The notes under the pieces were generated by a model. The model searched no databases and was not told the origin of the DNA. It saw only the letters and a list, made by a program, of their open reading frames with translations. 64,000 nt of DNA from Collinsella tanakaei YIT 12063 (lineage in GTDB: Bacteria > Actinomycetota > Coriobacteriia > Coriobacteriales > Coriobacteriaceae), in assembly GCF_000225705.1 (NCBI RefSeq), contig NZ_JH126467.1, positions 183,397 to 247,396 on the forward strand, written 5' to 3'. The translations under genes were made by a program, and so were the position numbers. Each line of letters opens with the position of its first letter. Position 1 is the first letter of the stretch. Of the stretch, positions 1-64,000 are shown in pieces.

Positions 1-341
1 ACCTCGACGACGTTGCGGCAGGCGAGGAGCCTGGCGAGCCACTCGGCGTCGCGCCGGTCGTTCTTGCGCCCGCGGTCGGCGGCCGGCCGGTGCATCTTGG
101 AGACGGCGCCTACGGCGCAGTCGACGCCGAGCGCCCTCAGGGCGCGGCAGAGGTGGAAGCCGGTCGGGCCGCTCTCGTACACCGCCTTGGGCGACTCGAA
201 CCCCAGTGCCCACTCGGCGACCGACGCGGGGTCGTATCCGAACCTTGCGCGGGACACCTCGCCGGTCATGGGGTCGAAGGCGCATGCGGAGATGCTCCTC
301 GCGTGGACGTCGAGACCGATGGCTGTGACATAATTGGACAT
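1..341 (-). CDS. IS110-family transposase, N-terminal part (cut by window edge)
   Basis: The reverse strand reads from an ATG at 341 to the window edge without a stop (113 residues). It has the N-terminal DEDD/RuvC-like features of IS110 transposases: GLDVH near residue 9 with the first catalytic Asp, then YESGPTGFHL, and KNDRRDAEWLARLL near the end. IS110 enzymes recombine a circular element using a RuvC-like domain and a C-terminal serine-containing domain; the latter lies outside the window. It is transcribed away from the PTS gene. The long non-coding stretch upstream of its start (342 to about 560) is typical of the IS110 group. Family is confident; intactness cannot be judged. Confidence 0.88.
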   Translation of the reverse strand, partial: MSNYVTAIGLDVHARSISACAFDPMTGEVSRARFGYDPASVAEWALGFESPKAVYESGPTGFHLCRALRALGVDCAVGAVSKMHRPAADRGRKNDRRDAEWLARLLACRNVVE

Positions 342-560
342 GGCGGGCCCCTCTCCGTCGCATGTGGCGCGCGGCCACGGTTGGCGCTACGACCATTGTC
401 GCCCGACCCACGATAGAGCTGCAAGGGGAGGGGCTCCCAATGTTCAACTCATATCGTCTCGTTTCCGCCTCATCTGGCGATGCAAGGAGGCGGTCATCCG
501 CGTTTGTTGGATGATTGCTGGGTATTGTGGCCAGTTTTGCGTCTTGCTTGGGTAATATGT
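342..560 (-). ncRNA. candidate IS110 left-end non-coding region / bridge RNA
   Basis: In the IS110 group the non-coding end upstream of the transposase encodes a structured bridge RNA that guides donor and target DNA. Read on the minus strand, this stretch holds three clear hairpins: arms 487-493 and 465-471 (7 bp, 15-nt loop), 434-438 with 426-430, and 374-378 with 364-378 (5-bp GTGGC/GCCAC stem). The layout of hairpins with one roomy loop just 5' of the transposase fits a bridge RNA. The outer element boundary and RNA ends are not defined here, and the promoter of the downstream PTS gene must also lie near the right side. Confidence 0.45.
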
Positions 561-617
561 AGCTACTGGCGAGGCGGGCGGTAGGCCTTTGTCTCATTAC
601 CCTGCAGGAGGCTGCAT

Positions 618-1178
618 ATGATTCTTGTGGACAAGATCAAGAAGAGCCTGGGATTCTCTTCCGAGACGGTGGAGCATCCCAGTGCTACGTTCGCAACCAG
701 GCCGGATTCCATCTACGCCCCCATCTCGGGCGTTCTGGTAGAGCTTTCGGAGATTGACGACGATTCCATCTCATCCGGTTTGTTTGGCCGCGGCTACGGC
801 ATCGTCCCCGTTGGCAACGTCATCTACGCCCCCGCTAACGGCCGCATCGCCGCCACCACCGTCAGCAACCACTCTATCGGTCTGCGCACCGATAACGGCA
901 TCGAGCTTATCATTCACGTTGGTATCGACACCGTCAAGATGGAGGGCAAGGGCTTCAACCGCCTGGTTGAGTCCGAGCAAGAGGTCAAAGCCGGCCAGCC
1001 CATTCTGGTTTTCGATGACGACGCTATCAAGGCCGCGGGCTACGATGACGTGGTTACGGTTATCGTCACCAGCCCGTCGCTGCTTGATAAGGTGAAGCTC
1101 GTCGGCCAGTCCAACACGCTGTTCGCCGATCATCCGTTGGTCAAGATCGGTGACCCGCTCGTGGTCGTCAAGGCCTAA
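618..1178 (+). CDS. PTS glucose-type EIIA domain protein
   Basis: This 186-residue protein is a stand-alone glucose-family EIIA (Crr-like) phosphocarrier. It would accept phosphate from HPr and pass it to an EIIB domain, and such proteins often have regulatory roles. The sequence shows APISGVL near residue 34, the paired histidines H85 (NHSIGL) and H100 (IIHVGID, expected phosphorylation site), and a GDPLVVV end. Start ATG 618 follows AGGAGG at 606-611. No EIIB or EIIC gene is adjacent, so its permease partner must be encoded elsewhere. A factor-independent terminator follows at 1225-1263. Confidence 0.93.
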   Translation: MILVDKIKKSLGFSSETVEHPSATFATRPDSIYAPISGVLVELSEIDDDSISSGLFGRGYGIVPVGNVIYAPANGRIAATTVSNHSIGLRTDNGIELIIHVGIDTVKMEGKGFNRLVESEQEVKAGQPILVFDDDAIKAAGYDDVVTVIVTSPSLLDKVKLVGQSNTLFADHPLVKIGDPLVVVKA

Positions 1179-1224
1179 CGGCGTGCGTGGAGTCCAAGGG
1201 CTTCTCGTTCATTCATATCGATTG

Positions 1225-1263
1225 GGAGCGCCCCTGCCTTACGGGTACGGCGGCGCTCCTTTT
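1225..1263 (+). terminator. intrinsic terminator after EIIA gene
   Basis: GGAGCGCC (1225-1232) pairs with GGCGCTCC (1252-1259), followed by TTTT. It separates the EIIA gene from the NA37 gene. Confidence 0.8.
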
Positions 1264-1292
1264 ATGCGTATCAACGGGTAGTTAGAGGTTAC

Positions 1293-2297
1293 ATGAAAGT
1301 CAATCACGCCATCTTGCATATTCTCGATTTCGAGTCGGCCGTAAACGTCATGTCGCAGCGCGAGCTCGACCTGGACACGCGGGCGGTGAGGTCCTTTGTC
1401 ACCTCACACCTGCGTCGCGCCCGTACTTCCGGTGATAACAAACGCGGGGCGTTCGCCGAGAACAGCGCCTTTGCCGGTGAGCTTAAGAGCTTCTTCTTTG
1501 GCGAGCGCGACTTCATCGATTTGTCCCAGCAGATCGCGGAATTTGTCTCCGGTGAGCTTGCAAAGGCGGAGAAGGTTGAGTCGACCGATGTCTTTGTGGC
1601 GGATTTTGAGGACGATGACGACGTCCGCTGGTTCGCCGTCATGCTTATGAACAGCCGCATGGCGTTTATGCACGAGGTAGCGCGCGAGGGCGGCGAGGTT
1701 CGCAACGATATCGCCCGTCATTACGCGATTCTGCCCAGCCCTTCGCAAAAGGTGGCATCGTTCGCGTTGGTTCGCGCCAGCACCATGGACGTTTATTTCC
1801 AGGACAAGAAGCGCAAGATCGCCGGCGAAGATACCTTCTTGATTCCCGACGGCCTGCTGCAGTGCGGGACAGGGGTTTCCGGCAAAGAGGTTATCGATGC
1901 CGTGACGCGCGTGGTGGAGCAGGTGGCGGAAGAGCATGGCGCCAATACCGCGGTGGCCCTCGCCAAAGCGAAGGCTGCTGTTGCCGAGGCAGTGGAAGAG
2001 GACGAGGAGCTTCCGCCGTGGGATATTGTGGACGAGGCGTTTGAGGATGAGCCCGTTATGCGCGACGCCATCAAGGCGAGCCTAAAGGAGGAGCGCCTGC
2101 CCGAGCGCGTTCCGGTGGAGCGCGCGCAGGTTGAACGCGCGGCGGTCCGCAACCATAAGATCCGTACCGACACCGGCATAGAGATCAGCTTTCCTGCGGA
2201 AATGGTCGACAATCCGGATTACATTGAGTTTGTGAACGAGCCCAATGGACTAATCTCCATTTCTCTGCGCAATATCGGCAGTTTCGAGAACCGATAG
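1293..2297 (+). CDS. nucleoid-associated protein, NA37/YejK family
   Basis: This 334-residue protein matches the 37-kDa nucleoid-associated family: N-terminal MKVNHAILHILDFES, a central ADFEDDDDVRWFAVMLMNSRMAF segment, an acidic linker near residues 225-255, and a C-terminal IRTDTGIEISFPAEMVDNPDYIEFV block. Family members bind DNA or the nucleoid; the precise role is poorly defined. ATG 1293 has a modest AGAGG ribosome site at 1284. It is followed after 33 bases by the SRAP gene, perhaps co-transcribed. Confidence 0.85.
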   Translation: MKVNHAILHILDFESAVNVMSQRELDLDTRAVRSFVTSHLRRARTSGDNKRGAFAENSAFAGELKSFFFGERDFIDLSQQIAEFVSGELAKAEKVESTDVFVADFEDDDDVRWFAVMLMNSRMAFMHEVAREGGEVRNDIARHYAILPSPSQKVASFALVRASTMDVYFQDKKRKIAGEDTFLIPDGLLQCGTGVSGKEVIDAVTRVVEQVAEEHGANTAVALAKAKAAVAEAVEEDEELPPWDIVDEAFEDEPVMRDAIKASLKEERLPERVPVERAQVERAAVRNHKIRTDTGIEISFPAEMVDNPDYIEFVNEPNGLISISLRNIGSFENR

Positions 2298-2330
2298 GCG
2301 TTTGACTCGGCGATGGGGGAGGGAGGCTCT

Positions 2331-2951
2331 ATGTGTGTTCGCATGTGCCCTTTAAGCTTTGAGGAGGCTCAGGATGCGCTCGAGGCCCGTAAGCAAACGG
2401 GCAGGGCGAGGGTGAAGCGCGCGGACGAATTCGATGCCGATTTCGATGCGTATCCCGGCGCTCGCGTTCCCGCCTATGTGCCTGGTCCAGACGGCAATCT
2501 TGTCACCGTGGCCCTTACGTGGGGTTTTTCGCTTGAGGGTAAGAAGGGATCCGTCTACAACACGCGCATAGAGTCCGCTTTAGAACAACTTCGCCAAGGG
2601 AGGCGCGGCATGTGGGCCAACGCGATAGCTCGTGGGCGATGCCTGGTTCCCGTTTGGGCATTTTGCGAGGGACACCGCACAGAAACCGAATTGAGCGAGA
2701 AGACGGGAAAGCCCGTTCGCCGTCAGTACAGGTTTAGGCTGCAGCATGCCGGCGCATTTTTGCTAGCCGGCGTTCAGCAAGAAGGCCAGCTATCCATCGT
2801 TACTACCCAGCCCAATGCAGCCGTCTCTCCCGTGCACGATCGTATGCCGTTGGTGCTTGGGGCGGGGGAGTCGAGCATCTGGTTGGGTGCAGATTTTGCA
2901 ACGCTGGCGGACAGGTCGGCGATTCAACTTACTGCAATTTCCGAACACTGA
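2331..2951 (+). CDS. SRAP / YedK-type DNA-protein crosslink (abasic-site) protein
   Basis: A 206-residue SRAP (YedK/HMCES) protein. These proteins bind abasic sites in single-stranded DNA through the amino-terminal Cys2 and form a protective crosslink. Start 2331 is chosen because Cys must follow the initiator Met and GGGAGG lies 5 bases upstream; the ATG at 2313 would bury the Cys. Expected elements are present: YNTRIES (NxRxE), GRCLVPVWAFCEGH with the catalytic Glu, and SPVHDRMP with the His. Oddities: the usual MCGR is MCVR and the usual FYEW is FCEG, so it is a divergent member. Confidence 0.85.
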   Translation: MCVRMCPLSFEEAQDALEARKQTGRARVKRADEFDADFDAYPGARVPAYVPGPDGNLVTVALTWGFSLEGKKGSVYNTRIESALEQLRQGRRGMWANAIARGRCLVPVWAFCEGHRTETELSEKTGKPVRRQYRFRLQHAGAFLLAGVQQEGQLSIVTTQPNAAVSPVHDRMPLVLGAGESSIWLGADFATLADRSAIQLTAISEH

Positions 2952-2970
2952 TGAGTGCGTGGAGGTTTAC

Positions 2971-3174
2971 GTGAACGATAGGGCAAGGGAATCTAAAGGC
3001 GGCAATCTGTGGGTAATTGCTTTTGACAAGGAGACCGGTGAGTGCGTCGACTTTGTTAGTTGCCCCAAGGGTCAGGTTCCCGCGCACACGATGATCTTCG
3101 AAATGAAGGGCTATCGCGTGGAGGTTCTTGACGGCGATGAGCTTGATAAAAGAATCTCCCAGGGGCTCAGGTGA
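2971..3174 (+). CDS. small hypothetical protein
   Basis: This 67-residue protein starts at a GTG with GGAGG at 2961-2965, 19 bases after the SRAP stop. It is hydrophilic with a core reading NLWVIAFDKETGECVDFVSC, a beta-hairpin-like pattern, and a later EMKGYRVEVLDGDELDKRI. No family is recognised. Position suggests co-transcription with the SRAP gene. A GTG start means boundaries are less certain. Confidence 0.55.
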   Translation: MNDRARESKGGNLWVIAFDKETGECVDFVSCPKGQVPAHTMIFEMKGYRVEVLDGDELDKRISQGLR

Positions 3175-3231
3175 CTTAGCGAGGGTTCGTGGAGTCCTCC
3201 GTGCACGGCAAGTGACAAGGGCTAACGAAAA

Positions 3232-3300
3232 GCCCCTCCGCTTGCCTGCGGGATGCTTCGCGAAGCGCGCATCCTAACAGTAAACGGAGGGGCACCTTTT
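3232..3300. terminator. nested bidirectional terminator between convergent genes
   Basis: AAAA then GCCCCTCCG (3232-3240) pairs with CGGAGGGGC (3285-3293), followed by ACCTTTT. Inside sits a second hairpin, GGATGC (3251-3256) with GCATCC (3269-3274), around the palindrome GCTTCGCGAAGC. It lies between the small + strand gene and dapH on the minus strand and can serve both. Confidence 0.75.
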
Positions 3301-3312
3301 GCGTGTTTGTCC

Positions 3313-4029
3313 TTACAGTTGACGCAGGCCCTCTTCCAGGCCTGTCTTGCTATCGGTCTTTTCATCGCGTTGTTTAATCACGCGAGCGGGAACGCCGGCG
3401 ACAACGGTGTTATCGGGAACGTCCTCGACAACGACAGCGCCCGCTGCGACAACCGCGCCTCTGCCAACGTGGACGCCTTCGAGCACCACGGCGTTGGCGC
3501 CGATCATGACGCCGTCCTCGATAATCACGGGTGTGGCGCTTGCCGGCTCGACTACGCCCGCGAGCACGGTGCCTGCGCCAATGTGGCAGTTCTTGCCCAC
3601 CGTGGCGCGGCCGCCCAGGATGGCGCCCATGTCGATCATGGTTCCCTCGCCGATGACAGCGCCGATGTTAATGACGGCGCCCATCATGATGACGGCGTTG
3701 TCGCCGATGGAGACGCGATCGCGAATGATCGCGCCGGGCTCGATGCGCGCGTTGACGCCCTTGGTGTCGAGCAGGGGCACGGCGGAGTTGCGGCAGTCGT
3801 TCTCGACCTCGTAGTAATCGATGGAGTCGGCGCTGTCCTGCAGGATGCCGGACAGCTCGCCCCAGTCACCGAAGATGATCTTGCCCTTGCGGCCACCGAA
3901 GACATGCGCGCCCTTCCAGTCAATTCGCTGACCGGGCTTTTCGCGAACATACAGCTTCACCGGCGTCTTCTTCTCCGCGCAGCGGATGAAATCGATGATT
4001 TCTTGGGCGTTCATCTGGGTGTTGTCCAT
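3313..4029 (-). CDS. dapH: tetrahydrodipicolinate N-acetyltransferase
   Basis: DapH N-acetylates tetrahydrodipicolinate in the acetylase branch of the lysine/diaminopimelate pathway. The 238-residue protein has an N-terminal helical part ([23 protein letters not shown]) and a left-handed beta-helix of hexapeptide repeats, visible as [29 protein letters not shown] and later turns, ending [14 protein letters not shown] 4029 is preferred over an upstream in-frame ATG because it matches the family N-terminus and has GAGAGGA upstream. It is the last gene of lysA-dapA-dapB-dapH, 101 bases after dapB. Confidence 0.95.
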
Positions 4030-4130
4030 GGTGTTCCTCTCTTTGCAAGAATCTGTACTGGTTTGAGTGCCTGGTTGATGGCGTCCCCTGCAGGTTGGTT
4101 TGGTCTGCGGAGGGGAAATCTGCCGCAAAA

Positions 4131-4880
4131 TCAGTCGAACATGACCTGATCAAAGGTGTAGAAGCCGGGCTGACGCGTCGCCATCTTGAGCGCTGCGGCA
4201 AGTGCGCCGTTGACAAATATCTGGCGGCTGCCGGCACGGTGCGTAAGCGTGACCTCTTCGTCCGGGCCAAAGAAGGAGACCGTGTGCACGCCCGCCACGG
4301 TGCCGCCGCGAAGAGAGTGCATGCCGATCTCGTGCGGGTCGCGCGCACCGCACATACCGGAGCGGCCAAACACGGGGGAATACTCCCCGCGGCCGGCGGC
4401 TGCCTGGGCATCCATAACGGCATCGAGCAGTAGATTCGCCGTTCCGCTGGGCGCATCGACCTTTTGGTTGTGATGCGTCTCACAGATCTCCACGTCAAAG
4501 CCGGGGAGCTCGCGGGCCGCTTGGGCCGTGAGGTGGCGCAGGGCCGCAACGCCTATGGAGTAGTTGCCCGAGTGCAGGACGGCGACGTCGTTGCCCAGCA
4601 CGCGCAGGCGCTCCATCTCGTCCACGGAATAGCCGGTTGTGCCGCTAACCAGGGCGCATTCGCATCGCTTCACGTAGGCCTCGACCGCGGGCAGGGTCGC
4701 GACGTTTGAGAAGTCGATCAGCACGTCCGCTGCGGGCGCGGCTTGAGTCCGTTCAAGGTCGAATCCGATTTGGGCCACTACGTTAAAGACGGGGTTTTGA
4801 TCTGCGTCGCGCATGGCCTCTGCTGTCTGGCGAATGAGCGATCCCATGCGGCCGTTACCCATGATGGCGATGTTAAGCAA
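4131..4880 (-). CDS. dapB: 4-hydroxy-tetrahydrodipicolinate reductase
   Basis: DapB reduces hydroxy-tetrahydrodipicolinate to tetrahydrodipicolinate with NAD(P)H. The 249 residues begin with the dinucleotide-binding turn [13 protein letters not shown], include LIDFSN and SGTTG, and carry the family signature [15 protein letters not shown] with the catalytic His-His and Lys. The start overlaps the dapA stop by 8 bases, indicating translational coupling within the riboswitch-led lysine operon. Confidence 0.96.
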
Positions 4881-5763
4881 CTAGACCAGCCTCCTTCAAG
4901 GCGGAACGCAGCGCCTGGGCGGCGCCGTTTGACATGGCGGTAAGCGGCAGGCGGTAATTCGCCTCGATCATTCCCATCTGTGCCAGGGCCTCTTTGACGG
5001 GAATGGGATTCACCTCGCTAAACAGCCCGTGGATAAGGGGGAGCGCGGCGAGCTGCAGGCTGCGTGCGGTCTCAACGTCGCCGTCCAGGAAGGCCGCGCA
5101 CATGTGGTGCACCTCGCGCGGCTGAAGGTTTGCCCATACGGATATGGTGCCGCTTGCACCAAGCGACATCAGCGGTACGGTGAGCGCATCCTCGCCCGAA
5201 TACATGCGGAAGCCATCGTTGATAAAGCACGCGGCGTCGGCGGCGAATCCCACGTTGCCGGAAGCCTCCTTGAGGCCCATGACGTTAGGGTGCACGGCGA
5301 GGCGCTCGATGTTGCGCAGCGAGATGGAGCAGCCGGTGCGGCCGGGGATGTTGTAGAGGATGCAGGGGATGTCCACCGCGTCGGCGACTTCTTTGAGGTG
5401 CTGGTAGATGCCTTCCTCGTTGCTTTTGTTGTAGTAGGGGGTGATGATGAGCAGGCCGTCTGCTCCCAGTTCTTGGTAGGCCAGGCTCTTCTCCACCATG
5501 GTTTGCGTGCAGTTGGAACCTGATCCGGCGATTACGGGGATGCGGCCCCCAACCTGCTTGACCACGGCCTGGACCACGGCGTTGTCCTCTTCATGCGTCA
5601 TGGTGGACGATTCGCCCGTTGTACCCAGGATCAATAAGCCGTCCGTATGGTTCTGCAGGTGGAAGTCCACCAGGTGAGACAGGGCTTCGAAGTCGATTGA
5701 GCCATCGCTCGCAAACGGCGTCACAAGCGCGACGATCGATCCCGTGAGTTCGCGTGCATCCAT
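4873..5763 (-). CDS. dapA: 4-hydroxy-tetrahydrodipicolinate synthase
   Basis: DapA condenses pyruvate with aspartate semialdehyde, the first committed lysine step. The 296-residue TIM-barrel protein shows GTTGESSTMTHEE (residues 47-59), Tyr137 in LYNIPGRTG and the Schiff-base Lys165 in GLKEASGN. Start ATG 5763 comes two bases after the lysA stop, so the two are coupled; an upstream in-frame start would overlap lysA and lacks family similarity. AAAGGA lies inside the end of lysA. Confidence 0.96.
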   Translation of the reverse strand: MDARELTGSIVALVTPFASDGSIDFEALSHLVDFHLQNHTDGLLILGTTGESSTMTHEEDNAVVQAVVKQVGGRIPVIAGSGSNCTQTMVEKSLAYQELGADGLLIITPYYNKSNEEGIYQHLKEVADAVDIPCILYNIPGRTGCSISLRNIERLAVHPNVMGLKEASGNVGFAADAACFINDGFRMYSGEDALTVPLMSLGASGTISVWANLQPREVHHMCAAFLDGDVETARSLQLAALPLIHGLFSEVNPIPVKEALAQMGMIEANYRLPLTAMSNGAAQALRSALKEAGLVA

Positions 5764-5765
5764 GG

Positions 5766-7130
5766 TTACTCGTCCTTTCCGCCGCAATCGCGGCAAGCGT
5801 TGATCAGGGCGCGTCCTTCTGGCAAAACGTCCAGGGTCGCAAAGTAGTCATCCGGCCGTTCGGCGCGTCGAATGAGTTCGTCGGTGCCATCGGAGCGCAG
5901 CAGCACCTCGGCGGAGCGCAGGCGTCCGTTGTAGTTGTAGCCCATAGAGTGTCCGTGGGCACCGGTGTCGTGAATCACCAGCAGGTCACCTATGTCTATA
6001 TGGGGCATGGCGCGGTCGACGGCGAACTTGTCGTTGTTCTCGCACAGGTTGCCCACAATGTCGTAGACGGCGTCTGCGGAGGCGTGCGTCTTGTCCGGAC
6101 CACCTGGCTGGCCCACTACGGTGACGTGGTGATAGGCGCCGTACATAGCCGGGCGAATGAGGTTGCATGCGTTGGCATCTACGCCAACGTAGTGCTTGTA
6201 GATGTCCTTGGTGTGGATGGCGCGCGTGACCAAGCAGCCATAGGGGCCCATCACAAAGCGGCCCATCTCAGCAAAGACGGCTACATCGTCCATGCCCGCT
6301 GGAACCAAGATCTCCTCATAGGCGCGGCGAACGCCCTCGCCGATGGCGCGGATGTCGTTTGCCTGCTGTTCGGGACGATAGGGGATGCCCACGCCGCCGG
6401 AGAGGTTGATAAAGCCAACGCGGCAGCCGGTCTCCTCCTGCAGTCGGCGCGCGAGGTCGAATAGAATGCGCGCGAGCGCAGGGTAGTATTCATTGGTTAC
6501 GGTGTTGCTTGCAAGAAAGGCGTGCAGGCCAAAGGTTTCGGCGCCCTTTTCCTTTAGCATGCGGTAGGCGTCGAAAAGCTGCTCCTCGGTCATGCCGTAC
6601 TTGGAGTCGCCGGGGTTATCCATGATGCCGTTTGCTAGCTGGAACAGCCCGCCTGGGTTGAAGCGGCAGCTTACGGTTTTGGGGACAGCGCCGGCCGTGC
6701 GCTCAAAGAAGTCGATGTGGGTGATATCGTCAAAATTGATGGTGGCGCCAAGCTCGCTTGCAAGCGCGAAGTCCGCTGCGGGCGTGTTGTTGGACGAGAA
6801 CATGATGTCAGATCCCGTGATGCCCAGCGAGCGGGCGATCATAAGCTCGGTATCGCTTGAACAGTCGGCGCCGCACCCGTATTCGCGCAGGATCGAGATA
6901 AGCCGCGGGTTGGGATTGGCCTTTACGGCAAAGTACTCCTTGAATCCCGGGTTCCATGCAAAGGCGTCGCGGATGGCCTCCATATTCTTGCGTATGCCCG
7001 CCTCATCATACAGATGGAAGGGGGTTGGATAGTGCTGCACTAGGCTTTCGATCTGTTCTTTTGTGGCAAAGGGCTGTTTGGCCGCATAGGCGCGGTCCAG
7101 GTCTTCTTGGTTTTGCTGATGGTCTTCCAT
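5766..7130 (-). CDS. lysA: diaminopimelate decarboxylase
   Basis: LysA converts meso-diaminopimelate to lysine using PLP. The 454-residue protein has the PLP lysine K70 in YFAVKANPNP, the glycine-rich NLSGGVGIPY and the late barrel segment MGYNYNGRLRSAEVL. The usual GLHxHIGS motif is replaced by GLHAFLASNTV, so it belongs to a divergent LysA branch; substrate preference was not tested. ATG 7130 has AGGAAGG upstream and fits the family N-terminus; the open frame extends further 5' through the riboswitch only by chance. First gene of the lysine operon. Confidence 0.9.
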   Translation of the reverse strand: MEDHQQNQEDLDRAYAAKQPFATKEQIESLVQHYPTPFHLYDEAGIRKNMEAIRDAFAWNPGFKEYFAVKANPNPRLISILREYGCGADCSSDTELMIARSLGITGSDIMFSSNNTPAADFALASELGATINFDDITHIDFFERTAGAVPKTVSCRFNPGGLFQLANGIMDNPGDSKYGMTEEQLFDAYRMLKEKGAETFGLHAFLASNTVTNEYYPALARILFDLARRLQEETGCRVGFINLSGGVGIPYRPEQQANDIRAIGEGVRRAYEEILVPAGMDDVAVFAEMGRFVMGPYGCLVTRAIHTKDIYKHYVGVDANACNLIRPAMYGAYHHVTVVGQPGGPDKTHASADAVYDIVGNLCENNDKFAVDRAMPHIDIGDLLVIHDTGAHGHSMGYNYNGRLRSAEVLLRSDGTDELIRRAERPDDYFATLDVLPEGRALINACRDCGGKDE

Positions 7131-7218
7131 CTGTGGCCTTCCTGTGCGGCACGGGGCTTGTTCGCAGTCCTCGTCCGCGCACGGGGGCATGAAATACCGC
7201 CCCGGCGACCAAGAAATC

Positions 7219-7390
7219 ACTTCGAATAGCACCCCTGCATGCTTGCAGACAGTCCCGGACGTGTTTCGCACGGGCCCACCCAAACCTCCGCGCCCGGAGG
7301 TAGGATTCGGCGGGTTTGCCTCCGCACGGGGTCGACGCCTGCCGGCTCGCCCGCGCATCTTCGCGCCCGCGCCTCTATCGAGTAGAGATA
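7219..7390 (-). promoter_or_regulatory. lysine riboswitch (L box) of lysA operon
   Basis: Reading the minus strand, this 170-nt region shows L-box landmarks in order: GATAGAGGCGCG at the 5' side, a GC-rich arm, GCCGAATCCTACC in the middle, GGGACTGTCTGCA, and GGGGTGCTATTCGA closing the P1 helix with ATCGAGTAG-side bases. Spacing and size match the lysine riboswitch class. It ends about 90 bases before the lysA ATG, leaving room for an expression platform. High lysine would lower expression of lysA-dapA-dapB-dapH. Confidence rests on motif matching by eye. Confidence 0.85.
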
Positions 7391-7660
7391 CTTTATCATG
7401 GCGAAGCGTCTATTTGGCGCAATAGTTGGTTCGTTACCGTTTTAAAACAATTCGATTCCAAAGAGCGTCCGTGCGGGCACCCGCCCCGTATAATGGCGCA
7501 ACGTTTTGCTGATGGGCCGCGCGTGGTGCGGTCTTATAAAGACGACCGCAGGTGCTATTGGTAACGGTTGTATGCGGCTGCTGCGGATTTCGCAACCGAT
7601 GTGGATTGTGCGGTCGATGCAGGCGATGGGGAAGATGCGGATCAGGAAGGGGCTTTGTAG
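7391..7660. other. divergent intergenic region between lysA leader and M20 gene
   Basis: About 270 bases that should hold promoters for both the lysine operon (leftward) and the M20 gene (rightward). It contains a 7-bp hairpin, TGCGGTC (7527-7533) with GACCGCA (7544-7550), and at 7404-7417 a minus-strand match to the first half of the repeat seen at 9041-9328. I see no further gene. Confidence 0.5.
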
Positions 7661-8965
7661 ATGAGTGCATGGATGCTTGGCGCTCCCGTTGACACCGTGG
7701 CGGGTGCGGACGCGGAGTGGATTCTTGGGGAGCTGCGTCGCCATCGTCAAGCGTTGCACCGCATACCGGAGCTCGATTTTGAACTTCCGCGCACCATCGA
7801 GTACGTCCGTCACCATTTGGACGGCCTTTCCTGCGAGGTCTTTGAGCCCTGCCGCTCTTGCGTGTGCGCGTACTTTGATGCCGGATGCGATTCCACCGTC
7901 GCCGTCCGCGCGGATATGGACGCCCTTCCCATCACGGAGCGGTCCTGCGCGCCGACACCCTCGGAAACCCCGGGGCACATGCACGCCTGCGGCCATGATG
8001 CGCATATGGCCATGGCACTGACGTTTGCCAGCGTGGTAGACCGCGCAATCGCTAGCGAAAGCGCCTTCGTTGCGGATGACGCGGGGACGTGCGGCGCGGG
8101 GGAGCGCGAAGATGGGGGATGCGAAGCCCAATCCTCGTCCAAAAAATGCACCGCACCCGCCTCTAACGTGTTGTTTATCTTTCAGCCTGCGGAGGAGACC
8201 ACGGGCGGCGCCAGGTCCGTCTGCGAATCCGGCGTGTTCGAGCGCTATGGAGTGAGCGCGATCTTTGGATTCCACGTATGGCCCGACCTGCCGGCGGGCA
8301 CGGTGGCGTCTCGTCCCGGCCCGCTGTTCGCCCGTTCCAGCGAGACGCACATCGACATCAAGGGCGTGTCCGCGCATATCGCCGCCACCTACGTTGTCCC
8401 TGACGAGCAGACTCATGATGCGATGCTTGCCGCCGCTCGCTTTGTCGAGGGCGCGCGCCGTCTGATGATGCAGTTGGGCGAGCGCGAGTACTGTATCGCC
8501 AAGTTTGGCCTGCTGCGCGCCGGCACGGTGTGCAACGCGGTTGCGGACGACGCCCATATCGAGGGCAGCATACGCGTGTATTCCGACCAGCTGTTCGACG
8601 CGGCGCGCGACGGCGTGCGCTCCTGCCTGGAGGACGCCTGTGTCTCGACCGGCTGTACCTACGAGGTCTCTTTTGCGTCGGGCTACCCGCCCGTCATCAA
8701 TGATGCGGCGCTGTTCGAGCGTGCTCGCGCGGCGGTTCCCCATATGATGGAGCTTGATTCTCCGTCGCTCACCGCCGAGGACTTCTCTTTTTACCAGCAG
8801 CGTATCGCTGGGCTGTTTATGCTGCTGGGCGTGGGGGCGTGCCCGGCGTGTCCCGGCGGAGCCACGTCCTCGCTGCATGCGGATGACCTTTACTTCGACG
8901 AAGAGCCCCTGCTGGCAGGCGTCGATACGTATTGCAGGCTGTTGGGGTTGGGGCCGATCGCGTAG
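7661..8965 (+). CDS. M20 family amidohydrolase, candidate N-acetyl-diaminopimelate deacetylase
   Basis: This 434-residue M20 peptidase/amidohydrolase has HRIPEL near the start, AVRADMDALPI, the metal site GHMHACGHDAH, FQPAEETTGGAR with the catalytic Glu pair, the dimerisation-domain His (SAHIA) and SLTAEDFSFY near the end. M20D enzymes cleave N-acyl amino acids. Because it lies divergently next to the DapH-type lysine operon, N-acetyl-diaminopimelate deacetylase is the best guess; a general aminoacylase or hippurate hydrolase is possible. A polar, Cys-containing insertion (about residues 140-167) is atypical. ATG 7661 has GGAAGGGG upstream. Confidence 0.8.
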   Translation: MSAWMLGAPVDTVAGADAEWILGELRRHRQALHRIPELDFELPRTIEYVRHHLDGLSCEVFEPCRSCVCAYFDAGCDSTVAVRADMDALPITERSCAPTPSETPGHMHACGHDAHMAMALTFASVVDRAIASESAFVADDAGTCGAGEREDGGCEAQSSSKKCTAPASNVLFIFQPAEETTGGARSVCESGVFERYGVSAIFGFHVWPDLPAGTVASRPGPLFARSSETHIDIKGVSAHIAATYVVPDEQTHDAMLAAARFVEGARRLMMQLGEREYCIAKFGLLRAGTVCNAVADDAHIEGSIRVYSDQLFDAARDGVRSCLEDACVSTGCTYEVSFASGYPPVINDAALFERARAAVPHMMELDSPSLTAEDFSFYQQRIAGLFMLLGVGACPACPGGATSSLHADDLYFDEEPLLAGVDTYCRLLGLGPIA

Positions 8966-9040
8966 CCGTGCCCGCGTTTCGGCTTCGTGCGCGCCGCCGG
9001 GCTTATGGAGCCGCCGGCGCCTGACCGCAGCGGTGGCGCT

Positions 9041-9328
9041 GTACCAAATAATGGCTTAGTGCGGAGGTTGGGACAAATAGTCGCTTAGTGCGGTCCCGAG
9101 TGCGACAAATAATGCGTTAGTGCGGAAAGGGCGACATATAGCATGGGTACCTTATGAATAGGGCTTTTATGTCGGCCAAGCTAGAAGGCTTGGGCGATGC
9201 CGTCTGATGAATAGGTAAAGCTCGTCAGGCCCTCTCCAGTCCGCACTAACGCGCTATTTGGCCAAACCTCCGCACTAACGCGTTTTTTGACACACCGCCC
9301 TTCACGCACTAAGGCGTTATTTGGCACA
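9041..9328. repeat. fold-back repeat array: three direct repeats facing three inverted copies
   Basis: Three + oriented copies of CAAATANNGCGTTAGTGCGG-like sequence begin at 9045, 9074 and 9106, and three reverse-oriented copies end at 9260, 9289 and 9323. The left copy at 9114-9126 and the right copy at 9240-9252 are perfect 13-base inverted repeats. Copies are 29-34 bases apart, about three helical turns. Midway, CCAAGC (9176-9181) pairs with GCTTGG (9188-9193), exactly at the symmetry centre near 9184. No open reading frame of note. It may be a miniature transposable or REP-like element, or an array of protein sites; function unknown. Confidence 0.8.
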
Positions 9329-9410
9329 GCGGCCCGCGCCGCCGACGTCCGCGCCACGCGCGCGGATCCACGAACGCAAAAAAAGTACGTCTCGCGCTAT
9401 GCCGTTTGGG

Positions 9411-9416
9411 TATAAT
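9411..9416 (+). promoter_or_regulatory. -10 element of tRNA-Arg promoter
   Basis: A perfect TATAAT lies 12 bases before the tRNA gene. No good -35 is visible at the expected distance. Confidence 0.6.
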
Positions 9417-9428
9417 CATTTTCACCGT

Positions 9429-9505
9429 GCCCCGTTAGCTCAGTGGATTAGAGCGTCTGCCTCCGGAGCAGAAGGCCGTAGGTTCGAACCCTATACGGGG
9501 CACCA
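9429..9505 (+). tRNA. tRNA-Arg (CCG)
   Basis: The cloverleaf folds with acceptor GCCCCGT/ACGGGGC, a T arm with GGTTCGAACC, and anticodon loop CTCCGGA giving CCG, which reads CGG. The 3' CCA is encoded (9503-9505). Confidence 0.97.
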
Positions 9506-9546
9506 TTCCTTCTTTTCGTTTGACTTGCTCAATCATTGGATGGTGT

Positions 9547-12447
9547 ATGTCTAGCTCCTCGTTCGACCCCTCTTTGCTCGATGCGAAGGCGGAGGAGGTG
9601 CCGCAGACTCACCCCACAGAGCTTCGCGGCCTTACGTCCGCCCAAGTGGAAGAGCGCATTTCCCAGGGCAAGATCAATCTCAACACCGATCTTAAAACCA
9701 AATCCATCAAAGAGCTGTTCATAGAGAACCTCTGCACGCTCTTCAACCTCATTAACCTTGTTCTGTCCATTTTGGTTCTTGTCACCGGGGCCTTTAAGAA
9801 CCTCACGTTTTTGGGCGTGGTGTTCTTGAATACCGCCATCGGTGTCGTCCAGTCGGTTCGATCTAAACGCATGGTCGATAAGCTCACCCTGCTCGCTACC
9901 AAGCGCGTCGTCGCCATCCGCGACGGGGAAGAGGTCGAGCTCGACCTTGACCAGATCGTATTGGACGATTTGGTGCGCCTTGGCCGTGGCGACCAAATTC
10001 CCGCGGACGCCGTCGTGGTTTCCGGCGACGCCCAGGTAAACGAGAGCCTGCTTACGGGTGAGAGCAACCTAATTCGCAAGCAACCCGGCAGCAGTCTCAT
10101 GAGTGGCAGCTTTATCGATTCCGGTATGGTGTTCGCGCGTGTTATCCACGTTGGCGCGGACAACTACGTTGCCAAGATCAATAACGAGGCCAAATACGTC
10201 AAGAAGGTCAATTCGGAAATCATGAACGCGCTCAACGCGATCGTGCGCTTCGCCAGCGTCATCATGATTCCGCTGGGCCTTGCGCTGTTTGTCTCAAGCG
10301 TGCACGAGTCCTATATCAAAACCGCTCCTCAGGACCTTACGATTATGTCCTGGCTGTTCTCGGGGCAGGCGCCGTGGCACTCCATCTCCGATGCGATTCT
10401 CACCACCGTGGGCGCTCTGCTGGGCATGATCCCGCAAGGCTTGGTCTTGCTCACCTCGTCCGTTCTTGCAATCGCCACCATCCGGCTGGCGCGCCGCAAG
10501 GTGCTTGCCCAACAGCTCTATTGCATCGAGACCCTCGCTCGCGTCGATGTGCTGTGCTTGGATAAAACGGGCACTATCACCTCTGGGCGCATGCAGGTTG
10601 AGGGTACCTATCCCATAGCTGTGGGCGAGTTTGAGGGCGAAGCCAAACATGGCGTGCCCGCGGGCGTATCCGTTCTCGATTTCGCCCTCGCCAACATCGC
10701 GCAGGCCACATCCATGGATGCTAACGAGACCTGTAAGGCCCTGCTCGACCATTACAGGGATTCCGGTGTGCCTATCAAGGATCCTTGCTCCGTCATACCA
10801 TTCTCGTCAGCGAAAAAATGGAGCGGAGCCTCTTTTGACGAAGGTTCCTTCATCATGGGCGCGGCCCAGTTTGTACTCTCTCCGCATGCGTTCGCGTTGG
10901 TCGAGAACCGCGTCGCGGCTCTCGCCGATACGTGCCGCGTGCTTGTGGTTGCCTGCGTGGACGGGTTTACGGACGAGGGCGACATGATAGGCGAGGCTCG
11001 GCCCGTTGGCTTCGTCACCATTCGCGATGAGATTCGCTCGAGTGCGGCTGAGACCATCCGCTATTTTTGCGAGCAGGGCGTAACTCTCAACGTGATTTCC
11101 GGTGACGATCCCAGGACGGTTGCGTCCATCGCACGCGTGGTGGGAGTTCCCGGCGCGGGGCAGTTCGTCGACGCCACCACGCTCGATACGCCCGCCAAGA
11201 TCGATGCCGCCGTGGACCGCTATCACGTTTTTGGCCGCGTCACCCCGCAGCAAAAGCGCGAGCTCGTGGTCGCGTTGAAGAAGCGCGGGCACACGGTTGC
11301 CATGACCGGCGACGGGGTCAACGACGTGCTCGCGCTCAAAGAGGCCGATTGCTCGGTCGCCATGGCCGCCGGTTCCGATGCGGCGCGCAATGTTGCAGAG
11401 ATCGTCTTGGTCGATAACGACTTCGCTTCTATGCCCGCGGTGGTGGCAGAGGGCAGGCGGTCCATCAACAACCTGCAGCGCTCCGCCGCGCTCTTCCTCA
11501 CCAAAACCCTGTTCTCCATGGGCTTGGCGGCGCTGTGCATCGCTTTTCCCCCATATCCCTTCCAGCCCATCACCATGACGCTGATCAACTTCTTCTGCAT
11601 CGGCTTCCCCAGTTTTGTGCTGGCGCTCGAGCCCAACAACTCGCGCGTGAGCGGATCGTTCCTCATCAACGTGCTTAAGAAGGCGCTTCCCGCCGCTGCC
11701 ACCGTCGTCATTTCGTCCGTTGCCTGCATGGCTGCTTCCACGCTGCTTGGTTTGGATGAGTACCAGTTGTCGACTTTCTGCCTGGTCGCAACCTGCTCGG
11801 TGGGCGCGGCCCTTATCTGGCGCATTTCCTGGCCGTTTACGCCGCTTCGCGCCGTCGTGTTCGTTTTTGTGGTCGCGGGTATCGGCATAGGCATCACGTT
11901 GTTCCCGGACTTCTTCTCCATCGCTTCGCTCACGTGGGGCCAGGCGATCGTGCTCGCCGCCATTGTTGCGGTCGGTTGCCTGCTGTTCTTCAAACTGGCG
12001 GATCTGTGCGAGACCTCGCTTGAGAGGCGCACCCGTTCTGCTACAGGTTTCGGCCGAGGTGTTCGCGTTAAACTCGGGCGCCGCGGTAAGAGCGTTTCGT
12101 CCACCGGCTCGGCGTTCAGACGCGCCGTGCAGACGGGGCGCGCCCGCGTGGAGCGTAACCGCACCCAGCGTGAACTCAAGCGCGCTCAATCGGAGGCCCT
12201 GCGCGCGGTCGAGACGGGGCATGAGGCTGACATGCCGGCAAAACAGGTCGAGCCTGGTCGGCCCGCTTTGACGCGCGTCACGCAGCAGCGCGCGGCGTCG
12301 CGCGCCTCATCGGTTGCCAGGGCGTCCGCAAGCTCTATGAAGGTTGAAAAGTCTTCGTCCGGCATCACGGTCAAGATGCCCACAAGGGGCGCTCGGCGTC
12401 TCAAAGGCAAGCCGCGGCCCAAAAAGGACGACAAGGAAATCTCATAG
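9547..12447 (+). CDS. P-type cation-transporting ATPase, CtpE-like
   Basis: A 966-residue P-type ATPase. It shows TGES in the actuator domain (LLTGESN), the phosphorylated Asp339 in DKTGTIT, and the hinge TGDGVNDVLALKEAD. The M4 motif MIPQGLVLLTSSVLA resembles the CtpE/CaxP group, whose members are linked to calcium; ion specificity is inferred. Transmembrane segments flank residues 60-100, 235-330 and 640-830. The last 150 residues form an unusual basic, Ser/Arg-rich cytoplasmic tail. ATG 9547 follows GGATGG; an in-frame TTG at 9520 is an alternative. It begins soon after tRNA-Arg. Confidence 0.9.
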   Translation: MSSSSFDPSLLDAKAEEVPQTHPTELRGLTSAQVEERISQGKINLNTDLKTKSIKELFIENLCTLFNLINLVLSILVLVTGAFKNLTFLGVVFLNTAIGVVQSVRSKRMVDKLTLLATKRVVAIRDGEEVELDLDQIVLDDLVRLGRGDQIPADAVVVSGDAQVNESLLTGESNLIRKQPGSSLMSGSFIDSGMVFARVIHVGADNYVAKINNEAKYVKKVNSEIMNALNAIVRFASVIMIPLGLALFVSSVHESYIKTAPQDLTIMSWLFSGQAPWHSISDAILTTVGALLGMIPQGLVLLTSSVLAIATIRLARRKVLAQQLYCIETLARVDVLCLDKTGTITSGRMQVEGTYPIAVGEFEGEAKHGVPAGVSVLDFALANIAQATSMDANETCKALLDHYRDSGVPIKDPCSVIPFSSAKKWSGASFDEGSFIMGAAQFVLSPHAFALVENRVAALADTCRVLVVACVDGFTDEGDMIGEARPVGFVTIRDEIRSSAAETIRYFCEQGVTLNVISGDDPRTVASIARVVGVPGAGQFVDATTLDTPAKIDAAVDRYHVFGRVTPQQKRELVVALKKRGHTVAMTGDGVNDVLALKEADCSVAMAAGSDAARNVAEIVLVDNDFASMPAVVAEGRRSINNLQRSAALFLTKTLFSMGLAALCIAFPPYPFQPITMTLINFFCIGFPSFVLALEPNNSRVSGSFLINVLKKALPAAATVVISSVACMAASTLLGLDEYQLSTFCLVATCSVGAALIWRISWPFTPLRAVVFVFVVAGIGIGITLFPDFFSIASLTWGQAIVLAAIVAVGCLLFFKLADLCETSLERRTRSATGFGRGVRVKLGRRGKSVSSTGSAFRRAVQTGRARVERNRTQRELKRAQSEALRAVETGHEADMPAKQVEPGRPALTRVTQQRAASRASSVARASASSMKVEKSSSGITVKMPTRGARRLKGKPRPKKDDKEIS

Positions 12448-12543
12448 CGTCGCGTGGTTTTCTCGTAGCCGCGGCTAAGATGGTTCTATCCTCATGAGAG
12501 CGTATATTGGCTACGGCTTGGTTCCTATGCGAAGGGTTACAAC

Positions 12544-13647
12544 GTGATCTGCCCCCATTGCTTCAAGACAATCGAAGATGACGCTTCCTTCTGTCCGCAT
12601 TGCAGCACGTATGTAGGCGGCGCGGAAGTTTCCGTGCACGATGAGTTTGTATTTTGCGAGGGGTGCGGTGCCAGGCTTTCCGCGCATGATCGCACCTGCC
12701 CTAAGTGCGGCCGTCCTGCGCCGGGCATTCTGTCTACCAAATCCTCCTCGTCCGATCTCGCCGCCGGCAAGACCGCGAGCTTTCCGCGTCTAACGCAGAG
12801 CATGATCGAGTCCGAGATGCCCTCGCCCCGTCCGTCTGCCCCCACTGCGGCGCAGGTTCTCTCTGACTCGATGGATCCGTCCGCGACCAATGTTTTGCGC
12901 GCCTCCGACATCGAGGCCGCTGCGGCCTCGCCGTCTTCCGACGTCGATCCCTACCATAAGCCCAAGAAGCGCTACGTCAAGCCGCTCGTCTGCTCTGCGC
13001 TCGCAATCGCCCTGGTGGGCGGCGGAGCCTATTTTGTCATGGAGGATCCCTTGGGTGTGATGCCCGGGTTCTATCAAGCGTTTGAGGAGGCGGCCCGCGA
13101 TATGTACCCTAGCCGTCAGCTTCCGCAAGGCTCCTCGCCCGCGTCTTCTGAAAGCCAGGCGTCGACGCAGTCCGTGGAGATGACGGATGAGCGCGTCTTT
13201 CAGATCCTGAGCTCGTCTTACAACAAGATCGTCTCTGCGTATGACTCCCTGGGCACCATAATCGATGATTACGAGTACGGCTTTATCGCTAATGACAAGT
13301 CCGTTCGCCAGGATAAGTCCTCCAGCGCGTATGCCGCCCGCGACGCGCTTGATCAGGTTGTGGACGAGATCGGTCAGCTTGATTTGGACGAGGATTCCGT
13401 CTACTACGAGGACGCGCAGCGTCTTATCCAACTTGCGGGATGGGCACGTACGCGCGTCGATGTGTACTGCGCCTCATGGGATATCTCCTTGGCCGTACCG
13501 GAAGGGGAGAAGCCCTCTGCCCATCAGTCGGATATCTTGGCGCCGTTGAGGGACCGCACGCAAGAGGATTCCGAGGCGCGCGATTCCTACTACGCCAACG
13601 TGGTTCAGTGGAAACCCGTTGAGAAAGACGGCGCTTCTGCGGAATAA
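12544..13647 (+). CDS. double zinc-ribbon membrane protein of unknown function
   Basis: A 367-residue protein with two N-terminal zinc ribbons: C3, C6, C17, C20 and C38, C41, C52, C55. A Ser/Pro/Ala-rich linker follows, then one membrane segment around residues 148-167 and an extracellular helical domain (about 215-360) with acidic residues. This topology puts zinc ribbons in the cytoplasm and the helical domain outside. No enzymatic motif is seen. GTG 12544 starts directly at the first CxxC motif; a weak GAAGGG site lies upstream. Confidence 0.7.
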   Translation: MICPHCFKTIEDDASFCPHCSTYVGGAEVSVHDEFVFCEGCGARLSAHDRTCPKCGRPAPGILSTKSSSSDLAAGKTASFPRLTQSMIESEMPSPRPSAPTAAQVLSDSMDPSATNVLRASDIEAAAASPSSDVDPYHKPKKRYVKPLVCSALAIALVGGGAYFVMEDPLGVMPGFYQAFEEAARDMYPSRQLPQGSSPASSESQASTQSVEMTDERVFQILSSSYNKIVSAYDSLGTIIDDYEYGFIANDKSVRQDKSSSAYAARDALDQVVDEIGQLDLDEDSVYYEDAQRLIQLAGWARTRVDVYCASWDISLAVPEGEKPSAHQSDILAPLRDRTQEDSEARDSYYANVVQWKPVEKDGASAE

Positions 13648-13686
13648 TCCCGCTCGCATGCCGAATTCGTGAACAAGCCGCCCTTT

Positions 13687-13695
13687 TGCTAAAAT
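13687..13695 (+). promoter_or_regulatory. extended -10 promoter before cyclophilin gene
   Basis: TGCTAAAAT is an extended -10 type sequence about 40 bases before the start. A weak -35 (TTCGTG near 13663) is at an acceptable distance. Confidence 0.45.
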
Positions 13696-13734
13696 TGCAA
13701 GGATGACTATTTCTTGACGGCGGAAGGGCTGCTC

Positions 13735-14277
13735 ATGTTTGGTAAGAAACTTCACACTCCCGAGTACACGCTTGCCGGTGACGAGGTCGCCGTCATCGAG
13801 ACGTCCCAGGGTACCATTCGCGTGCGCCTGGACGGTGAGGGCGCACCCATCCACGTCGCTAATTTCTGCGAGCTTTCTACCATGGGTTTCTATGATGGGT
13901 TGAAGTTCCATCGCTATGTTCCCGGCTTTGTCATCCAGGGCGGCTGCCCCAATACCCGCGACATGACGCGCGACGAGGTCGCTCGCGGCCTCGAGGGCCC
14001 CGACGGCATGCCCGGCACCGGCGGCCCGGGCTATTGCATCAAGGCCGAGTACCTCACCAACCCAAATAACAGCCATGAGGACGGCGCGCTTGCCATGGCC
14101 CGTTCCATGAACCCCGATTCCGCCGGTTCCCAGTTCTACTTCTGCCTTGGTCCGCAGCACAACCTTGATTCCGGCTACACGGTGTTTGGCAGCACTATCG
14201 AGGGCAAGGACGTCATTTCCAAGCTGCGCGCCGGAGACGAGATTGTCCACGTCGAGATTGTCCACGAGACACGCTAG
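13735..14277 (+). CDS. cyclophilin-type peptidyl-prolyl isomerase
   Basis: A 180-residue cyclophilin that would catalyse cis-trans isomerisation of Xaa-Pro bonds. Family motifs are present: FHRYVPGFVIQGG with the catalytic Arg, the GSQFYFCLG active-site strand, and YTVFGSTIEGKDVISKL. There is no signal peptide, so it is probably cytoplasmic. ATG 13735 has GGAAGGG 7 bases upstream. It lies 39 bases before the TPR gene. Confidence 0.93.
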   Translation: MFGKKLHTPEYTLAGDEVAVIETSQGTIRVRLDGEGAPIHVANFCELSTMGFYDGLKFHRYVPGFVIQGGCPNTRDMTRDEVARGLEGPDGMPGTGGPGYCIKAEYLTNPNNSHEDGALAMARSMNPDSAGSQFYFCLGPQHNLDSGYTVFGSTIEGKDVISKLRAGDEIVHVEIVHETR

Positions 14278-14316
14278 GCGCATGCCCGGCACCAAGCTAT
14301 AAACGAAGGAGCATAT

Positions 14317-15603
14317 ATGAACGCACAGCTTATGGACCAGGCCCGCGCAGCGTACCGTGCCGGAGATTTTTCCTCCGCCGCCCAGCTATTCGCCTCTGCC
14401 AAGACTGCTGACGAGATTTGCGGCGAGGCCGATCACCTTCGCGGTAACTCTTTGATGAGGCTCGGCCTTTTCCAGGATGCTGCCGACGCTTATTCCGCCG
14501 CTTTGCGCGATGCTTCGTATGGAAAGTCCGGCGCTTTGCTAACCAATCAGGGCAAAGCTCTCGCCGCCGCCGGCGACCTTACAGGGGCCGCGAACAGCTT
14601 CGGTCTTGCCGTGCAGGATTCCTCCTATGCGACCCCGTACAAGGCGTACATGGGCCTTGGTAACGCTCTGTTGAAGAGCGGTAACCCTACGGACGCCGGC
14701 GTGGCGTTCCGCTCCGCCGCCATCGACGGAGCCAATCCCGCTCCGGCTGCCGCACTGATGAATCTCGGCGACTGCTTCTTGCTCATTTCTCGTCCCGAAG
14801 ATGCAGTCGAGGCCTACCGCACCGCACTTGACTTCGTCGGGCCTCACGATGATCCGCGCGCTATCAACGCCGGCCTCGGCCAGGCGCTTGCTGCCGCCGG
14901 TCGTTACGCTGATGCTATCGAGGCATTTGGCCGCGCCACTTCAGACGGTATCTATCAACTTACGCCCGAGCAGCAGCAGTCGCTCGCCACGGCGCAGGAC
15001 ACCCTGTCCGCCCAGCGCTCCATGGCTCCTACCGTTCCGCAGACCACCGGCGCCTATGCTCCCGGCGTCGACCCCCTCGATCCGCTGGGACAGTCCGGCA
15101 ACCTTATTCCCGATCCTTCCGATACCGGTTTCTTCACCCTTTCGGAGTCTGAGATGATTCAGCAGGATAAGAAGGAGATGAAGGTCCGCCGTCGCCATCG
15201 CCATGTTGGACTTAAGATCTTCCTGGTCATTTTGCTGCTCGTTCTTATCGCCGCCGGCGGACTTGGCTTTGCCTATACCCGCGGATATGGCTACCCCACC
15301 CAGCAAGATACGCTTACCAAGCTGTTCGAGGCGGTAACCAACGGAACCGAGACCGATTCCTATCTTGCTCCCGGCCTTTCTGACGATGCTAAGTCCGTGC
15401 TCGTTTCTTCCATTCCCGAGGGCTCCGTCCCCACTATCCAGGGTCTCGATAAGTCTATGACCGAGAGCACCGCGACCGTGTCCGTTGAGCTTTCCAAGGG
15501 CGGCAGCATGGATTACACCGTTGATTTTGTTCGCGAGGGCATCGGCTGGGTCGTTTCCGGCATCTCCATTGATTTCGGTGACGCTGACTCCGCGTCTGAA
15601 TAG
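14317..15603 (+). CDS. TPR-repeat protein with C-terminal membrane anchor
   Basis: A 428-residue protein. Residues 1-230 carry repeated tetratricopeptide motifs (for example AAYRAGDFSSAAQLFASAKTA, LMRLGLFQDAADAYSAAL and LAAAGRYADAIEAFGRA). A proline-rich linker, a basic stretch RRRHRH and one membrane helix near 297-319 follow, then about 100 extracellular residues. It likely scaffolds a membrane complex; the partner is unknown. Being just upstream of mreB, a role in envelope assembly is possible. ATG 14317 has AAGGAG. Confidence 0.8.
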   Translation: MNAQLMDQARAAYRAGDFSSAAQLFASAKTADEICGEADHLRGNSLMRLGLFQDAADAYSAALRDASYGKSGALLTNQGKALAAAGDLTGAANSFGLAVQDSSYATPYKAYMGLGNALLKSGNPTDAGVAFRSAAIDGANPAPAAALMNLGDCFLLISRPEDAVEAYRTALDFVGPHDDPRAINAGLGQALAAAGRYADAIEAFGRATSDGIYQLTPEQQQSLATAQDTLSAQRSMAPTVPQTTGAYAPGVDPLDPLGQSGNLIPDPSDTGFFTLSESEMIQQDKKEMKVRRRHRHVGLKIFLVILLLVLIAAGGLGFAYTRGYGYPTQQDTLTKLFEAVTNGTETDSYLAPGLSDDAKSVLVSSIPEGSVPTIQGLDKSMTESTATVSVELSKGGSMDYTVDFVREGIGWVVSGISIDFGDADSASE

Positions 15604-15693
15604 ATGGTAACTTTTTCGAATCGCACCGTCGTTCTCAGCGTCTCCATACGTCAGCGCTACACTTCTTTGGAACCCTAACCTTTTGGAGTGACC

Positions 15694-16737
15694 TTGTTTT
15701 CATTGATGGATATGTTCTTCGGTCAGTATGATGGCGACCTTGCCATCGACCTTGGAACCGCCAATACCCTGGTGTCCGTTCGCGGCAAGGGCATCGTCAT
15801 CCGCGAACCTTCCGTGGTCGCAATCGATAAGAATGACGAGCGAATCCTTGCCGTCGGCATCGAGGCCAAGCGCATGCTGGGCCGTACTCCGGGCAATATC
15901 GTTGCCGTTCGCCCTTTGAAGGACGGCGTTATCGCCGACTTCGATGTGACGGAGGCTATGCTTCGCTACTTTATCGATAAGGCCTCTGAGAAGCGCTATC
16001 CGTGGACGCCGCGTCCCCGCGTTGTTGTCTGCGTCCCCTCCGGCGTTACCAGCGTTGAGAAGCGTGCCGTCTTTGAAGCGACCATTCAGGCCGGAGCTCG
16101 CCAGGCTTACCTCATCGAGGAGCCCATGGCCGCTGCGATCGGCGCCGATCTTCCCGTCGAGGAGCCTACCGGATCCATGGTCATCGATATCGGCGGCGGC
16201 ACTACCGAGGTCGCGGTCATCGCCATGGGCGGCATCGTTGTTTCGCAGTCTATCCGTGTTGCGGGCGATGAGTTCGACCAGGCGATCCTCACCCATGTTC
16301 GCGATGCCTATAACCTGGCAATCGGCGAGCGCACTGCCGAGGATATCAAGATCAAGGTTGGTTCCGCTGTTCCTCTCAAAGACGAGCTCGACGTCGAGGT
16401 GAACGGCCGCGACGTTATAAGCGGTTTGCCTAAAACGGTTCGCATTGAGAGCGAGGAGATTCGCAGGGCGCTTAACAAGCCGCTGGACGAGATGTCCAAG
16501 GCTGTTAAGGACGCCCTCGACGCCACTCCTCCCGATCTTGCGAGCGACCTTATGTACTACGGCATTCTCCTTACCGGCGGCGGCGCTATGCTGCGTGGTC
16601 TCGATGTGCGCCTTCGTGATGAGACGGGTGTTGCGGTCAACGTCAGCCCCACCGCTCTCGATAACGTGGTCAATGGCTGCGCGCGCGTACTGGAGGCGAA
16701 TGCCTTCGACGGCGGCTTTGTCCAGAGCAACGCGTAA
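15694..16737 (+). CDS. mreB: rod-shape determining actin-like protein MreB/Mbl
   Basis: MreB forms membrane-bound filaments that guide lateral wall synthesis. The protein has the actin-fold phosphate loop LAIDLGTANTLV, EEPMAAAIGADL, IDIGGGTTEVAVI and TGGGAMLRGL. Start is unsure: TTG 15694 has GGAG at a good distance, while GTG 15688 overlaps that site and ATG 15706 is further in. First gene of mreB-mreC-mreD-PBP2-rodA, followed 16 bases later by mreC. Confidence 0.93.
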   Translation: MFSLMDMFFGQYDGDLAIDLGTANTLVSVRGKGIVIREPSVVAIDKNDERILAVGIEAKRMLGRTPGNIVAVRPLKDGVIADFDVTEAMLRYFIDKASEKRYPWTPRPRVVVCVPSGVTSVEKRAVFEATIQAGARQAYLIEEPMAAAIGADLPVEEPTGSMVIDIGGGTTEVAVIAMGGIVVSQSIRVAGDEFDQAILTHVRDAYNLAIGERTAEDIKIKVGSAVPLKDELDVEVNGRDVISGLPKTVRIESEEIRRALNKPLDEMSKAVKDALDATPPDLASDLMYYGILLTGGGAMLRGLDVRLRDETGVAVNVSPTALDNVVNGCARVLEANAFDGGFVQSNA

Positions 16738-16752
16738 AGGGGCGTTATCGTT

Positions 16753-17739
16753 TTGCCTCGATCCAACAAGAAGCGCTATACATCGACGCTGAACAATAGA
16801 AGACAGTCATCGGGAATGCGCCCGTTTGTTATTTGTTGCCTGGTCTCCCTATTGCTGCTCACGTTTTACGTGCGCGAAGGGGAGGCCGGCGTCATTCACT
16901 CGATTCGCAGCGGTGTCAACACGGTCGCTACGCCCGTGAGGATGGTCGGTGCCGTGGTGGCGACGCCGTTCAACGCGATCGGTAACGTTTTCACAAACCT
17001 TTCGGCGCCTCAGGAGACGCTATCGGAGCTTAAGAAGCAAAACGAGGAACTCACCTCTGAGCTTGCCCAGCTTACCGAGGCCGAGAAGACCGCTGAACGA
17101 CTCGAGAGCCTCTTGGGTCTTCAGTCCACTTACAACTTGCAGTCCACTGCCGCCCGCATAATCGGCACCACCGGCGACGCCTGGTCTCAGACGGTGACGA
17201 TTGACAAGGGCTCTGCCAATGGATTTGAGATCGGCATGCCTGTTTGCAACTCCGGTGGCGTAATCGGGCAGATCATCGAGGTTTCCGCCGCAACGTCTAC
17301 GGTACGCCTTATCAATGACGAGAATTCCGGCGTCTCCGCTATGGTTCAGAGCACGCGCGCGCAGGGAATTCTTCAAGGTCAGCCCGATGGCACGCTTATG
17401 TTGAGCTATGTCCCCGCCGATGCCGATGTTAAAGTCGGCGACGTCATTATCACCTCGGGTCTCGGTGGGCGTTTTCCCAAAGGACTTCCCTTGGGTACGG
17501 TTTCTTCGGTTAGCCGCGCTGCCAACGCGACCTACTACACCATCGTGGTCAGGGCCATCTCGACTGCCGAGAGCAATGAAGAGGTGCTCATCATCACGTC
17601 TCTGACCGATGAGCAGGCTGCTTCTTCCGAGGACGTCGCTGCCGCCAATACCGCTGCCCAGGGGAATGGCGTCGCCTCTACCCAGGATGCTTCCGCTGAT
17701 TCGGCTGACGCATCCGCCGACGGCTCTACTAAGGAATAG
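16753..17739 (+). CDS. mreC: rod-shape determining protein MreC
   Basis: A 328-residue bitopic protein that links MreB to penicillin-binding proteins. It has a short basic N-terminus, a membrane helix near residues 23-39, a coiled coil (about 95-125: ETLSELKKQNEELTSELAQLTEAEKTAERLESLL in part), and the beta-barrel pair with VTIDKGSANGFEIGMPV and GDVIITSGLGGRFPKGLPLG. The end is Ala/Ser-rich and disordered. It begins at TTG 16753, with GGGGCG upstream. Confidence 0.93.
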   Translation: MPRSNKKRYTSTLNNRRQSSGMRPFVICCLVSLLLLTFYVREGEAGVIHSIRSGVNTVATPVRMVGAVVATPFNAIGNVFTNLSAPQETLSELKKQNEELTSELAQLTEAEKTAERLESLLGLQSTYNLQSTAARIIGTTGDAWSQTVTIDKGSANGFEIGMPVCNSGGVIGQIIEVSAATSTVRLINDENSGVSAMVQSTRAQGILQGQPDGTLMLSYVPADADVKVGDVIITSGLGGRFPKGLPLGTVSSVSRAANATYYTIVVRAISTAESNEEVLIITSLTDEQAASSEDVAAANTAAQGNGVASTQDASADSADASADGSTKE

Positions 17740-17749
17740 GAGGGGACCT

Positions 17750-18304
17750 TTGGAAGTTCGCGATCCTCATCGCCAGCGCCGCTCGCTTGCCATCGCATGC
17801 GCTGTCGCCGCCGTACTTCAGCTTGCCTTGGCGCCCCAGATTTCTTTGTTTGGCGGCGCTTTCAATTTCATGCTCGTCTTCGCCCTTTGCATGTCGATGG
17901 GGAACGAGATCGGCTCTGCCGTGTTGATTGGCTTCTTTTCGGGCCTGTTCTACGATATGACGTCGGCGGCTCCGGTGGGTTTGATGTCGCTGCTCCTCAC
18001 CATTGGATGCTTTTCGTTGGCTACCGTATCCCACGGCGTCTCGGGAAACGCGTCCTCGGATTCGATGCGCTTAATCGCGGTCGCGATTCTGGCAATTAAC
18101 GTTGTCAATGGGGTCGTGCTGTTCTTCATGGGCGTTGAGGGCGGTTTTGTTTCCGCCGTGCTCGTTTACGGTCTTGCCTGCACCGTTCTCGATACGATAG
18201 CCGCTCTTCCTTTTCTTGTGCTTGTTGGTGCGTCGGAGCCAAAAAAGGGTTTCTCGGCACGCGCTAAGGGTACACGGTTCAAGAATTACAAGAGCCTGAA
18301 GTAA
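17750..18304 (+). CDS. mreD: rod-shape determining protein MreD
   Basis: A 184-residue multi-pass membrane protein with about five hydrophobic segments from residue 13 onward (LAIACAVAAVLQLALAPQ, then FMLVFALCMSM and so on), the expected size and position for MreD. The start is TTG 17750 with AGGAGGGG ten bases upstream, overlapping nothing and 10 bases after mreC. Family sequence conservation is low, so the call leans on topology and gene order. Confidence 0.85.
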   Translation: MEVRDPHRQRRSLAIACAVAAVLQLALAPQISLFGGAFNFMLVFALCMSMGNEIGSAVLIGFFSGLFYDMTSAAPVGLMSLLLTIGCFSLATVSHGVSGNASSDSMRLIAVAILAINVVNGVVLFFMGVEGGFVSAVLVYGLACTVLDTIAALPFLVLVGASEPKKGFSARAKGTRFKNYKSLK

Positions 18305-18321
18305 AAAGGGGGTGATCGTGC

Positions 18322-20373
18322 ATGGATGCCCAAATGGTCGTCATCGTTGCTGGAATCATTCTCTTTGTCGCGGTTATCGGTTCGTTGCTGTTTCTACGCG
18401 GCTATTCCAGCAAGTTCACGTTTGATACAAAGAACGGTACCAGGCCCCGCGCCTCAGAGGGCGAGGGAAATACCCCCGGCGTAGCCATGAAGGGGCGTTT
18501 CCAGATTTTGACCGCCGGCGTTGGCGCGGTATTTGCCGCGGTCGCGGCGAAGCTGTGGAGCATGCAGATGGTCTCCTCTGATTATTATGAGGGCCTATCT
18601 CAGGATAACCAGACGCGTACGGTCACCACGCCCGCCCCGCGCGGTCGCATCCTCGACCGAAACGGCATAGAGCTTGTCACCAACCGTCCATCTCTTGTGG
18701 TGGGTGTCTATCGTGATTTTGCGGACGATGCCGTTGCCGTAAGGCATCTCGCTAACGTGCTGGGCATACCTTATATGGCAGCGCTGCGCAACATTCAGGA
18801 CTACTCGCAGAGCGCGCAGAGTCTGCATACCGTTGCATCTGACGTTCGCTTGTCGACGGTCGCCCATATCCAGGAGCATGCGACCGAGTTTCCCGATGTC
18901 CATGTCTACGAGCGCACCGAGCGCGTTTACCCCTATGGAACGCTTGCGTGCCACGTGCTTGGCTACACCGGTACCATTACCAGCGACCAACTCGCTGCGC
19001 AAGATGAGCGCGAGGAGAACGGTGAGACCTCTGCGAACGATATCGAGTACCAGTCTGGTGACATCGTTGGCCAGGCGGGTGTCGAGACGCGCTACGAAAG
19101 CCTGTTGCAGGGAATCCGTGGCGAGCAGACGGTAAAGGTCGATGCCTCGGGTAACGTCACCGCCGAGGCGGGGGCAGTTCCGCCGCGAGCCGGTAGCGAT
19201 GTCAAGCTCACGATCGACCTCCAAATCCAGCAGGCCTGCGAAGAGGGTCTCAAGCGCGCAATGGAAAAGGGCCAGGCCTCTGGTTATAAGGCGAACGCCG
19301 GCGCGTGCATCTGCATGGATTGCACCAACGGCGAGATCTTGGGCATGGCGAGCGCCCCCTCGTTCGATCCGTCCGTATTTATCGGTGGCGTCTCGAGCGA
19401 TGACTGGTCTAAGCTCAACAGCGATGACGGCGGGCGACCCATGATCAACCGCTGCGTTAGCGGCCAGTATATGTCCGCGTCTACCATTAAGCCCTTCAGT
19501 TCGCTCGCTGCACTTGAGTATGGCGTCTACACCTCGTCCCAAACGTCTAATTGCCCTGGTTGGTGGACTGGCCTGGGCGATTCCGCCGGCCGTTGGTGCT
19601 GGGACCACGCAGGTCACGGCACGCTTGGCCTTCAAAAGGGAATCACGCTGTCATGCGACGCCGTCTTCTACGATATCGGCAAGGCTTTTTATTATGACGA
19701 GAAGAACCCCGAAGGCCTTCAGGAGATGTTCAAGCGGTGGGGCCTTGGCTCCCTTACCGGCGTGGATCTTCCTAGCGAAGCCGAGGGGCGCGTGCCCACG
19801 GCCGAGTGGAAGAAGGAGTACTTCAGCAGCTGGTCTGATGAGGAGCGCTCGTGGAACCCGGGCGACATGCTCAACATCGTCATTGGACAGGGTGACATTT
19901 TGGTTACGCCGCTGCAGATGGCGACCGCCTATGCCGGCATTGCCAATGGCGGCAAGGAGTACGTGCCCCATGTATTCCTTTCTGCGGTTTCGCGCGACGG
20001 CGATGGCGATGCGGCGAGTTACCAGGTCAAGGAATTGCGCGATGTCCAGGTGAACAACGAAAGCGAACTCGACCTGGTTCACAACGGACTCGAGGGGGTT
20101 ATTTACGAGGCGAGTTCGTCCATGGCAAACCACTTTAGCTCTCTGGGCGTTCGCGTAGCGGGCAAGTCTGGTACCGGTCAGAAGACGGGCGATGACGACT
20201 ACTCCTGGTTTATCTCCTATGCACCGGCAGACGAACCCAAATACGTTGTCGTCACACTGGTCGAGCAGGGTGGCTTTGGCTCCACTTCCGCCATGGTGGG
20301 AACAAGGTACGTGCTCGGCGTCATCTACGACGCTCCGGACTCTATGGCTGTCTCCGGCGGCAGCGGCGACTAG
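18322..20373 (+). CDS. mrdA: class B penicillin-binding protein 2 (MrdA-type transpeptidase)
   Basis: A 683-residue elongasome transpeptidase. An N-terminal membrane helix (residues 5-25) and a second hydrophobic stretch near 62-75 precede the dimerisation region (RGRILDRNG). The catalytic SxxK is in SASTIKPFSSLAALE, the second motif is SCD (LSCDAVFYDIG, the usual PBP2 variant of SxN), and the third is KSGTG. Extra N-terminal 60 residues with a linker before RFQILTAG are unusual. It sits between mreD and rodA, its glycosyltransferase partner. AAAGGGGG precedes ATG 18322. Confidence 0.93.
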   Translation: MDAQMVVIVAGIILFVAVIGSLLFLRGYSSKFTFDTKNGTRPRASEGEGNTPGVAMKGRFQILTAGVGAVFAAVAAKLWSMQMVSSDYYEGLSQDNQTRTVTTPAPRGRILDRNGIELVTNRPSLVVGVYRDFADDAVAVRHLANVLGIPYMAALRNIQDYSQSAQSLHTVASDVRLSTVAHIQEHATEFPDVHVYERTERVYPYGTLACHVLGYTGTITSDQLAAQDEREENGETSANDIEYQSGDIVGQAGVETRYESLLQGIRGEQTVKVDASGNVTAEAGAVPPRAGSDVKLTIDLQIQQACEEGLKRAMEKGQASGYKANAGACICMDCTNGEILGMASAPSFDPSVFIGGVSSDDWSKLNSDDGGRPMINRCVSGQYMSASTIKPFSSLAALEYGVYTSSQTSNCPGWWTGLGDSAGRWCWDHAGHGTLGLQKGITLSCDAVFYDIGKAFYYDEKNPEGLQEMFKRWGLGSLTGVDLPSEAEGRVPTAEWKKEYFSSWSDEERSWNPGDMLNIVIGQGDILVTPLQMATAYAGIANGGKEYVPHVFLSAVSRDGDGDAASYQVKELRDVQVNNESELDLVHNGLEGVIYEASSSMANHFSSLGVRVAGKSGTGQKTGDDDYSWFISYAPADEPKYVVVTLVEQGGFGSTSAMVGTRYVLGVIYDAPDSMAVSGGSGD

Positions 20374-20384
20374 GAAAGGAAGTG

Positions 20385-21599
20385 ATGGCCATGGCAACAG
20401 CCGCCCAAGGGCGCTCGTCTTCCGCGAGCAGCCTCAAGCGCGTCAACAAAAAAGTGGTGTCCTCGCGCAACTCCTTTTCCCAGCGCGTGAATGTTCCGGT
20501 TCTGGTCGCTACATTGGGACTGGTTATTTACGGCATCTTGGTGATCTGGACCGCCTCGCTGTCCATTTCAAATGCCTCCTTTCCGCGCCACCTGGTCGGT
20601 GTTGGCTTGGGAGCCATCCTCAGCATCCTTGTTTGGAGGACTGATCTGCGTGGATTGGCGAATATGTCGACAGTGCTTTTGGTGCTCGATATCATCGTCA
20701 TCTTCTCCCCGTATATACCGGGCCTTTCTTACAACGCTAAGGGCATGACCGGCTGGGTTCAGATCCCTTTGATAGGGTTGACGTTTCAGCCGGTTGAGCT
20801 CGCGAAGATCATCACTACGTTTTTTATCGCTGGTTTGGGCGCGCAGTATAACGGCCACATCGATACCGTACGCGATTACGTGAAGCTGTGCGGCATGCTC
20901 GCCGTTCCATTTTTGTGCGTTCTGGCGGCGGGAGACCTGGGCAGCGGCCTTGTGGTCTTTGCCGGCGGCGCCGTTATTATCATGATGAGCGGTGCAAAGA
21001 GGGAGTGGGTTCTCTCGACCATAGCCATCCTTATCGGCTTGGTCTCGCTGCTTTTAGCGGCCGACTCGGTTGTCGATGCCCTGCTTGGCAAGGATGTCCT
21101 CATTAAGCAGTATCAGATGAATCGCTTGCTGGTATTCATCGATCCTTCCGCGGATACCTCTGGAGCGGGTTACAACCTTATGCAGTCGCTTATCGCCGTG
21201 GGTTCTGGCGGCTTTTTTGGTAAGGGCATCGGTAACGCGACTCAGGCTGCAGAAGGCTTCTTGCCCGAGGCCCATACCGACTTTGTGTTCGCATTGCTGT
21301 CTGAGGAGTTTGGCTTTGTGGGCGCAATCATCCTTCTGGCTTTGTTTGTCCTACTTATCTTCTCGAGCATTCGCGTTGCCGTAAAGAGCGATTCGCTTTT
21401 CCTTAAGTTGGTCGCCGTGGGCCTGGTGGGCATGTGGACGTTTCAGATCTTTGAGAACATCGGTATGTGCATCGGGCTCATGCCCATCACGGGCATTCCG
21501 CTTCCGTTCATCAGCTTTGGTTCCAGCTCCATGTTGATGCAGTTCACCATGGTAGGTATCATCCAATCCATTTGGAGCCATCGCTCCAAAGCCGCGTAA
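20385..21599 (+). CDS. rodA: RodA-type peptidoglycan glycosyltransferase (SEDS)
   Basis: SEDS-family polymerase of glycan strands in elongation. The 404-residue protein has about ten hydrophobic segments and the SEDS motifs LAAGDLGSGLVVFAGG, QSLIAVGSGGFFGKGIG, FLPEAHTDFVFALLSEEFGFVG with the catalytic Asp, and PLPFISFGSSS. RodA rather than FtsW is chosen from its position beside PBP2 and MreBCD. ATG 20385 follows GAAAGGA; GTG 20382 or ATG 20391 are alternatives. Confidence 0.93.
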   Translation: MAMATAAQGRSSSASSLKRVNKKVVSSRNSFSQRVNVPVLVATLGLVIYGILVIWTASLSISNASFPRHLVGVGLGAILSILVWRTDLRGLANMSTVLLVLDIIVIFSPYIPGLSYNAKGMTGWVQIPLIGLTFQPVELAKIITTFFIAGLGAQYNGHIDTVRDYVKLCGMLAVPFLCVLAAGDLGSGLVVFAGGAVIIMMSGAKREWVLSTIAILIGLVSLLLAADSVVDALLGKDVLIKQYQMNRLLVFIDPSADTSGAGYNLMQSLIAVGSGGFFGKGIGNATQAAEGFLPEAHTDFVFALLSEEFGFVGAIILLALFVLLIFSSIRVAVKSDSLFLKLVAVGLVGMWTFQIFENIGMCIGLMPITGIPLPFISFGSSSMLMQFTMVGIIQSIWSHRSKAA

Positions 21600-21625
21600 C
21601 ACATGTTAGGAGACAGGAGGCTGCC

Positions 21626-22522
21626 ATGCGAGTTCCCGTCGATAAGGTGGCAAGCGCCGTTAAGATGGGCGCTGCTGCAAAGCGCGAGCAAGATGTTCCC
21701 GTTCGCGTCGCCGTGTTTGTTGATGCGACCGCGACGCGCTTTCTCATCGATACCGTGCGCCACGCGTTGGTTCCTTCGACCACGTCTGGATTGGTGCGGG
21801 TTGACCGCCTGGGCGAAGATCCCGTCGCCATCAAGCCTGACACCGATGTGGTCCTTGTTCTTTCTTGCGGGTCGGACCGTCTGCAAAGCGCCGTCCGGGA
21901 GCTTGTGGTTGGCGGAGCGCCCGTGTGCGTCCTATGCGAATCGAGCGTCGAGGCTCCGTTTATCCAAAGCGATACGCCCGTGCTGGGGTTGATTGCTGCG
22001 CAAGATGCCGACCACCTGCTTGGTCAACTCTCTGAATGGATTATGGACCGCACGGATAAGCAGACTGCCTTTGCTGCCTGCTTTGCCTTTATGCGGCGCG
22101 CCGCGTCTAATCGCGTGATCGCTTCTACCGTTGCGGCCAATGCCCTTACGGGGGCTTTGGTATTTATACCGGGCGCCGATTATCCCGTGATGACACTGGC
22201 TCAAATAGGCATGCTCTTCCAGCTTGCGAGTGCATACGATAAGCCTATACGCTTGGAGCGCGCATACGAAGCCGCTGGCGTGGTCGTTTCCGGCTTAGCG
22301 GTGCGTGCCGTCGCACGGCAACTGTCGAGCCGCGCCGGGTATGGCGCGTTTGCGGTCAAAGCGCTGTGTGCGGCTGCCGGCACCTATGCTATGGGGCGCG
22401 CGCTGACGTTGGTCTACGAAAGCGATATAGATTACGAGCCCGTCAACCGCGTTGTCCTGGGTGTTGCCGACCGTGTTCGCCAGGCATTTGCTGGAGGAGC
22501 CGAGACGGCCAGGCAGGAATAG
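21626..22522 (+). CDS. DUF697-domain membrane protein
   Basis: A 298-residue protein whose C-terminal half resembles the DUF697/YcjF membrane domain: NALTGALVFIPGADYPVMTLAQIGMLFQLASAY, followed by hydrophobic segments AAGVVVSGLAVRAV and AVKALCAAAGTYAMG. The N-terminal half has a Rossmann-like pattern (VRVAVFVDATATRFLIDTV; DVVLVLSCG; GAPVCVLCE), recalling a degenerate GTPase-like fold without P-loop. Start ATG 21626 follows CAGGAGG. It is 26 bases after rodA, likely the same transcript; function unknown. Confidence 0.65.
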   Translation: MRVPVDKVASAVKMGAAAKREQDVPVRVAVFVDATATRFLIDTVRHALVPSTTSGLVRVDRLGEDPVAIKPDTDVVLVLSCGSDRLQSAVRELVVGGAPVCVLCESSVEAPFIQSDTPVLGLIAAQDADHLLGQLSEWIMDRTDKQTAFAACFAFMRRAASNRVIASTVAANALTGALVFIPGADYPVMTLAQIGMLFQLASAYDKPIRLERAYEAAGVVVSGLAVRAVARQLSSRAGYGAFAVKALCAAAGTYAMGRALTLVYESDIDYEPVNRVVLGVADRVRQAFAGGAETARQE

Positions 22523-22596
22523 GGGAGTCGTTTGCCACCCATCCCGTTATCGTCCAAATCATCGTCCTGATAAAACTGCAATAAAAAGGAGGCAGC

Positions 22597-24474
22597 GTGC
22601 GCATTCCCTATGAGGATCGCTTCGCAGATCTTGAACCCCTGCTTGCTCGCGTTGAGAAGCCTAGCCGCTACATCGACCACGAATGGGGAACCCTATCGAA
22701 GGTCGACGCGGATTACCGCGCGTGCCTGATTTATCCCGACACCTATGAGGTTGGTCTTCCCAACCAGGGTATCGCCATTTTGTACAACGTGCTCAACAAG
22801 CAGGAGGGCATCTCGTGCGAGCGCGGATACGTGCCTTGGGTGGATATGGCCGATGCCATGCGCGAGGCCGGGGTCCCCTTGTTGTCGCTTGAGGGCGCGG
22901 CTCCTGTCGCGTCTTTTGACGTGGTGGGTTTTCATGTCCCACACGAGATGGCATGCACCAATTATCTTGAAGCGATGGATCTCGCGGGCATTCCGTTTTA
23001 TTCTGCCGATCGCGGGGAGGACGACCCCATCATCATCGCCGGTGGTCCTTCCGTTTATAATCCGGAGCCCCTTGCGCCGTTTTTCGATGCGATTTTGATC
23101 GGTGAGGGCGAGGAGTCCATTGTCGAGGTCTGTCGCGAGCACCAGCGCCTGCGCGATGCCGGGGCCACCCGTCAAGAGATCCTGCGCGGTCTTGCCCGCG
23201 TTGCGGGCACCTACGTTCCGAGCCTTTATGAGATTAGGTATGACGAGCCCTGCACGGAGCACGGGTATGCGGTCCCTCGTGAGGGGGAGGATGTTCCCGA
23301 AGTCGTATATAAGCGCGTGGTCGAGGACTTTGGCGCTACCGACCCGCTGAGTCAGTCTGTCATTCCGTATACCCAGCTGGTTCATGACCGCCTGTCTGTC
23401 GAGGTTTTGCGCGGCTGCGCCCGCGGTTGCCGATTCTGCCAGGCGGGCATCACGTACCGCCCGGTGCGCGAGCGCTCGGCAGACCAGATTGTCTCCGCGG
23501 TAACGCGTGGCCTGGCTAAGACCGGCTACGACGAGGTGTCGCTCACCTCGCTCTCGACCACCGATCATTCTTGCTGCGAGCAGATCCTGTCACGCCTTAA
23601 TCGCCGTCTTGAGGATACGGGAATCTCCGTTTCCATTCCCTCTCAGCGCTTGGACTCCTTTGGCGTGAACATGGCGCTGCAGGTTGCGGGCGAGAAAAAG
23701 GGCGGCTTGACGTTTGCGCCCGAGGCGGGTAGCCAGCGCATGCGCAATGTCATCAACAAGGGCGTTACCGAGGAAGACCTGGAGCGCGCGACGCGCGCCG
23801 CGTTCGAAGCGGGTTGGCGTCGTTGCAAGCTCTATTTCATGATGGGGCTTCCTGGGGAACGGGACGAAGATATCGTCGCGATCGCCAATCTGGCCGACCA
23901 TGTGCTGGACATTGCCCGCGAAGTGGTTCCCAAGGGCCAACGCGGCGGTATTTCCGTATCCATCTCCGTTTCCGTTTTCATTCCCAAGTCGTCCACGCCG
24001 TTCCAATGGTGCGCTCAGACGCCTGATGATGAGGTCAAGCGCCGCCAGCAGCTGTTGCTGAAAAGCGTCAAGAACCGTGCCGTTCGCGTGCATTACCACG
24101 ATGCCGAGACGTCGTTGCTCGAGGCCGTCCTCTCCCGCGCCGGCCGCGATATGGCTCCGGTTATCGTGGACGCGTGGCGTGCCGGCGCCCGCTTCGATGC
24201 GTGGACCGAGCAGTTCTCGCTTGAGCGCTGGGAGCGCGCCGCGGAGAGCAACGGCATCGACTTGCGCCATATCGCCAGGACTCCCTTTGACCTTGATATG
24301 CGCCTTCCGTGGCAGCATGTGAGCCCGGGTGTATCCCAGGGCTTTCTTAAACGCGAATACCGTCGCGCCCTTGACGGCGTAACCACCCCCGATTGCACCC
24401 GTAGCTCCTGTGCGGGCTGCGGTATCTGCCCCACGCTTCATGCTGAGAACGTTTTGGTAGGTGAGCGCTCGTGA
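22597..24474 (+). CDS. B12-binding-like radical SAM protein (TIGR03960 type)
   Basis: A 625-residue radical SAM enzyme. The N-terminal third resembles a B12-binding fold (ACLIYPDTYEVGLPNQGIAILYNVLN), and the radical SAM cluster motif is C274-xxx-C278-xx-C281 in GCARGCRFCQAG. The end carries a Cys-rich SSCAGCGICPTLHAENV block. Family members are paired with DUF2344 proteins and linked by context to ribosome or tRNA genes; substrate is unknown. GTG 22597 has AAAGGAGG. The stop overlaps the next gene by 4 bases. Confidence 0.88.
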   Translation: MRIPYEDRFADLEPLLARVEKPSRYIDHEWGTLSKVDADYRACLIYPDTYEVGLPNQGIAILYNVLNKQEGISCERGYVPWVDMADAMREAGVPLLSLEGAAPVASFDVVGFHVPHEMACTNYLEAMDLAGIPFYSADRGEDDPIIIAGGPSVYNPEPLAPFFDAILIGEGEESIVEVCREHQRLRDAGATRQEILRGLARVAGTYVPSLYEIRYDEPCTEHGYAVPREGEDVPEVVYKRVVEDFGATDPLSQSVIPYTQLVHDRLSVEVLRGCARGCRFCQAGITYRPVRERSADQIVSAVTRGLAKTGYDEVSLTSLSTTDHSCCEQILSRLNRRLEDTGISVSIPSQRLDSFGVNMALQVAGEKKGGLTFAPEAGSQRMRNVINKGVTEEDLERATRAAFEAGWRRCKLYFMMGLPGERDEDIVAIANLADHVLDIAREVVPKGQRGGISVSISVSVFIPKSSTPFQWCAQTPDDEVKRRQQLLLKSVKNRAVRVHYHDAETSLLEAVLSRAGRDMAPVIVDAWRAGARFDAWTEQFSLERWERAAESNGIDLRHIARTPFDLDMRLPWQHVSPGVSQGFLKREYRRALDGVTTPDCTRSSCAGCGICPTLHAENVLVGERS

Positions 24475-25256
24475 GCGACCAGAATCTTCCGTCCCTCTTC
24501 CGCTTGCGCGTCCGTTATATCAAGCACGGGCGCCTGGCGTACCTCGGCCACCTCGAGGTCCTGCATACCATCGAGCGCGTAATCCGTCGAGCGGCGTTGC
24601 CCTATGCTGTTACGCAGGGCTTTTCTCCGCACATGCGGGTGGGATTCTCCTCCGCGCTCCCCGTTGGTACTAGCTCGACATGCGAATACTATGACGTGTT
24701 CTTGACCGAGCTTGTGCCTCACGCAGAGGCTTTGCAGCGACTGGTCGCTGCCTCGCCTGAGGACCTTATGACTCAGGAGTGCGCCTACGTCGATGTTCGC
24801 ACGCCCGCGCTCACGGCGCAGATAACGCGCGTGGGGTATAGGGTGGGGCTTTTCTGCCGTGAATCAGCCTCCTTTGAGTCGAGCGATATCGAGCGGGGTC
24901 TGGACGCCATCGCTCGGCTTGGGCAGATTCCCTATGCGCGCGGAAAAAAGAGCAAGGTGATGGATATCGAGCGCACGTTGGTTGGTTACCAGGTGGCTCC
25001 CGGTGCGGCTTTGGGCGATTTCATCGTCCAGCTCGATACGCGCTGCGATAACGAGGGTGCCTTGAGGCCCGAGATTCTGCTTGCCGCGCTCGATCGCTTC
25101 CTGTTGGGCCAGGAGATTTCGCCCGAGGAGCGCCCCATTGTTTCCACCGGCATCCAGGATCTTGTGTCCATCAAGAGTTATCGCGTGGAGCGCGTGTTTC
25201 AGATGGTGGAGGATGAAAACGGCAGCCTGGTAGACCCCCTTGCGGCTCGTCGCTAG
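24471..25256 (+). CDS. DUF2344 (TIGR03936) radical-SAM-associated protein
   Basis: A 261-residue partner of the preceding radical SAM protein, with the family N-terminus FRLRVRYIKHGRLAYLGHLEVLHTIERVIRRA and QGFSPHMRVGFSSALPVG. The biochemical role is not established. Its GTG start overlaps the upstream TGA (GTGA), a sign of translational coupling. In many genomes an RNase E/G gene follows before rplU; none is present here. Confidence 0.88.
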   Translation: MSDQNLPSLFRLRVRYIKHGRLAYLGHLEVLHTIERVIRRAALPYAVTQGFSPHMRVGFSSALPVGTSSTCEYYDVFLTELVPHAEALQRLVAASPEDLMTQECAYVDVRTPALTAQITRVGYRVGLFCRESASFESSDIERGLDAIARLGQIPYARGKKSKVMDIERTLVGYQVAPGAALGDFIVQLDTRCDNEGALRPEILLAALDRFLLGQEISPEERPIVSTGIQDLVSIKSYRVERVFQMVEDENGSLVDPLAARR

Positions 25257-25459
25257 CTTTGCTGGCTGACGGAGGGCGCGGGCGGGTTACCGTTCAAGCT
25301 GGTCATTTTATGTAGCCGCACCATGTATACGGGCTTTGAGCTATAGTTAGCACCTGGCGCAGCGTCGTCCAGCTCGCATCATCCGTATGCAGGTGCAGCG
25401 TCAATCCAGTGAAACAAGGGCAACTTGTGAATACGCTGGGGAAATGTTCCTCGTCTTTG
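25257..25459. other. intergenic stretch before the rplU promoter
   Basis: About 200 bases without a supportable gene. I see no strong terminator and no ribosomal leader fold; the transcript from the promoter below would begin only about 35 bases before rplU. Confidence 0.5.
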
Positions 25460-25488
25460 TTGACGGGTTAAGATTCCCCTGCTACTAT
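25460..25488 (+). promoter_or_regulatory. sigma-70 type promoter of rplU-rpmA
   Basis: TTGACG (25460-25465), 17 bases, TACTAT (25483-25488). This is close to consensus, with the start site about 35 bases before the rplU ATG. Confidence 0.75.
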
Positions 25489-25530
25489 ATTCGGCTGTTG
25501 CACTAACTGATGCATGAAGGGCAAGAAACA

Positions 25531-25893
25531 ATGTACGCAATCGTAACAACGGGCGGCAAGCAGTATAAGGTCGCCACCGATGATGTTCTTACGGTCGAGA
25601 AGATCGAGGGCGAGGCCGGTACCAAGGTCGAGCTCCCCGTCATCTTCCTGAACGACGGCAAGAAGATCATCACGGATCCTGCCAAGCTCGCAAAGGCTAA
25701 GGTCACTGCTGAGATCGTCGACCAGTTCAAGGGTGAGAAGCAGCTTGTTTACAAGTTCAAGAAGCGCAAGCGCTATCACAAGCTTCAGGGTCACCGTCAG
25801 CAGCTCACCAAGCTGAAGATCACCAAGGTCCAGGCTACTTCCCGCGCCAAGAAGGCCGTTGCCGAGGACGCCGCTGCTCCCGCAGCGGAGTAA
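25531..25893 (+). CDS. rplU: 50S ribosomal protein L21
   Basis: A 120-residue L21 with MYAIVTTGGKQYKVATDD at the start and YKFKKRKRYHKLQGHRQQLTKLKI, the family signature, followed by an Ala-rich tail (residues about 105-120). ATG 25531 gives the canonical N-terminus; AAGGGC is the nearest ribosome site. Followed 35 bases later by rpmA, the standard pair. Confidence 0.97.
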   Translation: MYAIVTTGGKQYKVATDDVLTVEKIEGEAGTKVELPVIFLNDGKKIITDPAKLAKAKVTAEIVDQFKGEKQLVYKFKKRKRYHKLQGHRQQLTKLKITKVQATSRAKKAVAEDAAAPAAE

Positions 25894-25928
25894 CTCCACC
25901 CAAGAACTGTAGAGAGTAGGTATCAGAC

Positions 25929-26186
25929 ATGGCACACAAAAAAGGTCTTGGTTCCTCCCGTAACGGCCGCGACTCCCGCGGTCAGCGTCTCGGCACCAAG
26001 CGTTTCGACGGTCAGTTCGTGAAGACCGGCGAGGTTCTCGTCCGTCAGTGCGGCACCCACATCCACCCCGGTGAGAACGTGGGTCGTGGCAAGGACGACA
26101 CCCTGTTCGCTCTGGCCGAGGGCAAGGTCAAGTTCACCCGTGGTGCTAAGCATCGCGTGAACGTCCTTCCCGTGGTTGAAGCCTAA
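25929..26186 (+). CDS. rpmA: 50S ribosomal protein L27
   Basis: 85 residues with [29 protein letters not shown], the typical L27 start reaching the peptidyl-transferase centre. There is no cleavable N-terminal extension of the Firmicutes type. A terminator follows. Confidence 0.97.
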
Positions 26187-26212
26187 GTCCCTTCACAGCA
26201 TAGGCAAATAGG

Positions 26213-26246
26213 GAGGCCCTCGGCTGTAGCCGGGGGCCTCTTTTGA
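26213..26246 (+). terminator. intrinsic terminator after rpmA
   Basis: GAGGCCC-CGGCT (26213-26225) pairs with AGCCGGGGGCCTC, then CTTTT. It separates rplU-rpmA from obgE. Confidence 0.85.
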
Positions 26247-27704
<1,458 letters not shown>

Positions 27705-27705
27705 G

Positions 27706-28359
27706 ATGCCCGCTCGAGCCCCGCAGCGCCTTCCCGAGCTTGGACTTGATCCGCAGCACGAGTACCGCCTTGGCATCATGGGTGGCACGTTTGATCCTGT
27801 GCATTACGGACACCTGGTAACTGCAGAGCAGGCTCGCGAGGCGCTTGACCTTGATTTGGTCCTCTTTATGCCCGCGGGCAGCCCCGCGTTCAAGGATGAT
27901 GAGGTGGTGACGAGTGCTGAGGACCGCTACGCGATGACGGTGCTCGCCACTGCGGCAAACGCTGACTTTATCGCCAGCCGTTTCGAGATCGATCGCGACG
28001 GAACTACCTACACAGCCGATACGCTCAGGGCGCTTCGCGCGTATTATCCAGATAACGTGAAGCTGTTCTTTATCACGGGCGCCGATGCGATACTTGATAT
28101 CGTGACATGGCATGATGCGGAATCCATTGCGGGGCTCGCCACGCTAATCGCCGCTACTCGGCCTGGATACGATATCAACCAGGCATGTGAGAGGGTCGAG
28201 GCATCCGGCATCTCGTTCGACGTTCGTTATATCGAGATTCCGGCCCTTGCCATCAGCTCTACTAACATTCGGCAGCGCGTTAGCGAGGGTAAGAGCGTTC
28301 GGTATCTCACCTCGGAATCCGTAATAGGTTATATTCGCAAGAACGGCTTGTATCGATAG
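27706..28359 (+). CDS. nadD: nicotinate-nucleotide adenylyltransferase
   Basis: NadD adenylates nicotinate mononucleotide in NAD synthesis. The 217-residue protein has the nucleotidyltransferase motif GIMGGTFDPVHYGHL (with the HxGH) and the late ISSTNIRQRV motif. It has about 15 extra N-terminal residues. ATG 27706 directly follows the obgE stop with GGAGGAG inside the obgE end, showing tight coupling. Confidence 0.95.
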   Translation: MPARAPQRLPELGLDPQHEYRLGIMGGTFDPVHYGHLVTAEQAREALDLDLVLFMPAGSPAFKDDEVVTSAEDRYAMTVLATAANADFIASRFEIDRDGTTYTADTLRALRAYYPDNVKLFFITGADAILDIVTWHDAESIAGLATLIAATRPGYDINQACERVEASGISFDVRYIEIPALAISSTNIRQRVSEGKSVRYLTSESVIGYIRKNGLYR

Positions 28360-28421
28360 CGTCGGTACCCATCTTGCGGCGATGCGCTGCTTGCCGTCGC
28401 CTTGCTTGAAAGGAGGGTCGC

Positions 28422-29018
28422 GTGCCCCAAGATCAGATTGAGGAGCTTGAGCGAATCAAGGCGCTGCTCGAGGAGCGAATGGTGTCCAAGCCCCGTCGTT
28501 ATTCGCATTCGCTCGGCGTCGCCTCGTGCGCGGCGTCGCTTGCCAAAACCTATGGGGTCGACCAGTTCGATGCTGCGGCGGCGGGTCTGCTACATGATTG
28601 GGATAAGGTTCTCGACGATCATGAGCTGCTGGTCCGCGCTGCTCACATGGGCATCGAGGTCGCCGGTTCGCCCTCCATGGCCGTTGGGCTGCTGCACGGC
28701 CCCGTTGCCGCGCTCGAGCTCCTCGAGCTTTTCCCCGCGCTCAATCCAAGCGTGTTCCAGGCGATCGCGCGCCACACGGTAGGCGCTGTAGATATGACGC
28801 CGCTCGATATGGTCGTCTTTATCGCAGATGCGATCGAGCCCGGTCGACGTGGTGACTACGCTATCCGTCTTCGCGAGATGGTGGGCGAGGCTTCCTTGGG
28901 CGAGCTATTCTTCCAATGTTTCTCCCAAGGACTTTCCTACGTCATCTCTACCGGTCGCTATATGTATCCCACGGCAATTACCATCTATAATCATTACGCG
29001 TGCGCGCGTTCTCATTAG
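28422..29018 (+). CDS. yqeK: HD-domain phosphohydrolase YqeK family
   Basis: A 198-residue HD-domain protein; YqeK enzymes hydrolyse diadenosine tetraphosphate. Metal ligands appear as RYSHSLGVA, LLHDWDK and LLHGPVAA, with IARHTVG and ADAIEPGRRG later, all typical. GTG 28422 has AAAGGAGGG. It lies between nadD and rsfS, the usual order. Confidence 0.92.
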   Translation: MPQDQIEELERIKALLEERMVSKPRRYSHSLGVASCAASLAKTYGVDQFDAAAAGLLHDWDKVLDDHELLVRAAHMGIEVAGSPSMAVGLLHGPVAALELLELFPALNPSVFQAIARHTVGAVDMTPLDMVVFIADAIEPGRRGDYAIRLREMVGEASLGELFFQCFSQGLSYVISTGRYMYPTAITIYNHYACARSH

Positions 29019-29028
29019 AAAGGCAGCT

Positions 29029-29496
29029 ATGTCAGACCAGATTGCAAATCAGGACGTTGAGAAGACCGAAGGCGATGGGAAGGGTGTAAACGAGAGCTAC
29101 ACCGCCAGACCCGAGCGCGCGGCAGCATCGCTTTCAAGCGCCGGCATCGATGCTCGTGCGGTTGCGGAAGTCGCTGCCCAGGCAGCCTATGATAAGAACG
29201 GCGATGATATCCAGGTTCTCGATCTCACCGAGCTTTCCGATGTGTGCGATTACTTCGTTATCGCCACGGGTAGCAATACGCGCCTCGTCGATTCAATCGT
29301 TGATGAGATCGAAGAGCAGGTTGCCAAGAAGTGCGATGAGCATCCGTTTTCGATCGAGGGACGCGACGAGCGCTCCTGGATCTTGATGGACTACGGTTCG
29401 GTCGTCGTTCACGTCTTCACGCCCGAGGCTCACGACTACTATCGCTTGGAAAAGCTGTGGGGCGACGCTCCGGTGCTGGACCTCGTTCTCGACTAG
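29029..29496 (+). CDS. rsfS: ribosomal silencing factor RsfS
   Basis: RsfS binds L14 and blocks subunit joining under starvation. The 155-residue protein has the core DLTELSDVCDYFVIATGSNTRLVDSI and SWILMDYGSVVVHVFTPEAHDYYRLEKLW. A roughly 45-residue polar N-terminal extension (residues 1-45) precedes the domain, longer than in most homologues. ATG 29029 has AAAGGC. A terminator follows. Confidence 0.95.
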   Translation: MSDQIANQDVEKTEGDGKGVNESYTARPERAAASLSSAGIDARAVAEVAAQAAYDKNGDDIQVLDLTELSDVCDYFVIATGSNTRLVDSIVDEIEEQVAKKCDEHPFSIEGRDERSWILMDYGSVVVHVFTPEAHDYYRLEKLWGDAPVLDLVLD

Positions 29497-29521
29497 GTCC
29501 TAAAGTTTAATTTTTACACTT

Positions 29522-29550
29522 GGCGGGACGTCGGGAGACGTCCCGTTTGC
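29522..29550. terminator. terminator between convergent rsfS and dinB
   Basis: GCGGGACGTC, GGGA loop, GACGTCCCGT, then a short T-rich run. It sits between the two convergent genes. Confidence 0.7.
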
Positions 29551-30845
29551 TATTTCCATTTATCACGGTTGACTAGGTCGGAATCAAATCGGGTCGCGCG
29601 TCCATAACCTACGGCCGCATCGCCAAAGCGCTCGCGAACAGCGTCCAGGGCGATTGAAAGATCGCGTCTGGAACTCGCCACCGCACCCCGTTCGTCGACC
29701 TCGCAGAACAGATCCGTCTGGATTCCGCCTTCCAAATCGAATCCGCTAAGACCTATGCCGGCCAGCCTCACGGGCATGTCGGGCGACCAAATGCTGTCGA
29801 GCAGCCCTGTCGCCACCGGGACAAAGATATTCTCGTCATCGGTGGGATGAGCGAGTTTGCGCTGGGCGGACCTGCCGCTTCCGTAGGAGTATTTCAGCTT
29901 GAGGGTGACGGTGCGGCCGGCAAGCCCTTTTTTGCGCAGCCTTCTGCCCACGGACTCGCCCAACACGGCGATGGCCGCCTCGATATCTCCTCGGTCGGTA
30001 AGGTCGCGGGCGAACGTTCGCTCGTTGCTGACCGATTTCACGTCCTCGGGATCGTCTATGCGCGCGACCGCGCTTCTCTCTCGCCCCTGCGCACGGCGCT
30101 TTATCAGCTCTGCGTTGACGCCAAAAATGGGGCGAAGGATTGAGGGCGATGCCGAGGCGAGCTGGCCAAGCGTGTGGATTCCTGCTTTTGATAGCTCGTG
30201 TTCGGCTCGTTTGCCGATTCCGCTCATAGCGCGGACGGGGAGGGGAGACAGGAATCCCTGTTCGGTTCCGGGCAGGACAACGGTGAGCCCTCGCGGCTTG
30301 TCGCGCTCGCTTGCTATCTTGGCGACGGTTTTATTGCAGCCCAAGCCTATCGAGCATGTCACGCCCAAGCTCGAAACGCGTTTTGATATTCGTCGGGCTA
30401 TGTCTATAGGACTTTCCGAGCAATAGCGGCCCGGCGTGATGTCAAAGAATGCCTCGTCGATGGAGACGCGGTCGACGAAGGGCGTCTCATCAACGAGAAT
30501 CTGCATTACAAGAGCGCTTACCTCTCGATAACGATCGAAATGTCCGGGTGTCCAGATCGCTTGCGGGCAAAGGCGTTCCGCTTGCGCTGAGGGCATGGCG
30601 GAATGCACGCCAAAGGCTCTTGCCTCGTAGGAAGCGGTCGAGACAACGCCGCGCTGAGTCGAGCTTCCGCCCACGATGACGGGTTTGCCGCGCCATTGCG
30701 GGTGGTCGAGCTGCTCAACGCTGGCAAAGAACGCGTCGAGGTCCATAAGGCCAATTGCCGGACCGTCCCAGCCACCGAAGAGGCCGGCGGTGAAGACTGC
30801 GGCATCGAAGCCGCGGTCGCAATCGTATGTGTGTTCGATATCCAT
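29550..30845 (-). CDS. dinB: DNA polymerase IV (Y family)
   Basis: A 431-residue translesion polymerase. Catalytic acids are in LMDLDAFFASVEQ and SIDEAFFD; the palm/finger motif STASYEARAFGV, thumb GIGKRAEHEL and little-finger regions follow. The C-terminus lacks an obvious QLxLF clamp motif at the end, although the TDLFCEVDE segment near residue 385 may serve. A TATACT (30852-30857, minus strand) lies only six bases before the ATG and no Shine-Dalgarno sequence is present, so the mRNA may be leaderless. Confidence 0.94.
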   Translation of the reverse strand: MDIEHTYDCDRGFDAAVFTAGLFGGWDGPAIGLMDLDAFFASVEQLDHPQWRGKPVIVGGSSTQRGVVSTASYEARAFGVHSAMPSAQAERLCPQAIWTPGHFDRYREVSALVMQILVDETPFVDRVSIDEAFFDITPGRYCSESPIDIARRISKRVSSLGVTCSIGLGCNKTVAKIASERDKPRGLTVVLPGTEQGFLSPLPVRAMSGIGKRAEHELSKAGIHTLGQLASASPSILRPIFGVNAELIKRRAQGRERSAVARIDDPEDVKSVSNERTFARDLTDRGDIEAAIAVLGESVGRRLRKKGLAGRTVTLKLKYSYGSGRSAQRKLAHPTDDENIFVPVATGLLDSIWSPDMPVRLAGIGLSGFDLEGGIQTDLFCEVDERGAVASSRRDLSIALDAVRERFGDAAVGYGRATRFDSDLVNRDKWK

Positions 30846-30851
30846 GAGGCA

Positions 30852-30857
30852 AGTATA
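30852..30857 (-). promoter_or_regulatory. -10 element of dinB promoter
   Basis: TATACT on the minus strand, six bases before the dinB ATG. The -35 region is poor. Its position predicts transcription starting at or next to the A of the start codon. Confidence 0.5.
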
Positions 30858-30950
30858 GCGCGTTTTGTTGAATATGCTTGCATTTTGTCATTTCCTGCGT
30901 AAGATAGAAAAACGTCTGCGGCAATTTCGAAGAAGTTCCTGTGTAAGGAC

Positions 30951-30979
30951 TTCACCTGCTCCCGCCGTTGGCGTAGAAT
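30951..30979 (+). promoter_or_regulatory. promoter of rpsP operon
   Basis: TTCACC (30951-30956), 17 bases, TAGAAT (30974-30979). Both elements match four or more consensus bases. The start would be about 50 bases before rpsP. Confidence 0.55.
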
Positions 30980-31035
30980 ATTCAGTCGTTTGTTTATCGT
31001 TGCAGCAGAAAGCTGCTTGGTTGGAGGAGTTTGCA

Positions 31036-31380
31036 TTGGCAGTCAAGATTCGCCTTGCCCGTCACGGCTCTAAGAAGCGTCCGTATTACCGTGTTGTCGT
31101 CGCCGACGCCCGTTCGCCCCGCGATGGCCGTTTCATCGAGGAGGTCGGCCGCTACAATCCGCTGACCACCCCCAAGACCATCAGCCTCGATCTTGAGAAG
31201 ATCGCTGACTGGCAGGTCAAGGGCGCTCAGCTCACCGATGCCGTCGCCGCTCTGGTGAAGGCCGCTAACGAGGGTGAGAAGGCTGCCGCCGAGCCCAAGA
31301 AGTCCAAGAAGCAGCTGGCCAAGGAGGCCAAGGCTGCTGAGGAGGCCGCCGCTGCCGCTGCCGAGGCTTCCGAGGAGTAA
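31036..31380 (+). CDS. rpsP: 30S ribosomal protein S16
   Basis: A 114-residue S16 with [43 protein letters not shown]. The C-terminal 40 residues are a Lys/Ala/Glu-rich tail, longer than in E. coli. The start is TTG 31036 with GGAGG at 31023, giving the canonical N-terminus. First gene of rpsP-khpA-rimM-trmD-lepB. Confidence 0.96.
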
Positions 31381-31386
31381 TCCAAG

Positions 31387-31692
31387 GTGTCTTCTGAGAT
31401 CAACACCGAACTCGATGAGATCGTCGAGGGCGCCGACACCGAGGCCCTGCTCTCCGACCGCATTGCGGACTTGGTTGAGTATCTCATCGTGAATATCGTT
31501 GATGACGTGGATTCCGTCAGCCTCGAGGTCATCGATGGCGCAGATTCCTCCACTATCGAAGTGACCGTTGCCGAGGGTGACGTCGCTAAGGTCATCGGGC
31601 GCCACGGGCGCACCATCAAGGCCATTCGCACGCTTGCGCGCGCGTTGGCTGCTCGCCTCGGCACTTCTGTCGAGGTAGAGGTTCTGGGCTAG
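31387..31692 (+). CDS. khpA: KH-domain RNA-binding protein KhpA
   Basis: 101 residues with a single KH domain: EVTVAEGDVAKVIGRHGRTIKAIRTLARALAARLG contains the GxxG loop (GRHG). KhpA pairs with KhpB in global RNA binding. About 25 extra acidic N-terminal residues precede the domain. GTG 31387, GAGGAG upstream, six bases after rpsP. Confidence 0.93.
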   Translation: MSSEINTELDEIVEGADTEALLSDRIADLVEYLIVNIVDDVDSVSLEVIDGADSSTIEVTVAEGDVAKVIGRHGRTIKAIRTLARALAARLGTSVEVEVLG

Positions 31693-31696
31693 ACCT

Positions 31697-32212
31697 ATGT
31701 CCAGCCAGTATAGAAATATTGCCCGCGTGCTTAAGGCGCATGGGTCTAAGGGGGAGGTCACCGTGGCACCGCTGCGGGGCCTTCCTCTTCTTGTAGAACC
31801 GGGCATGGAGGTCGCGCTCACGCCTCCCGCCCTTAATCGCGATAGGTTTGTGACCGTTGACGCCGTTAGCGACGATGGGGACACTGCCCGCGTTCTGTTC
31901 TCCTGCTCGTCTTCTATCGATGATGCCGAGGCTCTCCAAGGGTGCTTTATTTTGGCGCATGAGGAGGACATCGAGCTTGATGAGCTTACTGCGGCGTATG
32001 AAGACCTCATCGATCGCGATGTGATCGACCGCCGTCGCGGTTCGCTCGGCCGTATCGTCGAGGTTATGGAGACCCCGGCTAACGATGTCTGGGTTATTGA
32101 CGGGGGACCTTACGGCGAGGTCCTGATTCCCGTGGTTTCCCATGTTGTATCGTCGATCCCCCAGGATGGACCCATCCTCGTCCAAATTATGGACGGACTC
32201 ATTAACGAGTAA
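31697..32212 (+). CDS. rimM: ribosome maturation factor RimM
   Basis: RimM assists 16S rRNA 3'-domain processing and binds S19. The 171-residue protein begins YRNIARVLKAHGSKGEVTVAPL, typical of the RimM N-domain, with a PRC-barrel C-domain (GSLGRIVEVMETPANDVWVIDG; EVLIPVVSHVV). It begins four bases after khpA. Confidence 0.93.
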   Translation: MSSQYRNIARVLKAHGSKGEVTVAPLRGLPLLVEPGMEVALTPPALNRDRFVTVDAVSDDGDTARVLFSCSSSIDDAEALQGCFILAHEEDIELDELTAAYEDLIDRDVIDRRRGSLGRIVEVMETPANDVWVIDGGPYGEVLIPVVSHVVSSIPQDGPILVQIMDGLINE

Positions 32213-32225
32213 CGAGAAGAGAGGC

Positions 32226-33002
32226 ATGCTGCGGATGCTCATTGAGACGCTTTCTGTTTTCCCAGAGATGTTCGAGCCCGTGATGTCCGCCTCCATTCTT
32301 GGAAGGGCGCGTTCTCGCGGCCTGTTCGACTTTAAGGCACATGATTTGCGTGATTGGACGCATGATCGGCATCGCACGGTGGACGATGAGCCATATGGTG
32401 GCGGTGCCGGTATGCTCATGAAGGTCGAGCCTATCTACGAGGCCATCAGCGAACTCAAGTCACAGTCGGATTTGTGCCCTCCGCGCGTTATTTTTTTCAC
32501 GCCCTGCGGCGCGCCTTTTACACAGCATGTTGCCGAGCGCCTCGCGGGCTGCGAGCGCCTATTGTTTGTCTGCGGTCGCTATGAGGGTATGGATGAGCGA
32601 GCCTACTCGCTTGCTGACGAGCGGCTGTCTATTGGTGATTACGTTCTTACCGGCGGTGAACTCGCCGCTATGGTGGTAACCGACGCCGTGGTTCGTCTTA
32701 TACCGGGAGCGCTCGGCGATTCTATGAGCAGCGTAGACGAGTCCTTCGCTACCGGTGAAGATGGCGGGCTTCTGGAGTATGAGCAGTACACTCGACCCTC
32801 ATCCTTTAATGGCATGGACGTCCCGCCCATCCTGCTGTCCGGCGACCATGCTAAAGTAGACGCCTGGCGCCGCCGAAACGCCATTGAACGCACGTGCCGC
32901 TGGCGTCCCGATCTTATCGAGTCCGCTGGCCTTACCGAGCAAGAGCGTGCGTTTGCTCTCGACCTCATTGCTCGGATGCACCCTCATGAGGAAATGGAGT
33001 AG
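32226..33002 (+). CDS. trmD: tRNA (guanine-37-N1)-methyltransferase
   Basis: TrmD methylates G37 to prevent frameshifting. The 258-residue SPOUT enzyme shows IETLSVFPEMFEPVMSASILGRA, DDEPYGGGAGMLMKVEP, CGRYEGMDERA and IGDYVLTGGELAAMV (trefoil knot). ATG 32226 with AGAGG upstream is preferred; ATG 32235 is an alternative. It follows rimM by 13 bases. Confidence 0.96.
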   Translation: MLRMLIETLSVFPEMFEPVMSASILGRARSRGLFDFKAHDLRDWTHDRHRTVDDEPYGGGAGMLMKVEPIYEAISELKSQSDLCPPRVIFFTPCGAPFTQHVAERLAGCERLLFVCGRYEGMDERAYSLADERLSIGDYVLTGGELAAMVVTDAVVRLIPGALGDSMSSVDESFATGEDGGLLEYEQYTRPSSFNGMDVPPILLSGDHAKVDAWRRRNAIERTCRWRPDLIESAGLTEQERAFALDLIARMHPHEEME

Positions 33003-33004
33003 CC

Positions 33005-33562
33005 GTGGAACAGAAGCCTTCCGTTTTCAGAAGCATTCTCGAATGGGTTGTCATCATCGCGATCGCCCTGGTTGTTGGTTTCTTCATCAGAACGTTTGTC
33101 GCCATGCCCTTTGTGGTTCCCACCGGATCGATGGAGCATACCATTGAGATTGGAGATCAGCTGGTCGCTGAGAAAGTGACGCTTTCTTTGGGTCAGCCCG
33201 TATCTGCAGGCGACGTTGTGGTTTTCACCAACCCGGAGACCGATTCCGATCATGATTTCCTTGTCAAGCGAGTGATCGCGACTGAGGGGCAGACCGTTAC
33301 GTTTATCGGCGGCCGTGTTTTTGTCGACGGGGAGGCTTTGGATGAAGACTACACCGTCGGCAAGACGTATCCTTTGGATCAGCAGGCGGTCGATGTCGAT
33401 CTAGACTATCCCTATACGGTTCCCGATGGCTGCGTCTGGGTAATGGGCGATAATCGCGAGAATTCGGCTGACTCTCGATATTTCGGTGCGATCCCGCAGG
33501 ACAGCGTTGTGGGCGTTGCGTTGTTCCGCTACTGGCCCCTTAACCGCATCGGCGGAATCTAG
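33005..33562 (+). CDS. lepB: type I signal peptidase
   Basis: A 185-residue membrane-anchored serine protease that removes signal peptides. One N-terminal membrane helix (residues 12-28) is followed by the catalytic Ser42 in PTGSMEHT and Lys88 in [19 protein letters not shown] is box E. GTG 33005 begins two bases after the trmD stop. It occupies the place next to trmD where rplS is usually found. Confidence 0.95.
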
Positions 33563-33588
33563 GGCTCATCGTCCAAAAGCACTTAGCG

Positions 33589-33627
33589 ACCCGGCTGGAG
33601 CTTCTGCTTCGCCGGGTTTTTCTTTTT
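33589..33627 (+). terminator. terminator after lepB
   Basis: ACCCGGC (33589-33595) pairs with GCCGGGT (33611-33617), followed by TTTTCTTTTT. It ends the rpsP operon. Confidence 0.85.
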
Positions 33628-33666
33628 AATGAGAATCGTAAAAATATCGCAGCTTGGAACCCTTAT

Positions 33667-33695
33667 GTTACATACGTGTGCAGTTGCGCTAGAAT
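33667..33695 (+). promoter_or_regulatory. promoter of glyQ-glyS
   Basis: GTTACA (33667-33672), 17 bases, TAGAAT (33690-33695). The start would be about 33 bases before glyQ; no T-box leader fits in that space. Confidence 0.5.
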
Positions 33696-33735
33696 TAATG
33701 GTTGTTTTATCCAACGTCGAGGAGATAGCAGGTTC

Positions 33736-34629
33736 ATGAACGCTTCAGCTCTTTCCTTCCAAGACATCATCCTGAAGCTCCAGCATTTCTGGGCTTCAAA
33801 GGGATGCGTCGTCATCCAGCCGTATGATTCAGAGGTGGGCGCGGGCACGTTCCATACTGCCACGCTGCTTCGCTCGCTTGGTCCTAAGGACTGGCGCGCC
33901 TGCTATGCCCAGCCCTGTCGCCGCCCTGCCGACGGCCGTTACGGCGAGAATCCCAACCGCATGCAGCACTATTATCAGTTCCAGGTCTTGATCAAGCCCT
34001 CTCCGGAGAACTCTCAGGAGCTCTACCTTGAGTCGCTGTCTGCTATTGGCATCAATCCTGACGAGCACGATATCCGTTTTGTCGAGGACGACTGGGAGAG
34101 CCCCACGCTGGGCGCCTGGGGACTTGGCTGGGAGGTCTGGCTCAACGGCATGGAGGTCACGCAGTTCACCTATTTCCAGCAGGTGGGCGGCCTTGAGGTC
34201 GATCCCGTTCCCGTGGAGATCACCTATGGCCTGGAGCGCCTGGCCATGTACATCCAGGGCGTCGACTCCGTGTACGATCTTGTCTGGAGCCGTTCTGAAG
34301 ATGGTTCCGTTGTAACGTACGGCGATGTCTTCCTGGAGAACGAGCGCGAGTTCTCTAAATACAACTTCGAGGTCGCTAACGTGGAGCTTATGCGTTCCAA
34401 GTTTGATGAATTCGAGGCAGAGTGCCATTCCTGCCTAGAGGCGGGTATTCCGCTGGCGGCATACGATTGCGTTCTCAAGTGCTCCCATTCCTTCAACATT
34501 CTCGACGCGCGCGGTGCCCTCTCCGCTACGGAGCGCATGGGCTACATCTTGCGCGTCCGCACCATCGCCAAGGCCTGCTGCGAGGCATGGCTGGCTGCTT
34601 CCACCGCAGATGCATCTAAGGAGGCTTAA
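33736..34629 (+). CDS. glyQ: glycyl-tRNA synthetase alpha subunit
   Basis: The catalytic alpha subunit of the heterotetrameric bacterial GlyRS. The 297-residue protein has [58 protein letters not shown] and [35 protein letters not shown] 33736 with GGAGATAGCAGG matches the family start. glyS follows after two bases. Confidence 0.97.
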
Positions 34630-34631
34630 TC

Positions 34632-36716
34632 GTGGCTACACGTGATTATCTGATCGAGCTGGGCTGCGAGGAGCTGCCCGCTATTCCGCTGTACAAGGCG
34701 ACCAAGCAGTTTGGCGACCTGGTTCGCGACGGCCTTGATGCCGCCGGTCTCGCCCACGGCGACGTCCGCTCTATGAGCACCCCGCGTCGCATCACCGTCA
34801 TCGTTTCCAATCTCGCCGAGGCTACCGAGGCTGAGTCGCTGAGCCTTCGCGGCCCGGCTGCCGCTATCGCGTTCGATGCCGACGGCAATCCCACTAAGGC
34901 CGCCCAGGGCTTTGCCCGCGGCAAGGGGGCCGATGCATCCGAGCTTGTTGTCCGCGAGGACGAAGGCCGCGAGTACGTTTTCCTTGACATCGAGAAGCCT
35001 GCCCGCCCTGCAACCGAGATCATCACCGAGGTGGTCTCCGCCTCTATCCCCAAGCTTTCCTGGCCTCGTTCTCAGCGCTGGGGCCGCGGTCATGAAACGT
35101 TTGGTCGCCCGCTGCGTTGGATCGTCTCCCTGTTCGGCGACGAGGTCGTTCCTGTTCGCTTTGCCGGCGTCGAGGCGGGTCGCACCACCCGCGGTCTTCG
35201 CGTGCTGCACGTCGAGCCCGCTATCGCCGACGTCGCTTCGTATGAGTCTGTTCTCGAGGACGCCGGCGTCATAGTCGATACCGACCGCCGTCGCCAGCTC
35301 ATTCTCGATGGCATCAAGAAGATCGAGGACGAAAACGGCCTCCGCGCCGAGACCCCTGCGAAGATCTTCGACGAAGTCGTTAATCTGGTTGAGTGGCCTC
35401 AGGTCCTTATGGGCGCCTTCGATGAGGAGTTCCTCCGGGTACCGCATGAGATCATCTGCGAATCCATGCTGTCCAACCAGCGCTACTTCCCGCTGTATAA
35501 CGCCCAGAGCGGTGAATTGACCCGCAACTTTATCCTTGTCGCCAACACTCCGCTCGACGTTGCCGATACGGTAGTCGATGGTAACGAGCGCGTCGTTCGC
35601 GCCCGTCTGTACGATGCCAAGTTCTTCTACGACGAGGACCTCAAGGTCTCCCTCGAGGAGTTCCGTAGTCGCTTGGCACGCGTGGGTTTCCAGGAGAAGC
35701 TCGGCACCGTTCTGCAGAAGTCCGAGCGCGTCGAGCGCCTCTCGTCCGCAATCTGCGAGGTTGCCGGCCTTGATGCGGAGACTTCCGCGGACGCCATTCG
35801 CGCCGCGCACTTTGCCAAGGCGGACCTTGTTTCCGGCGCTGTCATTGAGTTCACCAGCCAACAGGGCGTCATGGGCGCATACTATGCCAAAGCTGCTGGC
35901 GAGCACGAGGACGTGGCCATCGCCATGAGCGACCATTATCGTCCGCGCTTCGCTGGCGACGAGCTGCCTCGCAATATCGCCGGCTGCGTTGTCGCCGTCG
36001 CCGACAAGTTGGATACCATCGCCGGCATGTTTGCCATCGATGAGCCTCCTACCGGCTCCAAGGACCCCTTCGCGCTTCGCCGCAGCGCTATCGGTATTTT
36101 GAACATTCTTCGCGAGAAGCTCCACATCGGGTATGAGGAGCTCGTTCCCGCAGCGCTCGAATCCTATGCAGAGCAGGGCATCGAGTTCGATGCAGGTGCC
36201 GTCCGCGCTTCGGTTTGCGCGTTTATCAAGGGTCGTTTGGAGCAGATGGCCCGCGACGAGAAGATCGACGCCGATACCGTCGCCGCCGTTTCCGCTGGCT
36301 CCGTGAGCGCTCCGGTTGATTACTTCGCTCTGGCGCACGCCCTTAAGGACGCCCGTGACAACGATGCGGACACTTTCGATAACCTTGCGACCGCCTATGC
36401 TCGCGCCAGCCATCTTGCAGATGCCGATCTCGGCGTCGATGTCGACGCGTCGCTTCTTGGCGATGCCGAGCGCGAGCTGTTGCAGGCATCTGACGCCGCC
36501 CAGGCCGCTGTTGACGCTGCATTCTCTGCCAAAGATTTCACTGCTGTCATCGCAGCCCTGGCCGGTCTCCGCGCACCTGTCGACCGTTTCTTCGACGAGG
36601 TGCTTGTAATGGATCAGGATGAGGCTTTGCGCACCAACCGCCTTCGGTTGCTCAACCGCTTTGAAGCTGTGTTTTCCGATGTCGCTAATATTGGAGAGCT
36701 CGCACGCAAGAAATAA
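34632..36716 (+). CDS. glyS: glycyl-tRNA synthetase beta subunit
   Basis: A 694-residue beta subunit, which binds and recognises tRNA-Gly. It begins ATRDYLIELGCEELPA and contains SFPKLSWPRSQRWG-like and NQRYFPLYNAQSGELTRNFILVANT sequences, an HD-like central region and a C-terminal anticodon-binding domain. GTG 34632. Paired with glyQ as expected. Confidence 0.97.
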   Translation: MATRDYLIELGCEELPAIPLYKATKQFGDLVRDGLDAAGLAHGDVRSMSTPRRITVIVSNLAEATEAESLSLRGPAAAIAFDADGNPTKAAQGFARGKGADASELVVREDEGREYVFLDIEKPARPATEIITEVVSASIPKLSWPRSQRWGRGHETFGRPLRWIVSLFGDEVVPVRFAGVEAGRTTRGLRVLHVEPAIADVASYESVLEDAGVIVDTDRRRQLILDGIKKIEDENGLRAETPAKIFDEVVNLVEWPQVLMGAFDEEFLRVPHEIICESMLSNQRYFPLYNAQSGELTRNFILVANTPLDVADTVVDGNERVVRARLYDAKFFYDEDLKVSLEEFRSRLARVGFQEKLGTVLQKSERVERLSSAICEVAGLDAETSADAIRAAHFAKADLVSGAVIEFTSQQGVMGAYYAKAAGEHEDVAIAMSDHYRPRFAGDELPRNIAGCVVAVADKLDTIAGMFAIDEPPTGSKDPFALRRSAIGILNILREKLHIGYEELVPAALESYAEQGIEFDAGAVRASVCAFIKGRLEQMARDEKIDADTVAAVSAGSVSAPVDYFALAHALKDARDNDADTFDNLATAYARASHLADADLGVDVDASLLGDAERELLQASDAAQAAVDAAFSAKDFTAVIAALAGLRAPVDRFFDEVLVMDQDEALRTNRLRLLNRFEAVFSDVANIGELARKK

Positions 36717-36759
36717 TCCGGACTGCTTGATGGCGGATTGATTCGCAATATGATTTACA

Positions 36760-36790
36760 GGGGTCGTCATCCGGCGGCCCCCGTTTTTTT
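36760..36790 (+). terminator. terminator after glyS
   Basis: GGGGTCG pairs imperfectly with CGGCCCCC, followed by seven T residues (36784-36790). Confidence 0.7.
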
Positions 36791-36877
36791 ATCTACTCCG
36801 TATTTGCGGTCTTGCGATTCTGAGAATTTGCTACGGTAGGGATTAACCAATGCGATTCATGTAGAAAGGGCAGGACT

Positions 36878-37735
36878 ATGTTGCATGAAGAGGCTCGTCC
36901 GCTCGTCCTCGTCGTTTCCGATTCCCTTGGAGACACGGCTTTTGCCGTTCTGCGCGCGGCTCTTGCTCAGTTCAAGCATGGTTCGTGTGAGGTTCGAAGA
37001 CTTGCAAAGATCAATGACGTGGAGTTGCTCCGTGTTGTTTTGGACGAGTCGTCGAGCCGATCCGTTGTGGTCCTCCATACCATCGTAGACGTTGCGCTTC
37101 GTCGGAAGGTCGAAGGCCTCCTTGATTCTCGCTGCATTCCCATAATCGATGTGATCGGTCCGGCGCTCGACGCGCTCTCGATGGTTTTGGGGCAGAGCCC
37201 TTCTCAGCGGGTTGGCGCCGTCCATCAAACCGACGCGCGATATTTTGAGCGAATCCAGGCCATGGAGTACTTTGTCGCACATGACGATGGACGAAATTGC
37301 AACGATTTGTCCGATGCGGATTTGGTTCTTATCGGCGTTTCCCGCACCTCTAAGACTCCTTTATCAATGTATCTTGCATATCTTGGTTATAAGGTTGCCA
37401 ATATTCCCCTTGCGCTGGGGATTGAGCCGCCTGCAGCTCTATTCGATGTTGACCCAGCCCGTGTGTTCGGTCTCGTCTCAACGGTCGAGGAGATTGCGCA
37501 GATCCGCTCTAGTCGCTTGGGTGATGAGGTTTCTCGCAGCGTAGCGGGGCGGTATGCCGATCCATCCATTATCTTTGAGGAGCAGCGCGCCGCCCGTGCG
37601 CTTATGGGAAGGATCGGCTGTATCGTCATCAAGACCGACCGCAAGGCCATTGAGGAATCCGCTGCCGAGATTATCGGGCATCTGGACTATGTTCTTAGTC
37701 AACGTTCTGTTCGAGAATGTGGTAGTGCTAAATAA
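36878..37735 (+). CDS. pyruvate, phosphate dikinase regulatory protein
   Basis: A 285-residue DUF299 protein. PDRP is a bifunctional ADP-dependent kinase and phosphate-dependent phosphorylase that inactivates and reactivates PPDK by modifying its active-site Thr. The sequence has VVSDSLGDTAFAV at the start, the P-loop-like GVSRTSKTPLSMYLA, and YADPSIIFEEQRAARALMGRIGC. It sits directly upstream of PPDK, its target. ATG 36878 has AAAGGGC. Confidence 0.92.
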   Translation: MLHEEARPLVLVVSDSLGDTAFAVLRAALAQFKHGSCEVRRLAKINDVELLRVVLDESSSRSVVVLHTIVDVALRRKVEGLLDSRCIPIIDVIGPALDALSMVLGQSPSQRVGAVHQTDARYFERIQAMEYFVAHDDGRNCNDLSDADLVLIGVSRTSKTPLSMYLAYLGYKVANIPLALGIEPPAALFDVDPARVFGLVSTVEEIAQIRSSRLGDEVSRSVAGRYADPSIIFEEQRAARALMGRIGCIVIKTDRKAIEESAAEIIGHLDYVLSQRSVRECGSAK

Positions 37736-37749
37736 ATACCAGCTGGTAT
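37736..37749. promoter_or_regulatory. 14-bp palindrome upstream of PPDK, possible operator
   Basis: ATACCAGCTGGTAT is a perfect palindrome lying immediately after the stop of the regulatory-protein gene and about 185 bases before PPDK. A related GGTAT half follows at 37757. It could bind a dimeric regulator; no regulator gene is adjacent. Confidence 0.4.
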
Positions 37750-37932
37750 CACCACGGTATGACCACAAGTACGTCCGTTTGCCGTTATAAATTCAACGCT
37801 CGCTTCGGTTCATACGTTCTTCAAAGCAATTTATTCATTTCTTCCTATCATGCACGATATCCGTCGGGTCCCCATACGACGCGGCGGTTTATTCGCATTG
37901 GTGCCGCGTTGCACCTTGAGAAGGGGGTTTGT

Positions 37933-40677
37933 ATGGAAACGGAAAAGTGTGTGTACAGGTTTGGTGCGGCAGCGGATGGCGTCGACGTCACAGAGGGCGA
38001 TGCCAGCATGAACTTTGTCCTTGGGGGTAAGGGGGCTAATCTTGCCGAGATGGCGCGCCTGGGTTTGCCCGTTCCTCCTGGCTTTACCATCACTTGCAAA
38101 ACATGCATGGGATATGCGAATAGCGGCAACGAATGGCAGCAGGGCGTGCTTGACCAGATAGATGCGGCTACGCGCGATCTCGAAGAGCGCATGGGCAAGC
38201 GCTTGGGTGATCCCGATGATCCCCTGTTGGTGTCCGTGCGATCCGGAGCCCCGTTCTCCATGCCCGGCATGATGGATACCGTCCTCAATCTCGGTCTTAA
38301 CGATGAATCCGTTCAAGGTTTAATTCGGCAGACCGAGAATCCTCGGTTCGCTTGGGATTCCTATCGCAGGTTTATCCAGATGTTCTCCAATGTTGTTCTT
38401 GGAGTCGATGCAGATCTGTTTGAAAACGCGCTGTCGAAACGGCGCCTGATCGCAGGTGTCCGGCAAGACAGCGACCTTTCCGCGGAGGATCTCTGTCAAC
38501 TCGTTAGCGAGTTCAAAGCAATCTTCCGAGATAACGTCTCGGTCCTTCTTCATCCAGAGCTCGCCGATGCAGCCGGGGACGCTGCTTTCCCTGCTGATCC
38601 CGCGCTTCAGCTCCGTCTCGCCATCCAAGCTGTATTTGGCAGCTGGCTCAACGAACGGGCTTGTCTGTACCGCAAGCAGAATGGTATTTCCGATGACCTC
38701 GGAACAGCGGTAAACGTGCAGGCGATGGTGTTTGGCAACAAGGGTGAGAGCTCGGCTACGGGCGTCGCCTTTACGCGCAACGCGGCAGATGGAACTAAAG
38801 AGTTTTACGGAGACTTCCTAGTTAACGCACAGGGTGAAGATGTTGTCGCGGGCATCCGCAACACAGAGCCTATTTCCCAACTTAAGGCTAATCCCACTTT
38901 CAAGGAAGCGGGGGAGCAGCTCGAGTCGATATTCGGCATCCTCGAGAGCCATTATCGTGATATATGCGATATCGAGTTCACCATAGAGCAAGGTAAGCTG
39001 TGGATGCTGCAGACGCGTGTGGGCAAGCGAACCGCGGCGGCTGCGATCAAAATCGCTATTGATATGGTCGAGGAGGGGATCATCACGCGTGAGGAGGCTG
39101 TTGGGCGCGTGAGCCCCAAGCAGCTCGATCAGTTGCTTCATCCGCAATTCGACCCCGCGGCCGATATCGAGGTGCTGGCCTGCGGGCTCAACGCGAGTCC
39201 GGGGGCCGCGGTGGGGGAGATCGTCTTCTCGTCCGATGACGCTGTTAAGGCCGTGGCATCGGGCCGGCGGGTCGTCTTGGTCCGCTGGGAGACAAATCCC
39301 GATGATCTCAAGGGCATGACGGTGGCGGAGGGAATCCTGACCAGCCACGGCGGCAAAACCAGTCATGCGGCTGTGATCGCGCGTGGTATGGGGACGCCCT
39401 GCGTATGCGGCGTTGAGTCGTTCCAGATCGATGCGAAGGCAAAGGAGGTGCGCATCTCCGGCACGGACCTTGTGCTTCACGAGGGCGATGTCATATCGTT
39501 CGACGGAGCCCGGGGAATCGTCGTTTTGGGCGCGGTACCGCTCACCACGGCTTCATTGACCAAAGACCTTGATACTCTGCTCGCATGGGCGGATGAGATT
39601 CGTCTTGATGGCCCCGATGGCCGCGGATTCCACGTTCGCGTCAATGCCGACAACCCGAAGGATGCGGGGCTTGCCTTGAGTTTCGGCGCCGAGGCGATAG
39701 GATTGTGCCGAACAGAGCATATGTTCCTGGGCGATCGCAAGCAGATTATCCAATCATTCATCCTGTCCGAGGATGCCGCTGTGCGTTCGGCTGCCCTTGC
39801 TCAATTGCTCGAGGTCCAGACCGATGATTTCCTCTCGATGTTCCGAACCATGAACGGCAGGGACGTCGTCGTCCGTTTGCTCGATCCACCGCTTCACGAG
39901 TTTTTGGACGATCCTCGTGAGCTCGCGGTTTCGATTGCCCGTCTCGAGGCGTCGGGTGCAGAAGGGGAGCGACTTCTCGAGGCTCGCTCGCTGCTTCGAC
40001 GGATCGACGGGATGGCGGAGTCCAACCCCATGCTCGGCTTGCGAGGAGTGCGGTTGTCGTTGCTCTATCCCGAGCTTCCCTTGATGCAGGTAAGGGCCAT
40101 CGCTAGCGCGGCGGCCGCCCTTAAGCGTGACGAGGGGCTGGACCCTAGGCCAGAAATCATGGTTCCGCTCGTGTCCGTTACTCGGGAACATGTGCAAGTT
40201 CGAGACGTTATCGAAGGCGTTATCGGTCAGGTGGAAAGGGAATATGGCGTGAAGCTCGAGATTCCCGTGGGCACCATGATCGAGCTTCCTCGAGCCTGTC
40301 TGGTCGCCGACCAGATCGCTAAGCATGCAGACTTCTTCTGCTTTGGAACGAACGATCTTACCCAGACGGTGTTCGGCTTCTCGCGTGACGATGCCGAGGC
40401 AAAGTTTATACCCGTCTACCTGCATAAGGGGATTCTTGACGTCAATCCATTCGAGACCATTGATGACGCGGTTCTTGAAATGGTATCGATGGCGGTGTCC
40501 AAGGGCCGCGAATCCAATCCCGCCATGAGCTACGGTGTCTGCGGCGAACACGGCGGAGACCCCTTGTCCATCAAGCGGTTCTTTAAGGATGCGAACGTCG
40601 ACTATGTCTCCTGTTCTCCTTATCGCGTTCCTGTCGCGAGGCTTTCTGCGGCCCATGCGATGCTCGAGCTACGATAG
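37933..40677 (+). CDS. ppdK: pyruvate, phosphate dikinase
   Basis: PPDK interconverts pyruvate, ATP and phosphate with PEP, AMP and pyrophosphate. The 914-residue enzyme begins with the ATP-grasp domain (NFVLGGKGANLAEMARLGLPVPPGFTI; SVRSGAPFSMPGMMDTVLNLGL), has the swivelling phosphohistidine domain with H478 in GGKTSHAAVIARGMG (T476 being the regulated Thr), and the PEP/pyruvate barrel (GLCRTEHMF; GTNDLTQTVFGFSRDDAE; CGEHGGDP). ATG 37933 with AAGGGGG is chosen over an upstream in-frame start. Confidence 0.97.
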   Translation: METEKCVYRFGAAADGVDVTEGDASMNFVLGGKGANLAEMARLGLPVPPGFTITCKTCMGYANSGNEWQQGVLDQIDAATRDLEERMGKRLGDPDDPLLVSVRSGAPFSMPGMMDTVLNLGLNDESVQGLIRQTENPRFAWDSYRRFIQMFSNVVLGVDADLFENALSKRRLIAGVRQDSDLSAEDLCQLVSEFKAIFRDNVSVLLHPELADAAGDAAFPADPALQLRLAIQAVFGSWLNERACLYRKQNGISDDLGTAVNVQAMVFGNKGESSATGVAFTRNAADGTKEFYGDFLVNAQGEDVVAGIRNTEPISQLKANPTFKEAGEQLESIFGILESHYRDICDIEFTIEQGKLWMLQTRVGKRTAAAAIKIAIDMVEEGIITREEAVGRVSPKQLDQLLHPQFDPAADIEVLACGLNASPGAAVGEIVFSSDDAVKAVASGRRVVLVRWETNPDDLKGMTVAEGILTSHGGKTSHAAVIARGMGTPCVCGVESFQIDAKAKEVRISGTDLVLHEGDVISFDGARGIVVLGAVPLTTASLTKDLDTLLAWADEIRLDGPDGRGFHVRVNADNPKDAGLALSFGAEAIGLCRTEHMFLGDRKQIIQSFILSEDAAVRSAALAQLLEVQTDDFLSMFRTMNGRDVVVRLLDPPLHEFLDDPRELAVSIARLEASGAEGERLLEARSLLRRIDGMAESNPMLGLRGVRLSLLYPELPLMQVRAIASAAAALKRDEGLDPRPEIMVPLVSVTREHVQVRDVIEGVIGQVEREYGVKLEIPVGTMIELPRACLVADQIAKHADFFCFGTNDLTQTVFGFSRDDAEAKFIPVYLHKGILDVNPFETIDDAVLEMVSMAVSKGRESNPAMSYGVCGEHGGDPLSIKRFFKDANVDYVSCSPYRVPVARLSAAHAMLELR

Positions 40678-40732
40678 GTGCTTAGCTGCCCGCATCTGGC
40701 GATGACGACTGCGCGCTGCCGGCAAGCATGAT

Positions 40733-40775
40733 AAAGGGCCCGCGTTCCCAGAGGTATAAGGACGCGGACCCTTTT
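40733..40775. terminator. bidirectional terminator between PPDK and DUF308 gene
   Basis: AAAGGG-CCGCGT (40733-40745) pairs with ACGCGG-CCCTTTT (40762-40775). It lies between convergent genes and has A and T runs on both sides. Confidence 0.8.
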
Positions 40776-40798
40776 GCTTTTTGGATGGATGGCTGGCG

Positions 40799-41359
40799 CT
40801 ACGCTTCTGCGGAAAGGTGCGTTCTCCCGTTGTCGCTGTGGATGGTGAACGGGTGCAAGATCAGTTCGATTCCAAGCAGCAGCACATGATGCTCGATATT
40901 TTCAAGTGGACTAGCAATGAGGAGCGTGCCGAGTACCACTTCTATGGCGGAGGAAAGCGCGAGCAGCGCGAAGGGCGCCCTAGCGCGAATCGCATGGAAT
41001 GTCTCGTCTATCTCTCCGGCGGCCTTGCTTAATCCTATGAATCCCCAGACAACTCCTACCAGGGTGAGCAGGGCGGTTCCCTTTACCAGCAGCATTCCTC
41101 CGACCACGATCATGACGACGTCGGAACCCTGGCTGATGCTGCTGGCTTTCTTATTTGGATCTGTAAGGTCCGTAATCAAGTCCGCGGCTCCAACCACGAG
41201 CATCAGGCCGCCCAGAAGATATGGTAGGAAGTTCATGATTCCTTCCGGCGCTAGTATGCAGGCGATCCCGATGAAAGGGAACAGCAGGGATGCAATGATC
41301 GCAGCCTTTCCAGGCGTTGGCTGCTGTTTGATTTCGCTGACGGAATCGATTCGTGCCAT
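40799..41359 (-). CDS. DUF308 (HdeD-like) membrane protein
   Basis: A 186-residue integral membrane protein with about six hydrophobic segments in the paired-helix pattern of DUF308/HdeD (FPFIGIACILAPEGIMNFLPYLLGGLMLVVGAADLI in part; VVMIVVGGMLLVKGTALLTLVGVVWGFIGL; ALLALSSAIEVVLGTLLIASP). Function unknown. Single gene on the minus strand; ATG 41359 with AAAGGA upstream. Confidence 0.75.
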   Translation of the reverse strand: MARIDSVSEIKQQPTPGKAAIIASLLFPFIGIACILAPEGIMNFLPYLLGGLMLVVGAADLITDLTDPNKKASSISQGSDVVMIVVGGMLLVKGTALLTLVGVVWGFIGLSKAAGEIDETFHAIRARAPFALLALSSAIEVVLGTLLIASPLENIEHHVLLLGIELILHPFTIHSDNGRTHLSAEA

Positions 41360-41640
41360 GATGGGATAGTTCCTTTCAAATCTGCTGTCTAATTCTGGTG
41401 ACGGTTAGGTCGGATTAGCCGTCTGATGTATTGTTCCCGCATTTGGCATCGTATGTTCGTTATCATAGGTATATACATGGATACCTCTTTCCTTTCGTAT
41501 GGTCAGCCATAAATGTGCAGATAAGGTGTTGGATGAGGTTCATCCCTTGGCTACCAGCGAAATGCTTATACTGAAATAGTTTGTTCAACCTATGTGTCGG
41601 CGTACGCGCGCGGCACCTCTAGAAGAGTAAGGATCGAAAG
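41360..41640. other. divergent intergenic region before rplS
   Basis: About 280 bases carrying the starts of the DUF308 and rplS transcripts. TATACT at 41567-41572 is a likely -10 for rplS, but the candidate TTGGCT is only 14 bases away. The remaining 60-base leader has a weak inverted repeat near 41595-41620. No gene is seen. Confidence 0.4.
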
Positions 41641-41982
41641 ATGGATTACATCCGCGCAATCGAGCGCCAGCAGATCCGTGAGGACATTCCTCAGGTCCGC
41701 GTTGGCGACAACGTCAAGGTGCATTATCGCATCAAGGAAGGCGACCGCGAGCGTATCCAGGTCTTCCAGGGCGACGTCATCCGCATGAGCGGCGGCTCCT
41801 CCCGCGAGACCTTCACCGTCCGCAAGCTTTCCTTCGGCATCGGTGTCGAGCGTACCTTCCCGCTTCACAGCCCCAAGATCGCCAAGCTCGAGGTTATCCG
41901 TCACGGTAAGGTTCGTCGCGCCAAGCTGTACTACCTCCGCGACAAGGTGGGCAAGGCTGCCCGCATTCCCGAGAAGCGCTAA
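41641..41982 (+). CDS. rplS: 50S ribosomal protein L19
   Basis: A 113-residue L19 with [36 protein letters not shown] and [17 protein letters not shown]. It is normally directly behind trmD; here it is separated by the lepB-to-DUF308 block and has its own promoter region and terminator. Confidence 0.97.
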
Positions 41983-42012
41983 GCTTCATTCTTTTTTCAA
42001 TTACGCGCACCT

Positions 42013-42039
42013 GGCCGCTCCGAAAGGGGCGGCCTTTTT
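42013..42039 (+). terminator. intrinsic terminator after rplS
   Basis: GGCCGCTCC, GAAA tetraloop, GGGGCGGCC, then TTTTT (42035-42039). A textbook hairpin. Confidence 0.93.
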
Positions 42040-42114
42040 GGTTGCATTACGCTTTCGTTTAACGGCGTTCGCGGTACCATGGAAAAGATGACGGTCTGCA
42101 TCCAAGGAGTCCCA

Positions 42115-42903
42115 ATGGCAAATATGACAAGTTCGGCCCCCGCCGCGCAGGTTGCGGCAGAGCTGGGGAGCGCTCCGTTTGATGAAATTCAGTTGCTTGT
42201 CGATCGTTATCGTGAGGACCCTCGCGTTCAAGTTCAAAAGGCCTGCGAACGCGCGTTGAAGCGCTGGAGCAAGGAGAAGGCGGAACACGAGCGAGTAGAC
42301 GGCATGTACCGTCTCATGGATGAGCTTGGCGGCAGCGGTATCGTGGTCGGCGTGGACGAGGTGGGACGTGGTTCCGTCGCGGGGCCTTTGACCGTCTGCG
42401 CCGTCTGCCTTCCCTCCGATCCTAAGATTTGGGGCATCAACGATTCCAAGCAGTTAACTCCCGCAAAGCGCGAGGCCCTGGCTTCCAGAATCGCGCAGGA
42501 AGCGGTCGCGATCGGCATCTGTCACATATCTCCCGAGCGCATCGATTCCGTCGGCATGGCATCTGCTCTTCGCGAGGCCGTCGCGGGCGCCGTTGCCGAT
42601 ACCGGACTTGAACCCGATTGCGTTTTGATGGATGGAAACCCTCTGGGCGCGGTCCCCAACGAGCGCGATGTGGTTCACGGTGACTCGCAAGTGGCTTGTA
42701 TCGCCGCCGCCTCGATTGTTGCCAAAGTCACCCGCGACGAGATGATGGTCGAGCTGGATGCAGAATATCCCGGATACCATCTGGCGCAATCAAAGGGCTA
42801 CGCATCGCCCGATCATATCAAGGCCATACAGGAACATGGTTTGACCCCCATTCACCGAGTGAGCTTTTGTGGTAATTTCTTGCAGACAGGCACCCTTTTT
42901 TAA
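42115..42903 (+). CDS. rnhB: ribonuclease HII
   Basis: RNase HII removes ribonucleotides from DNA. The 262-residue protein has the catalytic motif VVGVDEVGRGSVAGPL, INDSKQLTPAKRE, DGNP and SIVAKVTRDEMM. An N-terminal 75-residue helical extension precedes the catalytic core, as in some Gram-positive RNase HII. ATG 42115 is chosen for the AAGGAG seven bases upstream; ATG 42079 is a less likely start. Confidence 0.94.
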   Translation: MANMTSSAPAAQVAAELGSAPFDEIQLLVDRYREDPRVQVQKACERALKRWSKEKAEHERVDGMYRLMDELGGSGIVVGVDEVGRGSVAGPLTVCAVCLPSDPKIWGINDSKQLTPAKREALASRIAQEAVAIGICHISPERIDSVGMASALREAVAGAVADTGLEPDCVLMDGNPLGAVPNERDVVHGDSQVACIAAASIVAKVTRDEMMVELDAEYPGYHLAQSKGYASPDHIKAIQEHGLTPIHRVSFCGNFLQTGTLF

Positions 42904-43076
42904 TGGCGCCGGGCGCTTTTGCCCACGCTGGCGGCACGTTCTAGCTTTCGCTAGCATTGTTTTGCAATAAATCATCGTTTTACTTTCGGCATTTCTGGAA
43001 GATTCAGCCGACCTTGCGCGAGCTAATACGCCTCCATGCTTTCCGTTAATTATTTTCCAACGGAAAGGAGCGCGAA

Positions 43077-43559
43077 ATGTCACGGCGAAGCAAGGACCGA
43101 GTTCCTGATCTTGGCGGTTTCGAGGACCTGTTGTCAGAGGATGCGTGCCTTGATGATGATAGGATGCTCGACGGCCTTACTACAAAACAACTGGGTAACG
43201 TTGGCGAAGCGATCGCGGCGCTCTATTTGAAGGAGCGGGGATACGACATTCTCGAGCGCAATTACCGTTGCCATGAAGGGGAGGCGGACCTTATAGCGCT
43301 CGATACGGTCGAGGGCGTCATCGTTCTGGTTGAGGTCAAGACGCGAAGGGTCCGTCATCTCGATGACGATGGGTATCCCGAAGAGGCAGTTAACGATAAG
43401 AAGCGCCGTCGGTATCGCCGTATCGCCGCAAATTATCTTATGGATCGCTTTCCCGTACCCGCGATTCGTTTCGATGTGGTCGCCGTTTCGGTTGCGTCCG
43501 GTCACCTTGCGGGCATCAGGCATATGGTAGGGGCCTTTGACTGGGAGGCGGAGCCGTGA
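43077..43559 (+). CDS. yraN: YraN-family (UPF0102) endonuclease-like protein
   Basis: A 160-residue protein with the nuclease-like core GNVGEAIAALYLKERGYDILERNYRCHEGEADLIAL and VLVEVKTRR (D/ExK type). Family members are associated with DNA uptake or repair gene clusters but the substrate is unclear. It ends in a 4-base overlap with yifB. ATG 43077 follows AAAGGAG. The N-terminal 35 residues are family-atypical. Confidence 0.9.
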   Translation: MSRRSKDRVPDLGGFEDLLSEDACLDDDRMLDGLTTKQLGNVGEAIAALYLKERGYDILERNYRCHEGEADLIALDTVEGVIVLVEVKTRRVRHLDDDGYPEEAVNDKKRRRYRRIAANYLMDRFPVPAIRFDVVAVSVASGHLAGIRHMVGAFDWEAEP

Positions 43560-45085
43560 GTTCTGATAGGCCCGGGTCGTTTGCCGTCCATGCTGCATGT
43601 ATCAGAGGGGTCGAGGCACAGCCCGTTACGGTCGAGGTCTCATACGGCGGAAGCATACCGGGTATCACGATCGTGGGCATGGCGGACAGTTCGGTTCTCG
43701 AGGCGCGGGTGAGAATTCGCTGCGCCCTGGTTGCCTGCGGATTCGACGTTCCGCGTCGCGCGATCATCGTGAACTTATCGCCTGGCGATTTGAGGAAGAC
43801 CGGTTCTGGATTCGACCTGCCCATCGCCGTTGCAATACTCGCCATGTCGGGGCAGATACCGCGCACGGGCCTCGATGATCGGCTGTTTGTGGGCGAGGTG
43901 GGATTGGACGGCGAAGTCCTTCCCTGCAAAGGTGAGGTCGCCTACACCTTGCTTGCTCGAGAGGCGGGGCTTTCTCTTGTGGGGGCCTTGAGGCCGGATC
44001 ATGTTCCCTTCGACGGCGTGGCGTCATCATATCTGGATAGCATAGGAGCGCTTCGCATGGGCGTCGATTGGGCTTGCAAGCCCTATCCCGTATCTCCCAT
44101 ATCGGAAAGCGTGGTCCAGCCTCGACTTGACTATGCCGATGTCGTTGGACAAGAGGTTGCTAAACGGGCGATCGCGGTGGCGGCGGCAGGCGGGTTGGGC
44201 ATGCTTATGATTGGACCTCCCGGCTCCGGTAAGAGCATGCTTGCGAAAAGGATGACAACGATATTGCCGCCGATTGATCCCGTCGAGCGCCAGGAGGCCC
44301 TGTGCATCCATTCCGTCGCGGGAGATGGGTACGAGGGCCTTCTTGCGGGGGAAAGGCCGTTTCGTAGACCGCACCACAGCATCACCCCTGCTGGTTTGGT
44401 GGGAGGTGGAAGGCCGGTGCGGCCGGGTGAGGCGAGCCTCGCGCACGGTGGCGTTCTCTACCTCGATGAGCTCGGGGAGTTTCCCACGGGCGTCCTCCAG
44501 ACGCTAAGGCAGCCTATTGAAGAGGGGTGCGTGCGCATCGCCCGTGTTGATGGCACATATATTTTTCCATCACGTTTCCAGCTGCTTGCAGCAAGCAATC
44601 CCTGCCCGTGCGGTCATTTGGGAGATGGGGAGGTAGCCTGTAGGTGCACGCCGAGCGCCATCTCAAAATATAGGGCCAAGCTCGCAGGGCCGCTTGTAGA
44701 CCGCATCGACATCGTTCTCGATGTCTCAAGGCCGGATCCATCTCTCATCATCGAGGGTGAAGAAGGGCTTACATCGAGTGAATTGCTTGAGATGGTCGAG
44801 CGCGGGCGAGCTTTTGGAAAAGACCGTGCGGCTAAATGGGGCACTTCGATTTTAGAGGGAACGGAACGTTTCGAGAGAGTTATCGAGCAGAGCGGCATGA
44901 AAGGCGACTCTTCTGATGTTCTGCTCGACATAGCCGCACGTAACCATCTGAGCGCAAGGGGCATCGTTCGTCTCTGCCGCATTGCAAGGACCGTTGCCGA
45001 CATCGACCAGAGTCCAACAATCGCGGTCGGCCATGTTCTCGAGGCCGCGATGTACCAGGGAAGGAGGAACGATGGGCGTATGTAG
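43556..45085 (+). CDS. YifB/ComM-family Mg-chelatase-like AAA ATPase
   Basis: A 509-residue protein with an N-terminal Lon-like ChlI domain (VTVEVSYGGSIPGITIVGMADSSVLEARVRIR), a AAA core with Walker A GPPGSGKSML and Walker B VLYLDELGEF, and the C-terminal Mg-chelatase domain. ComM homologues are helicase-like factors for branch migration in natural transformation. Adjacent to dprA, whose start lies within its end. GTG 43556 overlaps yraN (GTGA). Confidence 0.93.
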   Translation: MSSDRPGSFAVHAACIRGVEAQPVTVEVSYGGSIPGITIVGMADSSVLEARVRIRCALVACGFDVPRRAIIVNLSPGDLRKTGSGFDLPIAVAILAMSGQIPRTGLDDRLFVGEVGLDGEVLPCKGEVAYTLLAREAGLSLVGALRPDHVPFDGVASSYLDSIGALRMGVDWACKPYPVSPISESVVQPRLDYADVVGQEVAKRAIAVAAAGGLGMLMIGPPGSGKSMLAKRMTTILPPIDPVERQEALCIHSVAGDGYEGLLAGERPFRRPHHSITPAGLVGGGRPVRPGEASLAHGGVLYLDELGEFPTGVLQTLRQPIEEGCVRIARVDGTYIFPSRFQLLAASNPCPCGHLGDGEVACRCTPSAISKYRAKLAGPLVDRIDIVLDVSRPDPSLIIEGEEGLTSSELLEMVERGRAFGKDRAAKWGTSILEGTERFERVIEQSGMKGDSSDVLLDIAARNHLSARGIVRLCRIARTVADIDQSPTIAVGHVLEAAMYQGRRNDGRM

Positions 45086-46013
45086 GGGGAGGATGGAGCT
45101 CAGGTTGGGACAACCCTTATATCCAAGCATGGTCGCAGAGCTGCCGGACCCGCCGAAGACCATCTACGTGAGAGGCGATCCCACAGCCCTCAATGCTTCA
45201 TGCATCTCGATTATCGGATCGCGGAAGGCAACACCTTACGGCCTTGCCGTCGCCGAGATGGCGGCGCATGTTGCCGCGGAATCGAATTTGGTTGTCGTAT
45301 CCGGAGGGGCTTTAGGTTGCGACCAGGCTGCAGGGCGTGCTGCTCTTGAGGCGGGCGGTAGACACGTGGTGGTTTTTGGAAGCGGGGCGGATGTCGTCTA
45401 TCCGCGCGGGGCTGAAGACCTAGTGGAGCGAACGCTGTCCCAGGCAGGCGCGGTCATCTCTATCGAACCGTGGGGCGCCCAGCCTCGCAAGTACACGTTT
45501 CCCAAGCGCAACAGGGTGATCGCCGCTTTGTCGAAGGCCTTGTTTGTGACAGAGGCGGGGTTGCCGTCGGGTACCATCTCAACTGCCGAGTCCGCGCTGG
45601 GCTTGGGTAGGGAAGTTCTCTCTATTCCGGGCTCTATTCTGTCTCCGGAATCAAAAGGGACAAACTACCTCATTTCCGAGGGCGCGACGTGCATTACGGA
45701 TGAGGAATCTCTTGAGGTGGCGATATCGCGCATCTACGGCACGCTACGGTGCCAGCGCGGTGCCGCGCCCGGTTTGATAGGGCTGAATGAAACCGAGTCG
45801 CTGGTGCTTGACGCGCTTATCGCAAACCCTATGCGCATAGACCAGGTTTCAGCGATGCTTAAGAAGGACGTTGCCACCACCTTGAAATTTCTCGGTGCTC
45901 TTTCGGTTCGAGGATTGGTGGAAACGCTTTTTGATGGACGATTCGCGCCGACCAAGATCGCGCTTCACGCCCGCAGCCGTTTGGGTCACAATATGGGTTC
46001 GATGAAAACGTGA
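45072..46013 (+). CDS. dprA: DNA-processing protein DprA
   Basis: DprA protects incoming single-stranded DNA and loads RecA. The 313-residue protein has the Rossmann fold with SIIGSRKATPYG, VVSGGALGCDQAAGRAAL, FGSGADVVYPRG, FPKRNRVIAALSKAL and GREVLSIPGS, and a C-terminal winged helix (residues 235-295). An N-terminal SAM-like domain appears to be missing. ATG 45072 with AAGGAGG overlaps yifB by 14 bases. Confidence 0.93.
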   Translation: MGVCRGRMELRLGQPLYPSMVAELPDPPKTIYVRGDPTALNASCISIIGSRKATPYGLAVAEMAAHVAAESNLVVVSGGALGCDQAAGRAALEAGGRHVVVFGSGADVVYPRGAEDLVERTLSQAGAVISIEPWGAQPRKYTFPKRNRVIAALSKALFVTEAGLPSGTISTAESALGLGREVLSIPGSILSPESKGTNYLISEGATCITDEESLEVAISRIYGTLRCQRGAAPGLIGLNETESLVLDALIANPMRIDQVSAMLKKDVATTLKFLGALSVRGLVETLFDGRFAPTKIALHARSRLGHNMGSMKT

Positions 46014-46024
46014 AAGGGGAGACC

Positions 46025-47350
46025 ATGGCATATGAGCGCGTGACCGTGATTGGCGGAGGGCTTGCAGGAAGCGAGTGCGCCTGTCAGTTGGCGGACCGTG
46101 GCGTCGCCGTTAGGCTGTTTGAGATGCGTCCGAGTCAGATGTCGCCCGCTCACCATACCGATCATCTTGCCGAGCTGGTCTGCTCTAATTCCTTCAAGTC
46201 CACGCGCCCCGATTCCGCTGCCGGGCTGTTGAAGCAGGAGCTTCGATCGATGGGCTCCGTCCTCATGTCCTGTGCTGATCGGGCGGCGGTGCCTGCCGGC
46301 GGAGCTCTTGCCGTCGATCGAGGCCAGTTCTCTCAAGAAGTAGAGGCAGAGGTCGAATCGCGTCCGCTCATCGAAGTCGTTCGCGAAGAGGCGGTTGATA
46401 TTCCCAGCGGGCCCGTGGTCATCGCTGCGGGCCCGCTTTGCTCGCCCTCTTTGTCGCAGCGAGTCTTGTCATTGGTTGGAGGCGATGCGCTGTCGTTCTT
46501 CGACGCCGCCGCTCCCATTGTCGATGCGTCTACGCTGGATATGGACGTTTTGTTTACCCAGTCTCGCTACGGGGAGGAGGGGACGGGAGACTACCTCAAC
46601 GCACCGTTGAATCGCGAGGAGTACGAGGCTTTTATCGAGGCGCTCATTTCTGCGGAGCGAGTCGTGCTTAAAGATTTTGAGCGAAAGGACCTGTTCCAAG
46701 CTTGCCAGCCTGCTGAGGAGGTTGCGCGAACCGGTATCGATGCCATTCGATTCGGTGCGATGAAGCCCGTTGGCCTAACCGATCCGAGGACTGGAAAAAG
46801 ACCTTGGGCGGCAGTTCAGCTTCGTGCCGAAAACGCCGATCACAGCGCCTACAACCTTGTCGGCTTCCAAACGAATCTCACCTTCGGCGAACAGAAGCGA
46901 GTGTTCAGGATGATTCCGGGCTTGGAGAACGCCGAATTCTTCCGCTACGGCGTTATGCATCGCAACACGTTTGTCGATTCACCCCATGTTCTTGATCGCT
47001 CATTTTGCGTTCCGGGGACATCAGTGCGTCTCGCTGGGCAGATTACGGGCACCGAGGGTTATGCCGAGGCGGTTGCGTCCGGCCTTCTCGCGGCTCTCAA
47101 TACATATGCCGATCTTGCCGGATTGCCGCGCGTCGAGTTGCCTCGTACCAGCGCTTTCGGTTCCCTCGTCGCCTACGCCACGGACCCGGCCACCCAGGGA
47201 TATCAACCCATGCACGTGAATTTCGGAATCATTCCGCCGCTCGAGGATGGAAAGCGCCGTTCCAAGCGCGATCGATACGCCGCCTACGCTGAGCGCGCGA
47301 CCAGGGATCTTTCCGTTTATATCAAGAACCGCGGCGACCTGTTTTGCTAG
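46025..47350 (+). CDS. trmFO: methylenetetrahydrofolate-tRNA uracil-54 methyltransferase
   Basis: TrmFO makes ribothymidine 54 in tRNA using methylenetetrahydrofolate and FAD. The 441-residue protein has the FAD motif VTVIGGGLAGSECACQLA, FEMRPSQMSPAHHTD, ELVCSNSFKS with a conserved Cys, and NFGIIPPL near the end. ATG 46025 with AAAGGGGAG is preferred over GTG 46010. It follows dprA directly; topA, often between them in Firmicutes, is absent. Confidence 0.95.
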   Translation: MAYERVTVIGGGLAGSECACQLADRGVAVRLFEMRPSQMSPAHHTDHLAELVCSNSFKSTRPDSAAGLLKQELRSMGSVLMSCADRAAVPAGGALAVDRGQFSQEVEAEVESRPLIEVVREEAVDIPSGPVVIAAGPLCSPSLSQRVLSLVGGDALSFFDAAAPIVDASTLDMDVLFTQSRYGEEGTGDYLNAPLNREEYEAFIEALISAERVVLKDFERKDLFQACQPAEEVARTGIDAIRFGAMKPVGLTDPRTGKRPWAAVQLRAENADHSAYNLVGFQTNLTFGEQKRVFRMIPGLENAEFFRYGVMHRNTFVDSPHVLDRSFCVPGTSVRLAGQITGTEGYAEAVASGLLAALNTYADLAGLPRVELPRTSAFGSLVAYATDPATQGYQPMHVNFGIIPPLEDGKRRSKRDRYAAYAERATRDLSVYIKNRGDLFC

Positions 47351-48285
47351 ATGAAGCGGACGGCCGGACGCACGATCGGGCGCTCGGATATGTGGATGAT
47401 TACATCGCGTACGTCGCAAGTGTCTTGTGCCTGTCGGAAAACACCGTTCGCGCTTATGGACAACATCTTCATGCGTTCGTCGATTGGTGCGATGTTCGCA
47501 GCATCGACCCGCTTCGGGTGACCGTCCGCCAGCTGCGTTCTTATATAGGCGACATGCGCTCCTCGGGCCTGTCGCAACGAAGCGTCGCCGCTCATCTCTC
47601 GTCCATTCGCTCCTTTTTTCGATGGATGATCGTCGAGGGCCTCATCGACTCGAATCCGGCTGAAGCCTTGACGTCCCCCAAGCTTCCTGAAGCATTGCCG
47701 GTGACGGTGTCCGCTCGACAGATGCGCGCTCTTTTCAGCGTTGTCGAGAGCGGCACCCCTTCGGGATTGCGAGATGCTTGCATGCTCGAGCTGTTCTACG
47801 CGACGGGGGCCCGTATATCCGAGCTCGCGTCACTGAGGCTCGATTCCTTCGATTGGTCGAGTCGCTGCGTGCGGTTGTTTGGCAAGGGCTCCAAGGAGCG
47901 AATCGTGCCCGTGCATCAGCGTGCGGCCGAGGCCGTGCATGAGTACGTTCAAATAGGCAGGCCTGCTTTATTGTCCAACAGCAGCCATAAACGGCCCCTT
48001 GATACCTCTTCGTTTTTCATTTCCAAGAAAGGCCGCGTTATGGACTCCGCCGCTTTGAGATATCGTTTCAAGGCGCTTTCACGAAGGGCCGGCCTGCCTA
48101 GTGACATCACGCCCCATACGATGCGCCATACGTTTGCGACCGACCTGCTTGATGGAGGGGCTGATCTTCGCTCCGTTCAGGAGCTATTGGGCCATGCAAG
48201 TTTATCTACTACGCAAATATATACGCACCTAAGCGTTGATAGGATGAAGGGCGCTTTAAAGCAGGCTCACCCCAGGGGCGAGTGA
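47344..48285 (+). CDS. xerC: tyrosine recombinase XerC/XerD type
   Basis: A 313-residue tyrosine recombinase that likely resolves chromosome dimers at dif. It has the N-terminal SAM-like core-binding domain and the catalytic set: Arg in ATGARISEL, Lys in GKGSKER, HxxR in HTMRHTFAT, His in [17 protein letters not shown] with the nucleophilic Tyr. TTG 47344 overlaps the trmFO stop by seven bases. Position after trmFO favours XerC, but a genome with a single Xer is possible. Confidence 0.9.
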
Positions 48286-48361
48286 TGAGGGGCGCTCCGA
48301 TTCTCCGTCAGGCAAGCAGCGCGCCGCTTCACACAACACCAACACAAGCCAAGCCCTGCTG

Positions 48362-48390
48362 TTGGAATCGTTCTTGATTCCTGCTATCAT
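48362..48390 (+). promoter_or_regulatory. promoter of rpsB-tsf
   Basis: TTGGAA (48362-48367), 17 bases, TATCAT (48385-48390). Predicts a leader of about 130 nt before rpsB. Confidence 0.65.
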
Positions 48391-48396
48391 GCTTCA

Positions 48397-48529
48397 GGTT
48401 GCTGCTATGTGCAGCGCTTGTATCACACACGCGCGACTACTTTTCAGCCGTGGTGCCCGGGACTTGGTAGCTCATGCTCGGGTGGCTGTGAAGGTCGACA
48501 CCGCGCGGAGGCAAACCACAGGAGGTATC
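48397..48529 (+). ncRNA. candidate rpsB leader (S2 autoregulation)
   Basis: The approximately 130-nt leader can form a stem with GTGCCCG near 48452 and CGGGTGGC near 48479, ahead of the GGAGG site at 48521. Ribosomal protein S2 operons often self-regulate through such leaders. No covariance support is available, so this is tentative. Confidence 0.35.
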
Positions 48530-49264
48530 ATGGCTACCACAATCAACATCCGTACCCTGCTCGAGGCCGGCTGCCACTTCGGTCACCAGACCCGCCGCTG
48601 GAATCCCAAGATGAAGGAGTACATCTTCGGCGAGCGCAACGGCATCTACATCCTCGACCTGAAGCAGACCATCATCAACGCCGACCAGGCCTATTCCTTC
48701 CTCAAGACCGTTTCCCGCGGTGGCCAGGTTCTCTTCGTCGGCACCAAGAAGCAGGCCCAGGAGGCCGTCAAGTCCGCTGCAGAGCGCGCCGGCATGCCCT
48801 ACATCAACCAGCGCTGGCTCGGCGGTATGCTGACCAACTTCGTCACCATTCGCTCCCGCATCAATCGCATGGAGGAGCTCGAGGCTATGGTCGAGGACGG
48901 CCGCATGGCTCTTCTGCCCAAGAAGGAGCAGGCTGTTCTTGGTAAGGAGCTCGCTAAGCTCCAGACCAACCTCGGTGGCGCCCGCGATATGAAGGGTCTG
49001 CCCTCTGCGCTCTTCGTCATCGACACCAAGCGCGAGGAGAACGCCATCAAGGAGGCCCAGCGCCTGAACATCCCCGTTGTCGCCCTGATCGACACCAACT
49101 CTGATCCGGACGAGGTCGACTACGGCGTCCCCTGCAACGACGATGCCATCTCCGCTGTCTCCCTCATGTGCGAGCTGTTTGCTGACGCCTGCCTGGCTGG
49201 CGCTGGCAAGGAGCAGATTTCCGAGGCTGAGATGGCCGGCGAGACCGCTGCTGACGCCCAGTAA
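48530..49264 (+). CDS. rpsB: 30S ribosomal protein S2
   Basis: A 244-residue S2 with [39 protein letters not shown]-type N-terminus (residues 5-43), [19 protein letters not shown] and [16 protein letters not shown]. Start ATG 48530 has AGGAGG. The downstream gene is tsf, the standard order. Confidence 0.97.
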
Positions 49265-49316
49265 ACACGTTTTGGTACGTTAAGGTTCGTTCACCTCTCA
49301 TTTGAAAGGAGCCATC

Positions 49317-50195
49317 ATGGCCCAGATCACCGCTGCTATGGTTAAGCAGCTTCGCGAGATGACCGACTCTCCTATGATGGAGTGCAAGAAGGCCCTCGTC
49401 GAGGCCGACGGCGACATGGACGCCGCCGTTGACGTTCTCCGCAAGAACGGCCTTGCCAAGGCCGCTAAGAAGGCCGGTCGCGAGACCAACGAGGGTGCCG
49501 TCGCCGCTTATATCTCCGAGGATGGTAAGACCGGTGCCCTGGTCGAGCTTTCCTGCGAGACCGACTTCGTTGCTTCCAACCCTAAGTTCACCGGCTTTGC
49601 CAGCTCCTTGGCCAAGGTTGTTGCCGACGTTAAGCCTGCTGATGTTGAGGCCCTCCTGGCCGCCGAGATGAATGGCGAGACCGTCGAGGCCGAGCTCACC
49701 GAGCTCATCCACGTTATCGGCGAGAACATGAAGATCGCTCGCTTCGCCGTCCGCACCGTCGAGGCCGGTGCCCTTTCCTCCTATATCCACATGGGTGGTA
49801 AGATTGGCGTTCTTTGCGAGTTCTCCTTCGATAAGCCCGAGACCGCTTCCGCCGATGCGTTCAAGACTTTTGCTCACGATGTTGCCATGCAGGTCGCTGC
49901 CACGGCTCCGGTCAGCGCCCGCCGCGAGGATGTTCCCGCTGAGATCGTTGAGCGCGAGAAGGCCATCTACATGGCTCAGGCCGCCGAGTCCGGTAAGCCC
50001 GAGGCAATTCAGGAGAAGATGGCTGTTGGCCGCCTTGAGAAGTTCTTCAAGGGCTCTGTTCTGAATGAGCAGGAGTTCATCAAGGATTCCAACATGACCG
50101 TCAAGTCTTACTCTGAGTCCGTTTCCAAGGAGCTTGGCGACACCGTCAAGGTTATCGCTTTCGATCGCCTGGTTCGCGGTGAGTCCGACAACTAA
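49317..50195 (+). CDS. tsf: elongation factor Ts
   Basis: Nucleotide exchange factor for EF-Tu. The 292-residue protein has the UBA-like N-domain AAMVKQLREMTDSPMMECKKALVEADGDMDAAVDVLRKNG and the SCETDFVASN core contact motif. ATG 49317 follows AAAGGAG. It ends before a strong terminator. Confidence 0.97.
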   Translation: MAQITAAMVKQLREMTDSPMMECKKALVEADGDMDAAVDVLRKNGLAKAAKKAGRETNEGAVAAYISEDGKTGALVELSCETDFVASNPKFTGFASSLAKVVADVKPADVEALLAAEMNGETVEAELTELIHVIGENMKIARFAVRTVEAGALSSYIHMGGKIGVLCEFSFDKPETASADAFKTFAHDVAMQVAATAPVSARREDVPAEIVEREKAIYMAQAAESGKPEAIQEKMAVGRLEKFFKGSVLNEQEFIKDSNMTVKSYSESVSKELGDTVKVIAFDRLVRGESDN

Positions 50196-50217
50196 GGTCT
50201 TCGTTACTATGCCTTTT

Positions 50218-50253
50218 AGCAGGCTGTGGGGTTATCCTGCAGCCTGCTTTTTT
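50218..50253 (+). terminator. terminator after tsf
   Basis: AGCAGGCTG (50218-50226) pairs with CAGCCTGCT (50240-50248), then TTTTT. Confidence 0.9.
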
Positions 50254-50315
50254 ATGGACCGCGTCTACTTTGCTGCTAAAATCACAAGCAGTGTAACTTT
50301 TTTTAAGGAGGAGCC

Positions 50316-51038
50316 TTGTCTGACTACCGGTACAAGCGCGTTCTACTCAAGCTCTCCGGCGAGGCCCTGATGGGCGATGCCGTATCCGCCATCGATCCGT
50401 CAGTGACCGAGATGCTTGCTCGCCAGATCAAGTCGATTCATGAAGACGGCATCGAGGTCGGTATTGTTGTCGGTGGCGGCAACATCTTCCGTGGCCTTGC
50501 TGGTTCCGCCAAGGGCATGGATCGCGCTCAGGCAGACTATATGGGCATGCTCGCCACGGTGATGAACGCCCTCGCGCTTCAGGACGCCTTTGAGCATGAG
50601 GACTGCTCTTGCCGCGTTATGAGTGCTATTCAAATGAACGAGGTCTGCGAGCCCTACATTCGTCGTCGTGCGATGCATCATCTTGAAAAGGGCGATATCG
50701 TCATTTTTGCAGCCGGCTCCGGCAACCCATATTTCACCACCGATACCGCTGCTGCGCTGCGCGCATGCGAGATCGATGCTGACTGCCTGCTCAAGGCAAC
50801 CAAGGTTGACGGCGTGTACGATAAGGATCCGGTCTCCCATACAGACGCGGTTCGTTTCGACACCATCAGTTATCATGAGGTCCTGGTGCGCGGCTTGCAG
50901 GTTATGGATTCTACCGCAACCGCTCTTTGCCAGGATAACCGCATGCCCATCATCGTCCTCAATATCGAGGGCGAGGATAATATCAAGCGCGCTCTTTGCG
51001 GAGAGCCCGTCGGCACCGTCGTCGTTCAGGAGGACTAA
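50316..51038 (+). CDS. pyrH: UMP kinase
   Basis: PyrH phosphorylates UMP to UDP. The 240-residue amino-acid-kinase-fold protein has [22 protein letters not shown] and [17 protein letters not shown], and [11 protein letters not shown] 50316 has AAGGAGGAG upstream. Start of pyrH-frr-uppS-cdsA-dxr-rseP-ispG. Confidence 0.96.
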
Positions 51039-51040
51039 CA

Positions 51041-51574
51041 ATGGCGAGCATTACCGAGCACATGGACAAGACCATCGAGAGCCTCAAGCACAATTTTGCC
51101 AAGGTTCGCACGGGTCGCGCGAATGCCAATATCCTTTCGGACATCACCGTCGATTATTATGGCGTTGCCACTCCCATCAGTCAGGTGGCGGCCGTCAAGA
51201 CTCCTGAGGCGCACATGCTTGTCATCGAGCCGTGGGACAAAGCGCTTGTCAACGCTATTGTTAAGGCGGTTTCTGCGTCCGATCTTGGCATCACGCCCAG
51301 CAGCGACGGCTCTATCGTCCGCCTGCCGTTCCCGGCTCCCACCGAGGAGCGTCGCCGCGAGCTGGTAAAGGAGTGCCGCGATATCGCCGAGCAGGCTCGT
51401 GTCGCCATCCGCAATATCCGTCGCGACTTCAACAATAAGATCGAGCGCGATGAAGAGCTTACCGAAGACGAAGTTCGTCGCGAGCAGGCTAAGGTCCAGA
51501 AGTATACCGACGAGTACATTGCCAAGATCGATGAGCTCTTCAAGTCCAAAGAGTCCGAGGTAATGGAGATCTAA
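51041..51574 (+). CDS. frr: ribosome recycling factor
   Basis: RRF splits post-termination ribosomes with EF-G. The 177-residue protein contains the long-helix signatures NFAKVRTGRANANIL, DYYGVATPISQVA and EERRRELVKECRDIAEQARVAIRNIRRD. It starts two bases after pyrH. Confidence 0.97.
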   Translation: MASITEHMDKTIESLKHNFAKVRTGRANANILSDITVDYYGVATPISQVAAVKTPEAHMLVIEPWDKALVNAIVKAVSASDLGITPSSDGSIVRLPFPAPTEERRRELVKECRDIAEQARVAIRNIRRDFNNKIERDEELTEDEVRREQAKVQKYTDEYIAKIDELFKSKESEVMEI

Positions 51575-51576
51575 TC

Positions 51577-52359
51577 GTGCTATATGACGAAGAGAAGCTC
51601 GTTGCGCACTTTGCCGACGCTCCGGACGATATCTGCCTAAACGATATCGACCTCACGCGCGTGCCCCGTCACATTTCCTGCATTATGGATGGCAATGGAA
51701 GGTGGGCAACCTCTCGCGGGCTTGCTCGCACCGAGGGACATAAAGCCGGTATCGTCGCGTTGCGGGAGGTTATCACCACCGCCGTGAGGCTTGGCGTCGA
51801 CGTGCTTTCGGCATATGCGTTCTCGACCGAGAACTGGGGGAGGCCCCAGCACGAGGTCAACGTCCTTATGCATTTGTTTGCCAAGACGTTTATCGATGAG
51901 CTTCCCTTGCTTAAGCGCGAAAACGTTCGCGTCGTCTTCTTGGGTGATATTTCCGCCCTGCCCAAGAAGACGCGCGACGTCTTTGAGTACGGCTTGAAGG
52001 AGTGCGAGTCCCATACGGGCATGGTGCTCGCGCTTGCCGTAAACTACGGTGCCCGTGCCGAAATCGCCCGCGCCGCGCGTCTGCTTGCAATGGACGTCCT
52101 TAGCGGGGCCATCGATGTTGCCGATATTGACGAGAACTCGGTGTCCAATCGGCTTTATACTGCGGGACTGCCCGATCCCGAGCTCATAATTCGCACGTCC
52201 GGCGAGCTTAGGATTTCTAATTACCTGCTGTGGCAGGCAGCGTATTCCGAGTTCTACATCACGGATACGTATTGGCCGGATTTTGATCGTTGGGGAATGC
52301 TGCGCGCCGTCGCCGCGTTCCAGGGACGCGACAGGCGTTTTGGCGGTCTTAGCGCGTAA
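51577..52359 (+). CDS. uppS: isoprenyl transferase (undecaprenyl diphosphate synthase)
   Basis: A cis-prenyltransferase making the lipid carrier for wall synthesis. The 260-residue protein has HISCIMDGNGRWATSRGLARTEGHKAG with the catalytic Asp, SAYAFSTENWGRP, and ELIIRTSGELRISNYLLWQAAYSEFY. GTG 51577 lies two bases after frr. An N-terminal 30-residue extension precedes the core. Confidence 0.95.
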   Translation: MLYDEEKLVAHFADAPDDICLNDIDLTRVPRHISCIMDGNGRWATSRGLARTEGHKAGIVALREVITTAVRLGVDVLSAYAFSTENWGRPQHEVNVLMHLFAKTFIDELPLLKRENVRVVFLGDISALPKKTRDVFEYGLKECESHTGMVLALAVNYGARAEIARAARLLAMDVLSGAIDVADIDENSVSNRLYTAGLPDPELIIRTSGELRISNYLLWQAAYSEFYITDTYWPDFDRWGMLRAVAAFQGRDRRFGGLSA

Positions 52360-52404
52360 GTTGCGCTGCGGATCATCATTTCGCGTTCACTAGGAGTATG
52401 TACG

Positions 52405-53310
52405 GTGGAATCTTCTCGTAAGAAAAATTCCGCAGTTCAGGGGGCGTCTGTGCAGCAAGCACGCGACGCCTCTTCTTCTGCCGATTCTAAGGCCGCCCCT
52501 TCGCGGCTTCATTCCTTTATTGTTCGAGCGGGCTTTGGTATCGCTTATGCCGCGATATTTATCGCCTGCCTATTGCTTGGCGTGGTTCCTACCGCGGCCT
52601 TTGTCGCTGTTATGAGTTGGTTTTGCTGCTTCGAGTTCTATCGAATGATGAGGCTCGACGGCAAGGTTCCCAATGAGATCCTTGGGCTGACCGCCGCCGT
52701 CTTGTTCCCCCTGTCTGCGCTTGGCGAGTCGGTGTTGCTTACCGCTACGCTTTTCATCCTTATCTTGTCCGTGGGTATGTGGTACCTCTATTCGCCCCGC
52801 ACGCGTATCGCCGATGTTGCGGTTACCATATTCGGTCCTTTGTATACCGGCTTCATGCTCTCTGCCATCGTGTTGACGCGCGCGTCTATCCCTGGCCTTG
52901 CAGGCGCGTTGCTATCCATCGGTATCTGCGCTTCTCTTTGGGTCAGCGATTCGTTTGCCTATATGGTTGGAAGCAGGTTCGGCAAACACAAGATGGCTCC
53001 CAAGATCTCGCCCAACAAGACATGGGAGGGCTTCGCCGGCAGCATCGGCGGGTCGCTTATCATCTGGTTTATTCTTTATGCTACTGGTTTTTATAAGCTC
53101 AACATTCCCATGACGTTGTTGTGCGGCGTCGCGGTTGCGATATTGGGTGTCTTCGGCGACCTTATCGAGTCGCGGATTAAGCGCGGGGTCGGTGTGAAGG
53201 ACTCCGGGAATCTTATCCCAGGTCATGGTGGCATGCTTGACCGCAGCGATTCCCTTATCTTCGGCTGCATTACCGCCCATCTAATCTTGACTATTGGAGG
53301 CATCCTATAA
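52405..53310 (+). CDS. cdsA: phosphatidate cytidylyltransferase
   Basis: CdsA makes CDP-diacylglycerol for phospholipid synthesis. The 301-residue protein has about eight membrane segments and the signature VSDSFAYMVGSRFGKHKMAPKISPNKTWEGFAGSIGG. The first 35 residues are polar. GTG 52405. Its last base overlaps the dxr ATG. Confidence 0.94.
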   Translation: MESSRKKNSAVQGASVQQARDASSSADSKAAPSRLHSFIVRAGFGIAYAAIFIACLLLGVVPTAAFVAVMSWFCCFEFYRMMRLDGKVPNEILGLTAAVLFPLSALGESVLLTATLFILILSVGMWYLYSPRTRIADVAVTIFGPLYTGFMLSAIVLTRASIPGLAGALLSIGICASLWVSDSFAYMVGSRFGKHKMAPKISPNKTWEGFAGSIGGSLIIWFILYATGFYKLNIPMTLLCGVAVAILGVFGDLIESRIKRGVGVKDSGNLIPGHGGMLDRSDSLIFGCITAHLILTIGGIL

Positions 53311-54473
53311 TGCAGGATCTCAAGCGAGTCGCGATTCTTGGCTGTACGGGGTCAATTGGAACCCAGGCTCTCGATGTGTGCCGTCAGCATGCGGACAAAC
53401 TAAGTGTTGTCGCCCTTTCCGCTCACTCTAGAACTTCCGACCTTGCCATGTTCGCCAGGGAGTTTGGCGTTGCCCGCGTAGCCGTTACGGATCCTGATCA
53501 TTTCGATGATGCATCGCTGTGCGATCTGCCGGATGCCTGTTCTTTGTATAAGGGTTCCCAGGCGGCAATCGACATTTGTATGCATGAAGACGTCGATATC
53601 GTTCTTGTCTCCATAGTGGGCGCTGCTGGTCTTTCCGCAACGTATCAGCTTATTGCCGCTGGTAAGCAAGTTGCCCTTGCCAACAAGGAATCGCTCGTTG
53701 TGGGCGGCGACCTTATTATGCCCATGGTTAAGCCGGGCCAGATGCTTCCCGTTGATTCCGAACATGCGGCGATTTTCCAGTGCTATCAGGGCGAGAATCC
53801 TCGTGAGACGCACTGCATCTGGCTTACGTGCTCTGGTGGTCCGTTCTTTGGTCGCACGCGCGATCAACTTGCTTCGGTCACCCCGGCCGATGCGCTGGCT
53901 CATCCCACGTGGAATATGGGTGCCAAGATCACCATCGATTCTGCGACCCTTATGAACAAGGGGCTTGAGCGTATCGAAGCCAAGCATCTGTTTAACGTGG
54001 GTATGGACGATATCGTCGTTGTCATCCAGCGCCAGTCCAAGATTCATTCTATGGTCGAGTTCGACGATGGTTCCGTCATCGCGCATCTTGGTGCCTCTGA
54101 CATGCGAATTCCCATCCAATACGCTTTCTCCTATCCCCAGCGCTGGGCAGCTCCCGCCCCCCGTGTTGATTTCCGCACCATTGGCAGCCTTGATTTCGAT
54201 AGCCCTGATATGGAGAGCTTTCGTTGCCTTAAGCTTGCCGATTATGCCGGACGTGATGGGGGAACCATGCCCTGTGTGCTCAACGCTGCCAACGAGGTCG
54301 CTGTCGATGCGTTTCTTCACGGGGATCTCCCGTTCACGGGCATCGACGAGGTGGTCGAGGAATGCCTTGGTACCCATGCCCGTCAGGACGTTGAGACGCT
54401 TGAGCAACTGTTGGACATCGACGCGTGGGCGCGCGATGCTGCCCGTGAGGTCATTCGCTGCCGCGTGGGATAG
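53310..54473 (+). CDS. dxr: 1-deoxy-D-xylulose 5-phosphate reductoisomerase
   Basis: Dxr converts DXP to MEP, the second step of the non-mevalonate isoprenoid route. The 387-residue protein shows the NADPH motif VAILGCTGSIGTQALDV, ALANKESLVVGG, PVDSEHAAIFQCY and SGGPFFGRTRD. It supplies isoprenoid precursors used by UppS upstream; ispG is two genes further on. Confidence 0.97.
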   Translation: MQDLKRVAILGCTGSIGTQALDVCRQHADKLSVVALSAHSRTSDLAMFAREFGVARVAVTDPDHFDDASLCDLPDACSLYKGSQAAIDICMHEDVDIVLVSIVGAAGLSATYQLIAAGKQVALANKESLVVGGDLIMPMVKPGQMLPVDSEHAAIFQCYQGENPRETHCIWLTCSGGPFFGRTRDQLASVTPADALAHPTWNMGAKITIDSATLMNKGLERIEAKHLFNVGMDDIVVVIQRQSKIHSMVEFDDGSVIAHLGASDMRIPIQYAFSYPQRWAAPAPRVDFRTIGSLDFDSPDMESFRCLKLADYAGRDGGTMPCVLNAANEVAVDAFLHGDLPFTGIDEVVEECLGTHARQDVETLEQLLDIDAWARDAAREVIRCRVG

Positions 54474-54484
54474 GGTTGGCGTAT

Positions 54485-55843
54485 ATGGAAGCAATTTCTG
54501 AAATTATCGCTCCTATTTTTTGGGGCGTTCTTTTGCTGTCCGTGCTCGTCTTCGTTCACGAGGGTGGGCATTTTCTTGCCGCGCGGGCTTGCGGCGTCCG
54601 CGTAACCGAGCTTTTTTTGGGGATGCCCTGTCGTTTTAACGTTCATTTCTCCTCCAAGCGTATTGGTACCAAATTTGGAGTGACGCCGCTTCTCATCGGC
54701 GGCTACGCTGCTATATGCGGTATGGATCCGCAAACGGTTCCGTGCGCGCCGGCGGTTCTCGCGGCTGTGCATCGTCGCGGCACGGTAAGCGTATCCGAGC
54801 TTGCTCGCGAACTCGAGCTTGATCCGGATGACGTTTTGGATGCATGCGCGTTTCTTCTTGGCTGGGGTTCAATCGCGCCCGTGTATGAGGACGAGAGCAA
54901 GCAGAGCTCCAAGTATTACCCCATGACGTATGCGTCCATGCCGCGCGACGCTGCGGGAAACACCGTATATGATGGCAAGGCCTTCGACCGAACCCATGCG
55001 ACTAAGCAGGGCGATGCGTGGGTTCCTCCCATGGGTGATGATGAGTTCTATCGCTGCGAGCGCTCCCATACCTATTTGGGCAAGGGTTTTTGGAAGCGCG
55101 CGTTCATGCTTGTTGCGGGCATTATCGTGAACATCTTGACCGGATTCATTCTCATGGTGGGTGTCTACTCAATTGTTGGCATTCAGTCAGTTGACAACGT
55201 CAATACCATCGGGGCTGTCGAAGCGGGGTCTCCTGCGGCGAGCGCTGGCCTTAAAGCCGGAGACGCTATTCTCATGGTCGATGGAGAGAGTACCGCTACG
55301 TGGGAAGAGGTGTATAACGCCTTACAGGAATCGGGGGAGGACGGCACCGTTGACCTCACGGTCGAGCATGGCGGCTCTCAACGGCAGATGAGTATCGAGC
55401 TAAGCGATCAGGGCACGCTTGGTATCAGCGCGTCCGTCCGCACGGTTCGCCTTAATCCATTGGATTCCATGCGGGTGGGAGCCATGTACATCGTCCAAAC
55501 AGCGCAGGGCGTCATTCGCATGCTTACCCCGCAGCATACGGTTGAGATGCTGAATAACTCCGCGTCAATCGTTGGCATCTCGGTTCTTTCCGCCCAAGCA
55601 GCACAAGCCGGTGCGGGCACGTTCCTCAGCTTTGCGGCGCTCATCTCTTTCTCGCTGGGATTCATGAACCTGTTGCCCATTCCGCCGCTAGACGGCGGCA
55701 AGCTGCTGATTGAAATCGTCCAAGCTCTGTCTCGCCGGCAGGTGCCCATCAAGGTCCAGGCTGCTTTTTCCTGGCTGGGTATCATTTTGTTCGGATTGCT
55801 GTTTGTATACATGCTCAGGGTTGATATCCTGCGCTTGCTTTAG
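54485..55843 (+). CDS. rseP: RseP-type site-2 metalloprotease with cytoplasmic insertion
   Basis: An M50 intramembrane protease of about 452 residues. It shows HEGGH in the first membrane helix, the PDZ domain (TIGAVEAGSPAASAGLKAGDAILMVDGES), and LLPIPPLDGGK near the end. Between the first helix region (ICGM) and the second (FMLVAGIIVN) lies an insertion of roughly 100 residues, including a stretch (VLAAVHRRGTVSVSELARELELDPDDV in part) resembling a winged helix. The usual AGP-N motif reads AGIIVN. ATG 54485 or TTG 54476 as start. Confidence 0.9.
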   Translation: MEAISEIIAPIFWGVLLLSVLVFVHEGGHFLAARACGVRVTELFLGMPCRFNVHFSSKRIGTKFGVTPLLIGGYAAICGMDPQTVPCAPAVLAAVHRRGTVSVSELARELELDPDDVLDACAFLLGWGSIAPVYEDESKQSSKYYPMTYASMPRDAAGNTVYDGKAFDRTHATKQGDAWVPPMGDDEFYRCERSHTYLGKGFWKRAFMLVAGIIVNILTGFILMVGVYSIVGIQSVDNVNTIGAVEAGSPAASAGLKAGDAILMVDGESTATWEEVYNALQESGEDGTVDLTVEHGGSQRQMSIELSDQGTLGISASVRTVRLNPLDSMRVGAMYIVQTAQGVIRMLTPQHTVEMLNNSASIVGISVLSAQAAQAGAGTFLSFAALISFSLGFMNLLPIPPLDGGKLLIEIVQALSRRQVPIKVQAAFSWLGIILFGLLFVYMLRVDILRLL

Positions 55844-55858
55844 AGAAGGGGGTTTCCC

Positions 55859-56929
55859 ATGTCGAAGGCGTCCGTTCCCGCACGTAACCTCACGCGTCCC
55901 GTTAATGTTGGCGGGGTGCAGATTGGCGGGGGAGCGCCCGTTGTCGTCCAGTCGATGACGTGCACTCCCACCACCGATGCCGATGTCACGCTCGCGCAGG
56001 TCAATACTCTTGTCCAGGCGGGCTGTGACATCGTCCGGGTGTCCGTGCCCACGGCGGAAGCCGTCGAGCCGTTTGGACGAATCTGCTCGTTAAGCCCCGT
56101 TCCCATTGTGGCCGATATTCATTTCGACTATCGGCTCGCCATCGCTGCGGTCGAACACGGGGCTTCAAAGCTGCGCATCAACCCCGGAAACATTGGGTCT
56201 TGGGATCGTGTCGACGCCGTCATCGACGCTGCCGGCCAGGCTGGCGCTGCGATTCGCATTGGTGTGAATGCGGGGTCGCTTGATAAAGATATCGCCTCGC
56301 GCGAGGACTTATCGCAAGTTGACAAGCTCGTCGCCTCGTCCATGCAGTTCGTCGAGCATTTCGAGACCCGAGGCTTTACCGATATCGTCTTGTCTGCCAA
56401 GGCTCACAGCGTTTCCACCACGCTCGAGACCTACCGCAGGCTCTCTTCCGAATTGCCGCAGATCCCCTTGCATCTTGGCGTGACTGAGGCCGGCGGTATC
56501 CAGCAGGGCACCATTAAGAGCTCTATCGCTTTGGGTGCGCTGCTAGCGGAGGGTATTGGCGACACCATGCGTGTGTCCCTTACGGCCGACCCTGTCGAGG
56601 AGGTCCCCGTCGCCTGGGGTATCTTGTCCGCGCTCGAGCTTCGTCGTCGTGGACCGGAGATTGTTTCGTGCCCAACCTGTGCCCGCTGCCAGGTCGATCT
56701 TATCGAGATCGCGGACGAAGTGACTCGTCGCCTTGCGTCTTGCACCAAGCCCGTCACTGTTGCCGTCATGGGTTGCGTTGTCAACGGACCCGGTGAGGCT
56801 TCGGATGCGGACGTGGGCGTTGCTTGCGGACGAGGTTCCGCCTTGTTGTTCCGCCATGGCGAAGTTGTGAGGAAGGTCGATGAGTCTCAGATCGTCGATG
56901 CCCTCATCGAAGAGGTGGAGGCGCTGTAG
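55859..56929 (+). CDS. ispG: 4-hydroxy-3-methylbut-2-enyl diphosphate synthase
   Basis: IspG (GcpE) is a [4Fe-4S] enzyme in the MEP pathway. The 356-residue protein has TRPVNVGGVQIGG and VVQSMTCTPTTD at the barrel entrance, and the cluster cysteines in VSCPTCARCQVD and VMGCVVNGPGEA. It lies between rseP and proS, with dxr nearby. Confidence 0.97.
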   Translation: MSKASVPARNLTRPVNVGGVQIGGGAPVVVQSMTCTPTTDADVTLAQVNTLVQAGCDIVRVSVPTAEAVEPFGRICSLSPVPIVADIHFDYRLAIAAVEHGASKLRINPGNIGSWDRVDAVIDAAGQAGAAIRIGVNAGSLDKDIASREDLSQVDKLVASSMQFVEHFETRGFTDIVLSAKAHSVSTTLETYRRLSSELPQIPLHLGVTEAGGIQQGTIKSSIALGALLAEGIGDTMRVSLTADPVEEVPVAWGILSALELRRRGPEIVSCPTCARCQVDLIEIADEVTRRLASCTKPVTVAVMGCVVNGPGEASDADVGVACGRGSALLFRHGEVVRKVDESQIVDALIEEVEAL

Positions 56930-56989
56930 CGTCGTCCCGTTTGCGGTATCATTGCTGTTGTTTTGCACATATATCAGAGGAGTTCCATA

Positions 56990-58717
56990 GTGTCTACCAA
57001 ACGCACCAAGGCCATGAAGATGTCCGCGTTGTACGCCCCCACGCTTAAAGAGGATCCGGCGGAGGCCGAGCTCGCCAGCCATCGTCTGCTGCTGCGCGCC
57101 GGTATGATCCGCAAGCAGGCCGCCGGCCTGTATAGCTACCTGCCGCTGGCTTGGCGCTCGCTCAAGAAGATCGAGGACATCGTCCGCGACGAGATGGACG
57201 CCGCCGGGGCACAGGAGCTTCTTATGCCCATGGTCGTCGATGGCGCCCTGTGGCATGAGAGCGGCCGTTGGAACGCTTATGGGCCCGAGCTGATGCGTAT
57301 GAAGGACCGCCACGACCGTGAGTTTGTTCTTGGTCCCACTCATGAGGAGACCATCACCGATTTGGTGAAAAACGAGTTGCGTTCCTATAAGCAGCTGCCC
57401 GTCAACTTGTATCAGATCCAAGATAAGTTCCGCGATGAGATGCGTCCCCGCTTCGGCCTCATGCGCGGCCGCGAGTTCATCATGAAGGACGGCTATTCCT
57501 TCTCCGCCACGCAGGAGAGCCTGCAGGAGATCTACGACGACATGAAGGACGCCTATGCCCGCATCTGCGAGCGCTGCGGCCTTAAGGCCCTGCCCGTAGT
57601 CGCCGACTCCGGTCAGATCGGCGGCGATACCTCCGTCGAGTTCATGGCTTTGGCGGACGCTGGCGAGGCGAGCCTGGTCTACTGCGATGACTGCGGATTC
57701 GCCGCTGACGATGAGGCCGCTTCCACTAAGGTCGCGGTGACCGAGGGCCCTGGAGACGGCACCTTGGAAAAGGTTCTCACTCCTGGCATGGGTACCATCG
57801 AGGCCGTTGCCGACTTCTTTGGCTTCCCCCAAAACGGGACCCGCAAATCCCTGGCCCTTATTGCCGAGGACGGTACCAAGGTTGTCGCCATAGTTCCCGG
57901 CGACCATGAGCTCAACGAGTGCAAGGCTGAGAAGATTTTTGGCGAGTATCATATGATGAGCGAGGAGGAGCTTGTCGAGGCCGGCCTCTTCAAGGGCTTC
58001 ATCGGGCCTGTGAACCTGCCCCAGGGTATCCGTCTTGTTGTTGACGAGTCTCTTCGTGAGTCCCGTAGCTGGGCCTGCGGTGCAAATGAGGTCGACTACC
58101 ACTTTATCGGTGCATGCCCCGATCGCGATTTCACGGTGGACGAGTGGGCTGATCTTATCACCGTTCGCGAAGGGGATCCCTGCCCCCACTGTGGCCGTCC
58201 TCTCAAGGGTGCCCGCGGTATTGAGGTCTCCCAGGTGTTCCAGCTGGGTACCAAGTACTCCGAGGCCATGGGCGCCACGTTCGCGGACGAGAACGGTGAG
58301 GAGAAGCCGTTTATCATGGGTTGCTACGGCGTGGGCGTTTCCCGTACGCTTGCCGCCGTCGTCGAGCAGCACAATGATGAGCATGGAATCATTTGGCCCG
58401 TCTCCATCGCCCCGTATGAGGTCTCCATCGTCCCGCTCGATCCTAAGCTAGACGAGTGCGCCGCCGCCTGCGACGCCATCTCTTCCGCCCTGTGCGATGC
58501 CGGTATCGAGGTTGTTGTGGACGATCGCGATGAGCGCCCGGGCGTCAAATTCGCCGACAACGACCTTATGGGCTTCCCGTACCAGATCGTCATCGGCAAG
58601 CGCGGCCTCAAGAACGGCACCGTGGAGCTGAAAGATCGCGCTACCGGCGATCGAGTGGACGTAGCAATCGATGAGGTTGCCTCCAAGGTCGCTCAGATGG
58701 TTGTCGACGCCCGCTAG
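56990..58717 (+). CDS. proS: prolyl-tRNA synthetase (bacterial type with editing domain)
   Basis: A 575-residue class II synthetase. Core motifs include LLLRAGMIRKQAAGLYSYLPLAWRSLKKIEDIVRDEM (motif 1), FRDEMRPRFGLMRGREFIMKDGYSF (motif 2) and GCYGVGVSRTLAAVVEQ (motif 3), with an INS editing domain at about residues 215-395. GTG 56990 has AGAGGAG seven bases upstream. A terminator follows. Confidence 0.97.
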   Translation: MSTKRTKAMKMSALYAPTLKEDPAEAELASHRLLLRAGMIRKQAAGLYSYLPLAWRSLKKIEDIVRDEMDAAGAQELLMPMVVDGALWHESGRWNAYGPELMRMKDRHDREFVLGPTHEETITDLVKNELRSYKQLPVNLYQIQDKFRDEMRPRFGLMRGREFIMKDGYSFSATQESLQEIYDDMKDAYARICERCGLKALPVVADSGQIGGDTSVEFMALADAGEASLVYCDDCGFAADDEAASTKVAVTEGPGDGTLEKVLTPGMGTIEAVADFFGFPQNGTRKSLALIAEDGTKVVAIVPGDHELNECKAEKIFGEYHMMSEEELVEAGLFKGFIGPVNLPQGIRLVVDESLRESRSWACGANEVDYHFIGACPDRDFTVDEWADLITVREGDPCPHCGRPLKGARGIEVSQVFQLGTKYSEAMGATFADENGEEKPFIMGCYGVGVSRTLAAVVEQHNDEHGIIWPVSIAPYEVSIVPLDPKLDECAAACDAISSALCDAGIEVVVDDRDERPGVKFADNDLMGFPYQIVIGKRGLKNGTVELKDRATGDRVDVAIDEVASKVAQMVVDAR

Positions 58718-58752
58718 GCTGGGTTTCCTGTTTGGTTTGAATATTGCTAGGG

Positions 58753-58777
58753 GAGGGGCTGGCTTGGCCCCTCTTTT
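58753..58777 (+). terminator. terminator after proS
   Basis: GAGGGGC (58753-58759) pairs with GCCCCTC (58767-58773), then TTTT. Confidence 0.8.
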
Positions 58778-58862
58778 GCAACCGGGTGCGCAATGCTTAA
58801 GCCGTAGGCCTTAGGGTGGGCGAGTTTGAGTGAGCGAGTTTCAAATTTTCTTAAATTTATCC

Positions 58863-58891
58863 TTGCATTAGGGTGGGCTTTCCCGTATATT
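58863..58891 (+). promoter_or_regulatory. promoter of tRNA-Ala copy 1
   Basis: TTGCAT (58863-58868), 17 bases, TATATT (58886-58891). Confidence 0.75.
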
Positions 58892-58907
58892 ATTCATCGC
58901 ACCGCTT

Positions 58908-58980
58908 GGGGGCGTAGCTCAGCTGGGAGAGCGCTTGACTGGCAGTCAAGAGGTCAGGGGTTCGATCCCCCTCGTCTCCA
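58908..58980 (+). tRNA. tRNA-Ala (GGC), copy 1
   Basis: Cloverleaf with acceptor GGGGGCG/CGTCTCC and anticodon loop CTGGCAG giving GGC (reads GCC). The following bases are CCC, so the 3' CCA is not encoded. A terminator hairpin (58996-59023) follows. Confidence 0.97.
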
Positions 58981-58995
58981 CCCAAGAATCTGAGA

Positions 58996-59023
58996 GCCTC
59001 CGAGTTAGTTCGGAGGCTTTTTT
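58996..59023 (+). terminator. terminator after tRNA-Ala copy 1
   Basis: GCCTCCGA pairs with TCGGAGGC, then TTTTTT. Confidence 0.9.
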
Positions 59024-59040
59024 CATACACGGTGTTATAA

Positions 59041-59116
59041 GGGCTTGTGGCGCAACGGTTAGCGCAGGGGACTCATAATCCCTGGGTTCTGGGTTCGAAT
59101 CCCGGCAGGCCCACCA
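59041..59116 (+). tRNA. tRNA with CAT anticodon (Met or Ile2)
   Basis: Acceptor GGGCTTG/CAGGCCC, anticodon loop CTCATAA giving CAT, T arm GGTTCGAATCC-like, encoded CCA (59114-59116). It is not the initiator type, since G1-C72 is paired. Whether it is elongator Met or lysidine-modified Ile2 cannot be decided by eye; the GTGGCGCAACGG D-arm gives no firm answer. Confidence 0.85.
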
Positions 59117-59126
59117 TTGAATCTGC

Positions 59127-59152
59127 AGGTCGTGCCTAGTGCGCGACCTTTC
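59127..59152 (+). terminator. weak hairpin after CAT tRNA
   Basis: AGGTCG (59127-59132) pairs with CGACCT (59144-59149), followed by a short T-rich stretch. A possible terminator. Confidence 0.45.
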
Positions 59153-59235
59153 TATATGTATTGGGCGGACTAGAGACTTGTAGGATCTGCTCATTGAGAT
59201 GCTCATTGAGATTTCTCATAACGAAAAAAAAGTTC

Positions 59236-59265
59236 TTGCAATGCTTCTCGATGCATGGTTATAAT
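59236..59265 (+). promoter_or_regulatory. promoter of tRNA-Ala copy 2
   Basis: TTGCAA (59236-59241), 18 bases, perfect TATAAT (59260-59265). Confidence 0.75.
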
Positions 59266-59279
59266 TTCTTTTGTTGCTT

Positions 59280-59352
59280 GGGGGCGTAGCTCAGCTGGGA
59301 GAGCGCTTGACTGGCAGTCAAGAGGTCAGGGGTTCGATCCCCCTCGTCTCCA
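59280..59352 (+). tRNA. tRNA-Ala (GGC), copy 2
   Basis: Identical over all 73 bases to copy 1, including flanking CTT before and CCCAAGA after. The CCA is not encoded. Confidence 0.97.
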
Positions 59353-59366
59353 CCCAAGATTGTTCA

Positions 59367-59397
59367 AGAGTCGGAAGTTCTCTTCCGGCTCTTTTTT
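59367..59397 (+). terminator. terminator after tRNA-Ala copy 2
   Basis: AGAGTCGGAAG pairs with CTTCCGGCTCT (59382-59392), then TTTTT. Confidence 0.9.
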
Positions 59398-59487
59398 CAT
59401 ATGCGAGTGATCAGTCGGCTAGTCTGCTTATCGATTAATTGTCCAATTGGTGCAATTGGTCCATCTGAATCTTTTTCAAAAAAGTTC

Positions 59488-59516
59488 TTGCACGCAGCTA
59501 TCTATTCCCGTATATT
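59488..59516 (+). promoter_or_regulatory. promoter of tRNA-Ala copy 3
   Basis: TTGCAC (59488-59493), 17 bases, TATATT (59511-59516). The AAAAAAGTTC upstream is shared with the copy 2 promoter. Confidence 0.75.
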
Positions 59517-59532
59517 ATTTTCCGCACCGCTT

Positions 59533-59605
59533 GGGGGCGTAGCTCAGCTGGGAGAGCGCTTGACTGGCAGTCAAGAGGTCAGGGGTTCGATCCCCCTCGT
59601 CTCCA
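59533..59605 (+). tRNA. tRNA-Ala (GGC), copy 3
   Basis: Identical to copies 1 and 2, with its own promoter and terminator, so each copy is an independent transcription unit. Confidence 0.97.
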
Positions 59606-59620
59606 CCCAAGAAATTTCAA

Positions 59621-59651
59621 GAGTCGGAAGTTCGCTTTCGACTCTTTTTTT
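59621..59651 (+). terminator. terminator after tRNA-Ala copy 3
   Basis: GAGTCGGAAG pairs with CTTTCGACTC, followed by seven T residues. Nearly the same hairpin as after copy 2. Confidence 0.9.
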
Positions 59652-59834
59652 GTTGAGAAAGATCCTCTACTCGGGTACATTTCGCCTTGCGGCGGATTCT
59701 CTTGCATCGCGGCAATCGTCCACGCTTCGTTTGTGTAACCGAGGTGTTCCGTGGCGTGTCTAAAAGGGGAGAACCCGGGGCACTTCTGATAAACTCGATA
59801 CGATATAAATCAGCAGTCTTTAAAGGGGAAGAAC

Positions 59835-60452
59835 ATGGACCCCGCTCCGTCACATGGATACAACACACATTCCGGTGCCCAACAGGTGCTGAGGTTCGTC
59901 AGCAAGCTTTATCTTGCTTGGTATGTGCTCTCCGCGTTTGTCGCCATCGTCTTCTTGGCGTTTTACCTGTTGAACGGTTTTGATATCACGGACTTCTCCA
60001 GCGCCGTGACGCCCACGCGACAGGCTGCGCTTGCAAGTGGTGCCGTCTTTCTGGTCGATCTTGTGTTCAACATTGTCCTCGCCATCGCCGCATTGCATTG
60101 CGCCGACCATCCCAGGTTCGCCAAGCGCTTCCGTATCCTCGCGATCATCCTTGTGATTCTTAGCGCGGCCTCTTGTGCGCACAATGCGGTGAGTGGGCAG
60201 CTTGCCAGCGTTGCCTCTTCGTTGTACAGCCTGTTTATCAACGGGCTATTGCTCTACCTAGTTACGCAGGTAAAGAAAGACCAGCTTGCTGGTACGGCGT
60301 TTGACGTATTCGACCTTCAACGCACGCCTACGGGCAAGGTTCTTCGTACCGATCGACAGGTTGCTCGCGCTATCGAGCGCGGCGAGATTCCCGTTGTCAA
60401 TCCTTCCTCGTCCACAACCTTGTCCATAAACGCGACAAGATTCCAAAAATAG
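59835..60452 (+). CDS. four-helix membrane protein of unknown function
   Basis: A 205-residue protein with four hydrophobic segments (about residues 27-48, 68-88, 98-115 and 124-145) between a short polar N-terminus and a 60-residue cytoplasmic tail (DVFDLQRTPTGKVLRTDRQVARAIERGEIPVVN). No family is recognised. ATG 59835 has AAAGGGGAAG. It lies alone between tRNA genes. Confidence 0.65.
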   Translation: MDPAPSHGYNTHSGAQQVLRFVSKLYLAWYVLSAFVAIVFLAFYLLNGFDITDFSSAVTPTRQAALASGAVFLVDLVFNIVLAIAALHCADHPRFAKRFRILAIILVILSAASCAHNAVSGQLASVASSLYSLFINGLLLYLVTQVKKDQLAGTAFDVFDLQRTPTGKVLRTDRQVARAIERGEIPVVNPSSSTTLSINATRFQK

Positions 60453-60455
60453 TTG

Positions 60456-60484
60456 TTGGCGTATTTGGAATCCCATGGTAATAT
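60456..60484 (+). promoter_or_regulatory. promoter of tRNA-Val
   Basis: TTGGCG (60456-60461), 17 bases, TAATAT (60479-60484). Confidence 0.65.
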
Positions 60485-60506
60485 TCTTTCTGCTGAAAAG
60501 CGCTAA

Positions 60507-60581
60507 GGGCGATTGGCTCAGTGGTAGAGCACATCCTTCACACGGATGGGGTCACAAGTTCGAATCTTGTATCGCCCACCA
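60507..60581 (+). tRNA. tRNA-Val (CAC)
   Basis: Acceptor GGGCGAT/ATCGCCC, anticodon loop TTCACAC giving CAC (reads GTG), encoded CCA (60579-60581). Confidence 0.95.
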
Positions 60582-60592
60582 GAACTTAATGG

Positions 60593-60618
60593 GGACCCGG
60601 GAGACCGGGTCCTTTTTT
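60593..60618 (+). terminator. terminator after tRNA-Val
   Basis: GGACCCGG, GAGA loop, CCGGGTCC, then TTTTTT. Confidence 0.93.
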
Positions 60619-60650
60619 CTTATTGGTCAAAGTGCGAAGGTGATGGATAC

Positions 60651-62660
60651 ATGATTCTCCTTGCAGACAAGATCGAGAAAAGCTTTGGCGCCCGCGTGCT
60701 GTTCTCCGGCGCCACGCTTCAGATCAATGCCGGCGAGCGCTATGCGCTGGTTGGACCAAATGGTGCCGGCAAGACCACCATGCTCAAAATCATCATGGGC
60801 CAGGAGTCTCCCGATTCAGGCTCCGTGCAATATGCCAAGGACGTTAAGGTGGGCTATCTCGAGCAGGAGACCAAGCTTGCCTCCGACACGTCCATCATTC
60901 AAGAGGTGATGGCATCGGCCGAGGAGATTCGTCGAATGGGCGAGCGCGCCGAGGAGCTTCAAGTGCGCATCGCAGAGGCTTCTCGAGACGATAATTTGGA
61001 TGAGATGCTAACCGAGTACGGTCGCGTTCAGGACCGCTTCGAGCATCTTGGCGGATACGAGCTGGAGAGCAACGCTCGTCAGATCCTCGCGGGCTTGGGT
61101 TTTCGCGTAGAGGATTTCGATAAGCCGTGCTCTGAATTCTCTGGCGGTTGGCAGATGCGCATCGCGCTGGCGAAGCTCTTCTTGCGCAGGCCGGACCTTC
61201 TATTGCTGGACGAGCCGACCAACCACTTGGACCTCGAGAGCGTCCAGTGGCTGCGCGGCTTCATCGCGAACTACGAGGGCGCCGTTCTCATTGTCAGCCA
61301 CGACCGCGCCTTTATGGACGCCTGCGTGGACCACGTCGCGGCTTTGGAGAACCGCCGCGTAACGGTGTACACGGGCAACTATTCGTCCTATCTTAAGCAG
61401 CGCGAGGACAACCTTGAGCAGATGCGCGCCAAGCGAGCCGCCCAGGAGCGCGAGATCGCCCATATGCAGGTCTTCGTGGATAAGTTTCGCTATAAGCCCA
61501 CCAAGGCGGCGCAGGCTCAAGAGCGCATGCGCCGTATCGAGCAGATCAAAAGCGAGCTTGTCATTTTGCCCGAGGGCCACAAGCATGTAGACTTCAAGTT
61601 TCCCGATCCCCCGCGCTCCGGAGACATGGTTGCGGCGCTTGAGGGTGTGAGTAAGTCCTATGGCGACAAGCATATCTATAGCGGTATAGATCTCAAGCTC
61701 TACCGCGGCGACCGCGTGGCCCTGGTTGGCCCCAACGGCGCCGGTAAATCTACGCTCCTCAAGATGCTCGCCGGTGTCGAGGCGCCTTCATCTGGTACCC
61801 GCGAGCTTGGTCTTCACGTAGGCGTTGCGTACTACGCCCAGCATCAGCTGGAGGGCTTGAAGGAGTCCAACACGGTGCTGCAGGAGATCGACTCGGTGGC
61901 ACCTGGCTGGACCGTTCCGCAAGAGCGCAGCCTTTTGGGCGCGTTCCTCTTTAGCGGCGACTCCGTCGACAAGCGCGTAGGCGTACTGTCCGGCGGAGAG
62001 CGCGCGCGTTTGGCCCTGGCCAAGATGCTGGTAGCCCCCGAAGCGCTGCTGTGCCTGGACGAGCCTACTAACCACCTTGATATCGATTCGGTCGATATGC
62101 TCGAGAATGCGCTGCGCAACTTCCCCGGCACCATCGTCCTCATTAGCCATGACGAGCACCTAGTGCGCGCTGTGGCGAACCGCGTGGTTGATATTCGCGA
62201 CGGCAAGATGACCGTGATCGACGGTGATTACGATTACTACCTGTATAAACGCGAGGACCTGGCGCAGCGCGCCGCGGCGGAAGAGACCGCATCGCAGCAG
62301 GCCAAGCAGCCCGCCCGCGCACCTCGTGTTCACGTTACGGAGCAGACGCCCGTCCGCGAGGGCAAGAAGACCCGCGAGCAGCGCCGTGCCGAGGCAGACG
62401 CCCGCGCCGAGCTCAACCGCCGCCTTAAGAAGACCAAGACGCGCTTGGCCGAGGTCGATAGGCTTCTAGAGAAGCATCGCAAGCGCTATGACGAGCTCAT
62501 GGAGTTGATGGCGTCTGAGGAGCTTTACGCCGATCAGGAGAAATTCAACGCCGCGTTGGTGGAATATAACGGTCTCAAGAAGGAGATTCCCGCGCTCGAG
62601 GATGAATGGCTCGAGCTCTCGACAAAGATTGAAGAGGAGACCGCACGTGGACTTGCGTAG
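60651..62660 (+). CDS. ABC-F family ATPase (ribosome-associated type)
   Basis: A 669-residue soluble protein with two ABC domains and no membrane segments. The first has Walker [11 protein letters not shown] and signature FSGGWQMR, the second [10 protein letters not shown] and [16 protein letters not shown] occurs in both. The linker between them (about residues 240-300, [32 protein letters not shown] in part) is the P-site tRNA interaction motif region. The C-terminal coiled coil (about 560-665) resembles Uup/YdiF. Likely a translation factor; antibiotic resistance cannot be inferred. ATG 60651. Confidence 0.92.
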
Positions 62661-62946
62661 AGCCGGGGCTATCGTCCTGAGCATTGTGGCCATCGCGCTG
62701 AGGCTATGCGCTATCGCGATGTGCGCCATCACCGTCGTCCTGTGCTTTTCCGGGCTTTCGGCGCGGCTCAACATGGTTGGGTTCGTAGTCGACCTCTCTC
62801 GCGCCATGCCCGCCGTCATCGCTGGCTACGGAGTCATCACCACGCCGTTTGGAGGGGTGTTCCGTCTTGATTTCGCCCTGGTCGCCGCAGTCTTGTTCCT
62901 TCTTGACTACGTATGCTGCCGCGCGTCTCGCACCCTGCGCCTTTAG
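62647..62946 (+). CDS. small two- to three-helix membrane protein
   Basis: A 99-residue hydrophobic protein with segments around residues 5-33, 43-60 and 75-90 ([14 protein letters not shown]). GTG 62647 with GAGGAG upstream starts within the end of the ABC-F gene, a 14-base overlap, and the stop is 15 bases before the metalloprotease gene. No family is recognised. Confidence 0.6.
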
Positions 62947-62961
62947 GAGGTATCGCAACCG

Positions 62962-63630
62962 ATGGGTCTAGATATAGAATCGCTGCTTATCAGCGCCCTT
63001 GCCGTCATCATCGGCATCGTCATCCATGAGAGCGCGCACGCGCTTGCCGCTTATGCCCTGGGTGATAAGACGGCGCGCTCGCGTGGAAGGGTGTCTCTCA
63101 ACCCGCTTAACCATATCGATCCGTTCGGCACTATATTGCTGCCGCTGCTCATGATCGCCGCAGGCGGCCCGGTGTTCGCGTTCGCCAAGCCGGTTCCGAT
63201 CTATTTGGGCAACCTCAAGCATCCCAAGCGCGACGAGCTCTTGATCTCGCTGGCGGGGCCCGCTTCCAACATCGTGCTTGCGTGCCTGGGCGCGCTGTTG
63301 CTCTCCGGCGTGGTAAACGGGTCGATGTGGGCCACGGCCGCCGGTTCCATTGTTGCGGAGTTTGCGCTCACGTTTATCTTCGTAAACCTGTCCCTGGCGT
63401 TTTTCAACCTTATTCCGCTTCCCCCGCTGGATGGCTCCTCCATCTTGGTGCTGTTTCTCAAGGGCGAGGCGCTCAACACCTACTACCGTATCCAGCAATA
63501 CGCCATGCCCATCTTGATCGTTGTGCTCTACCTGCTGCCCATGCTCACGGGCATCGACCTCATCGATATCTACTTCGATTTCACGGTGTATCCGCTGGGC
63601 GATGCCCTTCTGTCCTTCGCCCTGGCATAA
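62962..63630 (+). CDS. site-2 protease family (M50) membrane protein
   Basis: A 222-residue, four- to five-helix membrane metalloprotease with HESAH (residues about 22-26) as zinc site, HIDPFGTILLPLLM, SLAGPASNIVLACLGALLL and FFNLIPLPPLDGSSIL containing the third metal-ligand Asp. It lacks PDZ and CBS domains. It lies just before scpA, as in many Gram-positive genomes; its substrate is unknown. Confidence 0.9.
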   Translation: MGLDIESLLISALAVIIGIVIHESAHALAAYALGDKTARSRGRVSLNPLNHIDPFGTILLPLLMIAAGGPVFAFAKPVPIYLGNLKHPKRDELLISLAGPASNIVLACLGALLLSGVVNGSMWATAAGSIVAEFALTFIFVNLSLAFFNLIPLPPLDGSSILVLFLKGEALNTYYRIQQYAMPILIVVLYLLPMLTGIDLIDIYFDFTVYPLGDALLSFALA

Positions 63631-63722
63631 GAGTGCGGTACACTTTTAGCAGTTTGTGCAGATAGACCGCATTTGCCTTGGGTGCCTTGCGGTTTTACGG
63701 GTCGAGTCCAAGGAGGCTGGCG

Positions 63723-64000
63723 TTGTCTTATCGCGTTTCCACGCAGGCTTATTCCGGCCCCTTTGACCTGCTGCTCCAGTTGGTGAGCAGGCAAAAGGTC
63801 GATATCGGATCCATCTCCATTTCAGAGGTCGCCGAGCAGTATCTCGCCGAAGTCGAACGCATGCAGGCGCTGGACCTGGATGTTGCGAGCGACTTTTTGC
63901 TTGTCGCCGCCACCCTCCTCGATATCAAAGCGGCTTCCCTGGTTCCAGATGAACCCATTAAGGCGTCTTTGGACGAGGGCGAGGATGAAGAGCTTGCGGA
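63723..64000 (+). CDS. scpA: segregation and condensation protein A, 5' part (cut by window edge)
   Basis: The first 92 residues of a kleisin subunit of the SMC-ScpAB condensin: YRVSTQAYSGPFDLLLQLVSRQKVDIGSISISEVAEQYLAEVERMQALDLDVASDFLLVAATLLDIKAASL is the typical ScpA N-terminal helical domain (given here by its key region, residues 3-73). TTG 63723 has AAGGAGG. The gene runs past the window end. Confidence 0.93.
   Translation, partial: MSYRVSTQAYSGPFDLLLQLVSRQKVDIGSISISEVAEQYLAEVERMQALDLDVASDFLLVAATLLDIKAASLVPDEPIKASLDEGEDEELA

Follow-up and report, generated by a model that had tools for sequence, protein, structure and literature searches.

A probable lysine riboswitch in the leader of the Collinsella lysA-dapA-dapB-dapH operon, and related leaders in which the aptamer abuts the ribosome-binding site

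The lysA-dapA-dapB-dapH operon of Collinsella is headed by a lysine riboswitch aptamer, which probably allows lysine to lower expression of lysA, and of the genes behind it, by acting where lysA translation begins. This places predicted lysine control before a four-gene lysine operon in the genus. The aptamer lies in a 64-kb stretch of DNA, called the window throughout, and is the only lysine riboswitch match in the genome (2.49 Mb, 99.9% complete). The features on which the argument rests are these:

7390..7398, minus strand: extended -10 promoter element TGATAAAGT, recognized by the TGnTAnnnT motif in family upstreams
7219..7385, minus strand: lysine riboswitch aptamer (P1-P5), from the full-length RF00168 match and covariation in 40 aptamers
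7131..7218, minus strand: linker of 88 nt between aptamer and lysA, from the sequence
About 7203-7184, minus strand: GGGGCG/UGCCCC hairpin lacking a U-tract, from the sequence
7137..7143, minus strand: lysA Shine-Dalgarno (SD) AGGAAGG, 6 nt before the ATG, from the sequence
5766..7130, minus strand: lysA, diaminopimelate decarboxylase (TIGR01048, 275.3 bits, cut-off of 297.9 not reached; PF02784, PF00278)
4873..5763, minus strand: dapA (TIGR00674, 322.5 bits; PF00701)
4131..4880, minus strand: dapB, with a TTG start (TIGR00036, 172.5 bits)
3313..4029, minus strand: dapH, tetrahydrodipicolinate N-acetyltransferase, with its ATG at 4029 (TIGR03532, 356.5 bits)

When both strands of the window were scanned with cmscan against the 4227 families of Rfam 15, RF00168 matched 7385..7219 on the minus strand at 60.2 bits (E 3.1e-13, gathering score 30), spanning model positions 1-182 of 182 without truncation. 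The preliminary description had recognized L-box landmarks upstream of lysA on this strand and proposed just such a search; the significant full-length match bears it out, and AUAGAGG, GCCGAA, GUGGG, GACUGUC, and GUGCUA are all present. Its span of 7219-7390 consists of the aptamer plus five extra upstream bases, the last of them being the T that closes the -10 element. A match to PK-repBA (E 0.12) falls under its gathering score and is attributed to chance.

Is the fold itself maintained by selection of paired bases? Forty aptamers from the window's class were scored on the 53 pairs of the Rfam structure against 500 shuffles. Both sides had changed in 37 of the 53 pairs, compared with 22.5 in the shuffles, and the covariation score was 0.302, compared with 0.142; on neither measure did any of the 500 shuffles score as high. 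Paired cells made up 83.0% of the alignment (75.1% when shuffled), and sliding the structure to other registers gave 47.4% at most. The junction core (AUAGAGG, GCCGAA, GUGGG, ACUGUC, and GCUA) is invariant in 40/40 aligned aptamers, the window's among them. For ten of the 53 pairs, over half of the rows show no pairing; P1, P4, P5, and the P2 outer arm have one such pair each. With three more inside P2 and three inside P3, the internal loops there differ in this class from the Rfam consensus. Despite these mostly unpaired pairs, all five helices are backed by covariation, and the element is a member of the lysine riboswitch family.

The genes that follow are tightly arranged. As had been read earlier, lysA and dapA are two bases apart (TAA CC ATG) and dapA overlaps dapB, the overlap coming to 8 bases if TTG is taken as the dapB start. 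A gap of 101 nt then separates dapB from dapH, whose profile query started one codon upstream of the ATG at 4029. Since LysA scores below the TIGR01048 cut-off, its name leans on context as well. The lysA start is located 88 nt 3' of the aptamer or, counted from P1, 94 nt, with the SD 81 nt from P1. On the other side of the leader, at 7661-8965 on the plus strand, a divergent M20 peptidase/amidohydrolase gene (TIGR01891, PF01546) lies off the riboswitch transcript; from its position alone, it is a candidate N-acetyl-DAP deacetylase.

The promoter element is conserved as well. TGnTAnnnT occurs 8-12 nt 5' of ATAGAGG in 33/33 distinct upstreams of the family and at 0 of 27,132 background positions, to which near-identical genomes contributed many. 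A generic sigma-70 scan of the window's leader returned no site. Given where the extended -10 lies, transcription would start near 7383, in the first bases of P1.

How widely is this arrangement shared? The closest LysA relatives that carry names are Collinsella, and we infer that the family groups f1 and f2 are Coriobacteriaceae and Atopobiaceae, respectively. Under stricter filters, the covariance model matched 49 of the 65 genomes of the window's family (45.7-88.7 bits). LysA of the window has a strong match (499 bits or more) in 51 of the 65 and some match in 54. Two of the 51, G024 and G043, lack a model match and have the aptamer by reading and DNA match, making 51/51 family genomes in which this lysA is accompanied by an aptamer. 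The other 14 gave no model match, and their sole DNA match (21 bases, in G027) is too short for an aptamer. dapA and dapB were seen in 49 of the 51 genomes and dapH in 46, and these 46 loci keep the order lysA-dapA-dapB-dapH. As to the remaining five, the stretches from G024 and G043 are too short to judge, the contigs of G002 and G040 end in or soon after dapB, and in G051 dapH was not found within 6 kb. What stands of the proposal that one lysine-sensing RNA controls lysA-dapA-dapB-dapH is thus the aptamer before the operon, the synteny in relatives, and the conserved extended -10; the control itself is predicted.

A lysine aptamer match is present in 169 of the 396 genomes sampled across the class. 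Transfer from Lachnospiraceae, whose LysA comes next in identity, was considered and rejected, as a scan of 19 of the 74 loci from outside Coriobacteriia (L086-L104, with 2-kb flanks) found no lysine aptamer. At another set of class loci (L164-L170, L172-L175, L177-L180, and others), lysine aptamers precede a gene for a protein that has an N-terminus of roughly (M/V)EFVNTFWALVPP and is perhaps a candidate transporter; the linker there often repeats the P1 strand (CCATGG), and some of these linkers have T-runs.

How might the riboswitch work? Transcription would begin at P1. Lysine bound in the five-way junction would keep P1 closed, and less lysA would be expressed. Because the downstream genes are closely packed, the rest of the operon would be expected to fall along with lysA, although this explanation is at its weakest in extending repression across the 101 nt before dapH. 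On the coding strand between 6950 and 7660 there is no intrinsic terminator-like site, the one site found being on the opposite strand. The window does not, then, hold a transcription-attenuating lysine riboswitch with an intrinsic terminator, and control probably acts on lysA translation initiation instead.

Transcription is nevertheless the strongest of the competing targets, though we think it unlikely: in the linker or the first part of lysA, lysine could favor termination by Rho or at a U-less terminator. The GC-rich GGGGCG/UGCCCC hairpin 3' of the aptamer would suit such a role, and by reading, some class members (L201 and L183, for example) have a hairpin followed by a T-run after the aptamer. 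The window's own leader has no such terminator on its coding strand, however, and its hairpin is without the U-tract. RNA decay may be another route of control.

What does the linker contain? A DNA search of the 65 family genomes found no match to it elsewhere, the matches stopping at or just past the aptamer; a single weak match of 36 bases, in G060, is at a different place. In constrained folding, openness of the SD was 0.66 whether P1 was closed or open. Two candidate switch elements were rejected: the best aptamer-linker helix (-20.4 kcal/mol) is equalled by 25% of shuffled linkers, and an anti-SD pairing (UUUCUUG) by 78%. Two copies of CCCCGUGC stand opposite GCAGGGG, by eye only, and UUUCUUGGU pairs with lysA codons in predicted folds only.

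This dearth of a switch signal, together with the 28 of 51 family loci in which the start codon comes 11-17 nt past P1, could mean that the folded aptamer occludes the ribosome-binding site (RBS) directly and that the linker is a mere spacer in the window's lineage. Such a reading is improbable here, as a separation of 81 nt between P1 and the SD is large for a steric block and the linker would have to fold back. The RBS of the window is neither inside nor against the aptamer, and the window is not of the direct-occlusion form. That the riboswitch has decayed and lost lysine sensing in this species is scarcely credible: its 60.2 bits do fall in the lower part of the family range, but 13 of the 49 family matches score lower still, every invariant core column is present, and promoter and operon are intact. 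Lysine acting on translation initiation of lysA, by way of P1, remains the preferred account.

Many relatives have hardly any linker. Of 84 lysA-linked loci that were measured, 39 have 11-17 nt between P1 and the start codon and 45 have more; two others that the motif search had missed, G001 and G003, have 13 nt, for a total of 41 of 86, counts that are not population rates since the class loci were hand-picked from the list of matches. Of the 41, 28 belong to the 51 family genomes. A closer study of 26 leaders puts the first base of the SD 0-7 nt past P1. The RBS thus sits inside or against the aptamer in 41 related lysA leaders, and a blocking effect of the ligand is predicted for them. A start codon so near to P1 leaves no space for a terminator or expression platform, and translation is the natural target. 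Together these features suggest direct occlusion by the aptamer. A broader proposal, which we hold at even strength, is that the Collinsella family and part of the neighboring family have platform-less lysA riboswitches consisting of aptamer, SD, and start, transcribed from P1, in which lysine would repress by means of a closed junction that blocks the 30S subunit, and that in the lineages of the window a linker separates the two. If so, one genus would contain both direct and linker-mediated forms of one switch.

What would keep the ribosome off in the abutting leaders? An extension of P1 that pairs with the SD was tried by exchanging 5' flanks among the 26 leaders, and mean SD openness was 0.431 with the true flank and 0.431 with swapped ones. 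There were exceptions in both directions, G002 and G003 being more closed than every swap, and no swap being more open than G001 or G020. Pairing between the SD and the 5' flank is not supported overall, which makes steric blocking the simplest reading. An opening of the SD upon breakage of P1, seen in most abutting leaders, was discounted because the calculation leaves no way for the first SD bases to pair with the 5' strand.

The family also has long forms, in which the distance from P1 to the start is 71 nt (the aerofaciens type, 21 genomes), 75 nt (G033), or 94 nt (the window). A P1 mimic with an anti-P1 was considered for the aerofaciens-type linker and set aside; its 12-base pairing is visible, with an energy that 25% of shuffles reach. 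The aerofaciens-type SD is about as open in one state as in the other (0.47 versus 0.41). In the neighboring family, some long leaders contain a sequence strongly antisense to the P5-P1 strand (L193, p 0.022; L234, p 0.018; L239, p 0.012; uncorrected values from 19 leaders tested).

A LysA tree of 84 rows unites the aerofaciens type in one clade (100/99), with which the window and G033 group under weak support (91/87), as do three rows from another family and the abutting L200. The tree is rooted at its midpoint, so the direction in which spacing changed is not settled by it. With the SD 0-7 nt from P1 in some and 57-81 nt in others, the orthologous lysA leaders of this one family amount to a natural test series.

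The aerofaciens type has a peculiarity of its own. In 20 of its 21 genomes, LysA and DapA occupy one open frame (L037:3626-5935, minus strand, and orthologues; 769 aa in G005), and Pfam finds both enzymes in the single such frame scanned. G010 has a TAG within the junction, and in the window the two genes are 2 nt apart. Four fused junctions that were examined contain an SD and ATG of dapA's own, AAGGAGAAGAA[C/T]ATG, by which a separate DapA is also possible.

How much of the pathway would the riboswitch govern? The whole branch, including the steps that form diaminopimelate (DAP), had been attributed to it. That was too wide, as the operon supplies four enzymes. The search for the branch took in aspartokinase, DapF, and DAP dehydrogenase. 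The only above-cut-off aspartokinase match in the genome is on another contig, the genome has a single lysine aptamer, and neither DapF (TIGR00652) nor DAP dehydrogenase was found in the window's genome; not all DAP-forming steps are therefore in the operon. The DAP epimerase family PF01678 occurs in 0 of 65 family genomes and in 74 of 119 class genomes. Keeping a lysA-dapA-dapB operon without DapF implies either an unrecognized epimerase or acceptance of LL-DAP by LysA. Mainly for Staphylococcus, a DapF2 of PLP type has been proposed (PMC9026213). Only one alanine racemase was found in the genome.

The cell wall bears on the consequences of shutting the operon off. MurE enzymes that add meso-DAP carry the motif DNPR. 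A MurE-like protein (L240:1357-2928, plus strand; 301.3 bits to TIGR01085) has DDAGTQ in its place, which hints at a non-DAP wall. Were the wall free of DAP, shutting off the operon with lysine would not be expected to starve it. The accessible parts of PMC11382707 and PMC6113628 do not settle the wall type of Collinsella.

Lysine riboswitch operons in Coriobacteriales have been published, and the window is a further case. Table 1 of PMC5584792 places a lysine riboswitch before lysA-dapA-dapB in Atopobium parvulum and before lysA-dapA-dapB-dapD in Slackia heliotrinireducens, which share with the window the aptamer family, the order Coriobacteriales, and the kind of operon. The available main text does not include Collinsella, nor does it discuss spacing or mechanism for the operons of those two species. 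The same source describes the E. coli lysC riboswitch, whose lysine aptamer acts on translation initiation, the predicted target in the window too. The E. coli switch differs in that it precedes another gene, and the account given here for the window involves neither a sequestering structure nor RNase E sites.

Where do the abutting leaders fit among known riboswitches? Direct translation attenuation is known for TPP, preQ1, and SAM-I riboswitches (PMC2258182), and direct occlusion for SAM-II/V, SAM-III, SAM-SAH, preQ1-I, and preQ1-II; a compact preQ1-I aptamer is reported to influence an RBS as much as 10 nt off (PMC10907184). The 41 short-spaced lysA leaders resemble these in having the RBS within or against the aptamer and no separate platform. 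They differ in using the large lysine five-way junction, which the available portions of PMC2258182 and PMC10907184 do not list for direct occlusion, although PMC2258182 relates that a comparative study of 2003 had predicted "the same mechanisms" for lysine riboswitches. No description of direct occlusion for lysine riboswitches was found in the searched part of the open-licence literature, where an earlier mention is possible. The window, with its 88-nt linker, is of a different form from the direct-occlusion riboswitches. Its aptamer is an ordinary, well-conserved one; more striking is the placement, in many of its relatives, of the sensor directly against the RBS with no separate switching element.
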